From Desulfovibrio sp. 86 (lineage in GTDB: Bacteria; Desulfobacterota; Desulfovibrionia; Desulfovibrionales; Desulfovibrionaceae): 64,000 bases of DNA. The stretch spans positions 2,301,001 through 2,365,000 of the forward strand of contig NZ_LR738849.1 in NCBI RefSeq assembly GCF_902702915.1, written 5' to 3'. Positions 1 to 64,000 of this stretch are shown piece after piece. The notes beneath the pieces are model-generated. The model had not been told where the DNA came from, did not search any database, and saw only the letters and a list, made by a program, of their open reading frames with translations. Position 1 is the stretch's first letter, and every line of letters begins with the position of its first letter. Both the position numbers and the translations under genes were made by a program.

Positions 1-1733
1 GCCTTGCGGCCGTCGGCGGCGAGCTGTTCGGCAGTTTCAAGGGCCAGGCCCACTTCGGATCCGGTGGCCATGATGATGATTTCGGGCGTGCCTTGGCAAT
101 CGCGCAGCACGTACCCGCCACGGGCGATGGCCGCCACCTGCGCCTCGCTGCGCGGGCAGAAGGGCAGGTTCTGGCGTGAAAGGGACAGGCCGGAAGGCGT
201 GTGGACGCTTTCCAGCGCGCAGATCCAGGCCGCAGCGGTTTCCACAGCGTCGCAGGGCCGCCAGAGATTGAAATTGGGCATAAGCCGCAGCATGCCAAGC
301 TGTTCCACGGGCTGGTGCGTGGGGCCGTCTTCGCCCACGCCGATGGAGTCGTGGGTCAACACCCAGATTACACGGATGCCCATGATGGACGCAAGGCGCA
401 GGGCGTTCTTGGCCTGATCGGCAAAAGCCAGGAATGTCCCGGCGTAGGGGATGAAGCCGCCGTGCAGGGCAAGGCCGTTCATGATGGCGCTCATGCCGAA
501 TTCGCGCACGCCGTAGGAAATGTAGTTGCCCGTGTGCTCCTTCACGTCCATATGCACGGAGGAAGACGTAAGCGTGCCCACAGAGCCGGTAAGGTCGGCG
601 GAGCCGCCCGCCAGTTCGGGCAGGCGCGGCACAAGGTATTCAAGGGTTTTTTTGGAGGCAACGCGGGTGGCGATGCTTTCGCCCTTGCTGATGGCGTCCT
701 GCAACGCTCCGGCGGCTATGGCGGCCCAGTCGGCGGGAAGCTCGCCCTGCATGCGGCGGGTCAGTTCGGCGGCCAGTTGGGGATGGGCCTTGGCATAGGC
801 GTCAAAACGCGTGTTCCACGCGGCTTCGGCGGCTTTGCCCGCGTCGTGGGCGTTCCAGGCCGTGTAGATGTCCTGCGGAATGGTAAAGGGCGCTTCGTGC
901 CAGCCAAGGGCGTCGCGCGTGGCGGCAATGCCCTCTTCACCCAGAGGGGAGCCGTGGCAGGAGGCCGAATCGGCCTTGGGCGAGCCAAAACCTATGTGGG
1001 TATGGCAGATGATAAGGCTGGGGCGGGAAGTGTCGGATCTGGCCTCGGCCAGGGCCTTGTCCAGAGCGGCGGCGTCGTGGCCGTCCACAGGGCCGATGAC
1101 CTGCCAGTTGTAGGCGCGGTAGCGGGCGGCCACATCCTCGTTGAACCATCCGTCGATCTTGCCGTCAATGGAGATGCCGTTGGCATCGTACATGACAATA
1201 AGCTTGCCGAGGCCCCAGGTGCCAGCCAGGGAGCAGGCTTCGTGCGACACGCCTTCCATAAGGCAGCCGTCGCCCAAAAAGGCGTAGGTGTGGTGATCCA
1301 CCACCGTGTGCTCGGGCGTATTGAACTGGGCGGCCAGCATGCTTTCGGCCAGGGCGAAGCCCACGGCGGAGGCAATGCCCTGACCCAGGGGGCCAGTGGT
1401 CATTTCAATGCCCAGATGCGGTTCGTATTCGGGATGCCCGGCGGTCTTGGCCCCCCACTGGCGGAAATTGCGAATTTCGTCCATGGGCAGATCGTAGCCC
1501 GTGAGGTGCAGCAGGGCGTACAGCAGCATGGAGGCATGCCCGTTGGACAGGATAAAGCGATCGCGGTTGAACCACAGGGGATTGGCGGGATTGTGCCTGA
1601 ATCCGTGCCGCCAGAGGGCCTCGGCCATATCGGCCATGCCGAGGGGTGCGCCGGGGTGGCCGGAGCGGGCTTTTTCAATGGCGTCCATGGCAAGGGCGCG
1701 GATGGCGTTGGCGCACTGTCTACGGGTAGGCAT
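1..1733 (-). CDS. tkt: Transketolase, partial (C-terminus beyond the left edge)
   Basis: Transketolase moves two-carbon ketol units between sugar phosphates in the non-oxidative pentose phosphate pathway, in the cytoplasm, using thiamine diphosphate. About 577 residues are visible; the family is usually about 660, so only the end is missing. Seen: N-terminal [11 protein letters not shown], the ThDP/Mg motif GDGCLMEG near residue 155, the pyrimidine-binding half with [13 protein letters not shown] and the following [18 protein letters not shown]. An ATG at 1739 abuts the GAGGA ribosome site, so the in-frame ATG at 1733 (spacing about 7) is the likelier start. It lies 10 bases after rpe, whose stop is embedded in this ribosome site, so the two are probably co-transcribed. 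Confidence 0.96.
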
Positions 1734-1743
1734 GATCATTCCT

Positions 1744-2472
1744 CTATTTTTGCTTGGGATGGGTATCGGCTGAAGATTGTCGCAAGGCTGCAGCCCGAAC
1801 GGCGGGGCGTGGTTCGTATCCGGCCAGGGGAGCCATAAAGGCGGCCAGGCGCGCGTCATAGGGTTTGTGCCCGAAAAAGGCCGAGCCAGACACAAGGACG
1901 TCGGCCCCGGCTTCCACCAGCTGGGCCGTGTTTTCGGGGCAGACGCCGCCGTCCACCTGAATGAGCACGTCCTCGCGGCCACAGGCGTCCAGCAGGCGGC
2001 GGGCGGAGCGGATTTTGTCAAAGGTGGCCGGAATGAACGTCTGACCGGAAAAACCGGGGTTGACGCTCATGATGAGCAGCATGTCCATATCATTGACGAG
2101 CCAGCGTATGGCGCCGAGGTCCGTGCCGGGATTCAGGGCCACGCCCGCCTTGCAGCCCATGTCGCGTATGGCCGAAAGGGTGCGCTGCGGGTGGCGATCG
2201 GCCTCGGCATGGATGACCAGCATGTCGGCCCCCACGTCCCTGAAGTCGCGGATATAGCGGGACGGATCCTGCACCATGAGGTGTACGTCAAAAAAAAGCC
2301 CGCTGCCAGGCCTGAGAGCCTTGATCAGCGGGGGACCAAAGGTAATGTTGGGCACATAGGCGCCGTCCATCACGTCAAGGTGCAGCCAGGTGACTCCGGC
2401 GGCTTCAAGAGCGTGCAGCTCTTCGGCCAGACGTGAAAAATCGGCGGAAAGCAGCGAAGGTGATAGAATCAT
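1744..2472 (-). CDS. rpe: Ribulose-phosphate 3-epimerase
   Basis: Interconverts ribulose 5-phosphate and xylulose 5-phosphate, the substrate of the neighbouring transketolase. The 242-residue protein starts [12 protein letters not shown] and has the family motifs [21 protein letters not shown], the metal-binding [12 protein letters not shown] and the phosphate-binding VDGGV and GSAFFG. The usual length is about 220; the extra 20 or so residues form an Ala/Arg-rich tail. Gene order rpe then tkt on the minus strand suggests one operon. The upstream gap carries repeat elements. Confidence 0.97.
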
Positions 2473-2555
2473 AGGGGTATTCTGTTTGTTTTCACGAAGG
2501 CGGAATCTTGGCGATTTCTGCCATCCGTGGTTGCCGCCTGTTCTTTGGCCGCAAG

Positions 2556-2603
2556 CGGTAAAAGTGAAGCAACGCCGTCAAACGGAATAAATCAGCGTTT
2601 CCC
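2556..2603. repeat. Half copy of the 157-bp palindromic element (family B)
   Basis: The sequence from GTGAAGCAACGCC to GCGTTTCCC matches only the right arm of the 157-bp element seen complete at 3301, 42310 and 46219. The left arm is missing. It joins directly to a family A element that starts at the next TA. Confidence 0.8.
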
Positions 2604-2730
2604 TAGAGCATTTAACACTTGAAATGCTCGATTACGGCAGGCAAAAGCCTGCCTTCTCGCATTTCGTGGCAAGGATTTTCAAGAAAATCCTTGCAGAACA
2701 GTTAACTCATTTCATTCGTTATCTGCTCTA
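2604..2730. repeat. TA-flanked palindromic element, family A, long form
   Basis: Bounded by TAGAGCA and TGCTCTA. Internal hairpins are GGCAGGC/GCCTGCC and a CAAGGATTTTC/GAAAATCCTTG pair. Near-identical copies lie at 5970, 31281, 34942 and 40824. Its right end supplies the TAG stop codon of the MerR gene. Confidence 0.9.
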
Positions 2731-3081
2731 GCCGCGGTTGAGCAGGCGGCGCACCGCCGTCAGTTCCCGCTTGAGCATGCGCATGAAGTCCGGGTCAGGC
2801 ACGGCGGCCACCCGTTCCGGCAGACTCTCGTCCACCACGGCGCTGCCTTGCAGCACACGGCGCGCGCCTTCAATGGTCATGCCCTGTTCGTGCAGCAATT
2901 GCCGAATGCGCCGCAAAAGGCCCACATGCTCCTCGGTGTAAAGGCGCTGCCCCTTACCCGTGCGCAAAGGCGCCAACTGGGGAAATTCCGTCTCCCAGAA
3001 GCGCAGCACATGGGTTTTGAGGTTGAGCAGTTCCGCAACTTCACCGATGCGGTAGGTTTTTTCGTCGTTGTGGTCCGGCAT
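2728..3081 (-). CDS. MerR-family transcriptional regulator
   Basis: A 117-residue DNA-binding protein. Residues about 7-75 form a MerR winged helix: YRIGEVAELLNLKTHVLRFWETEFPQLAP, then GQRLYTEEHVGLLRRIRQLLHEQGMTIEGARRVL. There is no long C-terminal effector domain and no cysteine cluster, so it resembles the short MlrA/ihf-adjacent MerR proteins found after pheT in this group rather than a metal sensor. I prefer the start MPDHNDEKTYRIG, with a GGGGG ribosome site 4 bases upstream, over the ATG nine codons earlier. The stop TAG is formed by the end of a repeat element. Confidence 0.88.
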   Translation of the reverse strand: MPDHNDEKTYRIGEVAELLNLKTHVLRFWETEFPQLAPLRTGKGQRLYTEEHVGLLRRIRQLLHEQGMTIEGARRVLQGSAVVDESLPERVAAVPDPDFMRMLKRELTAVRRLLNRG

Positions 3082-3300
3082 GGGGCCCCCTGACGTCCTC
3101 CAGAGCATTTTGCTGCATACAGCGCAGCGACGTTACGTGTCAGTGCCGCGCAAGCGCCAAACGCCGGAAACATGGCCTCCATGCTCCGGCAGGCGAAAAA
3201 AACTGTGGCGCGTACGGCGGGGCCACGACCTCGCAGCGGCACGACGCCGTTAAACGGCGGTGTTCCCGAGCCGTTAATTCATTTCATCCGTAAACGGCTC
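3082..3300. other. Intergenic stretch with degenerate family A arms
   Basis: No gene is supported. The left end AGAGCATTTTGC and the right end (AGCCGTTAATTCATTTC then CGTAAACGGCTC) resemble degenerate ends of a family A element. The right end runs directly into a complete family B element. Confidence 0.5.
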
Positions 3301-3457
3301 TAAGGAAGCACTGATTAAAGAGCCTCCTGGAAACGCGCAGTTATTTCGTTTGGCAAGGCGCGATCTTTTTTTGAAGCAGGAGTGGACTCTTCTGTCCTCG
3401 ACTGTTTCAAAAAAAGAGAAGCAACGCCGCCAAACGGAATAAATCAGCGTTTCCCTA
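3301..3457. repeat. 157-bp palindromic MITE-like element, family B
   Basis: It is flanked by TA. Imperfect terminal inverted repeats read AGGAAGCACTGATTAA and GGGAAACGCTGATTTA. The interior is also an inverted repeat, with CGTTTGGC/GCCAAACG and TTTTTTTGAA/TTTCAAAAAAA. Copies of exactly the same length lie at 42310 and 46219. The right end supplies the pheT stop codon. Confidence 0.9.
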
Positions 3458-5860
3458 AATCCTGACGCCCAGCGTCGCTGCCAGAGACTGTGCCACTTTT
3501 TCCCTTTCCTTGTCCACTTCCGCGTCCTTGAGGGTGCGGTCTGCGTGGCGGAACGTGAGCCGGAAGGTGAGGTTGCGCACGGCCTCCTGACCTTCGGCGG
3601 CCTTGGGCTCAAAGCAGTCCACCAGCACGATGTCTTCCAGCAGGGGCAGGCCAAGGCCGCGCACATGGGCCGCAATGGCGCTGACCGTGAGGCCCTGGGC
3701 GGCCATGACCGTGATGTCGCGGCGAACCGGGGGGTACACGGGCAGGGGGCGGAAGCGCACCTCGGCGGCGTCGTACAGTTCGCGCAGGACTTCCAGGTTC
3801 AGTTCGGCCAGCCAGACGTCCTTGCGGGCGTGGAATTCTTCGGCCATGGCAGGCCGGATCCGGCCCATGACGCCCACAACCCGGCCGTCAACCGTGACCT
3901 CGACGCAGGGCAGCAAAAAGGGATGGCTTGCGGCCAGGGCGCATTCCGGCGCGGGCAGGTGCAAAAAGCGCAGCAGGTTTTCAACAATGCCCTTGATGTC
4001 CGCATAGTCCAGGTCGCCCTCGGCCTGGGGCCAGGTCGCGTCAAAGCGCGCGCCATAGAGCAGCACGCCCAGCATGCCTGTTTCACGGGCCGTGGTTTCG
4101 GAGGTGGCGTCCGCCTCAAAGATATTGGCCAGTTCAAAGAGGCGCAGTCCCTGAACCCCCTGGGCCAGGTTGTTGCGCAGATCATAGAGCAGGCCGGGAG
4201 CCAGGGCGGTGCGCAGGGCGTCCTGCTCCGCAGAAAGGGGATTCATGATGGATATGCGCCCCTCGCGCGGCAGACCCAGGTGATCCATATCCTTGTGGCC
4301 CACAAAGCTGTAGTTGACGGCCTCGTTGAGGCCAAGGCCAGCGCCCCAGTGCTTGAGGCGCGACCAGAAGCTGAAGCGCGATTCCGGCTCGCCCGCGCGG
4401 TCAAGATTGCCGGCCACGGCGGGCAGTTCGGGGGCAATGGTGTCCAGACCGTGCACACGGCCCACTTCTTCCACAAGATCGGCCTCGCGGGTGAGGTCGG
4501 GCCGCCAGGACGGCTGACTCACATGCCACACGTCCGCAGAGGCGTCCACGGTGCAGCCCATGCCGGTAAGCACTTTCTGGTCAAATTCCGGGGTCAGGTG
4601 GACGCCCAGCAGGGCGTCGGCGCGGGACGGGCGAAAGCCGATGTTCGCGGCCTTGAAGGGGCGCGGCTCGGCAATGGAAAGCCCCGGCTGCACAGCGCCG
4701 CCGCTGATGGCGGCCATCATGGCGCAGGCGCGGTCCAGCGCCCAGACGGTGCGCTGCTGGTCTATGCCGCGCTCAAAACGGTAGGACGCCTCGGACGAAA
4801 GGCCCAGGCGGCGCGACGTTTTGCGGATGGTGCCGGGACGGAACACGGCGCTTTCAAGAAAGACATTGCTGCTGGCGTCGCCGATTTCGGTATTGAGGCC
4901 GCCCATGACGCCAGCGAGAGCCACGGCGCGGGAAGCGTCCCGGATGCAGAGATCCTGCGCGGTGAGGGCGCGTTCCTGACCGTCCAGGGTGGTGAATGTT
5001 TCGCCTTCCTGCGCGCGGCTGATCTCGATGCGGCCGCCTTCAAGCTTGTCCAGGTCAAAGGAGTGCAGGGGCTGGCCGCATTCAAAAAGGATGTAGTTGG
5101 TCACGTCCACAATATTGGATATGGGGCGGACGCCCACGGAGTGCAGGCGGTGGCGCATCTGCATGGGCGAGGGGCCGATTTTCGCGCCGGTGATGACCCG
5201 GCCGGAATAGAGCCAGCAGAGATCGGGGTCTTTGATGTCAATGGGCACGAGGCGCTGGGGCGCGCTTTCGTCGATTTGCAGGGGCATGGCCGGAATCTGC
5301 AACGGCAGGTCAAAGGCAAGAGCCGTTTCGCGGGCCAGGCCCAGCACAGAAAGGCAGTCCGCCCTGTTGGGCGTGATGGAAATGTCCAGAACTTCACGGT
5401 CAAGGGTCAGCTGATCCACCAGGGGCTTGCCCACCACAAAGCTGTCGGGCAGCACCATAATGCCAGAATGGTCTTCGGTCAGCCCCAGTTCGCGCTCCGA
5501 GCAGATCATGCCGCAGGAGGGCGCGCCGCGCAGTTTGGCCTTCTTGATGACCATGCCGTCGGGCATGACCGTGCCCACAAGGGCCACAGGAACCTTCTGG
5601 CCTTCGGCCACGTTGGGCGCGCCGCACACGATGTCCAGCAACTCGCCCTGGCCCGCGTCAACCTTGCAGATATGCAGATGGTCGGACTCCGGATGATCCT
5701 CACAGGCTGCCACAAACCCCACCACAATGGAGCCGATGGAATCGTAGGGCCGCCTGATGTCTTCCAGCTCAAGGCCGAGCATGGTCAGGCGGTCACCCAG
5801 AGCTTCAGCCGTGCCTTCGTAAGGCGTAAATTCACGCAGCCATGAAAGTGAGAGCAGCAT
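3455..5860 (-). CDS. pheT: Phenylalanine--tRNA ligase beta subunit
   Basis: Large subunit of the cytoplasmic alpha2-beta2 phenylalanyl-tRNA synthetase. The protein has 801 residues, the normal size. It begins MLLSLSWLREFTPYEG, followed by the EMAP-like tRNA-binding region (HLHICKVDAG, DIVCGAPNV, CSERELGL) to about residue 150, then B3/B4 (SITPNRADCLSVLGLARE), B5 and the catalytic-like core, and a C-terminal ferredoxin-like anticodon-binding domain (PVYPPVRRDI). The ATG at 5860 has AGGA six bases upstream and fits the family start; the 29 codons upstream are not part of the protein. The TAG stop lies in a family B repeat. Confidence 0.97.
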   Translation of the reverse strand: MLLSLSWLREFTPYEGTAEALGDRLTMLGLELEDIRRPYDSIGSIVVGFVAACEDHPESDHLHICKVDAGQGELLDIVCGAPNVAEGQKVPVALVGTVMPDGMVIKKAKLRGAPSCGMICSERELGLTEDHSGIMVLPDSFVVGKPLVDQLTLDREVLDISITPNRADCLSVLGLARETALAFDLPLQIPAMPLQIDESAPQRLVPIDIKDPDLCWLYSGRVITGAKIGPSPMQMRHRLHSVGVRPISNIVDVTNYILFECGQPLHSFDLDKLEGGRIEISRAQEGETFTTLDGQERALTAQDLCIRDASRAVALAGVMGGLNTEIGDASSNVFLESAVFRPGTIRKTSRRLGLSSEASYRFERGIDQQRTVWALDRACAMMAAISGGAVQPGLSIAEPRPFKAANIGFRPSRADALLGVHLTPEFDQKVLTGMGCTVDASADVWHVSQPSWRPDLTREADLVEEVGRVHGLDTIAPELPAVAGNLDRAGEPESRFSFWSRLKHWGAGLGLNEAVNYSFVGHKDMDHLGLPREGRISIMNPLSAEQDALRTALAPGLLYDLRNNLAQGVQGLRLFELANIFEADATSETTARETGMLGVLLYGARFDATWPQAEGDLDYADIKGIVENLLRFLHLPAPECALAASHPFLLPCVEVTVDGRVVGVMGRIRPAMAEEFHARKDVWLAELNLEVLRELYDAAEVRFRPLPVYPPVRRDITVMAAQGLTVSAIAAHVRGLGLPLLEDIVLVDCFEPKAAEGQEAVRNLTFRLTFRHADRTLKDAEVDKEREKVAQSLAATLGVRI

Positions 5861-5969
5861 AGCATGTCCTGTTAGTGCGGGGCCGCGGGCCGCCGCGTTG
5901 GGCGTCATTGATGGTATTCTGTACAAATCTGCGGCACTGGGGCGCACGCGTCCTCTGGCCTGCCAGCTT

Positions 5970-6098
5970 TAGAGCATTATTAACACGTTAAATGCTCGGG
6001 TACGGCAGGCAAAAGCCTGCCTGCTCGCATTTCGTGGCAAGGATTTTCAGAAAAATCCTTGCAATGCAGTTAACTCATTTCATTCGTAAACTGCCTTA
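5970..6098. repeat. TA-flanked palindromic element, family A, long form
   Basis: Same structure as the copy at 2604, with slightly diverged ends: TAGAGCATTATTAACACG on the left and AAACTGCCTTA on the right. It sits between the small membrane/secreted gene and pheT, and overlaps the stop codon of the former. Confidence 0.88.
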
Positions 6099-6593
6099 AT
6101 TGAAACTCCAGGCTGGCGTAGTATCTTTGGGCGTCAGGTCCGGCAGGGGGCGGTCATGCTCCTGCATGCCCCTGTTGCCGTAAGCTCCGGGGCCGGGCCT
6201 GCGCCTTGGGGCCTTTTCTTCCGGCTGGGAATCGGTGACGGTGTTGCCGTAGGCATCCGTATACCCCATGCCGCCTTCGGCGGTGCGGCTCACGTTTCTG
6301 CCCGGCAGTCCTTCCATAGGTTTGGGGCCGCCCGGTGGTTCAATGCCGGGATCGCGCGCGTTGGAGGGCGACTTGGCCCAGGCTGCCCCAGCAGCGCCGT
6401 GCATGTCCGCAGTGGGCCAGAGGCCGGGCGCAAGCGCCAGAAGCGCCGCTGCCACGAAAGCCAGCAGCGGGCCGCGCCGCCACAGGCCGGGCCGCCAGCC
6501 GCCAGGCAGGACACGCCGCCAGATTCCGGGCAGGCCACGCAGGGGCGCGGTTTGCCTGGCGGTAGTGCGTGTGTTGTCCTGGCGCGGGAACAT
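6096..6593 (-). CDS. Hypothetical protein with an N-terminal membrane or signal segment
   Basis: A 165-residue protein I do not recognise. A basic N-terminus (residues 1-43, several Arg) precedes one hydrophobic stretch, LLAFVAAALLALAPGL, around residues 44-60, then AAGAAWAKS, which could be a signal-peptidase site or simply the end of an anchor. The rest is Pro/Gly/Arg-rich and probably disordered (GGPKPMEGLPGRN, APRRRPGPGAYGN). It starts 10 bases after pheS with AGGA before the ATG, so it appears translated from the pheS-pheT transcript. A gene between pheS and pheT is unusual. Confidence 0.65.
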   Translation of the reverse strand: MFPRQDNTRTTARQTAPLRGLPGIWRRVLPGGWRPGLWRRGPLLAFVAAALLALAPGLWPTADMHGAAGAAWAKSPSNARDPGIEPPGGPKPMEGLPGRNVSRTAEGGMGYTDAYGNTVTDSQPEEKAPRRRPGPGAYGNRGMQEHDRPLPDLTPKDTTPAWSFN

Positions 6594-6602
6594 ATGCCTG
6601 TC

Positions 6603-7640
6603 CTAACGGGCGAACTGGCCCAGAAAACGGGTGTCGTTCTCAAAAAACATGCGCAGGTCGCCGATGCCGTATTTGAGCATGGTCACGCGCTCCACGCCCA
6701 TGCCAAAGGCAAAGCCGCTGACTTCGGGATCATAGCCCACAGCCTCGAACACGGCGGGGTCCACCATGCCGCAGCCGAGAATTTCGACCCAGCCAGTGGT
6801 TTTGCACACCCGGCAGGGGGCGTCGCCAATGTGGCCCTTGCCGCCGCATATGCAGCAGCTTATGTCCACCTCGGCCGAGGGTTCGGTAAAGGGAAAAAAG
6901 CTGGGGCGGAAGCGCACCTGGGTGTCGCCGCCGAAAATGGCGCGCACAAAGGCAGTGAGCGTGCCGCGCAGATGGGCCATGCTGATGCCTTCACCCACCA
7001 TGAGACCTTCAATCTGGTGGAACATGGGGGTATGGGTGAGGTCGCTGTCGCGCCGGTAGACCTTGCCGGGGGCCACCACGGCCAGCGGGGGCTTGCGGTG
7101 CAGCATGGTGCGCGCCTGCACAGGCGAAGTGTGGGTGCGCATGAGCACCGTGTCGGTGATATACAGGGTGTCCTGCATGTCACGGGCAGGATGTTCCGGC
7201 GGCATGTTCAGGGCCTCGAAGTTGTAATAGTCGATTTCCACTTCGGGGCCGGACACGATCTCAAAGCCAAGGCCTTTGAAAATCTCGCAAATCTCTTCCA
7301 TCACCAGGGTGGTGGGATGCAGGGTGCCGCTCCAGGGCGCGCGACCGGGAATGGAGGGATCAAAGCGCTTGAGGGCTTCGGCCTCGCGCCCGGCTTCCAG
7401 GGCCTGCTTGCGGGATTCAAACAATTCGTTGCAGCGCTCTTTGACGCTGTTGGCCGTCTGGCCCACGGCGGGGCGCTGTTCAGGCTCCAGCTTGGGAAGC
7501 TGGCTCATGATTTGGGCGATTCTGCCCTTGCGGCCCAGAAAGTCCACCCGCAGGGCTTCCAGCCCTTCCAATGAAGAAGCCTGATCCAGACCTTTTTCAA
7601 GCTCGGGGACCAGGCCTTCCAGTGCAGAAATCAGATCCAT
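6603..7640 (-). CDS. pheS: Phenylalanine--tRNA ligase alpha subunit
   Basis: Catalytic subunit that charges tRNA-Phe. The 345-residue protein begins [18 protein letters not shown] (coiled-coil arm to about residue 90), followed by the class II core: motif 2 region with [16 protein letters not shown] and motif 3 [14 protein letters not shown] near the C-terminus. HTSPVQAR and the [23 protein letters not shown] insert are typical of this group. The start at 7640 matches the family; the ribosome site (GGGA) is weak. It is followed at once by the small unrecognised gene and then pheT. Confidence 0.97.
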
Positions 7641-7845
7641 ACGGATTCCCAAGGCCGCCTGTGCGGCGCTGACGTTGAATAGTGTAAATGTAAAAACAAA
7701 GGGCGTGGGCAGCGCATCGCACCGTCCACGCCCCGTATAGCATGCATGACCCTGCTCCCGCAAGCCAACCGGCGCACGGAGTTATCCGTACTGGCCAGCG
7801 CGGCCTGGAGCCTTGCTCCGGCGCGGGGAGCGCCAGCTCTGCGGC

Positions 7846-8202
7846 TTATTTGCCCAGAGCGGCCTTGGCCAGTTCCACGATCTTGGCGAAGTCGTCCTTC
7901 TTGTAGACGGCCAGGTCGGCGAGAACCTTGCGGTTCAGGTCGATGCCGGCGGTCTTGAGACCGTGCATGAAACGGCTGTAGGAAAGACCGCTCAGGCGGG
8001 CGCCAGCGTTGATGCGCAGAATCCACAGGGTGCGGAAGTCGCGCTTGCGCAGCTTGCGGCCCACATAGGCGTACTGCAGCGAACGTTCCACAGCCTCACG
8101 GGCGGTGCGGTACAGACGGCTGCGGCCGCCACGAAAACCCTTGGCAGCGGTCAAATATTTTTTGTGACGGCGATGTCCGGTAAGACCTCTCTTGACACGC
8201 AT
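7846..8202 (-). CDS. rplT: 50S ribosomal protein L20
   Basis: This protein binds 23S rRNA and is needed for early assembly of the large subunit; in many bacteria it represses its own operon. The 118 residues are the normal size: [17 protein letters not shown], then [31 protein letters not shown] and a C-terminal globular half. The start is set by the MRVKRG family N-terminus and a GGAGG ribosome site. It follows rpmI and infC in the standard infC-rpmI-rplT order. Confidence 0.98.
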
Positions 8203-8485
8203 GGTGTAACCTCCTTCTCCCAACCAGGCGGAGGAATGCCCGTTGGGGGGTGTAAAGATCATCTGCCCTCTTGGAGGGGAGCGGATTGAACGTCAGTTGC
8301 GGCTCCGCACGCGCCGCGACGCTTGCGCGTCATGGGATTTTATCAATGTTCCGCAGGCTTGAACCCTTGCCGCGCCTTGTAACCAAGGTCTTGCGGCATT
8401 TCGCTGTCAGCGCGCGCCCGTCACGGCAGTGCCGTGCGTGGAGCGAGCCGTGGCCGCTGTGGCCGACAGGCGAAAGAACAGGTCT

Positions 8486-8683
8486 TTAGCCGTTGGGCAG
8501 CATGCGGCGCACAGCTTTTTCGTTGGTCTGATCCACTGTGGTGGACTGACCAAGACGCATTTTGCGGCTGGCGGCCTTCTTGGTGAGAATGTGGCGCAGG
8601 TTCTGGCGACGACGCTTGAACTTGCCGCTGCCAGTCTGCGAAAAACGCTTGGCGGCGGAACGCCTGGTTTTAATCTTGGGCAT
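8486..8683 (-). CDS. rpmI: 50S ribosomal protein L35
   Basis: Small basic ribosomal protein of 65 residues, [20 protein letters not shown] then [21 protein letters not shown], a full-length family match. It lies between infC and rplT in their conserved order; the 120-base gap to infC and the 280-base gap to rplT could hold the L20 autoregulatory leader, but I did not identify that structure. Confidence 0.98.
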
Positions 8684-8803
8684 GGCGTACTCCTTAACGA
8701 AAGCATATACCCGGCATGTCACAGGACGCACCAGGGGAAGGGCATAATGCCCCAAAGCGCCTCGAGGCGCAAGCGGTAATGTCGGATGCCCCGGCAGCAA
8801 AAG

Positions 8804-9349
8804 CTACTTTTTGGGCACCAGCATCATTTGCAGGGTACGGCCTTCGGCGCGGGGTTCCTGATCAACCTTGGCGATGTCAGCCAGGTCCTGAACCACCCGT
8901 TCCAGAATGGACATGCCGCGATCCTTGTGGACAATTTCGCGGCCCCTGAAGAATACCGTTATTTTACAGCGGTCGCCTTCCTGAAGAAAACGACGGATGT
9001 GGCGGACCTTGGTTTCGTAATCGTGGTCGTCCGTTTTGGGGCGAACCTTGATTTCCTTGATCTGCACCACGGTCTGGTTCTTTTTGGCTTCCTGCTTTTT
9101 CTTCTGCTGCTCGTACTTGAATTTGCCGTAGTCCATGACGCGGCAAACAGGCGGCTCCGAGTTGGAAGAAACTTCAACGAGGTCCAGGCCCGCTTCTTTA
9201 GCCAGGGCAATGGCCTCATTACGCTGCAAGATGCCAAGCTGCTCGCCATCGGCAGCGATCACGCGCACTTCACGGGCGCGGATCATCTCGTTGCGACGCA
9301 CGCTGTCTTGCGGCATGTCGCGGCGGAATCTCATATTAGGCGAAGCTAT
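8804..9349 (-). CDS. infC: Translation initiation factor IF-3, probable ATA start
   Basis: IF-3 binds the 30S subunit and checks start codons. The body is a clear family match: [46 protein letters not shown], then the C-domain to MMLVPKK. The first ATG is at 9334 (176 residues) but has no ribosome site at a usable distance. A strong AAGGAGGG (9357-9364) sits exactly 7 bases before an in-frame ATA at 9349, giving 181 residues and overlapping the end of thrS by 14 bases. IF-3 genes commonly use rare start codons (AUU in E. coli) for autoregulation, so I favour ATA; 9334 is the conventional alternative. Confidence 0.93.
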
Positions 9350-11279
9350 AGCGCATCCCTCCTTTTTTGAAAGGCTCTTCGGCGTCTGCGCGAATAAGCG
9401 CGGCGATTTCAGCCACAGACTTGAGCCCCAGGTTATCACCGTTGCGCAGGCGCACATTTGCGCCGCCCGCCTGCACTTCCTTTTCTCCTACAACAAGAAT
9501 GTACGGCACTTTTGCCAGTTGCGCCTCACGCACCTTGAAACCCAGTTTCTCATTGCGCGTGTCCGCCTGGGCGCGGATGCCCAGAGCTTTGAGTTCGTCA
9601 CGCATGCTGGCGGCGGCTTCGTCGCCGGCATCGGTGACCGTGAGCAGGCGGGCCTGCTCCGGGGCGAGCCATGTGGGCAGGGCTCCGGCAAAATTCTCCA
9701 CCAGGATGCCGATAAAGCGTTCAAGCGAACCCATGATGGCCCGGTGTACCATGACCGGACGATGGCGCTCGCCGTCCTGACCCACGTAGGTGAGGTCGAA
9801 ACGCTCGGGCAGGGTGAAGTCCACCTGTATGGTAGAACATTGCCATTCGCGGCCAATGCAGTCCAGCAGGCGCACGTCGATTTTCGGACCGTAAAACGCG
9901 CCGTCGCCCTCGTTGATGGTGTAGGGCAGACCGGCTTTTTCCACAGCCTGCACAAGGGCGCTGGTGGCCATTTCCCACGCTTCGTCCGTGCCTATGCTGC
10001 TCTCGGGCCGGGTGGACACAGCCACCTTGTATTCAAAGCCGAAGAGGTGCATGAGGTCGCGGATAAGATGGATGACTTCAAGGATTTCGCCTTCAAGCTG
10101 TTCCGGGGCGCAGATGATGTGGGCGTCGTCCTGGGTGAACTGGCGCACACGCAAAAGCCCGTGCAGCACGCCGCTTTTTTCGTGGCGGTGCACAACGCCA
10201 AGCTCAAAATAGCGCTGCGGCAGGTCGCGGTAGCTGTGCAGCTCGTTGCCGTAAATGAGCATGTGCGCAATGCAGTTCATGGGCTTGACGCCGTAGGCGT
10301 CTTCCTCAATCTGGGTGAAGTACATGTTTTCGCGGTAGTGGTCGTAGTGGCCGGACTTCTGCCACGTTTCCACGCGCAGAAGCTGCGGGCCCTGCACGAT
10401 GTCATACCCGCGTTTGAGGTGCTCCTTGCGCCAGAAGTCCTCAAGAATGGTGCGAATGAGCATGCCCTTGGGCAGCCAGAACACCATGCCGGGGGCCACG
10501 TCTTCCTTGAAGGTGAAGAGCGAAAGTTCGCGTCCCAGCTTGCGGTGGTCGCGGCGTTTGGCTTCTTCCATCATCTTCAGATAGGCGGCAAGGGCTTTTT
10601 CGTCCGCAAAGGCCGTGCCGTAAATGCGCGACAGCATGCGGTTTTTTTCGTCGCCGCGCCAGTAGGCGCCAGCCACGCTCATGAGCTTGGAGGCCTTGGT
10701 AAAACCCGTGTGCGGCACGTGCGGGCCACGGCACAGGTCTGCAAAATCACCGCAGGTATAGACCGACACCGTGTCGGCGTCGATGCCTTCAATGATTTCA
10801 ACCTTATAGTTCTCGCCCAGAGCCTTGAAGCGCGCCACGGCATCGGCCTTGGACAGCACTTCATGGGTGAAAGGCTCGCGCGCGTTGGCAATGCGCTGCA
10901 TTTCAGCTTCAATGGCGGGAAAATCTTCGGTGGAGAAGGGCTTTTCAACGTCAAAGTCGTAGTAAAAGCCGGTATCGATGGAAGGCCCGATGGTGACCCT
11001 GGCAGTGGGGAAGAGTTTTTTCACCGCCGCAGCCATGACGTGCGCGGTGGAGTGGCGGATCATCTGCAGACCTTCGGCCGAATCGGCGTACACGGGCTCG
11101 AGGCCTTCACACCCGGCGGGAACCGGAGAAGAGAGATCAAGCAGGCCCTCAGCGCCGCCAAGCGCGCGGGCAGCCACGACGGCCTTGAACCTTTTGCCGC
11201 TCAAGGCTTTCTGGAGCACGGAGGCCACGCTGTCGCCAGCCTGCCCCTCAACCATTTGCCCTTCCACACGGACTTCCAT
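9336..11279 (-). CDS. thrS: Threonine--tRNA ligase
   Basis: Cytoplasmic class II synthetase that charges tRNA-Thr. The 647 residues contain a TGS domain (1-65, [18 protein letters not shown]), an editing domain with the HxxxH motif [16 protein letters not shown], the catalytic core ([25 protein letters not shown], motif 3 [17 protein letters not shown]) and the C-terminal anticodon-binding domain to GGMRYSFA. The ATG at 11279 has AAGGAG at good spacing; the upstream 46 codons include the leader hairpin and are not coding. infC follows with overlap. Confidence 0.97.
9357..9364 (-). promoter_or_regulatory. Strong ribosome binding site that decides the infC start
   Basis: AAGGAGGG lies inside the last codons of thrS, 7 bases before an ATA codon in the infC frame and 22 bases before the first infC ATG. 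Only the ATA has normal spacing. The ATG directly after the site is a Met codon in the thrS frame. Confidence 0.65.
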
Positions 11280-11329
11280 GAAAAACTCCTTAGCGTGGCC
11301 GGGGGCGCTGTCCGGCCAGACGAAAGGCC

Positions 11330-11358
11330 AAAACAAAATGGGGAGGTAAACCTCCCCA
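11330..11358 (-). terminator. Hairpin plus T-run between tRNA-Val and thrS
   Basis: On the minus strand an 8-bp stem (TGGGGAGG/CCTCCCCA, loop of 4) is followed by TTTTGTTTT. It can terminate the tRNA-Val transcript or act as an attenuator in the thrS leader; the sequence alone does not decide. Confidence 0.7.
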
Positions 11359-11458
11359 CTGCGCCGATACCGGTCATTCGGCCATCTTTCGATAACCTGT
11401 GCTATGGGCGGGGCCAAGGCCTTCCGCCGTTAAGGGGAATCAACCCCAAAGTTTCTTT

Positions 11459-11535
11459 TGGTAGGAACGAACAGACTTGAACTGTTGACCCCTTCCGTGT
11501 CAAGGAAGTGCTCTAGCCACCTGAGCTACGCTCCT
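11459..11535 (-). tRNA. tRNA-Val (anticodon GAC), CCA encoded
   Basis: The full cloverleaf can be folded. The acceptor is AGGAGCG/CGTTCCT, followed by TA and the D-arm GCTCAGGTGGCTAGAGC. The anticodon stem CTTCC/GGAAG has loop TTGACAC (anticodon GAC), and the T-arm AACAG-TTCAAGT-CTGTT follows. The discriminator is A and CCA is encoded (11459-11461). Confidence 0.95.
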
Positions 11536-11540
11536 ACATG

Positions 11541-11904
11541 AGGCAGAGGGTTATATAGCCACTCCTTACCCGCCCGTCAACAATTTTTTGGCCTTTTTCG
11601 CATTTTATTCGGGCAATCCGCAGTGTTTGCCCCGAGTTGCGCTGATAACGAGCTCCTGGAGATGCGGTGCGCGCGCCGGAAATTCAACGACGGCATGTGC
11701 GGATATGGGCCAGCCGCCTGTACGCGTGCCTATGTCGAAAATTCGCGCGCGGGCCGTGATTGTTGCGGATATGTCAGGTTAGAGGTAACTAGTTGGTAAA
11801 GGATGATGTTCCGGGTGCAAAGCCAGCGCTGCCGCGCATATGGGTAGTCTACGGCTTGCCAAGATTCGCGGCAGGCAAGCAGTCTTAAAACATAGGAATT
11901 CAGT
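11541..11904. other. Intergenic region upstream of the MOSC gene; nothing firm
   Basis: No ORF with a ribosome site and no clear promoter was found. A short stem GCTTGCC/GGCAAGC occurs near 11853-11880 just before the MOSC gene. I could not match it to a molybdenum-cofactor riboswitch. Confidence 0.4.
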
Positions 11905-12357
11905 ATGGGAAATGGCATGGGAATTATTAGGGCCATCTGCACCAGTGCAAAAAAAGGCACTGCCAAAAAGACCGTTCCGTCCGCCACCCTTGTGGTGGAG
12001 CACGGCATTGAGGGCGACGCGCATGCAGGCAAGTGGCATCGTCAGGTCAGTCTGCTGTCCTGGCAGGCCATCGAGGATTTCAAGGCCAGGGGAGCCATTG
12101 TTTCGCACGGCTGTTTTGGCGAGAACCTTATTGTGGACGGCATCGACTTCGCGGCCCTACCCGTGGGCACGCGCCTGTCCTGTAACGAGGTTCTTATGGA
12201 AGTGACGCAGATAGGCAAGGAGTGCCACAGCCACTGCCAGATATTTCACGCCATGGGTGACTGCATCATGCCCCGGCAGGGCGTGTTCGCCAAGGTTCTG
12301 CACGGCGGGTTTGTGCGGCCCGGTGACGAGATGCTTGTGCTGCCCGCCGAAGCGTGA
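11905..12357 (+). CDS. MOSC domain protein
   Basis: A 150-residue single-domain protein. The MOSC fold is shown by GIEGDAHAGKWHRQVSLLSW near residues 34-54, FGENLIVDGIDF and the C-terminal GVFAKVLHGGFVRPGDEM. Family members handle the molybdenum cofactor or its sulfur, binding it through a conserved Cys; here CHSHC (near 107-111) and C119 are available. The start ATG at 11905 has GGA about 8 bases upstream; an in-frame ATG five codons later is possible. Cytoplasmic, no signal. Its exact partner is unknown. Confidence 0.85.
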   Translation: MGNGMGIIRAICTSAKKGTAKKTVPSATLVVEHGIEGDAHAGKWHRQVSLLSWQAIEDFKARGAIVSHGCFGENLIVDGIDFAALPVGTRLSCNEVLMEVTQIGKECHSHCQIFHAMGDCIMPRQGVFAKVLHGGFVRPGDEMLVLPAEA

Positions 12358-12539
12358 GCTGGCGCGGGGCGGTAAGTCGATAGGATGCGGCTACTGCCAC
12401 GCCGGTTGCAGCGGGAGCCGGGGCGCTCACGTCCTTCCATTTTTCCACTCAATGCCATAGCCGCAGTCTCATCACGCAAGGGGAAGTTGACATGCCCCTT
12501 GAAGTGGCGTTTCTTATTTCCCTAGTAGACCAGATCAAC

Positions 12540-12576
12540 TAGAGCAGTTTACGAATGAAATGAGTTAAATGCTCTA
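12540..12576. repeat. Short form (37 bp) of family A palindromic element
   Basis: TAGAGCAGTTTACGAATG followed by AAATGAGTTAAATGCTCTA. It is the left module of the long form without the internal hairpins. A second short copy is at 56736. The rest of the 12358-12729 gap holds only another small palindrome at 12686-12716. Confidence 0.85.
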
Positions 12577-12685
12577 GCGGGGACGCCATGCGCGCATTCC
12601 TGAACCTGGTCGCTGTCTGCAACCTTGCGGTTGAGTTGATATCTGCGTGTGCACATCAAGCGGCATACGCTTTGGGACGTTTTAT

Positions 12686-12716
12686 TAGAGCAATTTCTCT
12701 TTGAAAATGCTCTAAC
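12686..12716. repeat. Short palindrome with AGAGCA/TGCTCT ends
   Basis: TAGAGCAATTTCTC followed by TTTGAAAATGCTCTA, with TA on both sides. It is like the end module of the composite elements at 48172 and 54340. It lies just before the ABC transporter operon. Confidence 0.7.
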
Positions 12717-12729
12717 AGAAGGGGGCAAT

Positions 12730-13746
12730 GTGGCGGCAAGGAAAAAAATGGCGACAGGCGCACGTCTTCGCGGCATCTTTTCTGTTCTGACTCTGATGGG
12801 CGTCAGCGGCCTTTTGATTCTGATGGCTGCAGGCTTGTCCGTGGCAGGCGAAGTCTGGCATGTGGGTACATGGAAGACCGCGCAGACCATACAGCCTTTT
12901 TTGTATGAAAAATATGCGGCGCCGACGAATCCTGGCCTCAAGGTTGACGTGCGCCCCTTCACCAATCCTGCCGATCAAAAATCCGCACTGCTTGCGGGCA
13001 GCCTCGACATGACAGGCACCACGCTGGCTCTGGCCATTCAGGCCGCTTCACGGGGTGAGCCTGTCAAGCTTGTGGCAACGCTGGGCAACAAGTGCTCGGC
13101 GCTTGTGGTGGCCAAGGATGGGCCCATAAAAAGCGCCAGCGACCTCAAGGGCAAGCGCATCGCCTACGTTCCCGGCACCATGCACGAAATCTTGCTGCGC
13201 GAAGTGCTGCACCGTGAAGGCATTGACCCTGATCGCGACGTCACGCTCATGCGCATTGATTTTTTTGATATGGGCACGGCTCTGGCCAAGGGGAATGTGG
13301 ACGCCTTTTTATCTGGCGAGCCCTTTCCCACGCAGGCCGTGATGCAGGGATACGGGCGTATTCTGGCCTATCCCTATTATGGCGACAGCATAGGGACCAT
13401 CAACAGCGGCATGCTCATGCGCGAAGACTTTATACAGGCGCACCCGGATAAGGCCCTGCGGATGGTAGCCGCGCACAAGGCCGCCACACAGGCTTTGACC
13501 GCGGACAAAAAACTCTGGCTGGATACGGCAGCCAGCCTGTTCGGCGTCGATAGGGCCCTGCTGGAAGCTTCTGCTGGCAATATCGAACTGGTTTGGGACA
13601 TGGACGATGCGTTCATGCGTCAGTTGGCGGCATTGGGCGCGCGCATGAAAAGTCTCGGCATCATTGCCCAGGAACCGGATTACGCCAAGCTTGTTGATCG
13701 CAGCTTTGTGGATGCCCTGCGGGCCGATTCTGCCAATCATGAATGA
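12730..13746 (+). CDS. ABC transporter substrate-binding protein (NMT1/SsuA-like)
   Basis: Periplasmic binding component of the importer encoded by this gene and the next two. The N-terminus is a signal peptide (basic start, LMGVSGLLILMAAGLSVAGE). Family features include LLAGSLDMTGTTLALAIQAA, SASDLKGKRIAYVPG and VDAFLSGEPFP, as in binding proteins for sulfonates, nitrate or thiamine precursors. The substrate cannot be told. The start is uncertain: GTG at 12730 follows GGGGG, while ATG at 12748 follows AAGG with spacing 6; a longer ORF from 12649 reads through a repeat and is unlikely. It overlaps the permease gene by 8 bases. Confidence 0.88.
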   Translation: MAARKKMATGARLRGIFSVLTLMGVSGLLILMAAGLSVAGEVWHVGTWKTAQTIQPFLYEKYAAPTNPGLKVDVRPFTNPADQKSALLAGSLDMTGTTLALAIQAASRGEPVKLVATLGNKCSALVVAKDGPIKSASDLKGKRIAYVPGTMHEILLREVLHREGIDPDRDVTLMRIDFFDMGTALAKGNVDAFLSGEPFPTQAVMQGYGRILAYPYYGDSIGTINSGMLMREDFIQAHPDKALRMVAAHKAATQALTADKKLWLDTAASLFGVDRALLEASAGNIELVWDMDDAFMRQLAALGARMKSLGIIAQEPDYAKLVDRSFVDALRADSANHE

Positions 13747-14515
13747 TGGCAGGGGGGCGCGAATCCTGCCCTGGTGCCTTCCGCTGCTGTTGCTGGCGCT
13801 ATGGTGGGGAGCCGCGGCATTTCGGTTGATGCCGGAATGGCTGCTGCCTTCACCTGCGGGGGTGGCGCGCACCATGTTCGCATATGTGGCTGGAAACCCA
13901 TCCGTCCCCTATGGCGGGCGCTTTTGGAGCGACGCCGCCGCAAGTTTGTGGCGAGTTGCCTGCGGATTCACGCTGGCTGCCATACCTGGTCTGATTTTAG
14001 GGCTCTGGTCGGGCAGAAGCGCGACAGTAGCGCGCCTGCTGTCTTTTTCCATCAACGGCGTCAAGTCCGTTCCCGGCATAAGCTGGCTGCCGTTGGCGCT
14101 CATCTGGCTGGGGGTGGGCTTTATGACCACCGTCAGCCTCATAGCCCTGGCGGGATTTTTTCCGATATATTTCAGTGCGGCAGCTGCGGCCGCGTCTGTG
14201 CCGCAAAATCTGATAAATGCGGGCCGCATGCTCGGTCTTTCACGCGTGAAGCTCTTTGCCAAGGTGATCCTGCCGTGGAGCATGCCGCAGATATGCGCGG
14301 GTTTGCGGGTGGCGCTTGGCATGAGTTTCGCCTATCTGGTGCTGGGGGAACTTACCGGAGTGCCGGACGGCCTGGGCGCGCTTATTATGGATGCCCGCAT
14401 GAATGGCCGTGTGGACGTGCTTTTGAGCGGCATTGTGCTCATAGCCGTGCTGGGGGGCATTTGTGACGGTCTGCTTGTCCGGTTTTTATCCAGGCTGCCG
14501 GGTGTGGTGAAATGA
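13739..14515 (+). CDS. ABC transporter permease (SsuC/TauC type)
   Basis: A 258-residue inner-membrane protein with about six hydrophobic segments. Residues about 165-215 hold the cytoplasmic coupling region: ASVPQNLINAGRMLGLSRVKLFAKVILPWSMPQICAGLRVALG, the EAA loop of BPD-type permeases. It starts ATGAATGA, overlapping the end of the binding-protein gene, and ends in ATGA overlap with the ATPase gene, so the three are translationally coupled. Confidence 0.92.
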   Translation: MNDGRGARILPWCLPLLLLALWWGAAAFRLMPEWLLPSPAGVARTMFAYVAGNPSVPYGGRFWSDAAASLWRVACGFTLAAIPGLILGLWSGRSATVARLLSFSINGVKSVPGISWLPLALIWLGVGFMTTVSLIALAGFFPIYFSAAAAAASVPQNLINAGRMLGLSRVKLFAKVILPWSMPQICAGLRVALGMSFAYLVLGELTGVPDGLGALIMDARMNGRVDVLLSGIVLIAVLGGICDGLLVRFLSRLPGVVK

Positions 14516-15261
14516 AGGAATATTTCCGTTGCAGGGGCCTGCGGAAAAGTTATGGCCCGCATATTGTTTTGCCCGGCATTGACATAACGCTTGGGCAGGG
14601 CTCCATAACTGCGCTCATCGGAGCCAGCGGTTGCGGGAAAAGCACGTTTCTGCATGTGGTGGCAGGGTTTGTGCCGATGGACGCCGGGGCCATGCTGCTT
14701 GAGGGCGTTCCCTGTGGTGAACCCGGCCCGGACAGGGTTATGGTATTTCAGGACGACGCGTTGTTGCCGTGGCTGAATGTCAGGGAAAACGTGGAATTGG
14801 GCCTGAAAACTGCGGGGATGGCTCATGCGATGCGGCAGGAGCGGGTGCGGCACATCCTGATGCAGGTGGGGCTGGAGCCATGGGCCAATGCCTTGCCTTC
14901 GGAACTTTCGGGAGGGATGCGGCAGCGGGTCGCCTTGGCGCGCACGCTGGTGCTTCGCCCAAAGCTTTTGCTTCTTGACGAACCCTTTGCCGCCCTGGAC
15001 GCCATTACACGCTCGCGCATGCAGCGCCTGCTGGCGGATCTGCAACTCCAGACCGGCGTTACGGTGCTGCTGGTCACGCATGACGTTTCGGAAGCCTGCC
15101 TGCTGGCGGACACCATACACCTTATGGGAACGGGACGCGGCATTGTGGAGACGTGGACGGTTGCAGCGCCCCGCCCGCGAGATCCCGATGATCCTGCCTT
15201 TGCGCAATTGAAGGTGCAAATCCGCGCCAAGCTGGAAGCCCTGGCTGAGCCCGTGTTGTGA
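14512..15261 (+). CDS. ABC transporter ATP-binding protein
   Basis: A 249-residue ATPase of the importer. Walker A GASGCGKST (near 37-45), Q-loop VMVFQDDALLPWLNV, signature LSGGMRQRVALARTL, Walker B LLLLDEPFAALD and the H-loop VTHDVSEACLLAD are all present, typical of the SsuB/TauB/NrtD group. Its ATG overlaps the TGA of the permease gene. It is the last gene before the AT-rich island. Confidence 0.95.
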   Translation: MKEYFRCRGLRKSYGPHIVLPGIDITLGQGSITALIGASGCGKSTFLHVVAGFVPMDAGAMLLEGVPCGEPGPDRVMVFQDDALLPWLNVRENVELGLKTAGMAHAMRQERVRHILMQVGLEPWANALPSELSGGMRQRVALARTLVLRPKLLLLDEPFAALDAITRSRMQRLLADLQLQTGVTVLLVTHDVSEACLLADTIHLMGTGRGIVETWTVAAPRPRDPDDPAFAQLKVQIRAKLEALAEPVL

Positions 15262-15330
15262 ATATGGCAAAATAAGGCTTGTCAGTTGCGTGAAGTGTTA
15301 CAGTGGGTACTTGAGATAATCATCCCCTTT

Positions 15331-15498
15331 TTAGTAGCTCTTCAACGTAGAGCCTATGCCGCCGAACTTGGCTCGCCATTTGTAAAAAGACGCGCGACTC
15401 ATGCCGTGCTCACGACAAAGTTTGGGAACCGGTACCCCATTTTTGGCCTGCTTTAAAATCACCAAGATTTGACTGTCCGTGAATCGTGACTTTTTCAT
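15331..15498 (-). pseudogene. Truncated IS3-family transposase OrfA remnant
   Basis: A 55-codon reading starts MKKSRFTDSQILVILKQAKN, then LCREHGMSRASFYKWRAKFGG and stops soon after. That is the helix-turn-helix half of IS3/IS407-type OrfA; the leucine zipper and all of OrfB are absent. It resembles OrfA of the IS at 20057-22568 (same orientation) but is clearly diverged. It marks the left side of the accessory island. Confidence 0.8.
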
Positions 15499-15611
15499 CG
15501 TAATATCTCAAGATTGCTTATTTTCGGAAATTCTACTTTGAAATATTACTTTTTTCTTGGGGGATTACCATATGATGACTAATCAGTTATTTTATAATAT
15601 ATTGCACTAAC

Positions 15612-15620
15612 TTATCCACA
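15612..15620 (+). promoter_or_regulatory. Single consensus DnaA box
   Basis: TTATCCACA occurs once in the AT-rich leader of the nuclease-helicase gene, with a TATAAT at 15593-15598 just upstream. There is no cluster of boxes, so this is not an origin. Confidence 0.3.
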
Positions 15621-15659
15621 TAAATAATAACTTAAATATTGGCTCTGGGGGATTCACTA

Positions 15660-17642
15660 ATGAAACAGCTAGGTCGCGCCTTTTATCATAGCTCAATTGC
15701 CAATTTTATTAGTGAGTCACGCTCAAACATTTTAGGGGTATTGGCAGAGAATAATCATTTTGAATTATCCCAAGAGCAACGAAGTGCCTGGTTATCTGAG
15801 ATAAATATTTTGCAACAAACCTTACAGCCATATACTGGCTATATTTTATTTGAATATGTAATTCCTAGAATGGGGAAGCGTGCTGACGTTATTCTTCTCA
15901 TTCAGCAAAGCATTTTTGTAGTCGAATTCAAAGTAGGTTCGCATCGTTTTGACAAACAAGCTTCGGATCAGGTGATGGACTACGCACTGGACCTAAAGAA
16001 CTTCCATGCTGGGAGCCAACATCGCAATATTTATCCTATCCTAATTGCCACGAGTGGAACTCCATTGACGGAACAAAAAATTGTTCTTAGCGATGACGGA
16101 GTTTGTGCTACTTTATTTGGTACGCCCGAAAATCTGGCAAATTTACTATGGCGCTGCCTGGCTGAAGAATGTGACGACAGTATAACATGGCAAAAGGTGT
16201 GGGCAAGTTCAGGCTATCATCCCACGCCAACAATAATCGAAGCTGCTCAAGCCCTTTACGCAGGGCACTCGGTAGCAGAGATTAGTCGTAGCGATGCTGG
16301 CACCATCAATCTGTCTCAGACAACAGAGGCAGTCAAAGCTATCATCAACCAAGCAATGACGCAGCATAGAAAATCTATTTGCTTTATTACAGGAGTCCCA
16401 GGAGCTGGAAAAACTCTGGCAGGTTTGAATATTGCGAGTGCCTGGCAAGATCCAAAGAATCAACAACATGCGGTTTTTCTTTCAGGTAATGGCCCCTTGG
16501 TGAGTATTCTACGCGAAGCCTTAAGTCGCGATGAGCACGAAAGAACAAAGCAGTCTGGCCTGAAAAAAAATAAAAAAGAGTGTGAACGAGAAACAGCCGC
16601 CTTCATTCAAAATATTCACCATTTTCGCGATGATATGCTTCGTTCTGATGACGCACCTATTGAACATGTTGTCATATTTGATGAAGCACAGCGCGCCTGG
16701 GATAAAGAACAGGCTAGCTCATTTATGCAACGAAAGCGCGGGCTCGCTGATTTTTCCATTTCAGAACCGGAATTTTTGCTTTCAGCGATGGATCGCCATC
16801 AAGATTGGGCTGTGATCATTTGTCTCATTGGTGGAGGGCAAGAAATAAACACTGGGGAAGGCGGTATAGGGGAATGGTACCAAGCTCTGCGCGACAGATT
16901 TACAGGCTGGCAAGTATGGGTTTCTCCCAACCTAACTGACAGTGAATATCTAATAGGAACATCAGGAAAGACGCTTCTGGATATTAAGAGCAAAGAATGG
17001 AAGCCAGAGTTGCATCTTGCAACGTCGGTGCGATCTTTTCGCTCTGAAAAAGTTTCTACCCTCGTCAAATCGCTTCTGGATATAAACCAAACTGAAGCAC
17101 AGCTCTTACTAAGTGAAATCAGCGATAAATATCCTTTAGTATTAACCCGTGATTTAGATGTGGCTCGCCACTGGCTTAAGAGCCATGCGCGTGGCACAGA
17201 AAGATATGGCATCATAGCCAGTTCTGGGGCTCAACGATTGAGGCCTCTTGGTATAGACGTTAAAAGTAGCATTGATGAAATTAGCTGGTTCCTTAACAAT
17301 AAAGGAGACGTACGGTCTTCTTACTATACGGAGGTGGTTGCCACAGAATTTCACATCCAAGGTCTCGAGTTAGACTGGACAGCCCTTGTGTGGGATGCAG
17401 ACTTACGTTTTATCAATGGCAATTGGGAATACTGGCAGTTTAGAGGTTCTTCTTGGCAAGCGATTCGTAGTGAGCCTAACCAACGGTATTTAAAAAATGC
17501 CTATAGAGTCCTTTTGACACGCGCACGGCAAGGTATGATTATCGTTGTCCCTAAGGGTAATGACAACGATCATACGCGGCCTCTGAAATTCTATGATGAA
17601 ACATACAACTATCTGTCAGAACTAGGTATTAAAGAAATTTAA
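15660..17642 (+). CDS. PD-(D/E)XK nuclease-like / SF1 helicase fusion (DUF2075-like)
   Basis: A 660-residue protein in AT-rich DNA. Residues about 60-110 look like a PD-(D/E)XK nuclease core: D76 in GKRADVILL, then E89-x-K91 in FVVEFKVGS. The second part is an SF1-type helicase: Walker A GVPGAGKT near 245, Walker B VVIFDEAQRAW near 337, motif III region IICLIGGGQEINTGEGGIGE, and motif VI YRVLLTRARQG near 615. This matches the DUF2075/Schlafen-3-like helicase group. The ATG at 15660 has GGGGGA at good spacing; a TTG seven codons earlier is less likely. No membrane segment. A role in phage or plasmid defence is inferred from architecture and island context. Confidence 0.8.
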   Translation: MKQLGRAFYHSSIANFISESRSNILGVLAENNHFELSQEQRSAWLSEINILQQTLQPYTGYILFEYVIPRMGKRADVILLIQQSIFVVEFKVGSHRFDKQASDQVMDYALDLKNFHAGSQHRNIYPILIATSGTPLTEQKIVLSDDGVCATLFGTPENLANLLWRCLAEECDDSITWQKVWASSGYHPTPTIIEAAQALYAGHSVAEISRSDAGTINLSQTTEAVKAIINQAMTQHRKSICFITGVPGAGKTLAGLNIASAWQDPKNQQHAVFLSGNGPLVSILREALSRDEHERTKQSGLKKNKKECERETAAFIQNIHHFRDDMLRSDDAPIEHVVIFDEAQRAWDKEQASSFMQRKRGLADFSISEPEFLLSAMDRHQDWAVIICLIGGGQEINTGEGGIGEWYQALRDRFTGWQVWVSPNLTDSEYLIGTSGKTLLDIKSKEWKPELHLATSVRSFRSEKVSTLVKSLLDINQTEAQLLLSEISDKYPLVLTRDLDVARHWLKSHARGTERYGIIASSGAQRLRPLGIDVKSSIDEISWFLNNKGDVRSSYYTEVVATEFHIQGLELDWTALVWDADLRFINGNWEYWQFRGSSWQAIRSEPNQRYLKNAYRVLLTRARQGMIIVVPKGNDNDHTRPLKFYDETYNYLSELGIKEI

Positions 17643-17781
17643 ATCATTTTATCCAAAATGCCTAACTGCTAGAAGGCAGATGTATTACATGACTAACAAA
17701 ACAGATCGTCTAAGGTCATTTTCTTTCAGTTCCTCGAGAAAAGAAAAGGATTCACTAGCGCTAATGTCGATCCCAAAAATT

Positions 17782-17820
17782 AAATTTCCGGATTCGTCAT
17801 TTCGACGAATCCGGAAATTT
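17782..17820. terminator. Perfect 17-bp inverted repeat
   Basis: AAATTTCCGGATTCGTC and its exact complement are separated by a 5-base loop. There is no T-run directly after it, so it may be a weak terminator for the helicase gene or a recombination/protein site beside the att-like repeat. Confidence 0.55.
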
Positions 17821-17833
17821 CGGAGCGGGACTT
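17821..17833 (+). repeat. Possible attachment-site half, matching tRNA-Leu
   Basis: CGGAGCGGGACTT is identical and in the same orientation to 22799-22811, which covers the T-arm and acceptor 3' side of tRNA-Leu. Direct repeats of a tRNA 3' end are the usual scar of tyrosine-integrase insertion. The match is only 13 bases. Confidence 0.4.
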
Positions 17834-17913
17834 AATTGTGTATTATAACATGCTTAAATTAAACATTATTCTAGATAGTAGCGTTTTAGTTGCCCCCAAA
17901 GTTGCCCCCTTTT

Positions 17914-18049
17914 TTATTCGGTGTGGTACTGGCGAGAGTGTCGCAGATGCTGCACCATCAATTCGCGTAGTGTGTAATCGCGCACTCTGTCCTTCCACCA
18001 TTCAAATCTTGCCGGTGTCGTAATTTGCGGCAAGGTCGAGTAGGCTAAA
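17914..18049 (-). pseudogene. C-terminal fragment of an unrecognised protein
   Basis: A 44-codon open stretch without a plausible start reads ...PARFEWWKDRVRDYTLRELM and ends LRHSRQYHTE. The composition is protein-like rather than random, so it is probably the tail of a decayed element gene. I cannot assign it to a family; the integrase catalytic motif is not visible. Confidence 0.3.
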
Positions 18050-18098
18050 TAATATTAAGTTATCTCATGATGTCATGCAATAATACTGGGAGGAAGAC

Positions 18099-19124
18099 AT
18101 GATACATATTGAAAGAATTCTGCAAAATTGCTCAGAAGACCATTTGCTCAAAGTTTTATTTCAGCATAAAAATGACTATCTTTTCTCTTCCTCATTCTTG
18201 TGGCACTTAAATAATACATTAAGCCTGTTGTTGGAAGTTGACCTTAAAGCATATAATGATTTTATTTTTAATAAATTACCAGCTAAGAACCGTGATTCGT
18301 TTGATATCCATTCTTATATTTCTTCATTATGTGAACTTGCAGTGATGTACTCTTTTTTAAATATCGATGGTAAAATAGAATTTTTTATGTATGAGCCGTG
18401 CCTTAGAGATGATAATAAAAAAAATGTTGAATTTTCAATAAAAATAAATTCAATAATCTACAATGTTGAAGTTAAAGCTCCTAACTTAGAGGCACACTAT
18501 AAAACAATTAGCGATAAAATAGATCAATACGGTGTTGTCATAAGGTTAGATTCTCGAGGGATAAAAAGGCCAAATAATGAAAATGAAATTCCATCTCCGA
18601 CAATGCGAGTTAAAGATTTTTTAGTAGATGCAAATCAAAAATTCCCCCAACGGTCTGAGGGGGGTAGCTTTAATATCCTATTCATAGCTTGGGATGAAAA
18701 CACAGATCAACCTTGCATTGCATTGAAAGAACCAAGACATGGATTATTAGTAAAAAATAGTGAATTTAGAGATGTTGATGGTTCAGCATTTATATTTGAA
18801 AATATAGATTTAATTTTCGTCTCAGATTTGTATAAAAATTTTATTGTTCACATCGCAAGTACTAATAAGCCTCTCCTGGGTTTTATAGCTGACGTTCCAT
18901 ATTTTGATAATGCTCTCAAACGTGTCCATCCCTTTGAGGTGAATCCATTTATACTTTCATTTTCAAGAAATCTTGTTGTTAGTGCCAATTGTGATCTGCA
19001 GGATAGGCATGTACAGGATTCTATATATCAATTGCCAATTGCATTCTCTAGTCAGGATGTGTTTATTGTTGATGAAGATTTTGTCACAAAAAATTGTGCT
19101 GGAGTAAAGTTTTCATTTGGCTAG
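18099..19124 (+). CDS. Unrecognised protein with PD-(D/E)XK-like signature
   Basis: A 341-residue, AT-rich, soluble protein with no close family I can name. Residues 79-126 suggest a restriction-nuclease-like core: E79 in a helix (CELAVMYSFLN), a strand FSIKINSIIY, then E124-x-K126 in NVEVKAPN. Later regions contain beta-rich segments (FNILFIAWDEN, IDLIFVSDLY) and no helicase or membrane motifs. GGGAGGAA four bases before the ATG gives a firm start. A hairpin terminator follows, so it is a single-gene unit. The nuclease reading is inference from a short motif; it could equally be an unrelated fold. Confidence 0.7.
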   Translation: MIHIERILQNCSEDHLLKVLFQHKNDYLFSSSFLWHLNNTLSLLLEVDLKAYNDFIFNKLPAKNRDSFDIHSYISSLCELAVMYSFLNIDGKIEFFMYEPCLRDDNKKNVEFSIKINSIIYNVEVKAPNLEAHYKTISDKIDQYGVVIRLDSRGIKRPNNENEIPSPTMRVKDFLVDANQKFPQRSEGGSFNILFIAWDENTDQPCIALKEPRHGLLVKNSEFRDVDGSAFIFENIDLIFVSDLYKNFIVHIASTNKPLLGFIADVPYFDNALKRVHPFEVNPFILSFSRNLVVSANCDLQDRHVQDSIYQLPIAFSSQDVFIVDEDFVTKNCAGVKFSFG

Positions 19125-19149
19125 CCATTTTTCGTCAATTAAGGCCGCA

Positions 19150-19185
19150 AAAAATCCCGGTCCATGTACTGAGTCGGGATTTTTG
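19150..19185 (+). terminator. Rho-independent terminator after the 341-residue gene
   Basis: Stem AAAAATCCCG/CGGGATTTTT with a 15-base loop, ending in a T-run on the plus strand. The A-run on the other side lets it also serve the convergent small genes. Confidence 0.75.
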
Positions 19186-19213
19186 TTTCAAGCCGTCAGG
19201 TGGCAATTGTGGG

Positions 19214-19450
19214 CTATTTTTTGACTCGCTCAAGCTCATTCTGACATTGTTCCATATAGTCGCCCAAGTTCTTAGCAGCGATGGCAATCATGTTCAGCCC
19301 GGCATAAAGGGAATGCTCGGCGGTAGTGTCGTCAGCGTGCAACCCGTGGTCGAGGAAGGCTTCCCGCAAGCCCGACGCCATGAGCTCAATGGATTCAGAG
19401 AGCATGATTGCCCTGCCGTGGTCATGGGTGGTCAGCGGTGCCTTATTCAT
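19214..19450 (-). CDS. Small hypothetical protein, third of an overlapping trio
   Basis: A 78-residue protein starting MNKAPLTTHDHGRAIMLSES; mostly helical, ending ENL-type charged residues (QCQNELERVKK). Its ATG overlaps the end of the previous small gene by 8 bases and GGGGGA lies just upstream. Not recognised. The tight overlaps and island context suggest a plasmid/phage-type accessory operon. Confidence 0.6.
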   Translation of the reverse strand: MNKAPLTTHDHGRAIMLSESIELMASGLREAFLDHGLHADDTTAEHSLYAGLNMIAIAAKNLGDYMEQCQNELERVKK

Positions 19451-19715
19451 GGTTGGTCCCCCATTCACTGTTGCTAATGACCTCTTCGCAGCGGAGTGCA
19501 AGCCACTGGCAATGCTCCATGATAAGAGCCAGCCCTTGGGCGCAATTCGCATCCACCTCAAATAGAACTTCTTGGCCCTCTGACACATTGAAAAGGCCAG
19601 CCATTGCGCTTTGCAGATGGTGCACGTCCCACAGGGCGACGCAGGTAGCGGCACGAGCTTCGCTGTCAGTTGTGGCCTTGTCCAGCAGTTCAGCGGTCTT
19701 AGATAGCTTACTCAT
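19443..19715 (-). CDS. Small hypothetical protein, paralogue of the preceding gene
   Basis: A 90-residue protein starting MSKLSKTAELLDKATT. The segment ALWDVHHLQSAMAGLF, then SEGQEVLFEVDANCAQGLALIMEHCQWL, aligns with LLWEAHEVLACLSDLF and GRDVEIEMSDSGRQGLGRIL-RHCEHL of the gene upstream. The two are therefore tandem paralogues. It overlaps both neighbours by 8 bases. Function unknown. Confidence 0.65.
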   Translation of the reverse strand: MSKLSKTAELLDKATTDSEARAATCVALWDVHHLQSAMAGLFNVSEGQEVLFEVDANCAQGLALIMEHCQWLALRCEEVISNSEWGTNHE

Positions 19716-19965
19716 GTCTGGCCCTCTTTCCGTCGGCGGGCGCAATGCCGATGGCGTCAATAGTGAGATGCTCGCAGTGCCTGAGGATTCGTCCAAGCCC
19801 CTGGCGTCCGCTGTCGCTCATTTCGATTTCAACGTCACGGCCATTGCTGTATTGGAAAAGGTCACTGAGGCAGGCAAGAACTTCGTGGGCTTCCCATAAA
19901 AGGTCGGAGAGTGTCGGCTGTGCCTCCTCAAACTGGTATCCGGTGAGGGCGGGGTTTTTACTCAT
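19708..19965 (-). CDS. Small hypothetical protein, paralogue of the following gene
   Basis: An 85-residue protein starting MSKNPALTGYQFEEAQPT, with a conserved QGLxxIxxHCxxL pattern shared with the next gene. Its ATG overlaps the stop of a gene fragment upstream (ATGAGTAA), showing that the operon once continued through the IS insertion point. Function unknown. Confidence 0.65.
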   Translation of the reverse strand: MSKNPALTGYQFEEAQPTLSDLLWEAHEVLACLSDLFQYSNGRDVEIEMSDSGRQGLGRILRHCEHLTIDAIGIAPADGKRARHE

Positions 19966-20056
19966 GGCTTTCACTCTCCTGCAGGGTTGCGACGGCTTCG
20001 GGGTCACCACCAGCGGCCATAACCGCCAACTGGCAGAGATGAAATGCTTGCTGTTC
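19958..20056 (-). pseudogene. 3' end of a gene cut by an IS element
   Basis: Reading EQQAFHLCQLAVMAAGGDPE, then AVATLQESESHE and TAA, this is the tail of the first gene of the small-protein operon. The frame is severed at 20057 by the left end of the outer IS. Its 5' part is not found immediately beyond the right IS end. Confidence 0.6.
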
Positions 20057-20061
20057 TGACC

Positions 20062-20931
20062 TTACCCCACTGCGTATACCACTCGTAAGTTAGTGGTTCC
20101 CAATGGGTTGCAGGTTATATTCTTTGCGCGAAATTCTTCCGGTGCCAGCCAGCCCAAGGAACTGTGCGGTCGCCGTTGGTTGTAATCCTGCCGCCAGGCT
20201 TCGACTGTTCTGCGGGCATCGTGCAGGGACAGAAACACGTTCTGATTTAAGCATTCATCCCGAAATTTTCCATTAAAGCTTTCAATGTGCCCATTGTCCG
20301 TGGGCTTCCCCGGACGAGTGAACTCTATCTGTATTCCATGCTCAAAAGCCCAAGCGTCCAAGGCCTTACCGCTAAATTCTGGACCGTTATCAACCTTGAT
20401 ACGTTGCGGTAACCTTCCTTGGAGGCGTAGTTTTTCAAGGACGCGCACAACTCGAGCTCCAGGCAACGACATATCCACTTCGAGCGCCGGGATTGAACGA
20501 TCCCACAGATCAGCAATTGTCAAAATCCGGATGCGTCGCCCTCCCATAAGGGAGTCGCTTACAAAACCCATCGCCCATTGTTCATCTGGGCCATCAGGGC
20601 CAGCCTGGACAATACGGGCATGGCTTGGACGCTTCACGCGTTTGCGAGTACGCAACGAAAGGTTTTCTTCCTGGTAAATCCTTTCTGTCCGCTTGTGGTT
20701 CTGCACCAACCCTTCCCGGCGCAATAACGCATGTAGGCGCGGAGAACCGAAACGCCGCCGATCTTCTGCCAGTTCCAGCATCCGCGTCCGTAAAAGAAGA
20801 TCACGGTCTTCAGATGGTGATCGCCTGGCTGAACAGCGGTTAAACTGAATCACTCGGCAAGCCCGCCGCTCTGAGTAGCCATGATCCGCTTGAATGTGCT
20901 GCACGGCTGCCCTATTAGCTGCGGGCTTCAA
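20062..20931 (-). pseudogene. IS3-family transposase OrfB with a mutated catalytic Asp
   Basis: The 289-residue OrfB has the integrase core with KVDNGPEFSGKALDAWA (second Asp) and DNGHIESFNGKFRDECLN (Glu). The usual first catalytic Asp lies in WxMDFVSD; here it is WAMGFVSD, a GAT-to-GGT change, so the enzyme should be inactive. It starts TTG, and OrfA upstream carries A-AAA-AAC, the classic -1 frameshift site for an OrfAB fusion. The reading frame itself is open. Confidence 0.8.
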
Positions 20932-21092
20932 AAGTTTTTTGAGATCACGTCCTTCAGGACGACAATATCAAGTGCCTGCTCGCCTACAAGCCTTTTCAGC
21001 CGTGCGTTTTCTTCCTCTAACTGGCGTAACCGCTTTGCGTCAGAGATGTTCATTCCACCGAACTTGCTTCGCCATTTGTAAAAGGTCGCATC
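20928..21092 (-). pseudogene. 3' part of the outer IS OrfA, severed by the inner IS
   Basis: Reads TFYKWRSKFGGMNISDAKRL, then RQLEEENARLKRLVGEQAL and ends DVISKNF. This is the zipper half of the same OrfA whose helix-turn-helix half lies at 22400-22506. The two pieces join in frame when the inner IS and one GCATC copy are removed. Confidence 0.85.
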
Positions 21093-21150
21093 TGGAGTAG
21101 CCCCCATTTCGACCGGACACCCCTCTAACTAAGGAGGAGGTGCTGGAACT

Positions 21151-21549
21151 ATGTCTGGAACTAGTGCTAAAACAAGTTCAACGGTGGAGATAGTAAACAT
21201 AACGCCCCGTCGCCGTTGGTCTGTCGGCGAGAAAGTTCGCCTGATAGAGGCCAGCATGGCCCCAGGTCAGTCGGTTTCTCTGGTGGCACGAACGTATGGC
21301 GTTGCTCCCAATTTGCTTTACCGCTGGAGAAAGCAGATGAGTGAAGGCGGCAAAACAGCCATTGAAGCCAATGACGAGGTTGTCAGCGTTGCCGAAGTAA
21401 AGGCCCTGAAAAAGCGAATCCGTCAGTTGGAACGCGTCCTTGGCAACAAAACACTGGAAGTGGAAATCCTCAAAGAAGCTGTTCGCATTGGCCGCGAAAA
21501 AAAACTTATCTCGCGGCTGCCCTTGTCCGGCGTGGAGGATTTCCAGTGA
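21151..21549 (+). CDS. IS3-family (IS2-like) transposase OrfA
   Basis: A 132-residue protein with a helix-turn-helix (RRRWSVGEKVRLIEASMAPG, then VSLVARTYGVAPNLLYRWRKQM) and a leucine-zipper region (VKALKKRIRQLERVLGNKTL). An A8 tract at 21497-21504 allows a -1 slip that leads straight into the orfB frame. AAGGAGGAGG upstream sets translation. Confidence 0.93.
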   Translation: MSGTSAKTSSTVEIVNITPRRRWSVGEKVRLIEASMAPGQSVSLVARTYGVAPNLLYRWRKQMSEGGKTAIEANDEVVSVAEVKALKKRIRQLERVLGNKTLEVEILKEAVRIGREKKLISRLPLSGVEDFQ

Positions 21550-22385
21550 AACGGGTCACAGACGCCCTGGCGGTGTCCCGATCCAACACCTATGAACGTA
21601 GCCGCAGCCCACGGCCTCGCCCGGAACGATACAGCAAAGCAGAAGACGCATTCCTTCTACCGCTGATCGTCGAACTTTTGGGCGGACGCCAGACCTACGG
21701 CTATCGGCGTATCCAGCGACTGCTTAATCGGCAACTGGTTGCCGATGGGCGCACTCCGGTCAACCATAAACGTGTGTACAGGATAATGAGGCAAAATAAC
21801 CTGTTGCTGGCACGGTTTACTGGCAGCCAACCTGACAAGGCACACACGGGCAAGGTTTCCACACTACAAAGAAATCAGCGTTGGTGCTCTGACGGGTTTG
21901 AGATTGCCTGCGACAACGGTGAGCGGGTGCGCGTCATTTTTGCCCTGGATACTTGCGACCGAGAAGTTATGGCCTATGCCGCCACCACTGGCGGGTACAG
22001 TGCTGACATGGCGCAAAGCGTCATGCTGGCATGCGTTGAAAAGCGGTTTGGGGATGTCAAAACATTGCAGCCAGTTGAATGGCTCTCCGACAACGGCTCC
22101 TGCTACACGGCAAGAGAAACAGTAACGTTTGCCGCCGCCTTGGGCATCGTCAGCAAGTTTACTCCAGTTCGCAGCCCTCAAAGTAACGGTATGGCTGAAG
22201 CTCTCGTCAAAACATTCAAAAGGGATTACGTCTTCTGCAATGATCGACCGGATGCCGAAACTGTGATGGCGCTACTCCCTTGCTGGTTTGAAGACTATAA
22301 TGAAAATGCCCCGCACAAGGCCCTGCGGATGCTCTCGCCTCGTGAGTTTATCCGTTCATTGCAAATCTTGGAGTGTCCGGTTTAG
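21546..22385 (+). CDS. IS3-family (IS2-like) transposase OrfB
   Basis: A 279-residue DDE integrase-core protein. N-terminal part GGRQTYGYRRIQRLLNRQL, catalytic Asp in RWCSDGFEIACDNGE, Asp in VEWLSDNGSCYTARE and Glu in SNGMAEALVKTFKRDYV. The GTG start overlaps the orfA stop, but the working product is probably the frameshifted OrfAB fusion. Confidence 0.93.
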   Translation: MKRVTDALAVSRSNTYERSRSPRPRPERYSKAEDAFLLPLIVELLGGRQTYGYRRIQRLLNRQLVADGRTPVNHKRVYRIMRQNNLLLARFTGSQPDKAHTGKVSTLQRNQRWCSDGFEIACDNGERVRVIFALDTCDREVMAYAATTGGYSADMAQSVMLACVEKRFGDVKTLQPVEWLSDNGSCYTARETVTFAAALGIVSKFTPVRSPQSNGMAEALVKTFKRDYVFCNDRPDAETVMALLPCWFEDYNENAPHKALRMLSPREFIRSLQILECPV

Positions 22386-22399
22386 CAGGGGCAACTCCA

Positions 22400-22506
22400 G
22401 CATCCGAGATGCCATGCTGACGGCATAGATCAACGACACGAACTCCAGCCTCAGCCTGCCGCAAAATCCCAATAATTTGCTCTTCGGTGAATCTGCTACG
22501 TTTCAT
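22400..22506 (-). pseudogene. 5' part of the outer IS OrfA
   Basis: Starts MKRSRFTEEQIIGILRQAEA, then VDLCRQHGISDA and is cut by the inner IS at 22399. Together with 20928-21092 it made a normal OrfA. Confidence 0.85.
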
Positions 22507-22730
22507 TCTTGTGCTCCTATGTCAGGAACACTAACTTTTCAATGGCATACTTTTAGGGGGGAGGGTCACTCTGTCGAACTTGTCCGAAGCACAAAGAAAA
22601 AGGTCAAGGCCAAGTAAGGCGCATTGGGTGAACTCTTGATTGCGGGCTAGCATCAGGTTCATGCCAAACTCTCAGCGGAGTAGCGCAGGAGTGACGAGAA
22701 ATAGTGGCATAATAGTGGCACAAAACATGT

Positions 22731-22784
22731 AACTAAAAAAACTTGCATCCTCAAAAAAAATGAGTATGCAAGTTTTTTTTAGTT
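22731..22784. terminator. Strong hairpin terminator next to tRNA-Leu
   Basis: AACTAAAAAAACTTGCAT and ATGCAAGTTTTTTTTAGTT form a long stem with A/T-runs on both sides, so it can terminate in either direction. It serves the tRNA-Leu transcript on the minus strand. Confidence 0.8.
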
Positions 22785-22791
22785 ATTTCAG

Positions 22792-22877
22792 TGGTACCCG
22801 GAGCGGGACTTGAACCCGCACAGCCTCGCGGCCCAGGGATTTTAAGTCCCTTGTGTCTACCATTCCACCATCCGGGC
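22792..22877 (-). tRNA. tRNA-Leu (anticodon TAA), CCA encoded
   Basis: Acceptor GCCCGGA/TCCGGGT, D-arm GGTGGAATGGTAGACAC, anticodon stem AGGGA/TCCCT with loop CTTAAAA (TAA), a long variable arm GGGCCGCGAGGCTGT and T-arm GCGGG-TTCAAGT-CCCGC. The discriminator A and CCA are encoded. The AT-rich island lies on its 3' side. Confidence 0.95.
22799..22811 (+). repeat. tRNA-Leu copy of the 13-base att-like repeat
   Basis: Identical to 17821-17833 and in the same direction. It falls in the T-arm and acceptor, a common integrase target. Confidence 0.4.
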
Positions 22878-22955
22878 AGATGTGATCCTGCAAGCGGCTG
22901 CCTGAAAGGCAGCTAATCTTTTCTTAGGGCAGGGCACTGTCGGCCCTGGATTCCG

Positions 22956-23357
22956 CTATCTGGCGGCTCCGCCTGTTTCCCAGGTTTTAAGCCCCTGCGG
23001 CGGCTCGAAGGGAACGGAGCGTTCCTCTTCCTGCCATTGTCCCGTGCGCAGCCAGTATATATGCAGGGAATTGAAGTCCTTGTCCAGACACAACAACCGT
23101 CCCCGCACCCCTTCCGGCAGAAGGGTCGCTGTTTCGAAGGCGATTTTGCGGTATACGTAAAGCTTGTGCGCTTCAAAAACACACTGAAACATGAGCGCGT
23201 CGCCCTGCGGCGTGAAGTCCAGGTGGCTGGCGCCCGCCCGCAGCAGCAGGTTCGTCATTGCGGCAGTAAGAGCTTCTTCCAGTTCCAGCAGATCCTCATA
23301 GGTGAGGTCATCGTCATAGCTGAAGTGGCCAAAAAGTTCGCTGCGGTTTTTGTCCAT
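22956..23357 (-). CDS. Hypothetical protein
   Basis: A 133-residue acidic soluble protein that I do not recognise. It begins MDKNRSELFGHFSYDDDLTY, then EDLLELEEALTAAMTNLLLRAG (helical), then a mixed sheet region FQCVFEAHKLYVYRKIAFE and SLHIYWLRTGQW. No motifs for catalysis or metals. The start is chosen over an ATG six codons upstream because AAGAA precedes it; the evidence is weak. It stands alone between tRNA-Leu and divergent pgpA. Confidence 0.65.
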   Translation of the reverse strand: MDKNRSELFGHFSYDDDLTYEDLLELEEALTAAMTNLLLRAGASHLDFTPQGDALMFQCVFEAHKLYVYRKIAFETATLLPEGVRGRLLCLDKDFNSLHIYWLRTGQWQEEERSVPFEPPQGLKTWETGGAAR

Positions 23358-23650
23358 TTCTTGCCTATACGGCAAAGGGCTTTCTTAGGCAATGCGCGGG
23401 AATACTATCGCTGCCGGCAAGGAGAATACCGATCTCATTGCTCGGTATTCCGCATGGTTCCGTTCTGGTCTTGCGCCTAAAAAATGAGTAGACTGCAAAG
23501 GCATGCCCTGTGCGGCATGTCGTAGCTGCCCCTGGCCGCGCGGCAGTCACGGGCTGTTCGTGCCCGCTCGCGTGCCGCCCCTGCCTGCCATGCCTGGCGG
23601 GAATTTTTGTCGGTCGGTTTGCAACCTGCCCATGCCAGTCTGGAGGACAT

Positions 23651-24121
23651 ATGCGCCTGATGGATCAAATAACCCTGTATTTCTGCCGCCTTGGCGTGGC
23701 AGGTCTGGACCCCAAGGCCCCCGGAACCTGGGGCACGGCCGTGGCCTGCCTGCTGGCCCCGTACATTTTTTTGCCCCTGAATTTCTGGCTGCGGCTGGCC
23801 GTGCTGGTCGTGCTGTTCTTTCTTGGGGCCGTGGCGGCGACCAGGGCGGAAAAGTTGCTGGGGCGCAAAGACCCCGGCGAGGTGGTCATTGACGAACTGG
23901 TGGGCGTATGGCTGGTATTGCTGCCTTTTCCCCATCCCAGCTTTTTTCTGGTGCTGGCGGCCTTTGTGCTTTTTCGCATCTTTGACATCGCCAAGCCCTG
24001 GCCTGTCAAGGCTTCGGAGGACTGGCTGCCCGCAGGCTACGGCGTCATGATAGACGACGTGGTCGCCGGATTGTGGGCCTTGCTGTGTCTGAGCGTGCTG
24101 GCCTGGATGGGGCTTTCGTAA
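23651..24121 (+). CDS. pgpA: Phosphatidylglycerophosphatase A
   Basis: Removes phosphate from phosphatidylglycerophosphate in the inner membrane, making phosphatidylglycerol. The 156 residues show the PgpA motifs LDPKAPGTWGTAVA near residue 19, DPGEVVIDELVGVWLVLL with catalytic acidic residues, and GYGVMIDDVVAGLWALL, with about four membrane segments. GGAGG before the ATG at 23651 sets the start; the 47 codons upstream are excluded. It is convergent with infA. Confidence 0.93.
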   Translation: MRLMDQITLYFCRLGVAGLDPKAPGTWGTAVACLLAPYIFLPLNFWLRLAVLVVLFFLGAVAATRAEKLLGRKDPGEVVIDELVGVWLVLLPFPHPSFFLVLAAFVLFRIFDIAKPWPVKASEDWLPAGYGVMIDDVVAGLWALLCLSVLAWMGLS

Positions 24122-24219
24122 AGCAAAGGCAGCCGACTGGCTGCGAAAGGGAAGAGGGGGCGCGGCCACGGGCGGTTCAGCCACGTCAGGTGGCGGTAGA
24201 AAAGCCGCCGCGCCCGCTG

Positions 24220-24438
24220 CTACTTCATGCGGTAGGTGATGCGTCCGCGTGTGAGGTCGTAGGGCGAAAGCTCGACCTTAACGCGGTCGCCGGGAAGGAT
24301 GCGGATGTAGAATTTGCGCATTTTGCCGGAAATATGGGCCAGCACTTCGTGGCCGTTTTCCAGCTCCACGCGGAACATGGCATTGGGCAGGGCTTCCTGC
24401 ACCACGCCGTCAACTTCTATGGAACCTTCTTTAGCCAT
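24220..24438 (-). CDS. infA: Translation initiation factor IF-1
   Basis: A 72-residue S1-fold protein that fills the ribosomal A site during initiation. [20 protein letters not shown], then [33 protein letters not shown] and YRMK match the family end to end. GGAG lies just before the ATG. It is a single gene. Confidence 0.98.
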
Positions 24439-24687
24439 GTGATCTCCGTAAAAAATGTTTGGGATAAACGGCGGTCAGCTTCACAAAAAAGCGGGCAAGT
24501 GTCAACCTGTGCGGTTGCTCACAAACCCGCCGGGCGCGTTTTTGCCCGTTGATGCCCATGCAGCCGTGGATATTCACCGGCCACATGGGCATGAGTAATT
24601 TTTTCTGGCCTGCGTAAATCTTTACAGGGTTTTGCTTTTGAAACATTCCTTGTTTCAACGCATCATTCTGGCGAAAAACGTGGTTTG

Positions 24688-24814
24688 CGCCAAAATCCAC
24701 GCCACTTCGTGGCGGCTGCCGCCTTTGCGTCAGCAGAGCAATTTCAAGCGGCAGCCGTTAGGCGACGAAGAAGCCTTACGGATGGCGCGACAGCATCGCT
24801 AGTGAAATTGCTCT
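24688..24814. repeat. Partial family D arm followed by an AGAGCA-ended module (family C)
   Basis: 24688-24734 repeats the CCACGCCACTTCGTGGCG segment of the family D elements at 61237 and 39056. 24735-24814 is an 80-bp palindrome with ends AGAGCAATTTCA and TGAAATTGCTCT, nearly identical in the opposite direction to 48171-48247. This accounts for most of the gap between infA and lgt. Confidence 0.8.
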
Positions 24815-24854
24815 GGAGGATTTTCAGGCGGTTGTTCCCGATACTACAGGGCGG

Positions 24855-25748
24855 CTACTTTTTGGGCCTGTCTTTTCCGTTTTTGGACGCCTTGCCGTTG
24901 CCGGATTTTGGCCCGGAGTCTCGACCAGACTTTGACCCGTCCGGGCGGTTCAGTTCCACACGAATGTCGGGTTGCATTATGGGGGCCTGGCGGCAAAGCA
25001 GCCACAAGCCCACGGCCATGAGCGGAAGGCAGAGCAATTGCCCCATGGTCAGCCAGCCAAAGGCCAGATAGCCGAGCTGGGCGTCAGGCACGCGCACGAA
25101 TTCCACCGTAAAGCGGAACACGCTGTAGCCAAGGGCGAACAGGCCCGAGACGGCCCCGCGCTTGCGGGGTTTCAGCGCGAATATCCAGACCACGGTAAAG
25201 AGAACCAGGCCTTCCAGAAGGCCTTCGTACAGCTGACTGGGATGCCTGGGATAAGGGCCGCCGCCGGGAAAAACGACGCCCCAAGGGCTGTCCGTGACCT
25301 TGCCCCAGAGTTCGCCGTTGATATAGTTGCCCATACGGCCAAAGAACAGGCCCGGGGACACCAGCGGGGCCACCAGGTCCGAGATGTCCAGAAACGCGCG
25401 GTGGCGGGTGCGCGCAAAGTACCAGAAAGCGCCAAGAACGCCGAGCAGGCCGCCGTGAAAGGACATGCCCCCGTTCCAGATGCGCAGTATCTCCATAGGA
25501 TCGGACACGTAGACGGGCAGGTCGTAGAACAGCACATAGCCCAGGCGGCCGCCCAGAATGATGCCGATCATTACGCAGGTCAGCAGGTCGTCCACATCAG
25601 AAGCGCGCCAACCGGAATTGGGACGGGATGCGCGCCAGCGCCCCAGCCACCAGCCCAGGCCGAAGCCCGCGAGATACATGAGGCCATACCAGCGCAACTG
25701 AAGGTTGCCGAAACTGAGGGCAACGGGGTCGATATGAGGCAGGGTCAT
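24855..25748 (-). CDS. lgt: Prolipoprotein diacylglyceryl transferase
   Basis: Inner-membrane enzyme that attaches diacylglycerol to the lipobox cysteine of prolipoproteins. The 297 residues begin MTLPHIDPVALSFGNLQLRWYGLMYLAGF and contain the signature GRMGNYINGELWGKVTDSPWG near residue 140, HPSQLYEGLLEG and about seven membrane segments. After residue 270 there is an extra Gly/Ser/Lys-rich tail. The ATG overlaps the moaC stop, so moaC and lgt are one transcript. Confidence 0.95.
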   Translation of the reverse strand: MTLPHIDPVALSFGNLQLRWYGLMYLAGFGLGWWLGRWRASRPNSGWRASDVDDLLTCVMIGIILGGRLGYVLFYDLPVYVSDPMEILRIWNGGMSFHGGLLGVLGAFWYFARTRHRAFLDISDLVAPLVSPGLFFGRMGNYINGELWGKVTDSPWGVVFPGGGPYPRHPSQLYEGLLEGLVLFTVVWIFALKPRKRGAVSGLFALGYSVFRFTVEFVRVPDAQLGYLAFGWLTMGQLLCLPLMAVGLWLLCRQAPIMQPDIRVELNRPDGSKSGRDSGPKSGNGKASKNGKDRPKK

Positions 25749-26236
25749 TAGTCCATGTCCAGTGCGTTGAATTCGCCGCTTTTGCCGCCGCGCTTGTGCA
25801 GCAGGCGCACCCGGCTGATGACTATGTCGCGCTGCACGGCCTTGCACATGTCATAAATGACGGCGGCAGCGGTTTGCGCGGCCACGATGGCTTCCATCTC
25901 TACGCCGGTGTTGCCGACGGTACGGGTTTCGGCCTCAATGCGGATGCGCGGGGGCATCTGGCTCACCTCAAAGCGTATGTCGGCAAAGCTGAGGTTGAGC
26001 GGGTGACACAGGGGGATAAGCTCCCCGACCCGCTTGGAGGCCATGATGCCGCCGATCTTGGCGCAGGTCAGCACATCGCCCTTGGGCAAGGCCACCTTGA
26101 GCAGCAGTTCGAGGGTGGCCGGGCTCAGCTCCACAACAGCCTCGGCAATGGCGACGCGTTCGGTGGCGGCCTTGTGCCCCACATCCACCATGGTCACGTT
26201 GCCCTGTCCGTCCAGATGCGAAAAGTTGGTATCCAT
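25748..26236 (-). CDS. moaC: Cyclic pyranopterin monophosphate synthase
   Basis: Second step of molybdenum cofactor synthesis in the cytoplasm. The 162-residue protein has MVDVGHKAATERVA, KVALPKGDVLTCAKIGGIMA, the active-site LIPLCHPLNL, GNTGVEMEAIVAAQTAAAVIYDMCKAVQRD and the C-terminal LLHKRGGKSG. It belongs with formate dehydrogenase and other molybdo/tungsto-enzymes common in sulfate reducers. It overlaps lgt by one base. Confidence 0.96.
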   Translation of the reverse strand: MDTNFSHLDGQGNVTMVDVGHKAATERVAIAEAVVELSPATLELLLKVALPKGDVLTCAKIGGIMASKRVGELIPLCHPLNLSFADIRFEVSQMPPRIRIEAETRTVGNTGVEMEAIVAAQTAAAVIYDMCKAVQRDIVISRVRLLHKRGGKSGEFNALDMD

Positions 26237-26336
26237 AGCAATCCTCGAAAGTTCTGGAGTTATTCCGGCATGGGCCGTCCGGCAGCGCGCGCCGGGGCGT
26301 TATGGCGCGGCAGCAGGCCGCCCGCCGGACAAAATG

Positions 26337-27521
26337 TTAGCGCAGCCCCATGATCCAGTCACGGAACGGGGGCGGAGAAGGCAGCCTCGGCTTTTGCCAG
26401 AGCGAGTCCTTGCCGCTGTCAGAAAAACGCAGGCGCTCGCGCACAAGCCGCACGCCGCCGGGATTCTGACCGGCCTCCACTAGAGCCGCAGATTGGCCCG
26501 GATTGGCGAGTTCCAGCTCCACCATATATTTAAACGGAACGTCGGCATTGGGACGGTGGGCTATGATGGCGCGCACGAAGGCGAGATCGCTGCCAAAGCG
26601 CAGGTCGTTAAACAGTGCGTAGGTGGGGCGCGTTTGGGCGGCCGGGCCGTCCCCTGCCGTCGCCGCAAGGTTTTCCGCAGGTGTGAAGTCGTCTGCCAGC
26701 GGGCTTATGACCGGCAGCAGGGTGAAGTCGAAAAAGGCGTCAGCCGCGACGGACTGCCGGGCCAGTTCCGCCAGAAGTTCCGGCGGCGCGGCCCTGCGGG
26801 ACGACGGGGCGGTGCGGGGCTGGCCCAGGGCGTTGAGGCCCTGACTGTGGACCATCCGGCCGTCGGGCCCGTCCGTTTCGTACAGGGCGCGCCAGAACAG
26901 GGGGCCAAAGGCGTCGGGCAGCAGTACAACCTGCCGCACCGCCTGCCCGGAATTTTGGGCTTCGGCGGCCAGGCGGTCTTGGGTCTGGGCCGTGTGCCAG
27001 GCATTGAGAGAAATGCACAGCGCCGGATAGACAAAAACCCAGGCCAGGGCCAGGCGCATGAGGCCGCGTTTGGCCCGCCAGCGCAAAACGGCCCAGAGCA
27101 GGGGCAGGGTCAGGAAAAGATCAATGATATACACGGCGTTAAGCCGCACCCTTTCGTGGGAAAAGGGCAGATATATCATGGTGCCGTAGGTGGTGATGAC
27201 ATCCAGCCAGATGTGCAGCAGCACCATGCCGATCATGAACAGCCAGACCTTGGGGAAGCTCCAGTGCCCTGGCGTGGCGGATTTCCACAGGGGGCGCGCC
27301 AGCAGCGTCAGCAACAGGCCCAGCAGCGGGGCCGCCGCCAGGGAATGGGTGATGCCCCGGTGCAGGAGCAGAAATTCAAGGGGGGGGTGGCAAAGGGCTA
27401 CGTCAATATCGGGGGCGGCCGAAGCGATGGCGGCCAGCGGCACGGCCCACCGTGTGGCGGGTCGGCTCGGCATGGACAGCATGGCTACAGCGCCGCTGGC
27501 GGCATGTGTAATGGGATCCAT
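26337..27521 (-). CDS. YdjM/DUF457-type membrane metal-dependent hydrolase
   Basis: A 394-residue membrane protein. The N-terminus MDPITHAASGAVAM and HRGITHSLAAAPLLGLLLTLL carry the paired His motifs of the DUF457 family; further membrane segments follow to about residue 165. The C-terminal 230 residues are soluble, beta-rich and probably periplasmic. The substrate is unknown. It starts 10 bases after a lipoprotein gene and may be co-expressed with it. Confidence 0.85.
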   Translation of the reverse strand: MDPITHAASGAVAMLSMPSRPATRWAVPLAAIASAAPDIDVALCHPPLEFLLLHRGITHSLAAAPLLGLLLTLLARPLWKSATPGHWSFPKVWLFMIGMVLLHIWLDVITTYGTMIYLPFSHERVRLNAVYIIDLFLTLPLLWAVLRWRAKRGLMRLALAWVFVYPALCISLNAWHTAQTQDRLAAEAQNSGQAVRQVVLLPDAFGPLFWRALYETDGPDGRMVHSQGLNALGQPRTAPSSRRAAPPELLAELARQSVAADAFFDFTLLPVISPLADDFTPAENLAATAGDGPAAQTRPTYALFNDLRFGSDLAFVRAIIAHRPNADVPFKYMVELELANPGQSAALVEAGQNPGGVRLVRERLRFSDSGKDSLWQKPRLPSPPPFRDWIMGLR

Positions 27522-27530
27522 AGACGGCTG

Positions 27531-27881
27531 CTACTGCTTGAAAGGACTGCGTTGTTTGGGCACGGCCCTGTAGGCCGGGTCTTCAGGGCTGGCGTCCTTG
27601 TCCAGACCGTGAATCGCGTTGAACTGCCGCAAACGCCACTGTTGCGTGTTGGCCATGATGTCGGGCCTGTTTTGCAGGTAGAGCAACTGTTGCGTCCTGT
27701 TGCTGCCCGTAATGGGGTAGCGCATCTGGTCTTCGGCGTTTACGCCCAGGGGGGGCGCTTCACCCGCAACAGATGTGCCCTCGCCGACGTCCTTGGGGCC
27801 GCACGCCGCCAGCAGGCCTGCAAGAGCAAGACTGCACAGCAGAACGCAAAGCTTCAAACGGGGGCCGGACGCGTTACTCAT
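27531..27881 (-). CDS. Small lipoprotein
   Basis: A 116-residue exported lipoprotein: signal MSNASGPRLKLCVLLCSLAL, then lipobox LLAAC with Cys27. The mature part is 90 residues, hydrophilic (NRTQQLLYLQNRPDIMANTQ) and not recognised. I chose the ATG at 27881 because it opens directly into the signal peptide; the 163 codons upstream belong to no domain. The gene precedes the DUF457 gene by 9 bases. Confidence 0.8.
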   Translation of the reverse strand: MSNASGPRLKLCVLLCSLALAGLLAACGPKDVGEGTSVAGEAPPLGVNAEDQMRYPITGSNRTQQLLYLQNRPDIMANTQQWRLRQFNAIHGLDKDASPEDPAYRAVPKQRSPFKQ

Positions 27882-28035
27882 GTCTCCACTATAATCCCGT
27901 GCCGGGCATACGGCAAGGGGAGGTTTTTCCGGCCGGGCTGTATGCTTGTGCTTGCCATGCGTCGGATGTGCGACTATGCTACCGCCTTGATTGCGCAACT
28001 GCGCGGCCAGCCGCGCACTACGAACTGGAGCAGCC

Positions 28036-28683
28036 ATGCGTACCGCCCATTGCGGCATTACCCCTGAAGGATGGCCCTGCATCGGGCTTACGGGCTTTTC
28101 GGCTCTTGTGTTCGCCGCCCTGGGCTGGTGGCCTCTGGCCCTGATTTTTCTGGCCCTGTGCTGGTTCAGCATGCATTTTTTCCGCGATCCCGAGCGTGTG
28201 ACCCCGCAGGGGCCGGGTCTGGCCATAAGCCCCGCTGACGGCAAGATTATTCGCATCGAGGAAAAACCCGATCCCTTCAGCGGTGAAAAGCGCCTGTGCA
28301 TCAGCATCTTTATGAATGTGTTCAGCGTGCACGTGAACCGCTCGCCGGTGTCGTGCACGGTGGAAGACATACGCTATTTCCCCGGCGCGTTCGTCAACGC
28401 GGCCTTTGACAAGGCCGCCACGGACAACGAACGCTGCGCCTACAGCCTGCGCGACGACAGCGGAAAGCACTGGACCATGGTTCAGATTGCCGGGCTTGTG
28501 GCCCGCCGCATAGTCTGCCGCACGGATATCGGCGACGTTCTTGAACGCGGGCAGCGCTATGGCATGATACGTTTTGGTTCTCGAGTTGACCTTTACATGC
28601 CTGAAGGGTATGTTGCTGCTGCGCAGTTGGGCCAGCAGGTCTTTGCCGGGCAGTGCATTGTCGCCCGCGCGGGCCAGGAATAG
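28036..28683 (+). CDS. psd: Phosphatidylserine decarboxylase proenzyme
   Basis: Makes phosphatidylethanolamine at the inner membrane. The 215-residue short (archaeal-type) form has a membrane hairpin near residues 15-45, [30 protein letters not shown] and the self-cleavage site in [12 protein letters not shown], where the Ser becomes the pyruvoyl group. GGAG before the ATG at 28036 sets the start. It lies immediately upstream of pssA, whose product is its substrate. Confidence 0.95.
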
Positions 28684-28734
28684 GTTTTTACGCTCCGCTG
28701 CCGAAAAGGTTGAGCGCTTGTAATATGGTGAAGA

Positions 28735-29496
28735 ATGACCACAGAAAGTAAAAAGCCACGCAAGGGAGTATACCTCCTGCCGAACATGATCACTACGTTG
28801 AGCATGTTTCTTGGCTTTTTGTCTATGGTATGGGCAGGGCAGGGGCGTTTTGAGTCCGCCTGCATGGCCATCCTGCTTTCTGCGGTTATGGACGGCCTGG
28901 ACGGAAAGGTGGCCCGTCTCACCAACACGGCCAGCGAGTTTGGCGTTCAGTACGACTCCCTCGCCGATCTTGTGGCCTTTGGGCTTGCCCCGGCCATGCT
29001 GCTCTGGCAGTGGGAACTGCACGACTTCAACCGCATGGGCATTGCGGCGGCCTTTATCTACGCCGCCTGCGGGGCCTTGAGGCTGGCGCGTTTCAATGTC
29101 AGCACCGCCGCCACAGGCAAGCGCTTCTTTATTGGCCTTCCCATTCCGGCGGGCGGCTGCACCATTGTGACCTTTGTGTTTTTTGCCAGCATGTTTCCCG
29201 AGGGGTTCCAGCCCATCAAGCCCTACCTGGCCCTTTTGCTGGCCGTGGGCGTGGGCGTGTTGATGGTGAGCCGCGTGCGGTATTTCTCCTTCAAGGAGTA
29301 TGACTTCCTTCGCGCGCATCCCATACGCACCATGCTGGTGTTCTTGCTTATCTTGTCCTCCGTCGTGTCCTTTCCGCGCGTCATGGGCTTCGTGCTCTGT
29401 GCCGTGTACATCGCCGGTGGCATCCTTTACACCTTTGTCATCCTTCCCCGCCGCGACCGTCAGCTACTACGCGCCCTATCGCCTCAGAGCGATTAA
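28735..29496 (+). CDS. pssA: CDP-diacylglycerol--serine O-phosphatidyltransferase
   Basis: An integral membrane enzyme of 253 residues that makes phosphatidylserine. The CDP-alcohol transferase motif is complete: DGLDGKVARLTNTASEFG followed by VQYDSLAD near residues 53-78. Several more membrane segments follow. It is paired with psd 51 bases upstream, so the two enzymes of phosphatidylethanolamine synthesis are co-transcribed. Confidence 0.95.
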   Translation: MTTESKKPRKGVYLLPNMITTLSMFLGFLSMVWAGQGRFESACMAILLSAVMDGLDGKVARLTNTASEFGVQYDSLADLVAFGLAPAMLLWQWELHDFNRMGIAAAFIYAACGALRLARFNVSTAATGKRFFIGLPIPAGGCTIVTFVFFASMFPEGFQPIKPYLALLLAVGVGVLMVSRVRYFSFKEYDFLRAHPIRTMLVFLLILSSVVSFPRVMGFVLCAVYIAGGILYTFVILPRRDRQLLRALSPQSD

Positions 29497-29616
29497 GGTT
29501 GCGTAACGGTTCGCCGCCCATTGGGCGGAATGACGCTCCCCTGACCGCCGCCCTCAACGGTGGCCGTTATGCAAGAATATATCATATATCACTTGCCATA
29601 TTCAGAGGAGACTGTC

Positions 29617-31164
29617 ATGAACAACCGCGTCTATTTTTTCGATACCACCTTGCGTGACGGCGAACAGTCGCCCGGCGCAACCATGAACTTGCAGGAAAAA
29701 CTGCGTCTGGCCCATCAGCTTGAGGTGCTTGGCGTGGATATTATGGAAGCGGGCTTTCCCGCCTCCAGCCCTGGCGACTTTGAATCCGTACAGCGTATCG
29801 CGGCCCAGGCCGGCGACATCCAGGTGGCCGGGCTTGCCCGCTGCGTGGCTGGCGATATCGACCGCTGCTGGGACGCCATCAAGATCGCCAAAAATCCGCG
29901 CATCCACATCTTCCTGTCCACTTCCCCCTTGCATATGCAGCACAAGCTGCGCAAAGACCCCGCCGAAGTGCTGAAAATGGCCGTGGACGGCGTCAAGCGC
30001 TGCGCGCAGCACACCAGCAATGTGGAATTTTCCTGCGAAGACTTTTCGCGTTCCGAGCCGGAATTTGTCTGCCGCGTTGTGGAGGCCGTCATCAATGCCG
30101 GAGCCACCACGGTCAATCTTCCCGACACCGTGGGCTACGCGCAGCCAGCCGAGTACGCGGCCCTTATTGATCATGTGATCCGCAACACGCCCAACAGCGA
30201 CAAGGCCGTCTTCAGCGTGCACTGCCACAATGACCTGGGCCTTGGCGTGGCCAACACCCTGGCTGCGCTCAAGGTTGGCGTGCGTCAGGCCGAGGTGACC
30301 CTCAACGGCATTGGCGAGCGCGCCGGCAACACCTCCCTTGAAGAGGTGGTCATGAACCTGAGCGTGCGCCACGACTTCTTTGGCCTTGATCACAATATTG
30401 TCACCGAGCAGCTCTATCCCTCGTGCCGCCTGCTTTCTATGACCATCGGCCAGCCCATCCCCACCAACAAGGCCATTGTCGGGGCCAACGCCTTTGCGCA
30501 CGAATCGGGCATCCATCAGGACGGCATGCTCAAGAACCGCGAAACCTATGAAATCATGACGCCGCAGTCCGTGGGCCGTACCGAGAGCAATCTTGTCATC
30601 GGCAAGCATTCGGGCCGCAATGCCGTGCGCAACAAGTTCGAGAATATGGGCTATACGCTGGACGACGAGCAGCTCAATCTTGTGTTTGAAGCCGTGAAGC
30701 AGTTGGCCGACCGCAAGAAAACCCTGCACGACGACGACCTCATGGCCCTTGTGCAGGAAGAAGTGTACCGCATGCCCGACCGCTTCCGTTTGCGTCATGT
30801 GAGCGTGCAGAGTTCCGACGCGGGCGGCGTGCCGCCCACGGCTGCCGTTATTATGGATGTTGACGGCATCGAGAGCAGCAGCGCGGGCTTTGGCGTGGGG
30901 CCGGTGGATGCGCTTTTCAACGTCATTGCCGATATGGTGGGCCGCGAACCCGAGCTTGAGCAGTATGCCATCAACGCCGTTACCGGCGGTACGGACGCTC
31001 TGGGTGAAGTGACCGTGCGCCTGCGCGAAGGCGAATTCAGCGCCGTGGGACGCGGTACGCACCCCGACATCTTTGTGGCCAGCGCCAGGGCCTATGTCAA
31101 TGCGTTGAACCATCTTTTCAAAAAGGAAGAGGAAGGGCCGCGCCTGCATTGCCAGCATGGCTAG
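29617..31164 (+). CDS. leuA: 2-isopropylmalate synthase
   Basis: First committed enzyme of leucine synthesis (acetyl-CoA plus 2-oxoisovalerate). The 515 residues contain the TIM barrel with FFDTTLRDGEQSPGATM, HCHNDLGLGVANTLA, NGIGERAGNTSLEEVV and HESGIHQDGMLKN, followed by the C-terminal leucine-sensing domain from about residue 385. AGAGGAG before the ATG at 29617 sets the start; 19 codons upstream are excluded. It opens the leu cluster. Confidence 0.97.
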   Translation: MNNRVYFFDTTLRDGEQSPGATMNLQEKLRLAHQLEVLGVDIMEAGFPASSPGDFESVQRIAAQAGDIQVAGLARCVAGDIDRCWDAIKIAKNPRIHIFLSTSPLHMQHKLRKDPAEVLKMAVDGVKRCAQHTSNVEFSCEDFSRSEPEFVCRVVEAVINAGATTVNLPDTVGYAQPAEYAALIDHVIRNTPNSDKAVFSVHCHNDLGLGVANTLAALKVGVRQAEVTLNGIGERAGNTSLEEVVMNLSVRHDFFGLDHNIVTEQLYPSCRLLSMTIGQPIPTNKAIVGANAFAHESGIHQDGMLKNRETYEIMTPQSVGRTESNLVIGKHSGRNAVRNKFENMGYTLDDEQLNLVFEAVKQLADRKKTLHDDDLMALVQEEVYRMPDRFRLRHVSVQSSDAGGVPPTAAVIMDVDGIESSSAGFGVGPVDALFNVIADMVGREPELEQYAINAVTGGTDALGEVTVRLREGEFSAVGRGTHPDIFVASARAYVNALNHLFKKEEEGPRLHCQHG

Positions 31165-31280
31165 CAGCGGCGATTCTCCTGGCTTTTTCCGGGCTGGCGG
31201 CCTTCATGATCGCGTCATTGCGACCGCAGTCACAATGACACGATCATGAAGCCCCGTCCGGCAAAGGGCGCAACCCGCAC

Positions 31281-31407
31281 TAGAGCAGTTTACGAATGAA
31301 ATGAGTTAAATGCTCTGCAAGGATTTTTCTGAAAATCCTTGCCACGAAATGCGAGTAGGCGGGCTTTTGCCTGCCGTACGCGAGCATTTCAAGTGTTAAA
31401 TGCTCTA
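31281..31407. repeat. TA-flanked palindromic element, family A, long form
   Basis: This element starts TAGAGCAGTTTACGAATG and ends AAGTGTTAAATGCTCTA, with the same internal hairpins as 2604, in opposite orientation. It sits between leuA and leuC without disturbing either. Confidence 0.9.
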
Positions 31408-31502
31408 ACGGAAGGCTGAAAGGGCAGACGCCAGCGCCTTTTTCATGCCGTTTTTATAAACATGTATCGATGGAACCGCTTCAGGATAGAAAGGAGTTCA
31501 AC

Positions 31503-32765
31503 ATGGCTCAAACGCTTGCGCAAAAAATTTTGCAAGCCCATACGGACGAAGCTGTGGAGCAGGACGGGCAGATTGTTCAATGCCGCGTATCCATGGTGCT
31601 TGCCAATGACATTACCGGCCCGCTCGCCATCGAGTCTTTTCGCGGCATGGGTGCGAAAAAGGTTTTTGACCGCAATAAGATTGCTCTTGTCATGGACCAC
31701 TTTACCCCGCAAAAAGATATAGATTCGGCCAATCAGGTGCTGATCAGCCGCAAATTTGCCGAGGAGCAGGGCATCGTCCACTACTATGAGGGCGGCGACT
31801 GCGGCGTGGAACACACCCTGTTGCCCGAACAGGGGCTCGTGGGCCCCGGCGATCTGGTCATAGGGGCCGACAGCCATACCTGCACCTACGGCGGCATCGG
31901 GGCCTTTGCCACAGGCATGGGCTCCACCGACATTGCGGCGGCCATGGCTCTTGGCGAGACCTGGCTCAAGGTTCCGCCCACCATCCGCGTGAATATCCGG
32001 GGCCACATGCCCAAGTGGCTGCGCGGCAAAGACCTCATGCTCATGCTCATCGGCGTCATTGGCGTTGACGGCGCGCTGTACAAGGCCCTGGAATTCGGCG
32101 GCTCCGTGGTGGAAGATCTCTCCGTCGAAGGACGCCTGAGCATGGCCAACATGGCCATCGAGGCGGGCGGCAAGGTGGGCCTTTTTGCCGTGGACGCCAA
32201 AACCCGCGCGTACTGCGCCGAGCACAAGCGCCCCGGCGTGATGGACAATATGGCCGCCGACCACGGCGCGCACTATGATCGCGTGGTGGAGCTGGACGTC
32301 ACCGGCAAGGAGCCTGTGGTGGCCTGCCCGCACCTGCCCTCCAACGTGAAGCCTGTTTCTGAAGTGCGCAACACAGCCGTGCAGCAGGTCATCATCGGTT
32401 CCTGCACCAATGGACGCATCAGCGACATGCGCGACGCCGCCGAAATTCTGCGCGGCCGCAAGGTGGACAAGAGCGTGCGCTGCATAGTGCTGCCCTCCAC
32501 GCCCACAGTGTGGAAGCAGTGCCTCAAGGAAGGCCTCATCGAGACCTTTATGGACGCGGGCTGCATCGTGGGCCCCTGCACCTGCGGCCCCTGCCTTGGC
32601 GGCCACATGGGCATCCTTGGCGACGGCGAACGCGCGGTGTCCACTACCAACCGCAACTTCAAGGGCCGCATGGGCAGCCTGAACTCGGAAGTCTATCTGG
32701 CCAGCCCCCTGGTGGCCGCAGCCACGGCCGTGACCGGCTTTGTGGCAGGGCCGGATCAGTTGTAG
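31503..32765 (+). CDS. leuC: 3-isopropylmalate dehydratase large subunit
   Basis: Aconitase-family [4Fe-4S] enzyme subunit that isomerises isopropylmalate. The 420-residue form (shorter than the 465-residue enterobacterial type) starts MAQTLAQKILQAH; GADSHTCTYGGIGAFATGMGS, the cluster ligand Cys in IGSCTNGRISDMR, and GCIVGPCTCGPCLGGHMG with the other two ligands are present. AAGGAG precedes the ATG. leuD follows. Confidence 0.97.
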   Translation: MAQTLAQKILQAHTDEAVEQDGQIVQCRVSMVLANDITGPLAIESFRGMGAKKVFDRNKIALVMDHFTPQKDIDSANQVLISRKFAEEQGIVHYYEGGDCGVEHTLLPEQGLVGPGDLVIGADSHTCTYGGIGAFATGMGSTDIAAAMALGETWLKVPPTIRVNIRGHMPKWLRGKDLMLMLIGVIGVDGALYKALEFGGSVVEDLSVEGRLSMANMAIEAGGKVGLFAVDAKTRAYCAEHKRPGVMDNMAADHGAHYDRVVELDVTGKEPVVACPHLPSNVKPVSEVRNTAVQQVIIGSCTNGRISDMRDAAEILRGRKVDKSVRCIVLPSTPTVWKQCLKEGLIETFMDAGCIVGPCTCGPCLGGHMGILGDGERAVSTTNRNFKGRMGSLNSEVYLASPLVAAATAVTGFVAGPDQL

Positions 32766-32903
32766 GCAGCGGCTTTGGCCGCGCCGTGCGGGGCGACGCC
32801 GTCAGGCTGCAGCCTGCGCCGGGCCCGCTTGCCGCGAGGCCAGACCCGCAAGAAACAGAAAAACTCTTCTACGTCACGTTTTTTGACAGGAAGGATCAGG
32901 AAT

Positions 32904-33395
32904 ATGAACTACAAAGGCAAGGCCCACAAAGTGGGCGAGCATATTGATACGGACGCCATCATCCCCGCGCGTCTTCTTGTGACCACGGATCGCCAGAAGC
33001 TTGGCGAAAACTGCATGTCCGGCCTTGAGCCCGACTGGGCCAAGCGAGTCAGCCCCGGCGACATCATGGTGGCCGGACGCAACTTCGGTTGTGGTTCCTC
33101 GCGCGAGCACGCGCCCATCGCCATTCTGGGCGCGGGCATGCCGGTGGTCATCGGGCACAGCTTTGCCCGCATCTTCTACCGCAACTCCTTCAATATGGGC
33201 CTGCTGCTCATGGAAGTGGGCGATGAAGTGGACAAGATCAACGACGGCGACGAACTGGAAATTGACGCTGCCACAGGGATTATCCGCGATCTCACCAATG
33301 GCGCTGAAATTACGTGTCCACCGCTGCCTGCCTCCATGTCCAGAATTCTGGACAAGGGCGGGCTTGTGAACTACGTGAAGGAAAGGATCGCCTGA
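32904..33395 (+). CDS. leuD: 3-isopropylmalate dehydratase small subunit
   Basis: Swivelling domain of the isomerase, 163 residues. [13 protein letters not shown], then the substrate-loop [17 protein letters not shown] and [12 protein letters not shown] match the archaeal-type small subunit that pairs with the short LeuC. AGGA before the ATG at 32904 sets the start; the upstream 43 codons are intergenic. Confidence 0.97.
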
Positions 33396-33577
33396 TCCCC
33401 GCCTTCTTTTTCCGCGCCTTATACAGCTCCGGCGGCAGGCATAAGGCCGACGCGCTGCACAATGACGCTATCGGGACCCCTGCCCAGGAAGGGTTCGGGC
33501 AGGGGTTCCGCCACGAAAAAGCCGCCGCAGAAAAGGCTGAAGTGCTACGGCCTGCAACATTGCCACAAGGATATTGC

Positions 33578-34651
33578 ATGAAAAAGACCATCTGCCTGTT
33601 GCCGGGTGACGGCATCGGCCCGGAGATTATCGCTCAGGGCGTCAAGGTTCTGGAAGCCACGGCCCAAAAATTCGACCATGAGTTTGTCTTTGATACCGCC
33701 CTCATTGGCGGCGCGGCCATTGACGGCGCGGGCGATCCCCTGCCCGAAGCCACGGTGCAGAAGTGCCGTGCCGCTGATGCCGTGTACCTTGGCGCGGTGG
33801 GCGGCCCCAAGTGGGACAACCTGACGCCGGAACTGCGGCCGGAAAAAGGCCTCCTGCGCATCCGCAAGGAACTGGGGCTGTTCGCCAACCTGCGCCCGGC
33901 CATGCTGCTGCCCGAACTGGCCGGAGCCTGCCTGCTGCGGGCCGATATCGCCGCCAGGGGGCTTGATCTCATGGTGGTGCGCGAGCTCACGGGCGACGTC
34001 TACTTTGGCGAACCGCGCGGCATCGAAAGCCGCGACGGCCTGCGCACCGGCTACAACACCATGGTCTACAACGAAGAAGAGATCCGCCGCATCGCCTGGG
34101 TGGCTTTTGAAACGGCCCGCAAACGCCGCAACAAGGTCTGCTCGGTGGAAAAGAGCAATGTGCTGGAATGCTCCCGTTTGTGGAAGGAAGTGGTCATCGA
34201 GATGCACCGCGAATACGCCGACGTGGAATTGAGCCATATGTATGTGGACAATGCCGCCATGCAGCTGGTGCGCGACCCCTCGCAGTTTGACGTGATCCTC
34301 ACCGGCAATATTTTTGGTGACATCCTTTCTGACGAAGCGTCGGTCATTACCGGCTCTCTGGGCATGCTGCCCTCGGCCTCCACCGGAGCCGACGGGCCGG
34401 GCCTGTTTGAGCCCATACACGGCTCCGCGCCCGATATCGCGGGCCAGGATGTGGCCAATCCGCTGGCCACCATCCTCTCCGCCGCCATGATGCTGCGTCT
34501 GGGCCTCGATATGCCCGAAGAGGCCGACCACATTGAAAAGGCCGTGCGCAAGGCGCTGGCCGACGGTTTCCGCACCGCCGACATTATGGAGCCGGGCAAG
34601 GAACTGCTGGGCTGCAAAAGCATGGGCGACAAGGTGGTGGAACGGCTGTAG
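33578..34651 (+). CDS. leuB: 3-isopropylmalate dehydrogenase
   Basis: NAD-dependent oxidative decarboxylase of leucine synthesis. The 357 residues begin [18 protein letters not shown] and contain [15 protein letters not shown], the metal-binding [18 protein letters not shown] and [25 protein letters not shown] lies before the ATG at 33578; the preceding 88 codons are not part of it. It ends the leu cluster, followed by a strong terminator. Confidence 0.97.
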
Positions 34652-34726
34652 CCGCCCGCCCGGCCCTGTGGCGACTGCGCGGGGCGATTTATTTGGCGGG
34701 TAGTGCCATTTTATTTTTGAATGCTT

Positions 34727-34788
34727 TGTGGGGAAGGGACCCTTTTGCAAAAGGGTCGCCTCCCCCACGCCCCCACCCCCTAAAACTC
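34727..34788. repeat. G-rich hairpin repeat (family G)
   Basis: GTGGGGAAGGGACCCTTTTG then CAAAAGGGTCGCCTCCCCCA, followed by a C-rich tail. It shares the GACCCTTTTGCAAAAGGGTC core with 42229, 56771 and 61468. Terminator-like. Confidence 0.8.
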
Positions 34789-34792
34789 TTCA

Positions 34793-34826
34793 ATCAGAAA
34801 GACCCGCAGTATGCGGGTCTTTCTGA
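34793..34826 (+). terminator. Terminator of the leu cluster
   Basis: Stem ATCAGAAAGACCCGC/GCGGGTCTTTCTGAT, 15 bp with a 4-base loop, then TTGTTG. The A/T-rich base of the stem lets it work in both directions. Confidence 0.8.
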
Positions 34827-34941
34827 TTTGTTGTGCTGCGGGCAATGGTAAGAAGGACGACCTGACTGTGGTCACGGTGGGCATCTGCCCGCCATGTTGC
34901 GTGTCTATCATGGCAACCTTTTAGTGGCCGTAAGCGCGTTC

Positions 34942-35068
34942 TAGAGCAGATAACGAATGAAATGAGTTAACTGTTCTGCAAGGATTTTCTTGAAAATCCT
35001 TGCCACGAAATGCGAGAAGGCAGGCTTTTGCCTGCCGTAATCGAGCATTTCAAGTGTTAAATGCTCTA
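34942..35068. repeat. TA-flanked palindromic element, family A, long form
   Basis: Near-perfect copy (TAGAGCAGATAACGAATG ... AAGTGTTAAATGCTCTA) of 2604 in the opposite direction. It lies 64 bases beyond the diguanylate cyclase stop. Confidence 0.9.
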
Positions 35069-35131
35069 GTCCGTTGCGTGGCAGGTCTGCCGGGCGAGGC
35101 TTGTCTGCGTTCAGGGAACCATGCGGCGGTA

Positions 35132-37423
35132 TTACGCCTCTTTTCCCTCTGCCTGCCGGGATTCGCGGGCGCTCTGCTGTTCACTGGCGGTGAGTTCCGC
35201 ATAAAAGACGCACTGGTTGCGCCCGCGCCGTTTGGCTTCATATGTGGCCATGTCGGCATGCTTGTACAGGTCGGTAAAGGTGCGCCCGTCAGTGGGGTCA
35301 CAGGCTATGCCCACGCTGGCGGTCAGAGCGATGTCGTCATCGTCATGGTTGCCGCATTGCAGATGCAGTTGATTGACAAGCACCATGGCGCGTTCCCGTA
35401 TCTTGTACTGGGGCATGGGCTCGGTGCAGAACACCAGAAACTCGTCGCCGCCCACGCGGCCCACAATGTCCGTGCTGCGGAAGTTGCGCCGTATGATCTG
35501 GGCCATCTGATAGATGGCCTTGTCGCCCACCGCATGGCCGAACTTGTCGTTGATGCTTTTGAAATTGTCAAAATCTATCATGAACATGGCGAAAACATCA
35601 GGCCCGAGATTGTTGTGCAGGCTCAAAAAGCGCGAGATGGCCTGCTCTGTGGCGCGCTTGTTGTGCATGCCGGTGGCGCTGTCGCGCGTGGCCTGGGTGC
35701 GTAGTCGCAGTTCAAGCTGTTTCTGCTTGTCGATGTCGGTGATGATCCCAATAATATAGACGGGTTTGCCCTGCGCGCTGATGAGATTTGAAGCCTCGAC
35801 GCGGTACCAGTGGTACAGGCCGCTGGCGTCACGCAGGCGCAGTTCCACAAGCACCTTGCTTTTACGCAGAGTGTTATGAACGTTCTTCTGAAAGTCTTTA
35901 AGAAGCTCCCTGTCATCCACATGAACGGGAATAAGACCCGGCTCGGCTTCTGGCTCAAGGATGTTGAAAACCCTTCCGAAGGTCTGGAGCCATTTGGCGG
36001 AACAGGAAAAATGCCCGCTGATAAGATTCTGCTCAAAGATGATGATGTCGTGCTGCTCCAGAATAAACTGGTAGCGCTCGTCAGAAATGCGCTTGGCCTG
36101 AATGGCTTCCTTGTTGTGCGTGATGTCGAAAACAATGCTCTGTATGTAAGCCTGCCCCGGACCGGGCTGCACGAGCGAACCTTTATGGTACAGCCAGACA
36201 AGGTTACCGTTTTTTGCGGTGGTGCGGTACTCCACATCAATGGGAATGCCTGCATCCAGTTGCTGCTGCATGGTGCGCAGCGCGGTTTCGCGGTCCGCTT
36301 CATGGATGGACAGGGCAAAATTCTCTCCAAACCTTTGCGCGAATTCTTCCGGCCGATAGCCAAGCATTTTGAGAAAATTGGGGCTGATAAACTGAAAAGC
36401 GCCATGCAGACCGGAGAACTTGATGACCCCCCCCGAAATGCTTGAGATGATGGAGCGGTAATCCTCCTGCTGGCGGCGAATGGTGCGGTTATCCCGTTGC
36501 AGGATGGTTATGATGAAAACCAGCACCAGAAGAGCCAGCACAGACATGCGCCAGGCCAGGGTGGAGGTAATGGCGTTCTGTCTGTCCACCAGATGGTCCA
36601 CGACCTCTTCCGGCAGCAGAGAGACCACCTGCAAGCCATATTTTTCAAGGGAAACGTGCGTCAGGTAATAGGCGTGATTGTCGTCCCTGATGAAACGGTT
36701 GGGACGGTTGCCCGGGTTTGCGAAAACAGCCAGCAGATGTTCCTGAAGCGAGGACGGCAGGCCCTTTTCTCCCAGTTGCGGAAACGTCTGCTCAATGTCG
36801 TAGCCAGGGGCAACGGCCCAGAACAGCAAGCGCCCTTTGTCATCAAAAACCATGTTGCTGGTCTTGTCGCCAAAGGCCCTTGTGACAAGAGTTTTTTTCA
36901 TGATACTGTCTTCAAACTCACCCAGAAGAATGGCAGTAACCTTGTCGTCCCGAATCAGGGGAACAGCTATGGCCAGCTTGGCGCCAGTGCCGTCTGAAAT
37001 GGCGCCAAACCCCGCCGTGCCGCTGAGCGCACGGAGAAACAGCTCTTTTTTATAAGTGCGCTCAAGGTTAAAGGCAGATCCGCTTTCGGAGCAGAAGCCC
37101 GTGCCGTCCAGAGCCACCAGAGCAAATTTTTTCATGCCCGCTGCGCGCAGCAGGGGGGCGTAGTGCTGCAGGCATTTGCCGGGTTGCGTGCAGGCATCCT
37201 GCGCCATGAAGTTGGCTATACTTTGCAGTTCGTTGAGTTGCAGATCGATATTCTGTCCAAATTCGTCAGCGGCACGTTGGCTCACTTCGGCAAGACGGGT
37301 GGTGATGTCCTGCGACAGGTGGCCTGTCGTTTCTTTGGTGTATTCGCGCACGATCACAAGCAGTGTTGCAAAAAACAATGCTATGCAGAGAATGGTTGTG
37401 AATGTGCTGCCCGGTTTGGCCAT
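35132..37423 (-). CDS. Membrane diguanylate cyclase with Cache, PAS and GGDEF domains
   Basis: A 763-residue sensor that makes cyclic-di-GMP. Membrane segment 1 spans about 10-26, a periplasmic dCache-like domain about 40-290, segment 2 about 296-312 (LALLVLVFIITIL), then two PAS domains (about 325-440 and 450-570) and a GGDEF domain with the active motif RVGGDEFLVF near 657. The RxxD inhibitory site (RSTD) lies exactly five residues before GGDEF, so product inhibition is expected. No EAL domain. It is divergent from trmFO. Confidence 0.93.
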   Translation of the reverse strand: MAKPGSTFTTILCIALFFATLLVIVREYTKETTGHLSQDITTRLAEVSQRAADEFGQNIDLQLNELQSIANFMAQDACTQPGKCLQHYAPLLRAAGMKKFALVALDGTGFCSESGSAFNLERTYKKELFLRALSGTAGFGAISDGTGAKLAIAVPLIRDDKVTAILLGEFEDSIMKKTLVTRAFGDKTSNMVFDDKGRLLFWAVAPGYDIEQTFPQLGEKGLPSSLQEHLLAVFANPGNRPNRFIRDDNHAYYLTHVSLEKYGLQVVSLLPEEVVDHLVDRQNAITSTLAWRMSVLALLVLVFIITILQRDNRTIRRQQEDYRSIISSISGGVIKFSGLHGAFQFISPNFLKMLGYRPEEFAQRFGENFALSIHEADRETALRTMQQQLDAGIPIDVEYRTTAKNGNLVWLYHKGSLVQPGPGQAYIQSIVFDITHNKEAIQAKRISDERYQFILEQHDIIIFEQNLISGHFSCSAKWLQTFGRVFNILEPEAEPGLIPVHVDDRELLKDFQKNVHNTLRKSKVLVELRLRDASGLYHWYRVEASNLISAQGKPVYIIGIITDIDKQKQLELRLRTQATRDSATGMHNKRATEQAISRFLSLHNNLGPDVFAMFMIDFDNFKSINDKFGHAVGDKAIYQMAQIIRRNFRSTDIVGRVGGDEFLVFCTEPMPQYKIRERAMVLVNQLHLQCGNHDDDDIALTASVGIACDPTDGRTFTDLYKHADMATYEAKRRGRNQCVFYAELTASEQQSARESRQAEGKEA

Positions 37424-37634
37424 GGATATTCCTAGATGATACTAATCGTTTTATAGTACTTTTTTTACCTGTTAAAGGGAAGAGTGCCCGGCCCTTGTGA
37501 AAAAATAATCTGTCTGTGCGCTGCGCGTGTCGCGCCGTTTTGACTTCCGGAGGCAACGGCCCGCGTTGCCCCTGGTTACGGGGTGCTTGCCATAAGTACG
37601 CTTTTCTTAGAAGCTGCCCGGCAGAGGAGATCAT

Positions 37635-38996
37635 ATGCAGAAATTGTCCGTAGCCCTGGTGGGCGGTGGTCTTGCTGGTTGTGAATGTGCCCTGCGGCTG
37701 GCCCGCAGCGGGCACGAAGTGGTTTTGTTTGAACAAAAGCCCCTCCACCGTTCCCCAGCTCACGTCAATGACAATCTGGCCGAGCTGGTTTGTTCCAACT
37801 CGCTGCGGTCGGACGAACTGACCTCCGGCGTGGGGCTGCTCAAGGCCGAAATGCGCGCCCTGGGCAGTCGCTTTATGGAGGCGGCCGATGCCTGCCGCGT
37901 ACCGGCGGGCAAGGCTCTTGCCGTGGACCGTGAGGCTTTTGCACGGCAAATGAGTCAGTTGGTGGAATCGGAAGGCAATATACGTCTTGTGCGGCATCAG
38001 GTGCAGTCTCTGGACGACACGGTGCTGGCTCCTTTCAGGGGAGAAGGGCGCGCCATTGTCGTGGCTGCCGGGCCTATGGCTTCAGACGGGCTTTCTGCCT
38101 CTCTGGCCGGAGCGCTGGGCGAAAAGCACTGCTATTTTTATGACGCCATCGCCCCCATCGTCTGGACGCACTCGTTAAATATGGATGTGGTTTTTCGCGC
38201 CTCCCGCTACGGCCAGGAAAACGGCGAGGGCGAAGGCGATTATCTGAACTGCCCCATGAGCCGTGAGGAATATGACGTTTTTTATCAGGCCCTGCTGGAC
38301 GCTCAAAAAGTGGCTGCGCACGAATTTGAGCAGGAAAAGCATTTTGAGGGCTGCATGCCCGTGGAAGCCCTGGCAGAGCGCGGCCCCCGCACCCTGACCT
38401 TCGGCCCCCTGAAGCCCGTGGGTTTTGTGGATCCCCGCACAGGACGCCGCCCGTGGGCCATTGTGCAGCTTCGTGCCGAAAATGCCAACAGCGACACGTG
38501 CAATCTTGTGGGCTGCCAGACCAAGCTGACCCAGGGGGAGCAGGCCCGCGTGTTCCGTCTGGTGCCGGGGCTGGAAAAGGTGGAATTCGCCCGTTTCGGC
38601 AGCATGCACAGAAATACCTACGTAAACGCGCCGCAAGTGCTGGCCGAAGATCTGTCGCTCAACGTGCTGCCGGGCGTGTTCCTTGCCGGACAGATCACCG
38701 GCGTGGAAGGCTATGTGGAGTCCGCCGCCAGTGGCCTGTGGTTGGCCCTGCTGCTGGACGCCCGCGCCCGGGGGGCCAGGCTGCCCACGCCCCCGGCTGA
38801 AAGCGCCCTTGGCGCCCTGATCAACCATTTGCGCACGCCTGTCAAGCGTTTTCAGCCGTCCAACGCCCATTTCGGCCTCATGCCGGAGTTGGGCGAAAGG
38901 GCGCGCAAAAAAGACCGCAAGGCTCTGTACTCCGCCCGCGCTCAGGAAGCCTTCGGCTCGTGGCTTCAAGAGGCCAGGGCCGCCGGATTGGTCTGA
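37635..38996 (+). CDS. trmFO: tRNA m5U54 methyltransferase TrmFO (folate/FAD-dependent)
   Basis: A 453-residue flavoprotein that makes the T in the tRNA T-loop using methylene-tetrahydrofolate and FAD. The N-terminal dinucleotide fold is VALVGGGLAGCECALRLA; CSNSLRSDELTSGVGLLKAE, ALAVDREAFA, and YFYDAIAPIV are family motifs, and FAGQITGVEGY-like AGQITGVEGYVESAASGLW ends the FAD site. AGAGGAG before the ATG sets the start. Confidence 0.96.
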   Translation: MQKLSVALVGGGLAGCECALRLARSGHEVVLFEQKPLHRSPAHVNDNLAELVCSNSLRSDELTSGVGLLKAEMRALGSRFMEAADACRVPAGKALAVDREAFARQMSQLVESEGNIRLVRHQVQSLDDTVLAPFRGEGRAIVVAAGPMASDGLSASLAGALGEKHCYFYDAIAPIVWTHSLNMDVVFRASRYGQENGEGEGDYLNCPMSREEYDVFYQALLDAQKVAAHEFEQEKHFEGCMPVEALAERGPRTLTFGPLKPVGFVDPRTGRRPWAIVQLRAENANSDTCNLVGCQTKLTQGEQARVFRLVPGLEKVEFARFGSMHRNTYVNAPQVLAEDLSLNVLPGVFLAGQITGVEGYVESAASGLWLALLLDARARGARLPTPPAESALGALINHLRTPVKRFQPSNAHFGLMPELGERARKKDRKALYSARAQEAFGSWLQEARAAGLV

Positions 38997-39027
38997 GTCT
39001 CCTCAGGAGGGAGCAAGCCGTGAAATG

Positions 39028-39240
39028 TCTTGTGGGGGAGGGACCCTCTTTAAACCAGACTAACTTTGAAATGTTTTACATTTCAAAGTTGTCATTCAGC
39101 CGAAAATGCGATTTGCGGCTGAATCCACGCCACGTTGTGGCGCGCTGCACCCTCGTGCAGCGTTAGAGCATGCAATTTTTTTCAAAATTGCATGCTCTAA
39201 AAAAGGGTCTCCTCCCCCACGCCCCCTCCCCCTAAAACTT
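39028..39240. repeat. G-rich hairpin repeat interrupted by a family D element
   Basis: The left arm GTGGGGGAGGGACCC (39031) and right arm GGGTCTCCTCCCCCACG (39206) are the two halves of the family G hairpin. Between them sits a family D element (39056-39202), showing insertion into the hairpin loop. Together with the next element this explains the 620-base gap before the DMT gene. Confidence 0.75.
39056..39202. repeat. Palindromic element, family D
   Basis: AACTTTGAAATG...CATTTCAAAGTT, a GCCGAAAATGCGATTTGCGGC hairpin, CCACGCCACGTTGTGGCG, GCTGCACCCTCGTGCAGCG and an end hairpin AGAGCATGCAATTT/AAATTGCATGCTCT. The same modules occur in the 61237 copy. Confidence 0.8.
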
Positions 39241-39246
39241 TTATAG

Positions 39247-39394
39247 TAGAGCATGTTAACTTTGAAAAAGTGTAAAGGCTCTAACGCGCACGACCGTGCA
39301 GCGCGTCGCAACGTGGCGATGATTCAGTCGGGAATTATGATTTTCGTCTAAGGCAAAACTTTGAAATATAAGGCATTTCAAGGTTGATCTGGCC
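39247..39394. repeat. Palindromic element, family D, degenerate
   Basis: Starts TAGAGCATGTTAACTTTG, then GCACGACCGTGCAGCGCG, CAACGTGGCG and ends in a degraded AAACTTTGAAAT...GGCATTTCAAGGTTGATCTGG. It shows the same module order as 61237. Confidence 0.7.
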
Positions 39395-39618
39395 AGGCAT
39401 AGTACAGCGAGAGTACTGGTTTGAAACGGGTGGGGGGAGCAGCCACGCCCTCCAGGCGTCGCTTCCCTCAACGTGTATCTGCTCTGCGTCCACAAAAGCG
39501 GTGACGCCGCCCGGCGGTATTTGGGGCTCTTTGCTCTGGATGCCGCCGGGCGTCTGTTTTTGGCTTGTCAGGGCGCGTGCAGCGAGGATTGGCCGCTCAA
39601 AAAAGCAGCCTGAAAGGT

Positions 39619-40539
39619 TTAATCCTGTTTTGCCGCCTTGCGCCGTGCCAGCAGCAGCCGGATATGGCCTCCCAGCATGATCAGCACCACGGAGGCGGCA
39701 ATGAGAACAATGCCCAGCAAAAGCGGCAGGCTGAAAGGCTCCTTGAAAACCAGTATGCCCACGATAACGGCGGTAACCGGCTCCAGGACGCCCAGCACCG
39801 ACGTAAGGGTGGAGCCGATGCGCTGCACGGCCAGAATGAGGGTGAAGTTGGAAATTACGGCAGTGATCACGGCCAGCAATATGGCCAGCGCCAGTTCCTT
39901 CCAGCTGCCCAGCAGTTGAAAGCTGCCGGAAGCCAGAGAATTGACCAGCGAGCAGAGCGCGCCAAAAGCCATGACATAGAAGGTCAGCATAAGGCCGGTG
40001 ACATTGGTGATGCGCGCGGCGTAAATGCTTGTGATGTAAATGGCGTTGCACACGGCCGAAGCCAGCGCCAGCATGAGACCAAAGGCGTTAATGCCCTTGG
40101 CGCTTCCCGCAGGGCCTGCCCCAGCAGGGGTCCCATTGCTGAGCAGGTATACTCCGGCAATGGCAAGAACCACGGCCACAGCCGTGATCCAGGAAAAACG
40201 CTCGTGAAAAAAGGCGATCATGATGAGCATGACCATGACCGGATAGGAAAATTGCAGCGTGGCCACGACGCCGCTGGGCAGGTGCGTGAAAGCCTCAATG
40301 AAGAGCAGGGCGGCCAGGGCATACATAAGGCTCATGCCCGCCAGTTTGAGCAGGTTGCGCCCAGACGTGTAAAAGCGCTCGCCGCGCAGTACGAGAAAAA
40401 GTCCCAGTACAATGGTAGCTATGAAAAAACGGTAAAAAAGCACTGTGGCCGGTGAAAGGCCCTGTGCCATGAGCGGCAGGCTGAACAGGGGGATGAGCCC
40501 AAAGGCGGCTGAGGAGAGCAGACTGTAAAAAAAGCCCAT
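39619..40539 (-). CDS. DMT/EamA-family transporter
   Basis: A 306-residue inner-membrane protein with ten hydrophobic segments in two EamA halves (residues about 5-140 and 150-290). MGFFYSLLSSAAFGLIPLF starts TM1; ATLQFSYPVMVMLIMIAFF and LEPVTAVIVGILVFKEPFSL are the typical half-ends with E/K pairs. Likely exports amino acids or metabolites; the substrate cannot be told. No operon partner. Confidence 0.92.
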   Translation of the reverse strand: MGFFYSLLSSAAFGLIPLFSLPLMAQGLSPATVLFYRFFIATIVLGLFLVLRGERFYTSGRNLLKLAGMSLMYALAALLFIEAFTHLPSGVVATLQFSYPVMVMLIMIAFFHERFSWITAVAVVLAIAGVYLLSNGTPAGAGPAGSAKGINAFGLMLALASAVCNAIYITSIYAARITNVTGLMLTFYVMAFGALCSLVNSLASGSFQLLGSWKELALAILLAVITAVISNFTLILAVQRIGSTLTSVLGVLEPVTAVIVGILVFKEPFSLPLLLGIVLIAASVVLIMLGGHIRLLLARRKAAKQD

Positions 40540-40671
40540 GACATCCTTCTTTATGCGCAGGTGCGCGTTTCTTGAATATCGAATAAAGTAAATTATGGCA
40601 ATGGGTTGGACGATCTTGGGAAAGCTTGTGTTTGTCTGTTTTTTCGCGTGGTTAGCGATGCAAAGGCTGAT

Positions 40672-40708
40672 AAAAACGGCCCGTTCTGTGTTATACAGAA
40701 CGGGCCGT
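40672..40708 (-). terminator. Terminator downstream of rlpA
   Basis: A perfect 14-bp stem ACGGCCCGTTCTGT/ACAGAACGGGCCGT with a 5-base loop, followed on the minus strand by TTTTTATC. It lies past the repeat element that ends rlpA. Confidence 0.8.
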
Positions 40709-40823
40709 ATGCGGGCATTCGGGTGTCGTCAGGGAAGGTACAGGGCATCGGGCCGTAGAACAGGCCGAATCTCCCCGTGACGCAACGATGTGCCGCGCCA
40801 AAATTGCTGGCGTGTGCTGACGC

Positions 40824-40951
40824 TGGAGCAGTTTACCAATGAAATGCGTTAACTGCTCTGCAAGGATTTTTCTGAAAATCCTTGGCACGAAATGTGAGAA
40901 GGCGGGCTTTTGCCTGCCGTACATGAGCATTTCAACGTGGTAAATGCCCTA
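40824..40951. repeat. TA-flanked palindromic element, family A, long form, diverged
   Basis: Ends are TGGAGCAGTTTACC and GGTAAATGCCCTA; the internal hairpins are kept. The right end gives rlpA its TAG stop. Confidence 0.85.
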
Positions 40952-41782
40952 TCGGGACTGGTCAAGCACCACTTCGGCCTCGGGGTGGGCCTGACGCAGG
41001 GCCTCATGCATGGCGGCGGCGTCAGCAAACGCGCGGAAGGGGCCGATGCGTTCGTCGCCCATGGCCGCGCTGTAGTGCACATAGTAGGCCAGGTCCGCTT
41101 GCAGGGGGGTGCCGCTTTCATCGCTGACGACTTCAAGCTCCACCTTGCCAACGCCGCGCCTGCCAAGATCAAGCTGCTTGGCTGCGGCAAAGGAAAGGTC
41201 GATGATGCGCCCGCGCACAAAGGGGCCACGGTCAGTCACGCAGACCATGACGCTTTTGCCGTTTTCCTGATCGGTAACCCGCACGACAGTGCCCATGGGC
41301 AGGGTGCGGTGGGCGGCGGTGAATGTATACATGTCATAGCTGAGGCCGCTGGCAGTGGCGCCGCCGTGCGAATCACGGCCGTACCAGGATGCCTTGCCGG
41401 CAAAAACTTCACTTTCCTGGGCGCGCTTGAGCCAGATGTCGCGGTTGTCGGCGCCCTGTTCGGAAACCTGCTTGGTTTTCGTTGAAGATTTTGCGGCCTT
41501 GCGGCTTTTTGACGATTTGTCCGAGCTGTCAGACTTGGCCGACTTGCCAGATGAGGACGCTTTTTCAGATTTGTCTGAAGATTTTGATTTTTTTGACTTT
41601 TCAGACTTGGCTGAGCGCGATTCGGACTTCTGTGACTTTTTCGAGGCGGCAGAAGCGGATACACCAGAGGAGGTATTGTCAGAAGGAGAGCTTGCTGAAG
41701 CCGCGTCGGCTTTCATGGGGGCGGTCAACAACATACATGTGACCGCAACAGCCAGCATGGAAGGCCAGCGTGAATACTTCAT
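40949..41782 (-). CDS. rlpA: Septal ring lytic transglycosylase, RlpA family
   Basis: An exported double-psi beta-barrel protein acting on naked glycan at the septum. The 277 residues have a signal peptide (MKYSRWPSMLAVAVTCMLL... ADA), a Ser/Lys low-complexity linker at about 25-105 (SEKSKKSKSSDKSEK and similar), the RlpA core ASWYGRDSHGGATASGLSYD with TAAHRTLPMGT and VCVTDRGPFVRGRIIDLS, and a C-terminal SPOR-like part. As with tkt, AAGGA abuts a first ATG, so the ATG two codons later (41782) is the better start. Confidence 0.9.
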   Translation of the reverse strand: MKYSRWPSMLAVAVTCMLLTAPMKADAASASSPSDNTSSGVSASAASKKSQKSESRSAKSEKSKKSKSSDKSEKASSSGKSAKSDSSDKSSKSRKAAKSSTKTKQVSEQGADNRDIWLKRAQESEVFAGKASWYGRDSHGGATASGLSYDMYTFTAAHRTLPMGTVVRVTDQENGKSVMVCVTDRGPFVRGRIIDLSFAAAKQLDLGRRGVGKVELEVVSDESGTPLQADLAYYVHYSAAMGDERIGPFRAFADAAAMHEALRQAHPEAEVVLDQSR

Positions 41783-42228
41783 GATCATTCCTTGGTTACT
41801 GTTCGAGGCTGCCCGGCAATGCGGACGGATCACGCCCGTGATCCTGACCCTGGAGACCTCCGATGACGGCAGATGCGCCTTGCGCCCTGAACCAGTCAGT
41901 CTCAATCAGGGAGTGCCTTTTCTTGGTGCCAAGAATATACAGTAATAAAAACTTCGGTGTCAAACAGATAAAATTTTTAATTACAGGTAGTTAGCGTAAA
42001 ACTTTTTCTAGAGAATCACTAGAGAGGCTGTAATTGGCAGTAATTATCATTTGTAAGGCCGAGATCCGGAAGCCTGATGAAGGCAAAAAAGGGCAAAATT
42101 TCTGGGATGTCATCTGGACGGCACGAGCAGATTATCTTTGCGATGATCTGAAGCCAGGAAGGCGCGGCATTAAAAAAACATGCACCCAGGGGAACCCCTG
42201 TCGTCAACTCAGACACGAACAAAGGTTT

Positions 42229-42287
42229 TAGGGGGTGGGGGCGTGGGGGAGGGACCCTTTTGCAAAAGGGTCCCTCCCCCACAAGGC
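42229..42287. repeat. G-rich hairpin repeat (family G)
   Basis: TAGGGGGTGGGGGCGTGGGG then GAGGGACCCTTTTGC/AAAAGGGTCCCTCCCCCAC. Perfect hairpin core. Of the 680-base gap between rlpA and tsaB, this and the next element are the only recognisable content. Confidence 0.85.
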
Positions 42288-42309
42288 CTTGCACCATGTT
42301 CCCTATTGC

Positions 42310-42466
42310 TAAGGAAGCCCTGATTAAAGAGCCTGCTGGAAACGCGCAGTTATTTCGTTTGGCAAGGCGCGATCTTTTTTTGAAGCAGGAGTGGACTCTT
42401 CCGTCCTCGACTGTTTCAAAAAAAGAGAAGCAACGCCGCCAAACGGAATAAATCAGCGTTTCCCTA
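42310..42466. repeat. 157-bp palindromic MITE-like element, family B
   Basis: Nearly identical to 3301-3457 and to 46219-46375, same length and orientation, flanked by TA. The right end makes the tsaB stop codon. Confidence 0.9.
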
Positions 42467-43342
42467 AATGTCGCTCTGGGGCGGGCGCTGGAGCAGGCGC
42501 TCCAGGGAGGCCGTGGCCTCTTCTCCGGTCAGGCCCTGGCGCGGAGCCAGTTGGGGCAGGTTTTCCACAGCGTCGCAGGGCCGCACGTACAGGGGTTCAA
42601 TGTCCTTGTCGTCAAAATCACCGTGACGGGCCAGCAGGCACAGGGCATTGATGTCTGGCGTTACCAGTTCGTCCAGCGTGACGATGGGCGCGCCTTCATC
42701 GGCCTTGGGGCCTGTGCCGTCCAGGGAGGGACGCATCAGATCCAGTGGGCAGAAAACAGCGGCGTTGCGTGCAAGGCCGCTGCCGCAAACCCATATGGTG
42801 CGGCTGCCAGCGGGCACGCCGTCGGGCAGGGGGGCCGTGCGGCTGGCCACGATGCGTTTGAGGGCCTCCTCCGGGGAGCACAAGTCCACTGTGCTGCCGG
42901 GCTGCGCCGGAATCATGGGGCCGTAGGACAGAAAAGACTGGCAGTGCACGAGGTTGCGCCTTGCGTGGGTCAGCACCCAGATGGTTGTGCCGAAGAGGAG
43001 CTGCCCGCGTAGCGCGGCTGTTGTGGCAAGGGCCTGCATGTAGTCCAGCCCGGCGACGGCGGCCGTGCCCGTTCTGCGCAGGGCTGCGGTTGTCGCCAGA
43101 ACAAGCCGAATGCCCGTGAAGGAGCCCGGCCCCCGCACGCAGGCAATGCGGCGGAAGCTGGTGGGTTTTATGTCCAGAGCGGCGCAGAGGCTTTCCAGCG
43201 CGGGAGCGAGAATTTCCGTGGCGCGGTCGGCTTTGTGCCATTGCTGGGAGCACAGCGTTTTTTCATCGTCGGTAACGACAATTTGCAATACGCCTTCAGC
43301 CGCGTTGAGGATAAGCTCGAGTCCGGTGGAATATTGGCTCAC
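42464..43342 (-). CDS. tsaB: tRNA threonylcarbamoyladenosine synthesis protein TsaB
   Basis: Partner of TsaD/TsaE in making t6A37 in tRNAs, an ASKHA-fold protein. The 292 residues are longer than the usual 230. N-terminal LILNAAEGVLQIVV, and the family motif RIACVRGPGSFTGIRLVLATTAALRR near residue 65, are clear. The ATG overlaps the rseP stop by 4 bases. The TAG stop is part of the adjoining repeat. This is the last gene of the cdsA-dxr-rseP-tsaB run. Confidence 0.9.
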   Translation of the reverse strand: MSQYSTGLELILNAAEGVLQIVVTDDEKTLCSQQWHKADRATEILAPALESLCAALDIKPTSFRRIACVRGPGSFTGIRLVLATTAALRRTGTAAVAGLDYMQALATTAALRGQLLFGTTIWVLTHARRNLVHCQSFLSYGPMIPAQPGSTVDLCSPEEALKRIVASRTAPLPDGVPAGSRTIWVCGSGLARNAAVFCPLDLMRPSLDGTGPKADEGAPIVTLDELVTPDINALCLLARHGDFDDKDIEPLYVRPCDAVENLPQLAPRQGLTGEEATASLERLLQRPPQSDI

Positions 43343-44559
43343 GATCCGCTCCCGAACCAGCCGGCGCTTTTGACGATGCGCCAGAGGTCATTGTAGGTGG
43401 CCAGCAGCATGAGGGCGACCAGCAGGGCCAGACCGGCCCGCATGGCGTATTCCTGCACCCTGGCGTTGACCGGGCGGCGGAAAATCATTTCCCACAGGCA
43501 GAAGACAATCTGGCCGCCGTCAAGCACGGGAATGGGCAGGAGGTTCAGTACCCCGAGGTTGATGCTGATGAGCGCGGCCAGGGCCAGCAGCCCGGCTATG
43601 CCTTCATGGGCCTGTTTGCCCACCATCTGCATGATCATGATGGGCCCGCCCACCTGATCCAGGGGAACCACCCTTTCAACCAGTTTTACAAAACTTTTCC
43701 AGGTCAGGGCAAGCATATCCGAGGCCTGGGACGCGCCTGCCGCAGCCGCACCCCAGAATCCGTGCTGCACAAGGCGCACCGCGCCCGTGTTGCGTATGCC
43801 CACAAGCCAGGCTTTTTCATCTTCGCCGAAGATGGTTTTTCTCACGGACATTTCAGGCCGGATTTCAACGGTCATGATGCTGGGGGGGAGATTGCCCTGG
43901 CCGGATGCGGCATCTGCCGTTGTGTTTGCAGTAGTTTCGGCACCGGATGTTCCGGCAGGGGCGGTGGACTGGCCGTCCTCGCCTTCCGCGCCATTGACGG
44001 CGGCTTTGTGGGGGCGCTCAAGAACAACGCTGAGCGGCTGTCCGTTGCTGCGGGCAATGGCGCGGGTCATGTCGTCCCAGGCAACGATGGGCTGGCCGTC
44101 AATGCGCACGATGGTGTCGCCAGCCTGCACGCCCGCCTTGGCGGCGGGGCCGTTTTCCACCAGTCCGCCCACCTGCGGCAGCAGCAGGGGCGTGCCCCAG
44201 CCAAAGGCCAGAATCCAGCACAAGAGCCATGCCAGCAGCATGTTGGCCACGGGGCCTGCGGCCACAACCAGCAGGCGCTGCCAGGCTGGCCGCAGCGAGA
44301 AGCTTTCTTCCCGTGTGAAGCCTTCGGGCAGTTCGCTGTCCTCCTGCTCGCCCACCAGGGCCACGTAGCCGCCCAGGGGAACCAGGGACAGGGCATATTC
44401 GGTCTTGCCCCATGTGCGCTTGAGAATTTTGGGGCCAAAGCCCAGAGAAAAGGTGGAAACTCCCATGCCCAGGCTGCGGGCCACGGCAAAATGCCCCAGT
44501 TCGTGAAAGAAGATAAGGCCGCCAAGGACAAGGGATACAGCTATAATGGTTATCAGCAT
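43339..44559 (-). CDS. rseP: Site-2 zinc metalloprotease RseP
   Basis: An inner-membrane protease that cuts transmembrane anchors such as anti-sigma factors. The 406 residues contain the zinc site HELGH at 20-24 in the first membrane segment, a PDZ domain (about 115-250, VQAGDTIVRIDGQPI) carrying an unusual Gly/Ala/Thr-rich insertion (AGTSGAETTANTT), and the second site LDGGQ near 350 with NLLPIPVLDGGQ. It overlaps dxr by 7 bases upstream and tsaB by 4 downstream. Confidence 0.95.
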   Translation of the reverse strand: MLITIIAVSLVLGGLIFFHELGHFAVARSLGMGVSTFSLGFGPKILKRTWGKTEYALSLVPLGGYVALVGEQEDSELPEGFTREESFSLRPAWQRLLVVAAGPVANMLLAWLLCWILAFGWGTPLLLPQVGGLVENGPAAKAGVQAGDTIVRIDGQPIVAWDDMTRAIARSNGQPLSVVLERPHKAAVNGAEGEDGQSTAPAGTSGAETTANTTADAASGQGNLPPSIMTVEIRPEMSVRKTIFGEDEKAWLVGIRNTGAVRLVQHGFWGAAAAGASQASDMLALTWKSFVKLVERVVPLDQVGGPIMIMQMVGKQAHEGIAGLLALAALISINLGVLNLLPIPVLDGGQIVFCLWEMIFRRPVNARVQEYAMRAGLALLVALMLLATYNDLWRIVKSAGWFGSGS

Positions 44560-45884
44560 GCGGATTCTCCGTCGCGGGCAAGGGTGCGTACAAGCTCGCG
44601 GCTCTGGCGGTCAAGGCGCGTGAGGCGCTCCGCCAGGGTATGGGCCTCGCTTTTCAGGGCGGCCATGCGGTCGGAGGGCATGGCCGCGCCCTGTTCGAGC
44701 GGGGCGCAGAAAGGCTGGTGGCCGGGATCGCTGGCGTCGTGCGCCTTGAGTGCGGCCCCGATCAGCCGGGGTATGTCAAGGAAGGCGCAGCGGCCTTCAA
44801 GAAAAAGCTCCACGGCGGCCTCGTTGGCCGCGTTGAGAACAACACAGCGCCCGCCCCGCAGTGCGAGGGACTGGCGCGCCAGATCAAGACAGGAAAAAAC
44901 CTCGGCATCCGGCTCATGAAAGGTCAGGGCCGTGGCCGTAAGGGCAAGGGGAGGCACGTCCACAGGCAGGCAGCGCGGCCAGAGCAGGCAGCTGGCGATG
45001 GCCAGGCGCATGTCCGCCGTGCCGAGCTGCGCCAGTTGCGAGCCGTCTTCAAATTCCACCAGCGAATGTATCACCGACTGCGGGTGCACCAGAACCTTGA
45101 TGCGTTGGGCGGGCGTTCCGTAGAGGTGATAGGCCTCGATAACCTCAAGGCCTTTGTTCATAAGCGTCGCGGAATCTATGCTTATCTTGGCTCCCATGTT
45201 CCAGTTGGGGTGCTTGAGCGCCTGCGCGGGGGTGATGCCCCGCAACTCTTCACGGCTGCGGCCACGAAAAGGCCCGCCACTGGCCGTGAGGATAAGGCGC
45301 TTCACCTCCTGCCCGCGTCCGGCAAGGCACTGGAAGATGGCGTTATGTTCCGAATCCACGGGCAAGATGACGGCCCCGGTGCAGGCGCAGATGCGGCGCA
45401 CCAGATCGCCAGCCAGAACCAGCGATTCCTTGTTGGCAAGGCAGACGACCTTGCCCGCCAGGGCTGCGGCCAGGGTTCCGTCCAGACCCGCCGCGCCGAC
45501 CTGGGCCGAGAGCACGGTGGAGGCTTCGGACAGGGCGGCCATGTGGGCGTAGCCCTCGCGCCCCACCAGAATGGTCGGGGCATAGCCTTGCGGCAAAAGC
45601 TTTTTGAGCCCGGCGGCAGCGGCCTCGTTCAGCACCGCCAGATACGGCGGACGCCAGCGGGCGGCCTGTTCGGCCAGACGTTCGATCTGGCGGGCGCAGG
45701 CAAGCCCGACAATGCGGAAAGCCTGCGGATGACTTGCAACCACGGCCAGAGCGCTGCGCCCTATGGACCCGGTGGAACCCAGTATGCACAGGCTGCGCGG
45801 CCATGCGCCGTTCCAGGCGGCATCCGGCGGGCCGGAGATATAGTCTATGGAAGGGCCGCCCTGACCCGGCCAGAGTTGTGCCAT
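44553..45884 (-). CDS. dxr: 1-deoxy-D-xylulose 5-phosphate reductoisomerase
   Basis: NADPH-dependent second step of the MEP isoprenoid pathway. Of 443 residues, the NADPH site ILGSTGSIGRSALAVV lies near 34, followed by LANKESLVLAG, the metal site PVDSEHNAIFQC, LTASGGPFRGRS, HPNWNMGAKISIDSATLMNKGLEVIEAYHLY and NAANEAAVELFL. The ATG at 45884 has AGGA at about 8 bases; an ATG 15 codons upstream has none. The next gene upstream, cdsA, is 489 bases away because of a repeat. Confidence 0.95.
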   Translation of the reverse strand: MAQLWPGQGGPSIDYISGPPDAAWNGAWPRSLCILGSTGSIGRSALAVVASHPQAFRIVGLACARQIERLAEQAARWRPPYLAVLNEAAAAGLKKLLPQGYAPTILVGREGYAHMAALSEASTVLSAQVGAAGLDGTLAAALAGKVVCLANKESLVLAGDLVRRICACTGAVILPVDSEHNAIFQCLAGRGQEVKRLILTASGGPFRGRSREELRGITPAQALKHPNWNMGAKISIDSATLMNKGLEVIEAYHLYGTPAQRIKVLVHPQSVIHSLVEFEDGSQLAQLGTADMRLAIASCLLWPRCLPVDVPPLALTATALTFHEPDAEVFSCLDLARQSLALRGGRCVVLNAANEAAVELFLEGRCAFLDIPRLIGAALKAHDASDPGHQPFCAPLEQGAAMPSDRMAALKSEAHTLAERLTRLDRQSRELVRTLARDGESAC

Positions 45885-46218
45885 GTCTGCATCCTGTCTG
45901 TTGCCGCCGTGATTGGAACCTGCTGCCATGGGCAGGCGGCATGCTCATGTGTAAAAATAGGTCCGGCGCTGGAAAATTCAAGCGGCCCTTGAGCCGGGCC
46001 GCTGTAAAAAACCGTGTACCCCGCGTGGCGTACCGCAAACTTTTTTGCGGCCCTCGCCGGGAGCCCGTCGCTGCCGAACCACAGCCACGGGGCTGGATCA
46101 TTTTACCTCAAAAAAAAGCAAACGCACCGGACGACGCCGTCACGAGAGGAATTTCCAATCATATCAAGACGAAGTTTAACGCAAAAATACCAGGAAAGGC
46201 GCTCGTGACCATATTGTT

Positions 46219-46375
46219 TAAGGAAGCGCTGAGTAAAGAGCCTCCTGGAAACGCGTAGTTATTTTGTTTGGCAAGGCGCGATCTTTTTTTGAAGCAGGAG
46301 TGGACTCTTCTGTCCTCGACTGTTTCAAAAAAAGTGAAGCAACGACGCCAAACGAAATAAATCAGCGTTTCCCTA
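46219..46375. repeat. 157-bp palindromic MITE-like element, family B
   Basis: Same length and orientation as 3301 and 42310, with TA on both sides. It separates cdsA from dxr and supplies the cdsA stop codon. The remainder of the gap (45885-46218) shows no ORF. Confidence 0.9.
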
Positions 46376-47191
46376 AAAGAAGAAAAACCACTGGTCCACA
46401 ACGGCCACCATGGGCATGGCGAACAGCAGGCTGTCGGCCCTGTCCAGAACACCGCCGTGACCTGGCAGCAGGTGGCCGGAATCTTTCACGTTGACCGAGC
46501 GCTTGAGGGCGGATTCAAAAAGGTCGCCCACCTGGGCAAAGGCGTTTACCGCAATGCCCAGAAGCGCAAAGGAAAACCAGCCTGTCTTGCCGAAGATCTG
46601 TCCGTAGACGGCGCAGAAGATGACGCAGGCCACAAGGCTGCCCACCGCGCCCTCGGAGCTTTTCTTGGGGCTGACGCGGGGCCACAGCTTGTGGTGGCCA
46701 AAGCGCGTGCCGACAAAATAGGCCGCCGTGTCGGAAATGGCCACAGCGGCTATGACAAAGATGAGCTTGGTGGTGGAAAGATAGGTGGCAGGCAGGAGCA
46801 GCAGGGGCACATAGGCCAGGCCAGCCATGAATATGCCGCTGGAAACGAAGGCGTTTTCCTCTTCAAGCACGTCCCACCGAAAAAGAAAGCTCATGGCTGA
46901 AAGCACGAAACCCGCGCCAAGAAACACAAGGGCGTCTTGCGGGCGGTGCAGCCAGGTCAGGCACAGCATGCCCCAACCAAGGGCAATGGCGCAGACGCGG
47001 CTGGAGATGCGCCCGTTGGGGCCCCAGAAAAGCGAATAGAATTCCCACAGGCCCAGGGCGGAAACCAGCAGGATGAAGAACAGCAGGGGCCAGCCCCGCA
47101 GCCAGAGCACCAGCATCAGCACTGCGGCCAGAGCCACGCCGGTTATGATGCGTCGAAAGTCGATGGGATTGGTGGTGGGTTCAATGGGCAT
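46373..47191 (-). CDS. cdsA: Phosphatidate cytidylyltransferase
   Basis: Makes CDP-diacylglycerol, precursor of all the phospholipids whose later enzymes (pssA, psd, pgpA) are also in this window. The 272-residue protein has about seven membrane segments and the signature DSGHLLPGHGGVLDRADSLLFAMP near the C-terminus, with SDTAAYFVGTRFGHHKLWPRVSPKKSSEGAVGS before it. The ATG at 47191 lies inside the end of uppS. It ends FFFF followed by a TAG from the repeat element. Confidence 0.95.
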   Translation of the reverse strand: MPIEPTTNPIDFRRIITGVALAAVLMLVLWLRGWPLLFFILLVSALGLWEFYSLFWGPNGRISSRVCAIALGWGMLCLTWLHRPQDALVFLGAGFVLSAMSFLFRWDVLEEENAFVSSGIFMAGLAYVPLLLLPATYLSTTKLIFVIAAVAISDTAAYFVGTRFGHHKLWPRVSPKKSSEGAVGSLVACVIFCAVYGQIFGKTGWFSFALLGIAVNAFAQVGDLFESALKRSVNVKDSGHLLPGHGGVLDRADSLLFAMPMVAVVDQWFFFF

Positions 47192-47987
47192 CAATTTGCT
47201 CCTGTGTTTTGCCAAAGCGGCGCGAGCGCGCGGCGTAGGCTTCCAATGCCAGGCGCAGTTGCGCGGCGTCAAAATCTGGCCAGGGTGTCGGAGTGAAGTA
47301 CAGCTCACTGTAGGCGCACTGGTAAAGCAGGTAGTTGCTCAGGCGCTGCTCGCCGCTGGTGCGGATGAGCAGGTCCGGGTCAGGTTGCCCGGCCGTATAG
47401 AGGTGCTGCGCCAGGCTTTCTTCGGTGACGTCCTGAGGCTGCGCGCCCTCGCGCAGAAAAGACCGGACAGCACGGACCAGTTCGGCTCTGGAGCCGTAAT
47501 TGAGAGCAAGATTCAGGGTCATGTGCGGCCCGGGAGCGGTGCGCTTTATGGCGTGGCGCAGGGCCGTGCGCTGTGCCAGCGGCAGGCCGTCCAGATCGCC
47601 CAGCACCTTGAGGGCAATGCCCTGCTCTTCAAGGCGGGGCAGTTCCTGGCGCAGAAAATCCAGCAGCAGGGCGAAGAGGGCGCTTATTTCCGTCTTGGGG
47701 CGGTTCCAGTTTTCACTGGAAAAAGTGTAGAGCGTCAGGTGGCGTATGCCAATTTTACGGCATTCGGTGACAACGGCGCGCACGGTTTCCGCGCCAGCCT
47801 TGTGCCCGGCCTCGCGCGGCAGGTTGCGGGCCTGCGCCCAGCGTCCGTTGCCATCCATAATAATGGCCAGGTGGGTGGGCAACAGTTCGGGCAAAAGCTC
47901 CGACGGCGGTCCGGCCTGCGGGGCGGGATCCGTGTCTGGCGTCCGGCTGGGAGGCTGGCCGGACGGGGGCGTGCTTTGTTGCGTCAT
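47181..47987 (-). CDS. uppS: Isoprenyl transferase (undecaprenyl diphosphate synthase)
   Basis: Makes the C55 lipid carrier for cell-wall synthesis. The 268 residues carry the active-site IIMDGNGRWAQARN near 42, GHKAGAETVRAVV, FSSENWNRP, and the signature DPDLLIRTSGEQRLSNYLLY then QCAYSELYF. The first 35 residues are a Pro/Ser-rich extension. It overlaps cdsA and follows frr across a repeat-filled gap. Confidence 0.95.
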   Translation of the reverse strand: MTQQSTPPSGQPPSRTPDTDPAPQAGPPSELLPELLPTHLAIIMDGNGRWAQARNLPREAGHKAGAETVRAVVTECRKIGIRHLTLYTFSSENWNRPKTEISALFALLLDFLRQELPRLEEQGIALKVLGDLDGLPLAQRTALRHAIKRTAPGPHMTLNLALNYGSRAELVRAVRSFLREGAQPQDVTEESLAQHLYTAGQPDPDLLIRTSGEQRLSNYLLYQCAYSELYFTPTPWPDFDAAQLRLALEAYAARSRRFGKTQEQIDAH

Positions 47988-48171
47988 ACTTTCAGCCTGT
48001 AGGGAAAAATCCCTGGGGTATTGGCCCGTCCGGGTTCTGCGCCAGAACAGTCCGGCGGGACAGGCGAACCGCGCCGCAACCCGCCCCGTCCTCAGTGAAC
48101 GCGGCGGGCCACGGCCCGTAGCGGGACTATCCGTTTTTCAAAGGCACATTGCCCTTGGGGAGCACTGATTA

Positions 48172-48368
48172 GAGCAATTTCACTAGCGATGCCGTCGCCA
48201 TCCGTAAGGTTTCTTCGTCGCCTAACGGCTGCCGCTTGAAATTGCTCTGGCGGCTGCGTGAGCAGGCGCCCGCCGCGAAGGCGTAAGCGCAGTTTATCTG
48301 CGCGGTTAAACGCCGTAGTGAGCGTGCCTTAAACTTTGAGAATGTATATTCTCAAAGTTAATCTGCTC
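48172..48368. repeat. 197-bp composite palindromic element inserted in a family B element
   Basis: Flanked by TA on both sides (48170-48171 and 48369-48370). The left module AGAGCAATTTCACTAGCG...TTGAAATTGCTCT joins a right module GAATGTATATTCTCAAAG. Outside it on the left is GCACTGATTA and on the right AAGAGCTTCCTGG, which are contiguous (GCACTGATTAAAGAGCCTCCTGG) in the 3301 and 42310 copies. Confidence 0.85.
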
Positions 48369-48510
48369 TAAAGAGCTTCCTGGAAACGCGCTGGTATTTC
48401 CTTTGGCAAGGCGCGATCTTTTTTTGCAACAGGAGTGGACTCTTTCGTCCTCGACTGTTTCAAAAAAAGTGAAGCAAAACCGCCAAACGGAATACATCAG
48501 CGTTTCCCTA
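48369..48510. repeat. Family B element (right part), frr end
   Basis: The major part of a 157-bp element whose outer left end (GCACTGATTA) lies at 48161-48171 beyond the inserted composite. It gives frr its TAG stop. Confidence 0.85.
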
Positions 48511-49068
48511 GATTTCCATTATTTCCTTTTCTTTGGCAGCGCACTTTTTGTCCACATCAGCCACGTACTTGTCCGTGAGCTTCTGCACATCCTCGGTGGC
48601 GCGCTTCTGGTCGTCTTCGGTAATAACCTTGTCTTTTTCAAGCTTTTTCAGGCTGTCGTTGGCATCGCGGCGCACATTGCGCACCGCCACCTTGGCGTCC
48701 TCGCTGTACTTGCGCGCCACCTTGCTCAGGTCTTTGCGGCGCTCTTCGGTCAGAGGGGGCATGACAATGCGGACGACCTTGCCGTCGTTGACTGGCGTAA
48801 GGCCAAGGTCTGACTTGAGAATGGCCTTTTCAATGAGGGCTATGCCGCCCTTGTCCCAGGGCTGGATGGTCAGGGTGCGGCTGTCGGGCACGGCTACCGA
48901 GGCCATCTGGCTGATGGGCGTGGGGGTTCCATAATAGTCGGCCTTGATGCCGTCCACAAGGGCGGTGGTGGCGCGTCCCGTGCGCAGTTTGGCAAACTCG
49001 CGGTCAAGAGCGGCAAGGGCTTTTTCCATGCGGTCTTCGGCATCGAGAAGGATGCTGTCGATATCCAT
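48508..49068 (-). CDS. frr: Ribosome recycling factor
   Basis: Splits the ribosome after termination together with EF-G. The 186 residues are the normal size: [57 protein letters not shown], then the helical arm [24 protein letters not shown] and a final helical tail. The ATG at 49068 fits the family; the long upstream frame is not coding. It is followed by uppS and preceded by pyrH, the standard order. Confidence 0.97.
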
Positions 49069-49207
49069 AAATATTCTCCTTGGGGCTGCGGCCTGCGGCC
49101 TGTTCCTGGGGGGATGGCGCTGCGCCTCCCTTAGTGAAAATCTGATGCGGGCTGACATGCACTGCCAGACCGCACGGCGCGAGCGTGACTGCCGCGCCGC
49201 AGATGCA

Positions 49208-49921
49208 TCATGCGTTGCGTACTGTAGTACCCACAGACTCGCCCATGACGGCACGCCTGATGTCGCCGCCAAGCATGCGGCAGACGATGATGGGCACGTT
49301 GTTGTCGCGCACCAGGGCAAAGGCCGTGGCGTCCATCACGCCGAGGTGGCGGGACAATGTTTCATCATAGGTGATGGTTTCAAACTTTACGGCGTCGCTG
49401 AATTTGGTGGGGTCCTTGTCGTAGATGCCGTCCACCTTGGTGGCCTTGATGATGGCGTCGCACTTGAGTTCCATGCCGCGCAGCGCGGCCGTCGTGTCGG
49501 TGGTGAAGTAGGGGTTGCCCGTGCCTGCGGCGCAGATGACCACGCGGCCTTTTTCCATGTGGCGCAGGGCGCGGCGGCGGATGAAGGGCTCGCAGACTTC
49601 CTGCATGGTGATGGCGGAAAGCACGCGGGTGGGATAGCCCTGCTTTTCAAGCATGTCCTGTACGGCCAGGGCGTTGAGCACTGTGGCCAGCATGCCCATA
49701 TAGTCGGCTGACGAGCGTTCCATACCCTTGGCGGAGCCTGAAAGCCCGCGAAAGATGTTGCCCCCGCCGATAACCAGGGCCATTTCCACGCCCATGGCAA
49801 GCACAGTGCCGATTTCGCGGCATATTTCGGCCACGGTTTCAGGGTCGATGCCCGTTTTGTTGGAGCCCGCAAGGGCCTCGCCGCTCAGTTTGAGCAAAAT
49901 TCGCTTGTATGTCGGTGACAT
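49208..49921 (-). CDS. pyrH: Uridylate kinase
   Basis: Phosphorylates UMP to UDP; homohexamer regulated by GTP and UTP. The 237 residues contain [25 protein letters not shown], the ATP-site [20 protein letters not shown] and [13 protein letters not shown]. The GGCGGACAT leader gives a moderate ribosome site. A terminator at 49996 separates it from the azl genes, so it starts a new transcript toward frr and uppS. Confidence 0.97.
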
Positions 49922-49995
49922 ATGTCCGCCTTAGTCTGGATAACCGGCCTGTTTGCCGGGCGATTGTGCAAGGGATCGCCTATCACGCGGGCGTG

Positions 49996-50026
49996 AAAAA
50001 ACGGGACCGGGCCTCCCCGGGCCCGT
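49996..50026 (-). terminator. Terminator of the azlC-azlD-DUF4911 operon
   Basis: On the minus strand a GC-rich stem (ACGGGCCCGG/CCGGTCCCGT) with a short loop is followed by TTTTT. Confidence 0.75.
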
Positions 50027-50062
50027 TCTCCCGCAACAGGGCAGTCATAACAGAAAACGTGG

Positions 50063-50413
50063 CTAGCTCAAAGCCTTTTTGCGCACCTGCGGCAGGCGGG
50101 AAAAGGGCCATTCTTCAACGCTGAAGGGCAGGCTGCGGGCCATTTCAGCAAGGGCTGTCCTGGTCTCTCTTTCCAGATGGGGCGAAAAGACGATTTTGAG
50201 CAGGGCCGTTTTGGGCTCGAGCACGGTAAAGTACGCCGTATGATCGTAGGCTTCCAGAAGAAAGCGAAAAAGAGCCGTATGGTGCGGCGCGAGACGAACC
50301 AGAAGACGCCCGCTCTGTTCCGGGGCGGCAAGGGCCGGGGCGGGTTTGCGGCGTTTGCGCAGGGCCGGAACCTCGGGGGCGGCGGCAAGAGGCATTTCTT
50401 TTTCCTCGCGCAT
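50063..50413 (-). CDS. DUF4911-like protein
   Basis: A 116-residue protein that starts by TGATG overlap with azlD (an ATG six codons later with GAGG upstream is an alternative). After a short basic Pro/Ala linker (RKRRKPAPALAAPEQ) comes a compact domain RLLVRLAPHHTALFRFLLEA, then YFTVLEPKTALLKIVFSP and RETRTALAEMARSLP, resembling the DUF4911 family found in Desulfovibrio. Function unknown; probably co-expressed with azlCD. Confidence 0.7.
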   Translation of the reverse strand: MREEKEMPLAAAPEVPALRKRRKPAPALAAPEQSGRLLVRLAPHHTALFRFLLEAYDHTAYFTVLEPKTALLKIVFSPHLERETRTALAEMARSLPFSVEEWPFSRLPQVRKKALS

Positions 50414-50763
50414 CAGTACAGACCCGTATACCGCGCCAGAATCACCAGGCCGATGCCCACGGCAATGGTCAGAAAATAGTTTTTGAACCACCACGCCACC
50501 AGCAGGGTGGGCAGGCCCGCCATGAGAAAGAGATTGGAGGGGCTTATGCTGAAATGGCCTTCGTAGATGAAAATATCAGGGCCAACCAGCGCGGCCATGA
50601 CGGCCACAGGCACAAAGGACAGCCAGTGGCGCAGCACCACGGGCAGATTGTCGCCCTTGAGAAAGGTCACGGGCAAAAGCTTGGACAGCAGGGTTACGAC
50701 AGTGCAACCCGCGATGCACAGGATAAGGGCAAGGTGGGCCTCAAGCCAGCTCGTTCCATTCAT
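50413..50763 (-). CDS. azlD: Branched-chain amino acid exporter small subunit AzlD
   Basis: A 116-residue membrane protein with about four membrane segments (LALILCIAGCTVVTLLSKLL, VAVMAALVGPDIF, LLVAWWFKNYFLTIAVGIG). It works with AzlC to export branched-chain amino acids or analogues. Its ATG overlaps the azlC stop by 4 bases. Family match is clear from KLLPVTFLKG and the position. Confidence 0.9.
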   Translation of the reverse strand: MNGTSWLEAHLALILCIAGCTVVTLLSKLLPVTFLKGDNLPVVLRHWLSFVPVAVMAALVGPDIFIYEGHFSISPSNLFLMAGLPTLLVAWWFKNYFLTIAVGIGLVILARYTGLY

Positions 50764-51686
50764 GACTGCACCCCGTCAGTGTTTGCCGTCAGCAGGTCTG
50801 TTGCATCCGTCCGGCTGGAAGCGTCGCGCTGTTCCTGGCCCGCCGCCCTTCGGGCAGGCTCCGCTTGTGTCGCGCCAGGCGCGTCAGGTGCACCAAGGAC
50901 ATGAGGCGATCCAGGCGCGTCACCGGTTTTTTCCGCAGCGGCCTGTTCCACGCAGGCGCAGCCGGGTTGCCGTGCGCAGGCGGCGTCCTTTTTATCCTTG
51001 TACAGCAGCAGGGCCGTGCCGAGGCTGGCACCCACCACCGTGGCCACGGCGACGTTCCATTGGCTCATGCCTGCAGCCTTGAGCGCGATGGACAGCGTCA
51101 TGGTGAAAATGGCGACCAGAACGTGCAGGCGGTTCACGCACTGCGGCACCAGCAGGGCCAGAAACATGGCGGTAAGGGCGTAGTCCAGTCCGAGCGGTTT
51201 GACGTCGGTGACAAGCTCCCCGCAAAACGCGCCAATGGCGCTGCCGCCCACCCAGGCGATCTGCGTTGTCTGGTTGCAGACAAAAAGAGTGGTGAGGTTG
51301 CGCTTCCAGCCGTTCTGGAAGGCCGTGACGTGAACGGCAAAGGTTTCGTCCGTGAGGCCAAGACCCAGCAAAAAGCGCTGAAAGCGCGGCAGACCGGCCA
51401 GCCAGGGGGACTCCGCGGCGGACTGGAGCAGATACCGCAGATTCACGATAAAGACCGCCGCCATGATGGACAGGGCGCCTGCGCCCGCGCCCCACATGCC
51501 CGCGAAGACAAACTGGCCGGACCCGGAAAACATGAGCACGGACATGGCCACGGCCAGCGAGGGAGGAATGTTGTTTTTGACCGCCAGAACGCCGAAGGCA
51601 AAGCCAACGGGCGTATAGCCGAGCACAATGGGCAGTGCGCGGCGCAGGCCCTCCGCCAGGGGGGAAGCGGGGGAATCGCTCGACAT
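50760..51686 (-). CDS. azlC: Branched-chain amino acid exporter large subunit AzlC
   Basis: A 308-residue inner-membrane protein. ALPIVLGYTPVGFAFGVLAVK, SGSGQFVFAGMWGAGAGALS, and NLRYLLQSAAESPWL are AzlC motifs; about seven to eight membrane segments end near residue 230. The last 75 or so residues are a hydrophilic, Ala/Gly/Cys-containing tail (ARQPGCACVEQAAAEKTG) not usual in AzlC. The start ATG at 51686 is preferred to a TTG six codons upstream. Confidence 0.9.
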   Translation of the reverse strand: MSSDSPASPLAEGLRRALPIVLGYTPVGFAFGVLAVKNNIPPSLAVAMSVLMFSGSGQFVFAGMWGAGAGALSIMAAVFIVNLRYLLQSAAESPWLAGLPRFQRFLLGLGLTDETFAVHVTAFQNGWKRNLTTLFVCNQTTQIAWVGGSAIGAFCGELVTDVKPLGLDYALTAMFLALLVPQCVNRLHVLVAIFTMTLSIALKAAGMSQWNVAVATVVGASLGTALLLYKDKKDAACARQPGCACVEQAAAEKTGDAPGSPHVLGAPDAPGATQAEPARRAAGQEQRDASSRTDATDLLTANTDGVQS

Positions 51687-51708
51687 GTGACAGCACCTCG
51701 TCAACTGT

Positions 51709-52010
51709 TAAAAAACGCTGATTTATGCCGTTTGGCGGTTTTGCTTCACTTTTTTTGAAACAGTCGAGGACGGAAGAGCCCACTCCTGCTTGAAAAAAGA
51801 TCGCGTCTGGCCAAAGGAAATACCTGCGCGTTTCCAGGAGGCTCTTTAGAGCAGATTACCTTTGAGAATGCATATTCTCAAAGTTTAAGGCACGCTCATT
51901 TCGGCGTGTAACCGCGCAGATAAACTGCGCTTACGCCTCCATGGCGAACGTCTGCTCACGCAGCCGTCAGAGCAATGTAAAAGTTATATTGCTCTAATCA
52001 GTGTTTCCTT
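51709..52010. repeat. Family B element (inverted) with a TA-flanked composite inside
   Basis: The family B element runs in opposite direction to the others (from AAACGCTGATTTATG). At the same TTAA site as in the 48-kb copy it holds a 146-bp composite (51849-51994) bounded by TA GAGCAG and GCTC TA. Outside sequences GGCTCTT and ATCAGTGTTTCC match the empty copies. Confidence 0.85.
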
Positions 52011-52138
52011 TAAAAAAATATGGCTACTCTTTTTGATGCTGTGTGGCAAGTGGCGGGCGTTCTACGCTCCTGTGATATGTGTTTCGTGTATGCGATAATA
52101 AAGGGCGGCGTCCTCCCCCAGAGGGCGCTTCGGGCGCA

Positions 52139-52675
52139 TTACCACCAGAATACGGGGTATCTTTTACGGGCGGCAAGATTGTTGGCCGCCAGAGCCAGCA
52201 CAAGCATGCATGTGGCCCCGGCGGCGCAGGGCAGCAAAACGTACCAGTAGCCCATCTCATGAATGCCGGGGCCGCCGATGACGGCAATAAGGGCCGTGGC
52301 TCCACCCGGAGGGTGCAGGGTCTGGGTCATATGCATGAGCGCAATGGCGGTGGAAACGGCCAGGGCCGCCGCCAGCACGGGTTCCGCGCCCATCATGGCC
52401 TGGCTGCTCACGCCCACAAGGGCGGACAGGACGTGCCCGCCCACCAGGTTGCGCGGTTGGGCGAACGGGCTGTGGGGCGCGCCAAAGGCCAGCACGGCCG
52501 AGGCTCCGAAGGAACCGATGAGCAGCGGCAGATTCCATTCCTGCGCGCAGACTTTTTCCAGCAGGGCCAGGCAGGCGACGGAAAGGCAACTGCCCGACCA
52601 GGCCCAGAAAATTTCATTCCAGCCTACGCGGGGCTGGGACTGGCTTGAGCGGATGCGGTTCAGGATGCGTGTCAT
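52139..52675 (-). CDS. HPP family membrane protein
   Basis: A 178-residue inner-membrane protein with five hydrophobic segments and the family motif LHPPGGATALIAVIGG near residue 121; PLLIGSFGASAVLAFGAP and QPRNLVGGHVLSALVG are the other HPP motifs. Some HPP members take up nitrite; no substrate can be assigned here. It is a lone gene between the azl operon and the polyferredoxin gene. Confidence 0.9.
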   Translation of the reverse strand: MTRILNRIRSSQSQPRVGWNEIFWAWSGSCLSVACLALLEKVCAQEWNLPLLIGSFGASAVLAFGAPHSPFAQPRNLVGGHVLSALVGVSSQAMMGAEPVLAAALAVSTAIALMHMTQTLHPPGGATALIAVIGGPGIHEMGYWYVLLPCAAGATCMLVLALAANNLAARKRYPVFWW

Positions 52676-52708
52676 TGAGTGTCCTTGTCCTTTGTCCGGT
52701 GGAGGTGT

Positions 52709-52858
52709 CAGACAGTGCCGTCGCGAGCGCCTTTCCAGTTATTTCTGCGTCGAACATCGCCTTTTATTCCGGTCGAGTACCATCAGAGTACACTCCCTGC
52801 ATAAAAGGCTCGTTCTCCTTGATATAACTGGAAATTCATCTCGTGACGACACTGTCTG
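52709..52858. repeat. 150-bp imperfect palindrome, single copy in the window
   Basis: CAGACAGTG and CACTGTCTG form the outer arms, with GTCGCGAG/CTCGTGAC and TTTCCAGTTAT/ATAACTGGAAA inside. It resembles the other MITE-like elements in shape but not in sequence and lies between two minus-strand genes. Confidence 0.75.
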
Positions 52859-52890
52859 GAGCATGTTCGCAAATTCAAAGTGAAATTGTG

Positions 52891-54207
52891 TCAGATCCGG
52901 GCCATGAACAGAAAGGCCGCGTGCAGTCCGGCCAGCAGGGCGATCATTACGGTTCCGGCCCACGCGGCGCTGGAGGCGCGGCCAAACCATGTGACGGCCA
53001 GGGCGTGTCTGGGACAGACATTGGCGCAGTCGCGGCAAAGATGACAGGCCGTGGTGGGACAGCCGCTTTCAAAGGCCTGTTCCGTCATGGCGTCCTGACG
53101 GCACACGCGAACGCAGGCCCGGCAGCCGCTGCATTCCCCCACACGCCGGATGCGCCAGGGTGAAATGCGGCCAAACCACTGGGCCAGAATACCCAGCGGG
53201 CAGATGCCGCGACAGTAGGAGGCGTACCCCCTGATCCGGCTTATGAGCAGGGCGCAGGGCACGATCAGCAGGCCCAGCAGCAGGCCGCAGGTCAGGGCCG
53301 CCACAGTGGGCGCGCCCGTAAGGCGCAGGCCCAGAGCCGTGGCAAGGGTCAGGGCCAGGGAGGCCATGCGCAGGCGGGGCAACCAGGCAGGAGCAGGGGT
53401 GTTTTTTGCCTCGCGCGCGGCCGTGGCGTCCCACACGCCGAAGTAGCAGAGCTGGCTGCACCACGCCGCACCCACAAGCAGGGTGGACAGGCCGAAAAGG
53501 CCCAGCATGAACCAGCCGCCCCCGCGATAGACCGGCCCGGCCACAATGAGGCCAGGCACGGGCAAATGCAGGCTGCCCGTGAGCAGAAAGCGGCTTTCCA
53601 CCGCCAGTCCCAGCACAAGCTGGCCGAAAAAGACCAGTGAAAACAGCCGCCACAGCCGCATGCGGGCGCGTGGGGCCGTGCGGCGGTCGGCAAGCCAGCC
53701 TGCGGCAAGCGCGGCCCACAGGGCGGCCAGCATAATCTGGGCAAGGCCGCCTTGCGGCACAAAGCGTTCCAGCACCAGCAACTGCGGGTTCATGAACCAC
53801 ACGGGCAGCAGCAGCGCGAGGCATACGGCCATGGCTCCCATCTGGGCTGTGGCGGCCTCTTGCCTGTGGCAGTAGCGCTGCTGTGCGCTGTCTTTGAGCA
53901 GCAGCAGGGCGGCGGCGACGGTAAACAGGGCGACGGATAAAAGGATGACCGCAAGGCGCATCCAGGGCTGCTCCATGAGCTGGCGTATCTGCACAAACTG
54001 CGCGGTGGTCCATATCCAGCGGGCGGCCAGAACCGGCAGGGCCAGCAGCAGAAACTGCCGCACCCAGGCAAGGCGCGTCCACGTCAGCACGGCCATAAGG
54101 CCGCAGCCTGCGGCCAGGGAGGGCCATCCCGCCCGCCAGAAGTGGGCCCCGGCCAGGGCAAGAGCCAGAAAACTCGGCAAGGGAATAAGACGGGAAGCTC
54201 CGCCCAT
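52891..54207 (-). CDS. Membrane polyferredoxin (NapH/4Fe-4S type)
   Basis: A 438-residue inner-membrane electron carrier. About ten hydrophobic segments up to residue 330 include CSQLCYFG and CRGICPLG, as in NapH/RnfA-like proteins. Two cytoplasmic cluster motifs follow: CSGCRACVRVC and CPTTACHLCRDCANVC. A last membrane helix ends the protein. The first 200 residues lack the usual cysteines. Likely electron transfer between quinol and a partner that is not encoded here. Confidence 0.85.
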   Translation of the reverse strand: MGGASRLIPLPSFLALALAGAHFWRAGWPSLAAGCGLMAVLTWTRLAWVRQFLLLALPVLAARWIWTTAQFVQIRQLMEQPWMRLAVILLSVALFTVAAALLLLKDSAQQRYCHRQEAATAQMGAMAVCLALLLPVWFMNPQLLVLERFVPQGGLAQIMLAALWAALAAGWLADRRTAPRARMRLWRLFSLVFFGQLVLGLAVESRFLLTGSLHLPVPGLIVAGPVYRGGGWFMLGLFGLSTLLVGAAWCSQLCYFGVWDATAAREAKNTPAPAWLPRLRMASLALTLATALGLRLTGAPTVAALTCGLLLGLLIVPCALLISRIRGYASYCRGICPLGILAQWFGRISPWRIRRVGECSGCRACVRVCRQDAMTEQAFESGCPTTACHLCRDCANVCPRHALAVTWFGRASSAAWAGTVMIALLAGLHAAFLFMARI

Positions 54208-54339
54208 GTCAGACTTCCTTGAAAAAAGCGTGTTGTGCAGGATTGCCAGCGTGCCGCCATGGCGCGGGCAGCGCCGCCACAGTGGGCAATGCGCTGTTTG
54301 TGCCGCTGACCGCGCCGGTGGAACGTTCCCGGCGGGCCT

Positions 54340-54487
54340 GGAGCAGAGTAACGTTGAGAATACACGTTCTCAACGTTCAGGACACGCTCGCTCCGGCGCT
54401 TAACAGCGCAAATAATAGCGCTTACGCCTTTGCTGCGGGACACTGCCCATGCAGTCGCCAGAGCAATTTCAACGTGAAAATGCTCTA
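54340..54487. repeat. Composite palindromic element (family C/E), diverged
   Basis: Starts GGAGCAGAGTAACG, has ACGTTGAGAATACACGTTCTCAACGT, a GCGCAAATAATAGCGCTTACGC hairpin and an end module AGAGCAATTTCAACG/GAAAATGCTCTA. The same order of modules as in the 48-kb and 51-kb copies. The last TAG is the stop of the flavin-binding gene. Confidence 0.75.
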
Positions 54488-54946
54488 CGCCGTTCCAGAA
54501 GGCAACTTACGCTTGCCCGTCAATTCTTCTATGTCTATGCGCACAATGGCGGTGCGTTTTATGCTGGCCGTGGGGGTAGGCTGCGGGCACAGGGCCGCGT
54601 AGCGCTGGGCGATGGCGTCCAGGGCGCGGCCTTTTTCAGCCTCGTCCTCAACGATACAGGCCGTGCCCTTGCCGCAGAGAGACTTGAAGTAGGTGGTGGA
54701 TTTTTCGCGGTGGATGGTCACATCGGCAATGAGGGTAAAGGCCACACGCGGATTCTGGCGGATGCAGTCCAGCTTGTGTCCCTCAAGGGCGCAGTGGATA
54801 TAGAGGGCCTGGCCCTGACGGACAAAGTTCAGGGGCAGCACATAGGGATATTCGCCGTCGTGCATGGCCAGGAACAGGTCATCGGCGGTGGAGAACACTT
54901 CGTCAAAGAAGGCCGGATCGTTACATTCGCTCTTGTGTCTGCGCAT
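54485..54946 (-). CDS. Pyridoxamine 5'-phosphate oxidase-like flavin-binding protein (NimA type)
   Basis: A 153-residue split-barrel protein. MRRHKSECNDPAFFDEVFST, then YPYVLPLNFVRQGQALYIHCALEGHKLDCIRQNPRVAFTLI is the FMN-binding core, as in NimA-type proteins that reduce nitro or other small compounds. Its ATG overlaps the end of the flavodoxin gene by 26 bases, so the pair is coupled. The stop TAG comes from the adjoining repeat element. Confidence 0.88.
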   Translation of the reverse strand: MRRHKSECNDPAFFDEVFSTADDLFLAMHDGEYPYVLPLNFVRQGQALYIHCALEGHKLDCIRQNPRVAFTLIADVTIHREKSTTYFKSLCGKGTACIVEDEAEKGRALDAIAQRYAALCPQPTPTASIKRTAIVRIDIEELTGKRKLPSGTA

Positions 54947-55469
54947 TTGGGAATCCTTGGTGGTGAAGGGTGGCGCGGACGGCTGTCAGGCTCTGCAGCC
55001 AGCGCTGGCAGGCGGCCTGCAAGTCCTCCGCATCGGGATGGCGGGCTGCTTCCCGCAGGCGTTCCTGCCGGGCTGTGGTCATTGGATGGGTGCCCTTGCG
55101 TTGCGAGGCAGCCACAACCTGGGGGCTGACCTTGCCCTGGCACAAAAATCCGTCCAGTACGGTATTGCCGCCCTGCTCAAGCATGGCGGCCGTGGCACGC
55201 GAACAGCGCAGGGCATGTTCCGACTGCGGCCATGCGCCCAGCGTACCGAAATAAAAAACATTTTTGTTGTGAATGCTCTGTATGTAACGCAAGGCGCGGG
55301 CGTCAGGCAGGCCCTGGCGTACCCAAAAGCCCACGGCCAGCAGATCGTATTCCTGCGGGGAGGGGGCGTGGCGCACGGCGTGGCAGGCAATGCCCGAAGC
55401 TTCGGCCATGGCCTCCGCCACTTTGCGGGTATTGCCCGTGCAGGAAGAATAAACAATGCAGGCGCGCAT
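54921..55469 (-). CDS. Flavodoxin-family protein
   Basis: A 182-residue FMN protein. MRACIVYSSCTGNTRKVAEAMAE holds the phosphate-binding loop (SSCTGNTRK); the second loop is LAVGFWVRQG and the third FGTLGAWPQSEHA. The C-terminal 60 residues (TTARQERLREAARHPDAEDL) are an extra helical segment. GAGG six bases before the ATG at 55469 sets the start. With the flavin-binding partner downstream it probably forms a small redox pair. Confidence 0.87.
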   Translation of the reverse strand: MRACIVYSSCTGNTRKVAEAMAEASGIACHAVRHAPSPQEYDLLAVGFWVRQGLPDARALRYIQSIHNKNVFYFGTLGAWPQSEHALRCSRATAAMLEQGGNTVLDGFLCQGKVSPQVVAASQRKGTHPMTTARQERLREAARHPDAEDLQAACQRWLQSLTAVRATLHHQGFPNAQTQERM

Positions 55470-55611
55470 GCCGTACCTCAATAGCCTTGCTTGCCGGAGT
55501 TTTTCCAGCGGTTGAAACAGTGGGCTTTCATTGGATGTGCCCCAGGGAATATTGCCACGATTGATGCTGTTCTGCGTTGGTCAGAACCGAACTCGCAGTG
55601 GACGCAGCTTT

Positions 55612-55724
55612 CTAAGAACGCACTGGTTAAAGAGCCTCCGGAAACGCGCAGTTGTTTCGTTTGGCTGCGTTGCTTCACTTTTTTTGAAGCAACGCAGCTA
55701 AACGGAATAAATCAGCGTTTCCCC
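55612..55724. repeat. Shortened copy of the 157-bp element (family B)
   Basis: Both ends are present (TAAGAACGCACTGGTTAAAG and AAATCAGCGTTTCCC) but the central hairpin is deleted. Confidence 0.75.
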
Positions 55725-55738
55725 AGGGATAATAAGTC

Positions 55739-56470
55739 CTACCCCTGTGCCCTTTGCAGTAAGGCATCGTGATCCAGCAGGGTGATGCTGCGGCGCTTGT
55801 GGTCAATGATGCCTGCGGACGAAAGCGCGGAAAGTTCGCGGCTGAGGCTCTCGCGGCTGATGCCCATAAGGCGGGCCAGTATTTCCTGGGTGACGCCCAG
55901 ACGCAGGGTGGCGCTTTTTTCCATCTTGGAGCGGTGCAGCAGCCATGCGGCCACGCGCCCGGCCACGGATATGCGGCCCTGTGATCCGGCTATCTTGGTA
56001 ATGAGCAGGCGCTGGCGCAGGCTCATGGCCCCCATCAGGCTGACGGCCAGCGGGGCGTTGTTTTCAAGCGTGTGCAGAAAGGCCCGGCGGTTGAGGCTCA
56101 AGACCGTGGTGGGCTGGAGGGCCACGGCGGAAATGGGCAAGCCCCCTTCATAAAACAGCACGCCCACATCCAGGAATTTGCCGGTGTGCACAAGGTGCAG
56201 CACGCATTCCTTGCCCTGACTGCTGTGGCGGCACAGCTTGACCAGGCCGGAGAGCAGAAGCATGGCGTCCGCGCTTTCGTCGCCTTCCTGAAAAAGGGCC
56301 GTGCCGGGGGCGAACGTTTGCAGGCGCGCGTGCCGGGAGAGGGCATCCCTTTCATTGGGGGCAAGCGCGGCCAGCAGCCCTGTGCACAGGGCATCGGCCA
56401 CGGTGGCGTGCAGTGCGTGTTCTTCGCCCATGACGGCGTCCATATGGGCGTTGTGCTGCGGAGATGGCAT
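55739..56470 (-). CDS. Crp/Fnr-family transcriptional regulator
   Basis: A 243-residue regulator: a cyclic-nucleotide-fold sensor (about 30-150; LQTFAPGTALFQEGDESADA, GKFLDVGVLFYEGG) and a C-terminal winged helix with recognition helix LRLGVTQEILARLMGISRES, then LSRELSALSSAGIID. No N-terminal cysteine cluster, so it is not a classic FNR; it resembles the HcpR/Dnr group. AGGAGG before the ATG at 56470 sets the start. Its position suggests control of the adjacent flavodoxin and flavin pair. Confidence 0.9.
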   Translation of the reverse strand: MPSPQHNAHMDAVMGEEHALHATVADALCTGLLAALAPNERDALSRHARLQTFAPGTALFQEGDESADAMLLLSGLVKLCRHSSQGKECVLHLVHTGKFLDVGVLFYEGGLPISAVALQPTTVLSLNRRAFLHTLENNAPLAVSLMGAMSLRQRLLITKIAGSQGRISVAGRVAAWLLHRSKMEKSATLRLGVTQEILARLMGISRESLSRELSALSSAGIIDHKRRSITLLDHDALLQRAQG

Positions 56471-56583
56471 AAAACCTCCTGGTTCCCTTTGTTGGGGCTG
56501 CCCTGCGACCGTTGGCCGGGGAAAGCATCGTGACAGTGTAGCGGGCGTAAAGCCAGTATACAACACAAAACCCCTCCCACTTC

Positions 56584-56599
56584 TGTGACTGTGCGCACA
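56584..56599. promoter_or_regulatory. Candidate Crp/Fnr operator
   Basis: TGTGACTGTGCGCACA fits TGTGA-N6-TCACA with one mismatch. It lies 114 bases upstream of the Crp/Fnr gene start, a position suited to autoregulation. Inference from consensus only. Confidence 0.45.
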
Positions 56600-56735
56600 A
56601 TTTCAGTGAGAGACACATTTATTCCCTGAGGTGCGGCAGGGGCATAACTGGTTTGCAAGCAACGGACTTGCGCAGTTGCCAGAATGTTCCAACATTGAAC
56701 TGCTCAAGAACTGTCATAAGCCACAATAAAGGTTT

Positions 56736-56772
56736 TAGAGCAGCTTACGAATGAAATGAGTTAAATGCTCTA
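56736..56772. repeat. Short form (37 bp) of family A element
   Basis: TAGAGCAGCTTACGAATG followed by AAATGAGTTAAATGCTCTA. It runs directly into the next G-rich hairpin, an arrangement like that at 61468. Confidence 0.85.
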
Positions 56773-56825
56773 GGGGGTGGGGGCGTGGGGGAGGAGACCC
56801 TTTTACAAAAGGGTCCCTCCCCCAC
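56771..56825. repeat. G-rich hairpin repeat (family G)
   Basis: TAGGGGGTGGGGGCGTGGGG, then GGAGACCCTTTTACAAAAGGGTCCCTCCCC. It may terminate transcripts from either side. Confidence 0.85.
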
Positions 56826-56831
56826 AGAGCA

Positions 56832-56882
56832 AAATATCTCAAGCCCCGCTTCTGTGGCGCAGAAGCGGGGCTTGAGATATTT
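56832..56882 (-). terminator. Terminator of the fliD-fliS transcript
   Basis: A 23-bp stem (AAATATCTCAAGCCCCGCTTCTG and its complement) with a 5-base loop, ending in TTTTGC on the minus strand. It lies beyond the fliS stop. Confidence 0.85.
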
Positions 56883-56973
56883 GCCATAGTATGTGGCGTG
56901 GGCTTGGCAGGCCCGGCGTTTTCATGGCCGGAAGGCTTCAGCGCTGCCGTGGCAGCGCACTTCGGCGCAGGCG

Positions 56974-57750
56974 TCAGCCGCGCGGGGGAACCTTGCCGTA
57001 TGCCCCTGGCAGGCGGCCGGGAGCAAAGCCATTGGACGCCAGCGTCCCCTGGTTCATGGCCTGGTCAAAAGACTGCACATGGGCCCGAGGCATATCCTGC
57101 GCCTGGGAGGGCACGGCAGCGGAGGCCGCAGTTGCGGCCGTTGCGGGAGCGCCCTGCATGGCGGCGGGGGCAGGCGAATACCCCGGCAGGTTGGGCTGCG
57201 GCATGGCGGCATCGGGAGCGCCCATGGTCTGGGGCGGCATCATGGCGTTGCGCCCGTAGGCCGCCTGGGCATGAGAACGCGGCACGGCCGCGCCCTGATG
57301 CTGTGTGATGGGCTGCGCCGTCTTGCTTATGGAGCCCGCAGGCTGCATGCGGTTCGCTATGTCAGCGGCGGCTTTGCGCGCCTCGGGCGTTTCGATGATC
57401 TGGGCATAGGCTCCGCGCAGGCCGGACAGTATGCTTTCCACACTGTCGAGAGATTCCACGTCCATTTTGAGATTTGCGCGCAACAGACGGGCAGTGCAGA
57501 GCAGGTACAGGTTGTTGAGGTTGACGGCCAGGCTGCCGCCCTTGTCCATATTGAGGGATGCCGCCAGCTCATTAACAATGTCGATGACCTTTGAGATCAT
57601 GATGCCCTTGCCCGCAAAATCCTTGGCCAGCATCTTGGTGCGTGCCTGCTGGATGTACTTGAGGGCTCCGTCATAGAGCATGAGCAGAAGTTGCCCCTGG
57701 TCGGTAGTGCCAACCTTGGTCTGAAAGTACGCGTTTGCCGCCTTGTTCAT
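56974..57750 (-). CDS. fliS: Flagellar export chaperone FliS with a long C-terminal tail
   Basis: A cytoplasmic chaperone that keeps flagellin unfolded before export. Residues 1-130 are the FliS helical bundle: MNKAANAYFQTKVGTTDQGQ, LLLMLYDGALKYIQQA, and DIVNELAASLNMDKGGSLA. The remaining 128 residues are Pro/Ala/Met/Gln-rich (GAPDAAMPQPNLPGYSPAPA) and probably disordered; FliS is usually only about 130 residues. It begins 26 bases after the fliD stop. Confidence 0.92.
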   Translation of the reverse strand: MNKAANAYFQTKVGTTDQGQLLLMLYDGALKYIQQARTKMLAKDFAGKGIMISKVIDIVNELAASLNMDKGGSLAVNLNNLYLLCTARLLRANLKMDVESLDSVESILSGLRGAYAQIIETPEARKAAADIANRMQPAGSISKTAQPITQHQGAAVPRSHAQAAYGRNAMMPPQTMGAPDAAMPQPNLPGYSPAPAAMQGAPATAATAASAAVPSQAQDMPRAHVQSFDQAMNQGTLASNGFAPGRLPGAYGKVPPRG

Positions 57751-57776
57751 ATAGCTATCCTTGTGCGTGCCGGTTG

Positions 57777-60700
57777 CTAGCTTTTGCTGCTGCTGGTGCT
57801 ATTCAGCTTGGTTATCTGCGATTCCAGCTGGGTCTGCATACTTTTATAGTTATTCAGCAGTGTTTCCAGATTGGCAAAATATTTTTTCTGCCGTGTTTCC
57901 CAGAGCGAGATGCGATCCTGCTCCTGGCTGATCTTTTTATCAATGTTCTCCATAATGGTCTTGTAGTTGTCGCGCAAGACCATGAGGGCGCCGTTCTGCG
58001 ATTTGAGGGCCAGGGCGTCGGCATTTTTGCTAGGATCTGTGGAGGACAGGTTGACGTCATTGAACACCATTTCGCTTTTCAAAAAGCTGTTGACGGTCTG
58101 TATCAGCCCTTCCTTGATGCGCACCTGGCCTGTGTGTTCGCCCGCGCTCAGGTCATCGACGATGATGGCCAGACCGCGCGCGTCGCCGGAGCCAACGCTG
58201 TAATAATAGCCGGGCTGGCTCAGGTCGCGCTTGGCCTCAACGCCGCCCACCATCACTTTTTCAATGTTGCCGCTGGCGTCAACGGTATAGTTGACGTCAT
58301 ATGTTCCGGCCTTGGTAATGCCGGCAACGTGACTGCCGTAGCGGAACGACGAAGAAGTGCTGGAACCTGTGCCGTCGGTGCAGAAAAAATCTACCACACT
58401 TTCCAGGTTATTGGTGATCATGTCGGTGTAGTTTTTCTGATCCAACTGCTGCAAGGCGGCAATGCTGGATGCAGGCGCTATCTCAAGCAGACCGAATTTG
58501 TCGCTGGCTTCGTTATTGTTGACCTTGATGCCCAGGTTGGCCAGGTTGGACAACACGTCGCCCGAGAGCAGATCTTCAGCGCTGGTACGGCTTTTGAAGC
58601 CTGGCGGCGACGCCCCGAGAAGGCTGTTGAACCGCGACTTGAAAAGCTGCACGCCGTAGTTGCCCTGAAGCAGACCGCCTTTTTCAGCCGTGAGCTGCGA
58701 AGGACTGTAGTTGCTGTTGGTGGTCTTTTTCGGGTCGTTGGTTGTAGTTACCTTGTCCTTGTCGTACTTGGTGAAATCGCGAATGGTCAGAAGGACGGAG
58801 TTTACGGCGTCCAGAAATGTCTGGATGGATTTTTCCACCGAGGTGACGTCGGTGCTGACGCTGACGCGCGCCTGGCCCTTGTCGTGGATGGTAAAGACCA
58901 CGCCCTCAATGACGTCGCTGACGTTGTTGGAGGCCGACTCCATCTCAATGGGCCAGTTGTCCACGGTAAAGCGGGCGTTGGTGGCTCTTTGGATGTTCCA
59001 GTTGGAAGATTCGGCCACCTGCCCCTTAATGCCGGGGCCACTGACGCTCTGTGCGTTGGTGATGGCAAGAAAGCTTTCTCCGTCAGCCGCGCTTGTCCAG
59101 TCAGTGCCGTCGGCCTTTACAAGCTTGGCTGTCGCCCCGGCGGCCTGCGCAGAGGAGTTATTGGCCAGCGCCTGCTGAATGGCGGTCACCGCGTCCTGCA
59201 TGCTGGAGCCGCTGGCGAGGGGGGGCACGCTAATCTGGGTGCCGTCGTTAAGAGTGACCGTATAATTGAGGGGAGGCTGCGTGGCGTCCAAAGTGTTGCC
59301 AGGCGTCAAACCTGAGGCCAGCGTGGTGGTGGCCGTGCTGGTTGTCAGGCCGTCCATGCCGCCGCCCGGGCCCTGGCTGACATAAAACTGAAGGGTATTG
59401 CCGAGCGAAAATGACAGGTTGCCGCTACCATCGGTTGTTGCCGCAACGCCGGTCTTGGTATGGATGGCGTCCGCCAGATCCTGATACGTTTTGTTGTTGG
59501 CCAGGGTTATGGTCTGGACAGCGCCGGTGTTGTCAACAAGGGTGTAGGTAAAGTCCTTGCTGCCGTCGGCGCTGCTGCCGCCGAGCTTGTCGCCAAGCAT
59601 GCTGGCCTTGAAAACAACGCCGGTGGTGGCGGAAGCGATACTTCCGATGGGGTTGCCCAGGTTTTTTGCAGTGGTGGTGGTGGTAAACAGGGCGGTATCG
59701 GCAGCATTGGCGCTGGGATCAAAAGTGATGCCGGTAATATTGGCCAGGTCTATAGACCAGTTGCCGCCGCTGTCCATGCTCAGGTCCGCCGACTTCATGC
59801 CAGTGGCCTGGGCCATCTGGATGAGGGCGTCCTTGAGGTTGGTGCCTGCCTTGATGGTAAGATTGCGCGTTCCGGTCGTGATGCCGTCGTCGTAGTCCAA
59901 CGTCATGGTCAGGTCAGACTGCAAGGTTGTCGTGCTGGGGTTGGCTCCCACCGTGACCTTGGTGCTGGCCGGAACGGATTTTGCGATGGCGCCGACGTCG
60001 CGCTGGTACATGGCGGAAACGCTCGTGAGAGTCAGGTTGCCGCTGCTGTCCAGCGCTGCCACATTGCGCCCTGTCTGGGTATTGATCTGGTCTGCCAGAT
60101 TCTGATTGGTCTTGTCGCCCGTGATGGAAACGGTAAACTTTGAGCCGTCCTCCATAATGAGGTCAAAGGCGTATTTATTGGGATTGGTGAGGGTTGCGCC
60201 GAGGTTCAGCGCGCTGTTGCTTTTCCACACCGACGAGGTGCCCGCCGAGTTCATGCCCACAAGGCCGCTGCTATGAATGACGAGATCGTTTTCCGCTCCC
60301 GTGCTTTTGCCAGCCACCTGAAAAACATATCCCGTGCCCGTCTGCACAAGACTGATCTTGATGCCGGGATTTTCTGTGGAATTGTTGACCATGCTGGCAA
60401 AGGATTCCAGCGTGGTCTTGGGGGGCACCTTTATGCTCTTGGTGGTTCCGGCATAGGTGAACGTGAAGTTCTGGTCCACGCCGGAGTCATTGATGACGTC
60501 GGTTTTGGAGCTGAAGACGTGCCCTGTGTTGGCCCACACGGAGTTGTTGGCCATCTGCAGCACGTTGATGCTGTGCTGCACGTCCTGCGCCGAGGCGTTG
60601 GCGACGGCCGTCAGGATATTATCATTGCTGCTGGCGACGTTTTTGGTGACGAAGCTGTTTTTGTTGCCAATGCCCGTGAGCACGTTGCTGGCTGTCTGCA

Positions 60701-60878
60701 CCTGCTGGATGATGGTGCCAAAGGCCTCATAGCGCAGACTCCAGTCGGACTTCCAGGCAGTCAGACTGTTGAGCTGTGTGGATTCGATCTTCTTGAGTTT
60801 GGCAAGAGTCTCGTCAAAATTGGTGTCCATGCCACTCAGGCCGGAAACGGCGTTGGAACCGGATATGCTGATGGCCAT
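57777..60878 (-). CDS. fliD: Flagellar hook-associated protein 2 (filament cap), unusually long
   Basis: The cap protein at the filament tip. The length is 1033 residues; typical FliD proteins are about 450-700. Residues about 10-115 are FliD_N (SGLSGMDTNFDETLAKLKKIES); residues about 800-1020 are FliD_C (ASDKFGLLEIAP, NLESVVDFF). The middle holds repeated flagellin-hook-IN-like modules with NLADQINTQTGRNVAALDSS near 256, NLKDALIQMAQATG near 351 and TYQDLADAIHTKTGVAATTD near 469. A final coiled coil (LETLLNNYKSMQTQLESQI) ends it. Secreted through the flagellar apparatus, so there is no signal peptide. Confidence 0.92.
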   Translation of the reverse strand: MAISISGSNAVSGLSGMDTNFDETLAKLKKIESTQLNSLTAWKSDWSLRYEAFGTIIQQVQTASNVLTGIGNKNSFVTKNVASSNDNILTAVANASAQDVQHSINVLQMANNSVWANTGHVFSSKTDVINDSGVDQNFTFTYAGTTKSIKVPPKTTLESFASMVNNSTENPGIKISLVQTGTGYVFQVAGKSTGAENDLVIHSSGLVGMNSAGTSSVWKSNSALNLGATLTNPNKYAFDLIMEDGSKFTVSITGDKTNQNLADQINTQTGRNVAALDSSGNLTLTSVSAMYQRDVGAIAKSVPASTKVTVGANPSTTTLQSDLTMTLDYDDGITTGTRNLTIKAGTNLKDALIQMAQATGMKSADLSMDSGGNWSIDLANITGITFDPSANAADTALFTTTTTAKNLGNPIGSIASATTGVVFKASMLGDKLGGSSADGSKDFTYTLVDNTGAVQTITLANNKTYQDLADAIHTKTGVAATTDGSGNLSFSLGNTLQFYVSQGPGGGMDGLTTSTATTTLASGLTPGNTLDATQPPLNYTVTLNDGTQISVPPLASGSSMQDAVTAIQQALANNSSAQAAGATAKLVKADGTDWTSAADGESFLAITNAQSVSGPGIKGQVAESSNWNIQRATNARFTVDNWPIEMESASNNVSDVIEGVVFTIHDKGQARVSVSTDVTSVEKSIQTFLDAVNSVLLTIRDFTKYDKDKVTTTNDPKKTTNSNYSPSQLTAEKGGLLQGNYGVQLFKSRFNSLLGASPPGFKSRTSAEDLLSGDVLSNLANLGIKVNNNEASDKFGLLEIAPASSIAALQQLDQKNYTDMITNNLESVVDFFCTDGTGSSTSSSFRYGSHVAGITKAGTYDVNYTVDASGNIEKVMVGGVEAKRDLSQPGYYYSVGSGDARGLAIIVDDLSAGEHTGQVRIKEGLIQTVNSFLKSEMVFNDVNLSSTDPSKNADALALKSQNGALMVLRDNYKTIMENIDKKISQEQDRISLWETRQKKYFANLETLLNNYKSMQTQLESQITKLNSTSSSKS

Positions 60879-61122
60879 AGGCGCCTCTCATCAAGATATT
60901 TTATGCCTGGCGTGCGGAGCATATGTGCCGGGCGCTGTCAGTGTTGCAAGATGCGTGCAACTCTAAGGGGCATTTTTTGCCCCCCGTTGGGGCGCGCGCC
61001 TGGGCGAACGCACAGAACCGTATAGTGGAAATAACGGTCAGAGGGCGAAAAAGTTTAGCGCAGGGGCGAGCAGTCTGACGGAGCAATTGTGGCGCGCTGC
61101 CCTCTTGTGCAGCGTTAACGCA

Positions 61123-61163
61123 TTGAAAAAGCGGATGTCCGTGACGTACATCCGCTTTTTCAA
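61123..61163. terminator. Hairpin terminator between mlaA and fliD
   Basis: TTGAAAAAGCGGATGT/ACATCCGCTTTTTCAA, 16-bp stem with a 9-base loop and T/A-runs at its base in both directions. It would stop mla transcription before the fliD promoter. Confidence 0.8.
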
Positions 61164-61236
61164 GAATTGCCGTATTGCCGCACGGAATGCGCCCACGGGG
61201 CTGCATTTGTACAGTGCTAAAATGCCATAAGAGTTT

Positions 61237-61469
61237 TAGAGCATTTTAACTTTGAAAAAGTGTAAATGCTCTAACGCTGCACGAAGGTGCAGCGCGCCAC
61301 AAAGTGGCGTGGATTCAGCCGAGCTTTGGCCGTTGCGACGAAGGAAGCTACGGACAAAGACAGCACTTGGTTAATAGAACGAGCAGCCTGCTGATGGCTG
61401 TCGCAAATCGCATTTTTCGGCTGAATGAAAACTTTGAAATGTGAAGCATTTCAAAGTTAATCTGCTCTA
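61237..61469. repeat. 233-bp palindromic element, family D, full copy
   Basis: TA-flanked. TAGAGCATTTTAACTTTG at the left and TTTCAAAGTTAATCTGCTCTA at the right are the ends; inside are GCTGCACGAAGGTGCAGCG, GCCACAAAGTGGCGTGGATTC, a GTTGCGACGAAGG stretch and GCATTTTTCGGCTGAATG. It is the best preserved copy of the elements at 39056 and 39247. Confidence 0.85.
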
Positions 61470-61522
61470 GGGGGAGGGGGTGTGGGGGAGGAGACCCTTT
61501 TGCAAAAGGGTCCCTCCCCCAC
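61468..61522. repeat. G-rich hairpin repeat (family G)
   Basis: TAGGGGGAGGGGGTGTGGGG, then GAGACCCTTTTGCAAAAGGGTCCCTCCCCC, directly after the family D element. Confidence 0.85.
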
Positions 61523-61558
61523 AAAGCCTTTCAAAAAGATGGTACCAGCCCGTGCCGG

Positions 61559-62410
61559 CTAGCGCATGACCTGCGATTTACGGAAGTTCACGTAAGCTTC
61601 GCGCATGGCAAGATAGGGATCAAGAGCCACGCTGTTCAGGTCTTCATAGAGGGGCAGTACGTCGCCAAGGGCGTTGAAGCGAAGGCCGCCGCCCACGCCA
61701 GCCCCGAGTTCCCAGGGTTTCAGGTAAAAGAGCGGATCGGCAAAGAGGTCGCCCACGCGGCCAACGGTGTCTCGCGCGGAGCTGGGGCCAATGATGGGCC
61801 ACACCAGGTAGAAGCCCTGTCCTATGCCCCAACGGCCCATGGTCTGGCCGAAGTCTTCGCCCGTGGGATCAACTGGCACAATGGGTTTAAGGCCCTTGGC
61901 CACATCGGCGAGGCCCAGGCTTGATGTGGTATTGACGATAAAGCGGCCAAACTCCACACCAGCTTCCATAAACCGGAATTGCAGGATGTTATTCACAAAA
62001 CGCACGGGAAAGAGGAGGTTTGAAAAGAAGTTTTTCAAACCGCCACGCACCTGATGCGGCGTGACGAATACCCAGGCGTCATAAGCTGGCCGGGCAATGT
62101 ACAGATAAAAGATGTCATTGAAGTGGAACCAGAAGCGGTTCCAGGGTTCAAGAGGGTCGGCGATGCTGCCGATGTCGGCGGTATCGTAGTCGTCCAGATC
62201 GTTGGCGTCACGCAGGGAGGCATAGGGCGTGACGGTAACGGCTCCGGCGGGCAGCATGGGCGCGCCGCCATACACCGTTGAAGGCGCGAGGGACTGCCTG
62301 ACGCCTTGAGCCGCCATGGCCTTGTTGCCGTCGAGACCAAGGATGCCGACCAGCAGCAGGATGCCCAGCGTGAGTGTTCGCGCCTGGCGCGCAAGGGAGT
62401 TATTTGGCAT
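61559..62410 (-). CDS. mlaA: MlaA/VacJ-family outer-membrane lipid transport protein
   Basis: Removes phospholipids from the outer leaflet of the outer membrane and passes them to MlaC. The 283 residues start MPNNSLARQARTLTLGILLL, then a mature part with DPLEPWNRFWFHFNDIFYLY, FFSNLLFPVRFVNNILQFRF, EFGRFIVNTTSSLGLADVA and DFGQTMGRWGIGQGFYLVWPIIGPSSARD, all strong family motifs. The signal ends AMAAQ with no cysteine, so it lacks the lipobox of the E. coli protein. It overlaps mlaC by 11 bases. Confidence 0.93.
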   Translation of the reverse strand: MPNNSLARQARTLTLGILLLVGILGLDGNKAMAAQGVRQSLAPSTVYGGAPMLPAGAVTVTPYASLRDANDLDDYDTADIGSIADPLEPWNRFWFHFNDIFYLYIARPAYDAWVFVTPHQVRGGLKNFFSNLLFPVRFVNNILQFRFMEAGVEFGRFIVNTTSSLGLADVAKGLKPIVPVDPTGEDFGQTMGRWGIGQGFYLVWPIIGPSSARDTVGRVGDLFADPLFYLKPWELGAGVGGGLRFNALGDVLPLYEDLNSVALDPYLAMREAYVNFRKSQVMR

Positions 62411-63044
62411 GTTCCTGCTGCACTTCCACTGCCTTGGCCTTGATACGGGCAATGAGGTTTTCCGGCGAATCCGTGTTCAGGATGTCCTGAAACTGGGTGC
62501 GGTAGTTTTTGACCAGGCTGATATTTTCGATAAGTACGTCGTAGACCATCCATTTGCCGTTTTTGGGCAACATGCGGTAGGCCACGGGCACTTTTTTGCC
62601 GTCCTTCATGGTGATGACGCTGCGCACTTCGACCCGGTCGCCCTTTTCGGAAGCCACTTCACCGGTGTAGAGCACCTGCTCGCCGTTATAGCCGTCAATC
62701 TTGTTGATGTAGGTGCTGATGAGAAGGTCGGCGAAAGCGTCGCTGAAGGCTTTTTTCTGTTCCGGCGTAAAGGTGCGCCAGCGGGGGCCCACGGTGCGCG
62801 AGGAAAATTCGCCGAAGTCGAAAATGTGCAGAACTTCATCTTCAATCTGCTGACGGATGGGCCTGCGTGTGGCGGGATTCACGTAATCAGGATTCTTGAT
62901 GAAGTCCAGGATGCGGTTGGTGGCCGTTTCAAGAGCCTGCCGGGCCGGAGAATTGGCCTGCGCTGCCGAGGGCAGTAAAACAAAGGCCAGCAAAAGTCCG
63001 CACAGGGCAAGAGTGATGCGCCGTGAAAATGCGTGGGAGAACAT
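62400..63044 (-). CDS. mlaC: MlaC-type periplasmic phospholipid-binding protein
   Basis: A 214-residue periplasmic carrier of phospholipids between MlaA and MlaD. Signal peptide MFSHAFSRRITLALCGLLLA to AQA; mature part has QQIEDEVLHIFDFGEFSSRTVGPRWRTFTPEQKKAFSDAFADLL and KWMVYDVLIENISLVKNYRTQF, typical of the Ttg2D/MlaC family. The stop codon overlaps the mlaA start region. It follows mlaD directly with no gap. Confidence 0.95.
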   Translation of the reverse strand: MFSHAFSRRITLALCGLLLAFVLLPSAAQANSPARQALETATNRILDFIKNPDYVNPATRRPIRQQIEDEVLHIFDFGEFSSRTVGPRWRTFTPEQKKAFSDAFADLLISTYINKIDGYNGEQVLYTGEVASEKGDRVEVRSVITMKDGKKVPVAYRMLPKNGKWMVYDVLIENISLVKNYRTQFQDILNTDSPENLIARIKAKAVEVQQEHAK

Positions 63045-63497
63045 CTATTTCACTCCTCCGAAAGCATATTTGCTGATAAGGGACCCCAGGTCAACTGAGG
63101 ATTCGGTGTCTGTAATGGTGTCGCCGGGCGCAAGCATGTGTTCCGAACCGCCCCGGGAAATACTGATGTATTTGTCACCGATAAGCCCGCTGGTGCGCAC
63201 AGAGGCAATGCTGTCATCAGAAAGATGCAGGTCCTTGTCAAAGCGCAAGCGCACCACGGCCTGACTGCGCATGGGGTCGGGGTCAAGCCGGATGCCGGTG
63301 ACCTTGCCCACGGGCACGCCCGCCATTTCAACATCCGCGCCCACGCGCAGGCCCGACACGGAGTCGAAACTGGCATTGAGCTCATAGCCCTGGCCAGTGA
63401 AAACTTCCATTTTGCCGAGCTTGATGGTCAGGTAGGCAACACAGAGCAGGCCTATCAGCACAAAAAGGCCCACAGCGGTTTCTCTTACGGTATTCAT
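63045..63497 (-). CDS. mlaD: MlaD-family MCE domain protein
   Basis: A 150-residue inner-membrane-anchored substrate-binding subunit of the Mla ABC complex. One N-terminal helix (TAVGLFVLIGLLCVAYLTIKL) is followed by a single MCE domain: ASFDSVSGLRVGADVEMAGVPVGKVTGI, SDDSIASVRTSGLIGDKYISI. Its stop codon immediately precedes the mlaC start. Confidence 0.95.
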   Translation of the reverse strand: MNTVRETAVGLFVLIGLLCVAYLTIKLGKMEVFTGQGYELNASFDSVSGLRVGADVEMAGVPVGKVTGIRLDPDPMRSQAVVRLRFDKDLHLSDDSIASVRTSGLIGDKYISISRGGSEHMLAPGDTITDTESSVDLGSLISKYAFGGVK

Positions 63498-63776
63498 TGG
63501 GTTTGCATCTCTCCCCCATAGCCGAGGCTACAGTCATTCTTCGATACTATATGAAGGCAGGCGCAAATTTTCAAGCATTATGCCTAACATACCAGGATTG
63601 TCTTGCTGACGGCGTGTCGGATTCACTACAGAATTCCGGCAGCGCGCCCTGACGGCCTGCCTTCAGGCAACAGCCGCCTTGCTGCGCTGCGGGGCAAATT
63701 TTTCTGACGCAAGGGGCGCGGGGCGTCCCCAGGCACGGTGAAAACCGGGTGTGCCACGCCCGTGCGCACAGCGTGT

Positions 63777-64000
63777 CTATGAAGCCAGCCAGTTGTCAAG
63801 GGCTTTGCTTACCACAGGGTCAATGGGCTGGTGCAGATCGCGGCGCTCGTCACCAGCTTCGCGGTGTAAAAATTGGCGCAGGTATGGGTCGTCGCTGGCC
63901 TCAAGTTCGGCCAGAGTGCCGGAAAACAGCGCTTTGCCGTCCGCCAGCACGAGCACGTGGTCGGCAATGGCCCGCAGGCTTGCGAGATCATGGCTCACCA
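63777..64000 (-). CDS. mlaF: Mla ABC transporter ATP-binding protein, partial
   Basis: Only the last 74 or so residues are in the window; the gene continues past the right edge. SHDLASLRAIADHVLVLADG is the H-loop and following segment of an ABC ATPase, and LFSGTLAELEASDDPYLRQFLHRE is a typical MlaF C-terminus. A 279-base gap separates it from mlaD. The permease mlaE is not in the window and should lie upstream. Confidence 0.85.
   Translation of the reverse strand, partial: VSHDLASLRAIADHVLVLADGKALFSGTLAELEASDDPYLRQFLHREAGDERRDLHQPIDPVVSKALDNWLAS

Follow-up and report, generated by a model that had tools for sequence, protein, structure and literature searches.

We identified an intact open reading frame of 341 codons (ATG to TAG) at positions 18099-19124 on the forward strand of the window, the whole 64,000-nucleotide stretch of Desulfovibrio sp. 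86 DNA analyzed here. Given the local base composition, a frame this long would stay free of stops by chance with a probability of about 2e-10, and the ORF is a genuine gene. It has 31.7% GC, compared with about 60% for the flanks and the genome, and is present in one copy in its own 3.46-Mb genome. The ribosome-binding site GGGAGGAAG precedes the gene and a hairpin with a T run follows it (-13.8 kcal/mol, z -3.15; 0 of 200 shuffles equally stable). The signals proposed by the first-pass annotation, which was made from the sequence alone, were thus recovered. The features of the locus are:

15249-22791 (no strand): insertion, as a whole absent from the close relative G409 (blastn against eight same-genus loci); the 18099-19124 gene is in its tRNA-proximal part, about 17821-22811
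17782-17820 (reverse): 17-bp perfect hairpin that matches the terminator adjoining tRNA-Leu in the empty site; the insertion has displaced it (repeat search, fold, alignment with the empty site)
17821-17833 (forward): left copy of the 13-bp direct repeat CGGAGCGGGACTT, a duplicated tRNA-Leu 3' end and putative att site (exact match; alignment)
18088-18096 (forward): ribosome-binding site GGGAGGAAG, closely 5' of the ATG (read from the sequence)
18099-19124 (forward): gene for a PD-(D/E)XK family protein (P0001), 341 aa (ORF; about 40 relatives; AF2 model)
19147-19187 (forward): intrinsic terminator, hairpin then T run, closely 3' of the stop (RNA fold)
22792-22877 (reverse): tRNA-Leu(UAA), integration target (ARAGORN; the same gene adjoins the empty site)
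22799-22811 (forward): right copy of CGGAGCGGGACTT, within tRNA-Leu (exact match)

The island setting proposed earlier was confirmed by comparison with eight same-genus loci. The gene is part of a 7.5-kb insertion (15249-22791) at the 3' end of tRNA-Leu that has no counterpart in genome G409. There, flanks 91-93% identical to the window enclose just 299 bp, the interval between an ABC-transporter gene and tRNA-Leu(UAA). The window contains exactly two copies of the 13-mer CGGAGCGGGACTT, at 17821 and 22799 (0.00 expected), so that directly repeated copies of this part of the tRNA-Leu 3' end flank the gene. The displaced hairpin adjoins the left copy. The simplest reading is that two separate inserts lie at tRNA-Leu. 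The one nearer the tRNA (17821-22811) would carry two IS3-type elements and small ORFs besides the 18099-19124 gene, and the one further away would carry a gene at 15639-17642 (forward strand) for a Schlafen group 3 helicase protein, the PADLOC candidate defence PDC-S41 (E 1.7e-283). We rejected the idea that this helicase and the 18099-19124 gene form one operon, because the two are separated by the tRNA terminator hairpin and the tRNA-end repeat.

No integrase was seen in the insert within the window. Two IS3-type gene pairs (20062-22506) take up the half of the insert nearest the tRNA, and these elements may have replaced its integrase. A short ORF beside the left repeat (17843-18001, reverse strand) has an end, GATLGATKTLLSRIMFNLSML, that recalls an integrase C-terminus and is possibly a remnant of one. 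In genome G415, an apparent integrase N-terminus (judged by eye) lies beside the same tRNA-Leu, and DNA related to window positions 19138-19421 also adjoins that tRNA (L171). Three overlapping small ORFs of 146, 117 and 100 aa (19214-20010, reverse strand) are without family matches; two of them resemble paralogues by eye.

The protein has no recognizable family, as had been noted from the sequence. Profiles of Pfam, NCBIfam, PADLOC and PHROGs and the sequences of the PDB gave no family match, and no PADLOC 2.0.0 defence model was matched. The sole listing from the profile libraries was a PHROG with unknown function (E 0.048). Using tblastn, we identified one distant relative, on a Peribacillus plasmid (24% identity, E 1e-6), and a profile of these two sequences identified a third at E 9e-19 in G647, a genome of the same bacterial family. 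A DNA motif made by hand from the three proteins, over K-D-[FY]-[LI]..A..K-F-gap-L.I.W, picked out 14 stretches of viral contigs and at least 118 of genomes; a second version of the motif added five. About 38 true relatives were confirmed by profile at E<1e-12, and the family totals about 40. Automatic peptide-pattern scans of the genomes and viral contigs returned no relatives, and searches of phages and plasmids returned the Peribacillus plasmid only. Weak matches in four genomes (G146, G398, G439 and G441; E 4e-4 to 0.009) were short and partial and were judged spurious.

The relatives are patchily spread over roughly ten phyla. Hosts are found in the Bacillota, Pseudomonadota, Bacteroidota, Spirochaetota, Planctomycetota, Cyanobacteriota, Bdellovibrionota, Cloacimonadota and methanogenic archaea, and the copy is single in all 24 genomes checked. 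The protein of the window groups with those of a Clostridia MAG and Methanosarcinales (40-42% identity, SH-aLRT 95) and not with the same-family G647 protein, whose partners are from Methanolobus and Clostridium. Horizontal transfer is likely, given that these two proteins fall in different groups. No recurrent match to Pfam, PADLOC, NCBIfam or PHROGs was found among the relatives (with PADLOC, one of 28 gave a weak E2 match, 0.0014), and a search of the open-licence literature found no description of the family. It appears to be uncatalogued in the domain and defence libraries tested. The Peribacillus relative (L003; NZ_CP068052.1) is a longer protein of 477 aa whose C-terminus has a SEC-C-like zinc motif; its gene is close to those for a serine protease and a SIR2-family protein.

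Conservation was scored over 249 columns of the alignment of the relatives. The columns of the sampling motif are partly conserved by construction and were excluded from the argument. Elsewhere, the three least variable columns are E79 (32/32), E124 (35/35) and K126 (35/35), followed closely by P110, E111, E99 and P100. The first-pass annotation had named the three invariant residues as a nuclease site and asked for their conservation in homologues, which was found; the NVEVKAPN strand that it pointed to is residues 122-129, with E79, E124 and K126 located as claimed. Overlooked was E111, which is E in 33 and D in one of 34 relatives. It ends a motif that is N-P-E in the family and N-V-E in the protein of the window (V for P at position 110). 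The codons concerned are:

18333-18335 (forward): E79, acidic residue of the helix preceding the sheet (32/32 invariant; helix 70-87 in the model)
18429-18431 (forward): E111, predicted second catalytic acid, in N-V-E (family N-P-E), just before strand 112-116 (33 E, 1 D of 34)
18468-18476 (forward): E124-V125-K126, (D/E)XK half-motif at the end of strand 119-126 (E124 and K126 35/35)

A bipartite motif (an acid, then (D/E)-x-K, plus the helix acid) is conserved in essentially all relatives, and E-E-E-K is kept in 32 of the 32 that span all four positions. The order E..N-P-E..x12..E-V-K fits the bipartite (P)D...(D/E)XK signature by which the PD-(D/E)XK superfamily is defined (PMC1189080). Judging from the alignment, E111 in N-P/V-E is therefore the residue that supplies the 'PD' half-motif and completes the site of E79, E124 and K126, a choice of residues that was right as far as it went.

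The AF2 model of the protein (28 sequences; pLDDT 75, pTM 0.78) has a confident core and low-confidence segments after residue 250. The model of a Microcoleus relative (L071; 34 sequences; pLDDT 94.4, pTM 0.93) has the same order of elements. In both models, a helix carrying the first Glu precedes three strands; E111 lies at the second of these and E-x-K at the end of the third, and helices and a fourth strand follow. The element order of an alpha-beta-beta-beta-alpha-beta core is thus found in two predictions. In these models, E79, E111, E124 and K126 sit on canonical PD-(D/E)XK core elements, which would fit their clustering in space.

Foldseek gave no match that passed E 0.001. With VIA-align, the top match was XisH (2okf; Z 7.5, 3.2 A over 126/129 residues, 10% identity). 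Other structural neighbors include a CdiA-CT nuclease domain, PaqCI, BsmI, McrC, Cdn1/Can2, Hachiman HamA, NgoMIV, NotI, SfsA and EndoMS; like XisH, all are enzymes that we take to be PD-(D/E)XK members. By our own count, about 46 of the 50 structure matches listed are enzymes of this superfamily. The other four are to acetyl-CoA carboxylase and were judged to reflect a common arrangement. No match reached Z 8, and values below 8 are common by chance; because of this, the superfamily argument rests jointly on the match list, the topology and the invariant residues. Taken from the models, the restriction-endonuclease-like fold first suggested by motif spacing is well supported, with E79 in the helix before the sheet, E124-x-K126 ending strand 3 and mostly PD-(D/E)XK neighbors. 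The protein almost certainly belongs to the PD-(D/E)XK superfamily, of which it shares the predicted core topology and the placement of the helix acid, the strand-2 acid and the strand-3 E-x-K. It differs in matching none of the models for this superfamily in Pfam, NCBIfam, PADLOC and PHROGs; in addition, it has a helical N-terminal part of its own, and a helix with the motif K-D-F-L..A..K-F follows the core. With its relatives, it forms a new family within a long-known superfamily.

XisH (fdxN element excision controlling factor; 2okf, 2inb) is the nearest solved fold by Z. However, XisH is a bare core of 130 residues, and the link is one of fold similarity alone (Z 7.5, 10% identity), with no Pfam sequence match. 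McrC and the Type IIS/IIP enzymes (PaqCI, BsmI, NotI) share the nuclease core (Z 5-6.7). Unlike these, the protein is the product of a single gene, for which no McrB-type partner was recognized, and no fused methyltransferase or recognition domain was recognized in it. Hachiman HamA, Can2/Card1 and other defence nucleases are similar in core fold (Z 5-6), and several relatives share with them a defence neighborhood, but a HamB-type partner is generally absent and no CARF domain was detected in the protein. PDC-S41 (15639-17642), a PADLOC candidate single-gene defence, shares the tRNA-Leu insertion; it is a Schlafen group 3 helicase, is not homologous, and lies outside the direct repeats that bound the 18099-19124 gene.

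Several relatives have genes of defence type nearby. One follows genes for a CBASS-type 4TM effector, a cyclase and E2 (L165), another follows Z1, PD-(D/E)XK-like, AIPR and Vsr genes (L167), and a third is near AbiTii (L161); these locus assignments are our own, as the PADLOC tallies name no protein. In G647, DUF4365 is near the relative and AbiE-like genes were recognized by eye. A Treponema relative (L163, 1-12174) forms a tight operon with SLFN_AlbA_2, an AAA_30/UvrD_C_2 helicase (1245 aa) and an SNF2 helicase; the set looks DISARM-like by eye and may be a defence system of several genes. One copy follows Tn7-like TnsD/TniQ (L153), and four viral contigs have a copy among phage genes, presumably tail genes. 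Many relatives are among ordinary genes (e.g., L148, L150, L159). A near versus far comparison of neighbors with PADLOC gave no clean enrichment, as distant genes also included defence genes; islands span the 20-kb regions compared, and the listing does not name the matched protein.

No methyltransferase adjoins the gene in the window, which distinguishes it from Type II restriction-modification. A scan for [DNS]PP[YFW]/PPCQ motifs beside the relatives gave three matches, and we took none of them for a methyltransferase. The Treponema operon may be an exception to the missing partner, as it holds a truncated gene that looks methyltransferase-like by eye. In view of this, host DNA would be spared through a requirement for modified DNA, through activation by infection, or through structure-specific cutting.

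The best explanation, to which we assign a probability of roughly 0.6, is that the gene encodes a standalone, metal-dependent nuclease of the PD-(D/E)XK fold that is carried as mobile defence cargo. We infer the nuclease activity, the DNA substrate, the defence role and the trigger. The predicted core (helix with E79, strand, strand with E111, strand with E124-x-K126, helix, helix, strand) would hold one or two divalent metals at E79, E111, E124 and K126 and cleave a phosphodiester bond, with DNA the most likely substrate. As cargo of an element bounded by tRNA-Leu, the nuclease would most likely guard both this element and its host against phages or competing DNA. It may cut invading DNA that bears a feature missing from host DNA, or damage DNA after activation by infection. 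The solo effector suggested by the first-pass annotation is compatible, at the level of sequence, with the isolation of the gene and with the context of some relatives, and a role in defence is reasonably probable. Within defence, modification-dependent or infection-activated cutting is favored.

A specific form of this explanation is a Type IV-like enzyme that cuts only modified phage DNA and so needs no methyltransferase. The small motif scan, with no plausible methyltransferase beside the relatives except in one operon, and the McrC nuclease domains among the nearest structures point this way. We consider this form rather unlikely, however, as no known base-reader domain was recognized and the SEC-C motif is present in just one scanned relative. 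A nuclease for recombination or repair of the mobile element, like a resolvase or an excision factor, would instead have no part in defence. The top structural match to the excision-controlling-factor family, the Hjc and RecU resolvases lower in the Foldseek list, and the copies in prophages, beside TnsD/TniQ and in the tRNA-bounded element are all consistent with such a role. It is nevertheless improbable, because the host elements are mutually unrelated, many copies are without mobile-element neighbors, and the likeness to XisH does not go beyond the bare core of the superfamily (126 residues).

Can2, Cdn1 and arenavirus endonucleases among the structural neighbors also suggest an enzyme that cuts RNA or single strands in abortive infection, in the manner of Card1/Can2 or cap-snatching endonucleases. 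We give this little weight, as restriction enzymes are just as near and we detected neither a CARF nor any other ligand-sensing domain. The V of N-V-E could mean that the protein descends from a nuclease but is inactive or structural in this genome, which is very unlikely with all four predicted catalytic residues retained and an intact ORF that has a ribosome site and a terminator.

The standalone defence nuclease, our preferred reading, might tentatively be extended to an undescribed form of single-gene defence. In this form, a PD-(D/E)XK nuclease that phages, transposons and tRNA-integrating elements have spread over bacteria and archaea would tell self from foreign DNA without a modification partner or a recognizable sensor domain. 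As the family spans about ten phyla and goes unseen by the domain and defence libraries tested here, it offers ready candidates for anti-phage screens, and active-site mutants can be designed at once from its invariant residues. If the nuclease is defensive and acts alone, how host DNA escapes becomes testable with these sequences. The archaeal and clostridial relatives point to exchange across domains. About 5 kb from the Methanolobus relative, we identified a Gabija-like pair, a UvrD-type helicase and a GajA match (L151:15229-18917).
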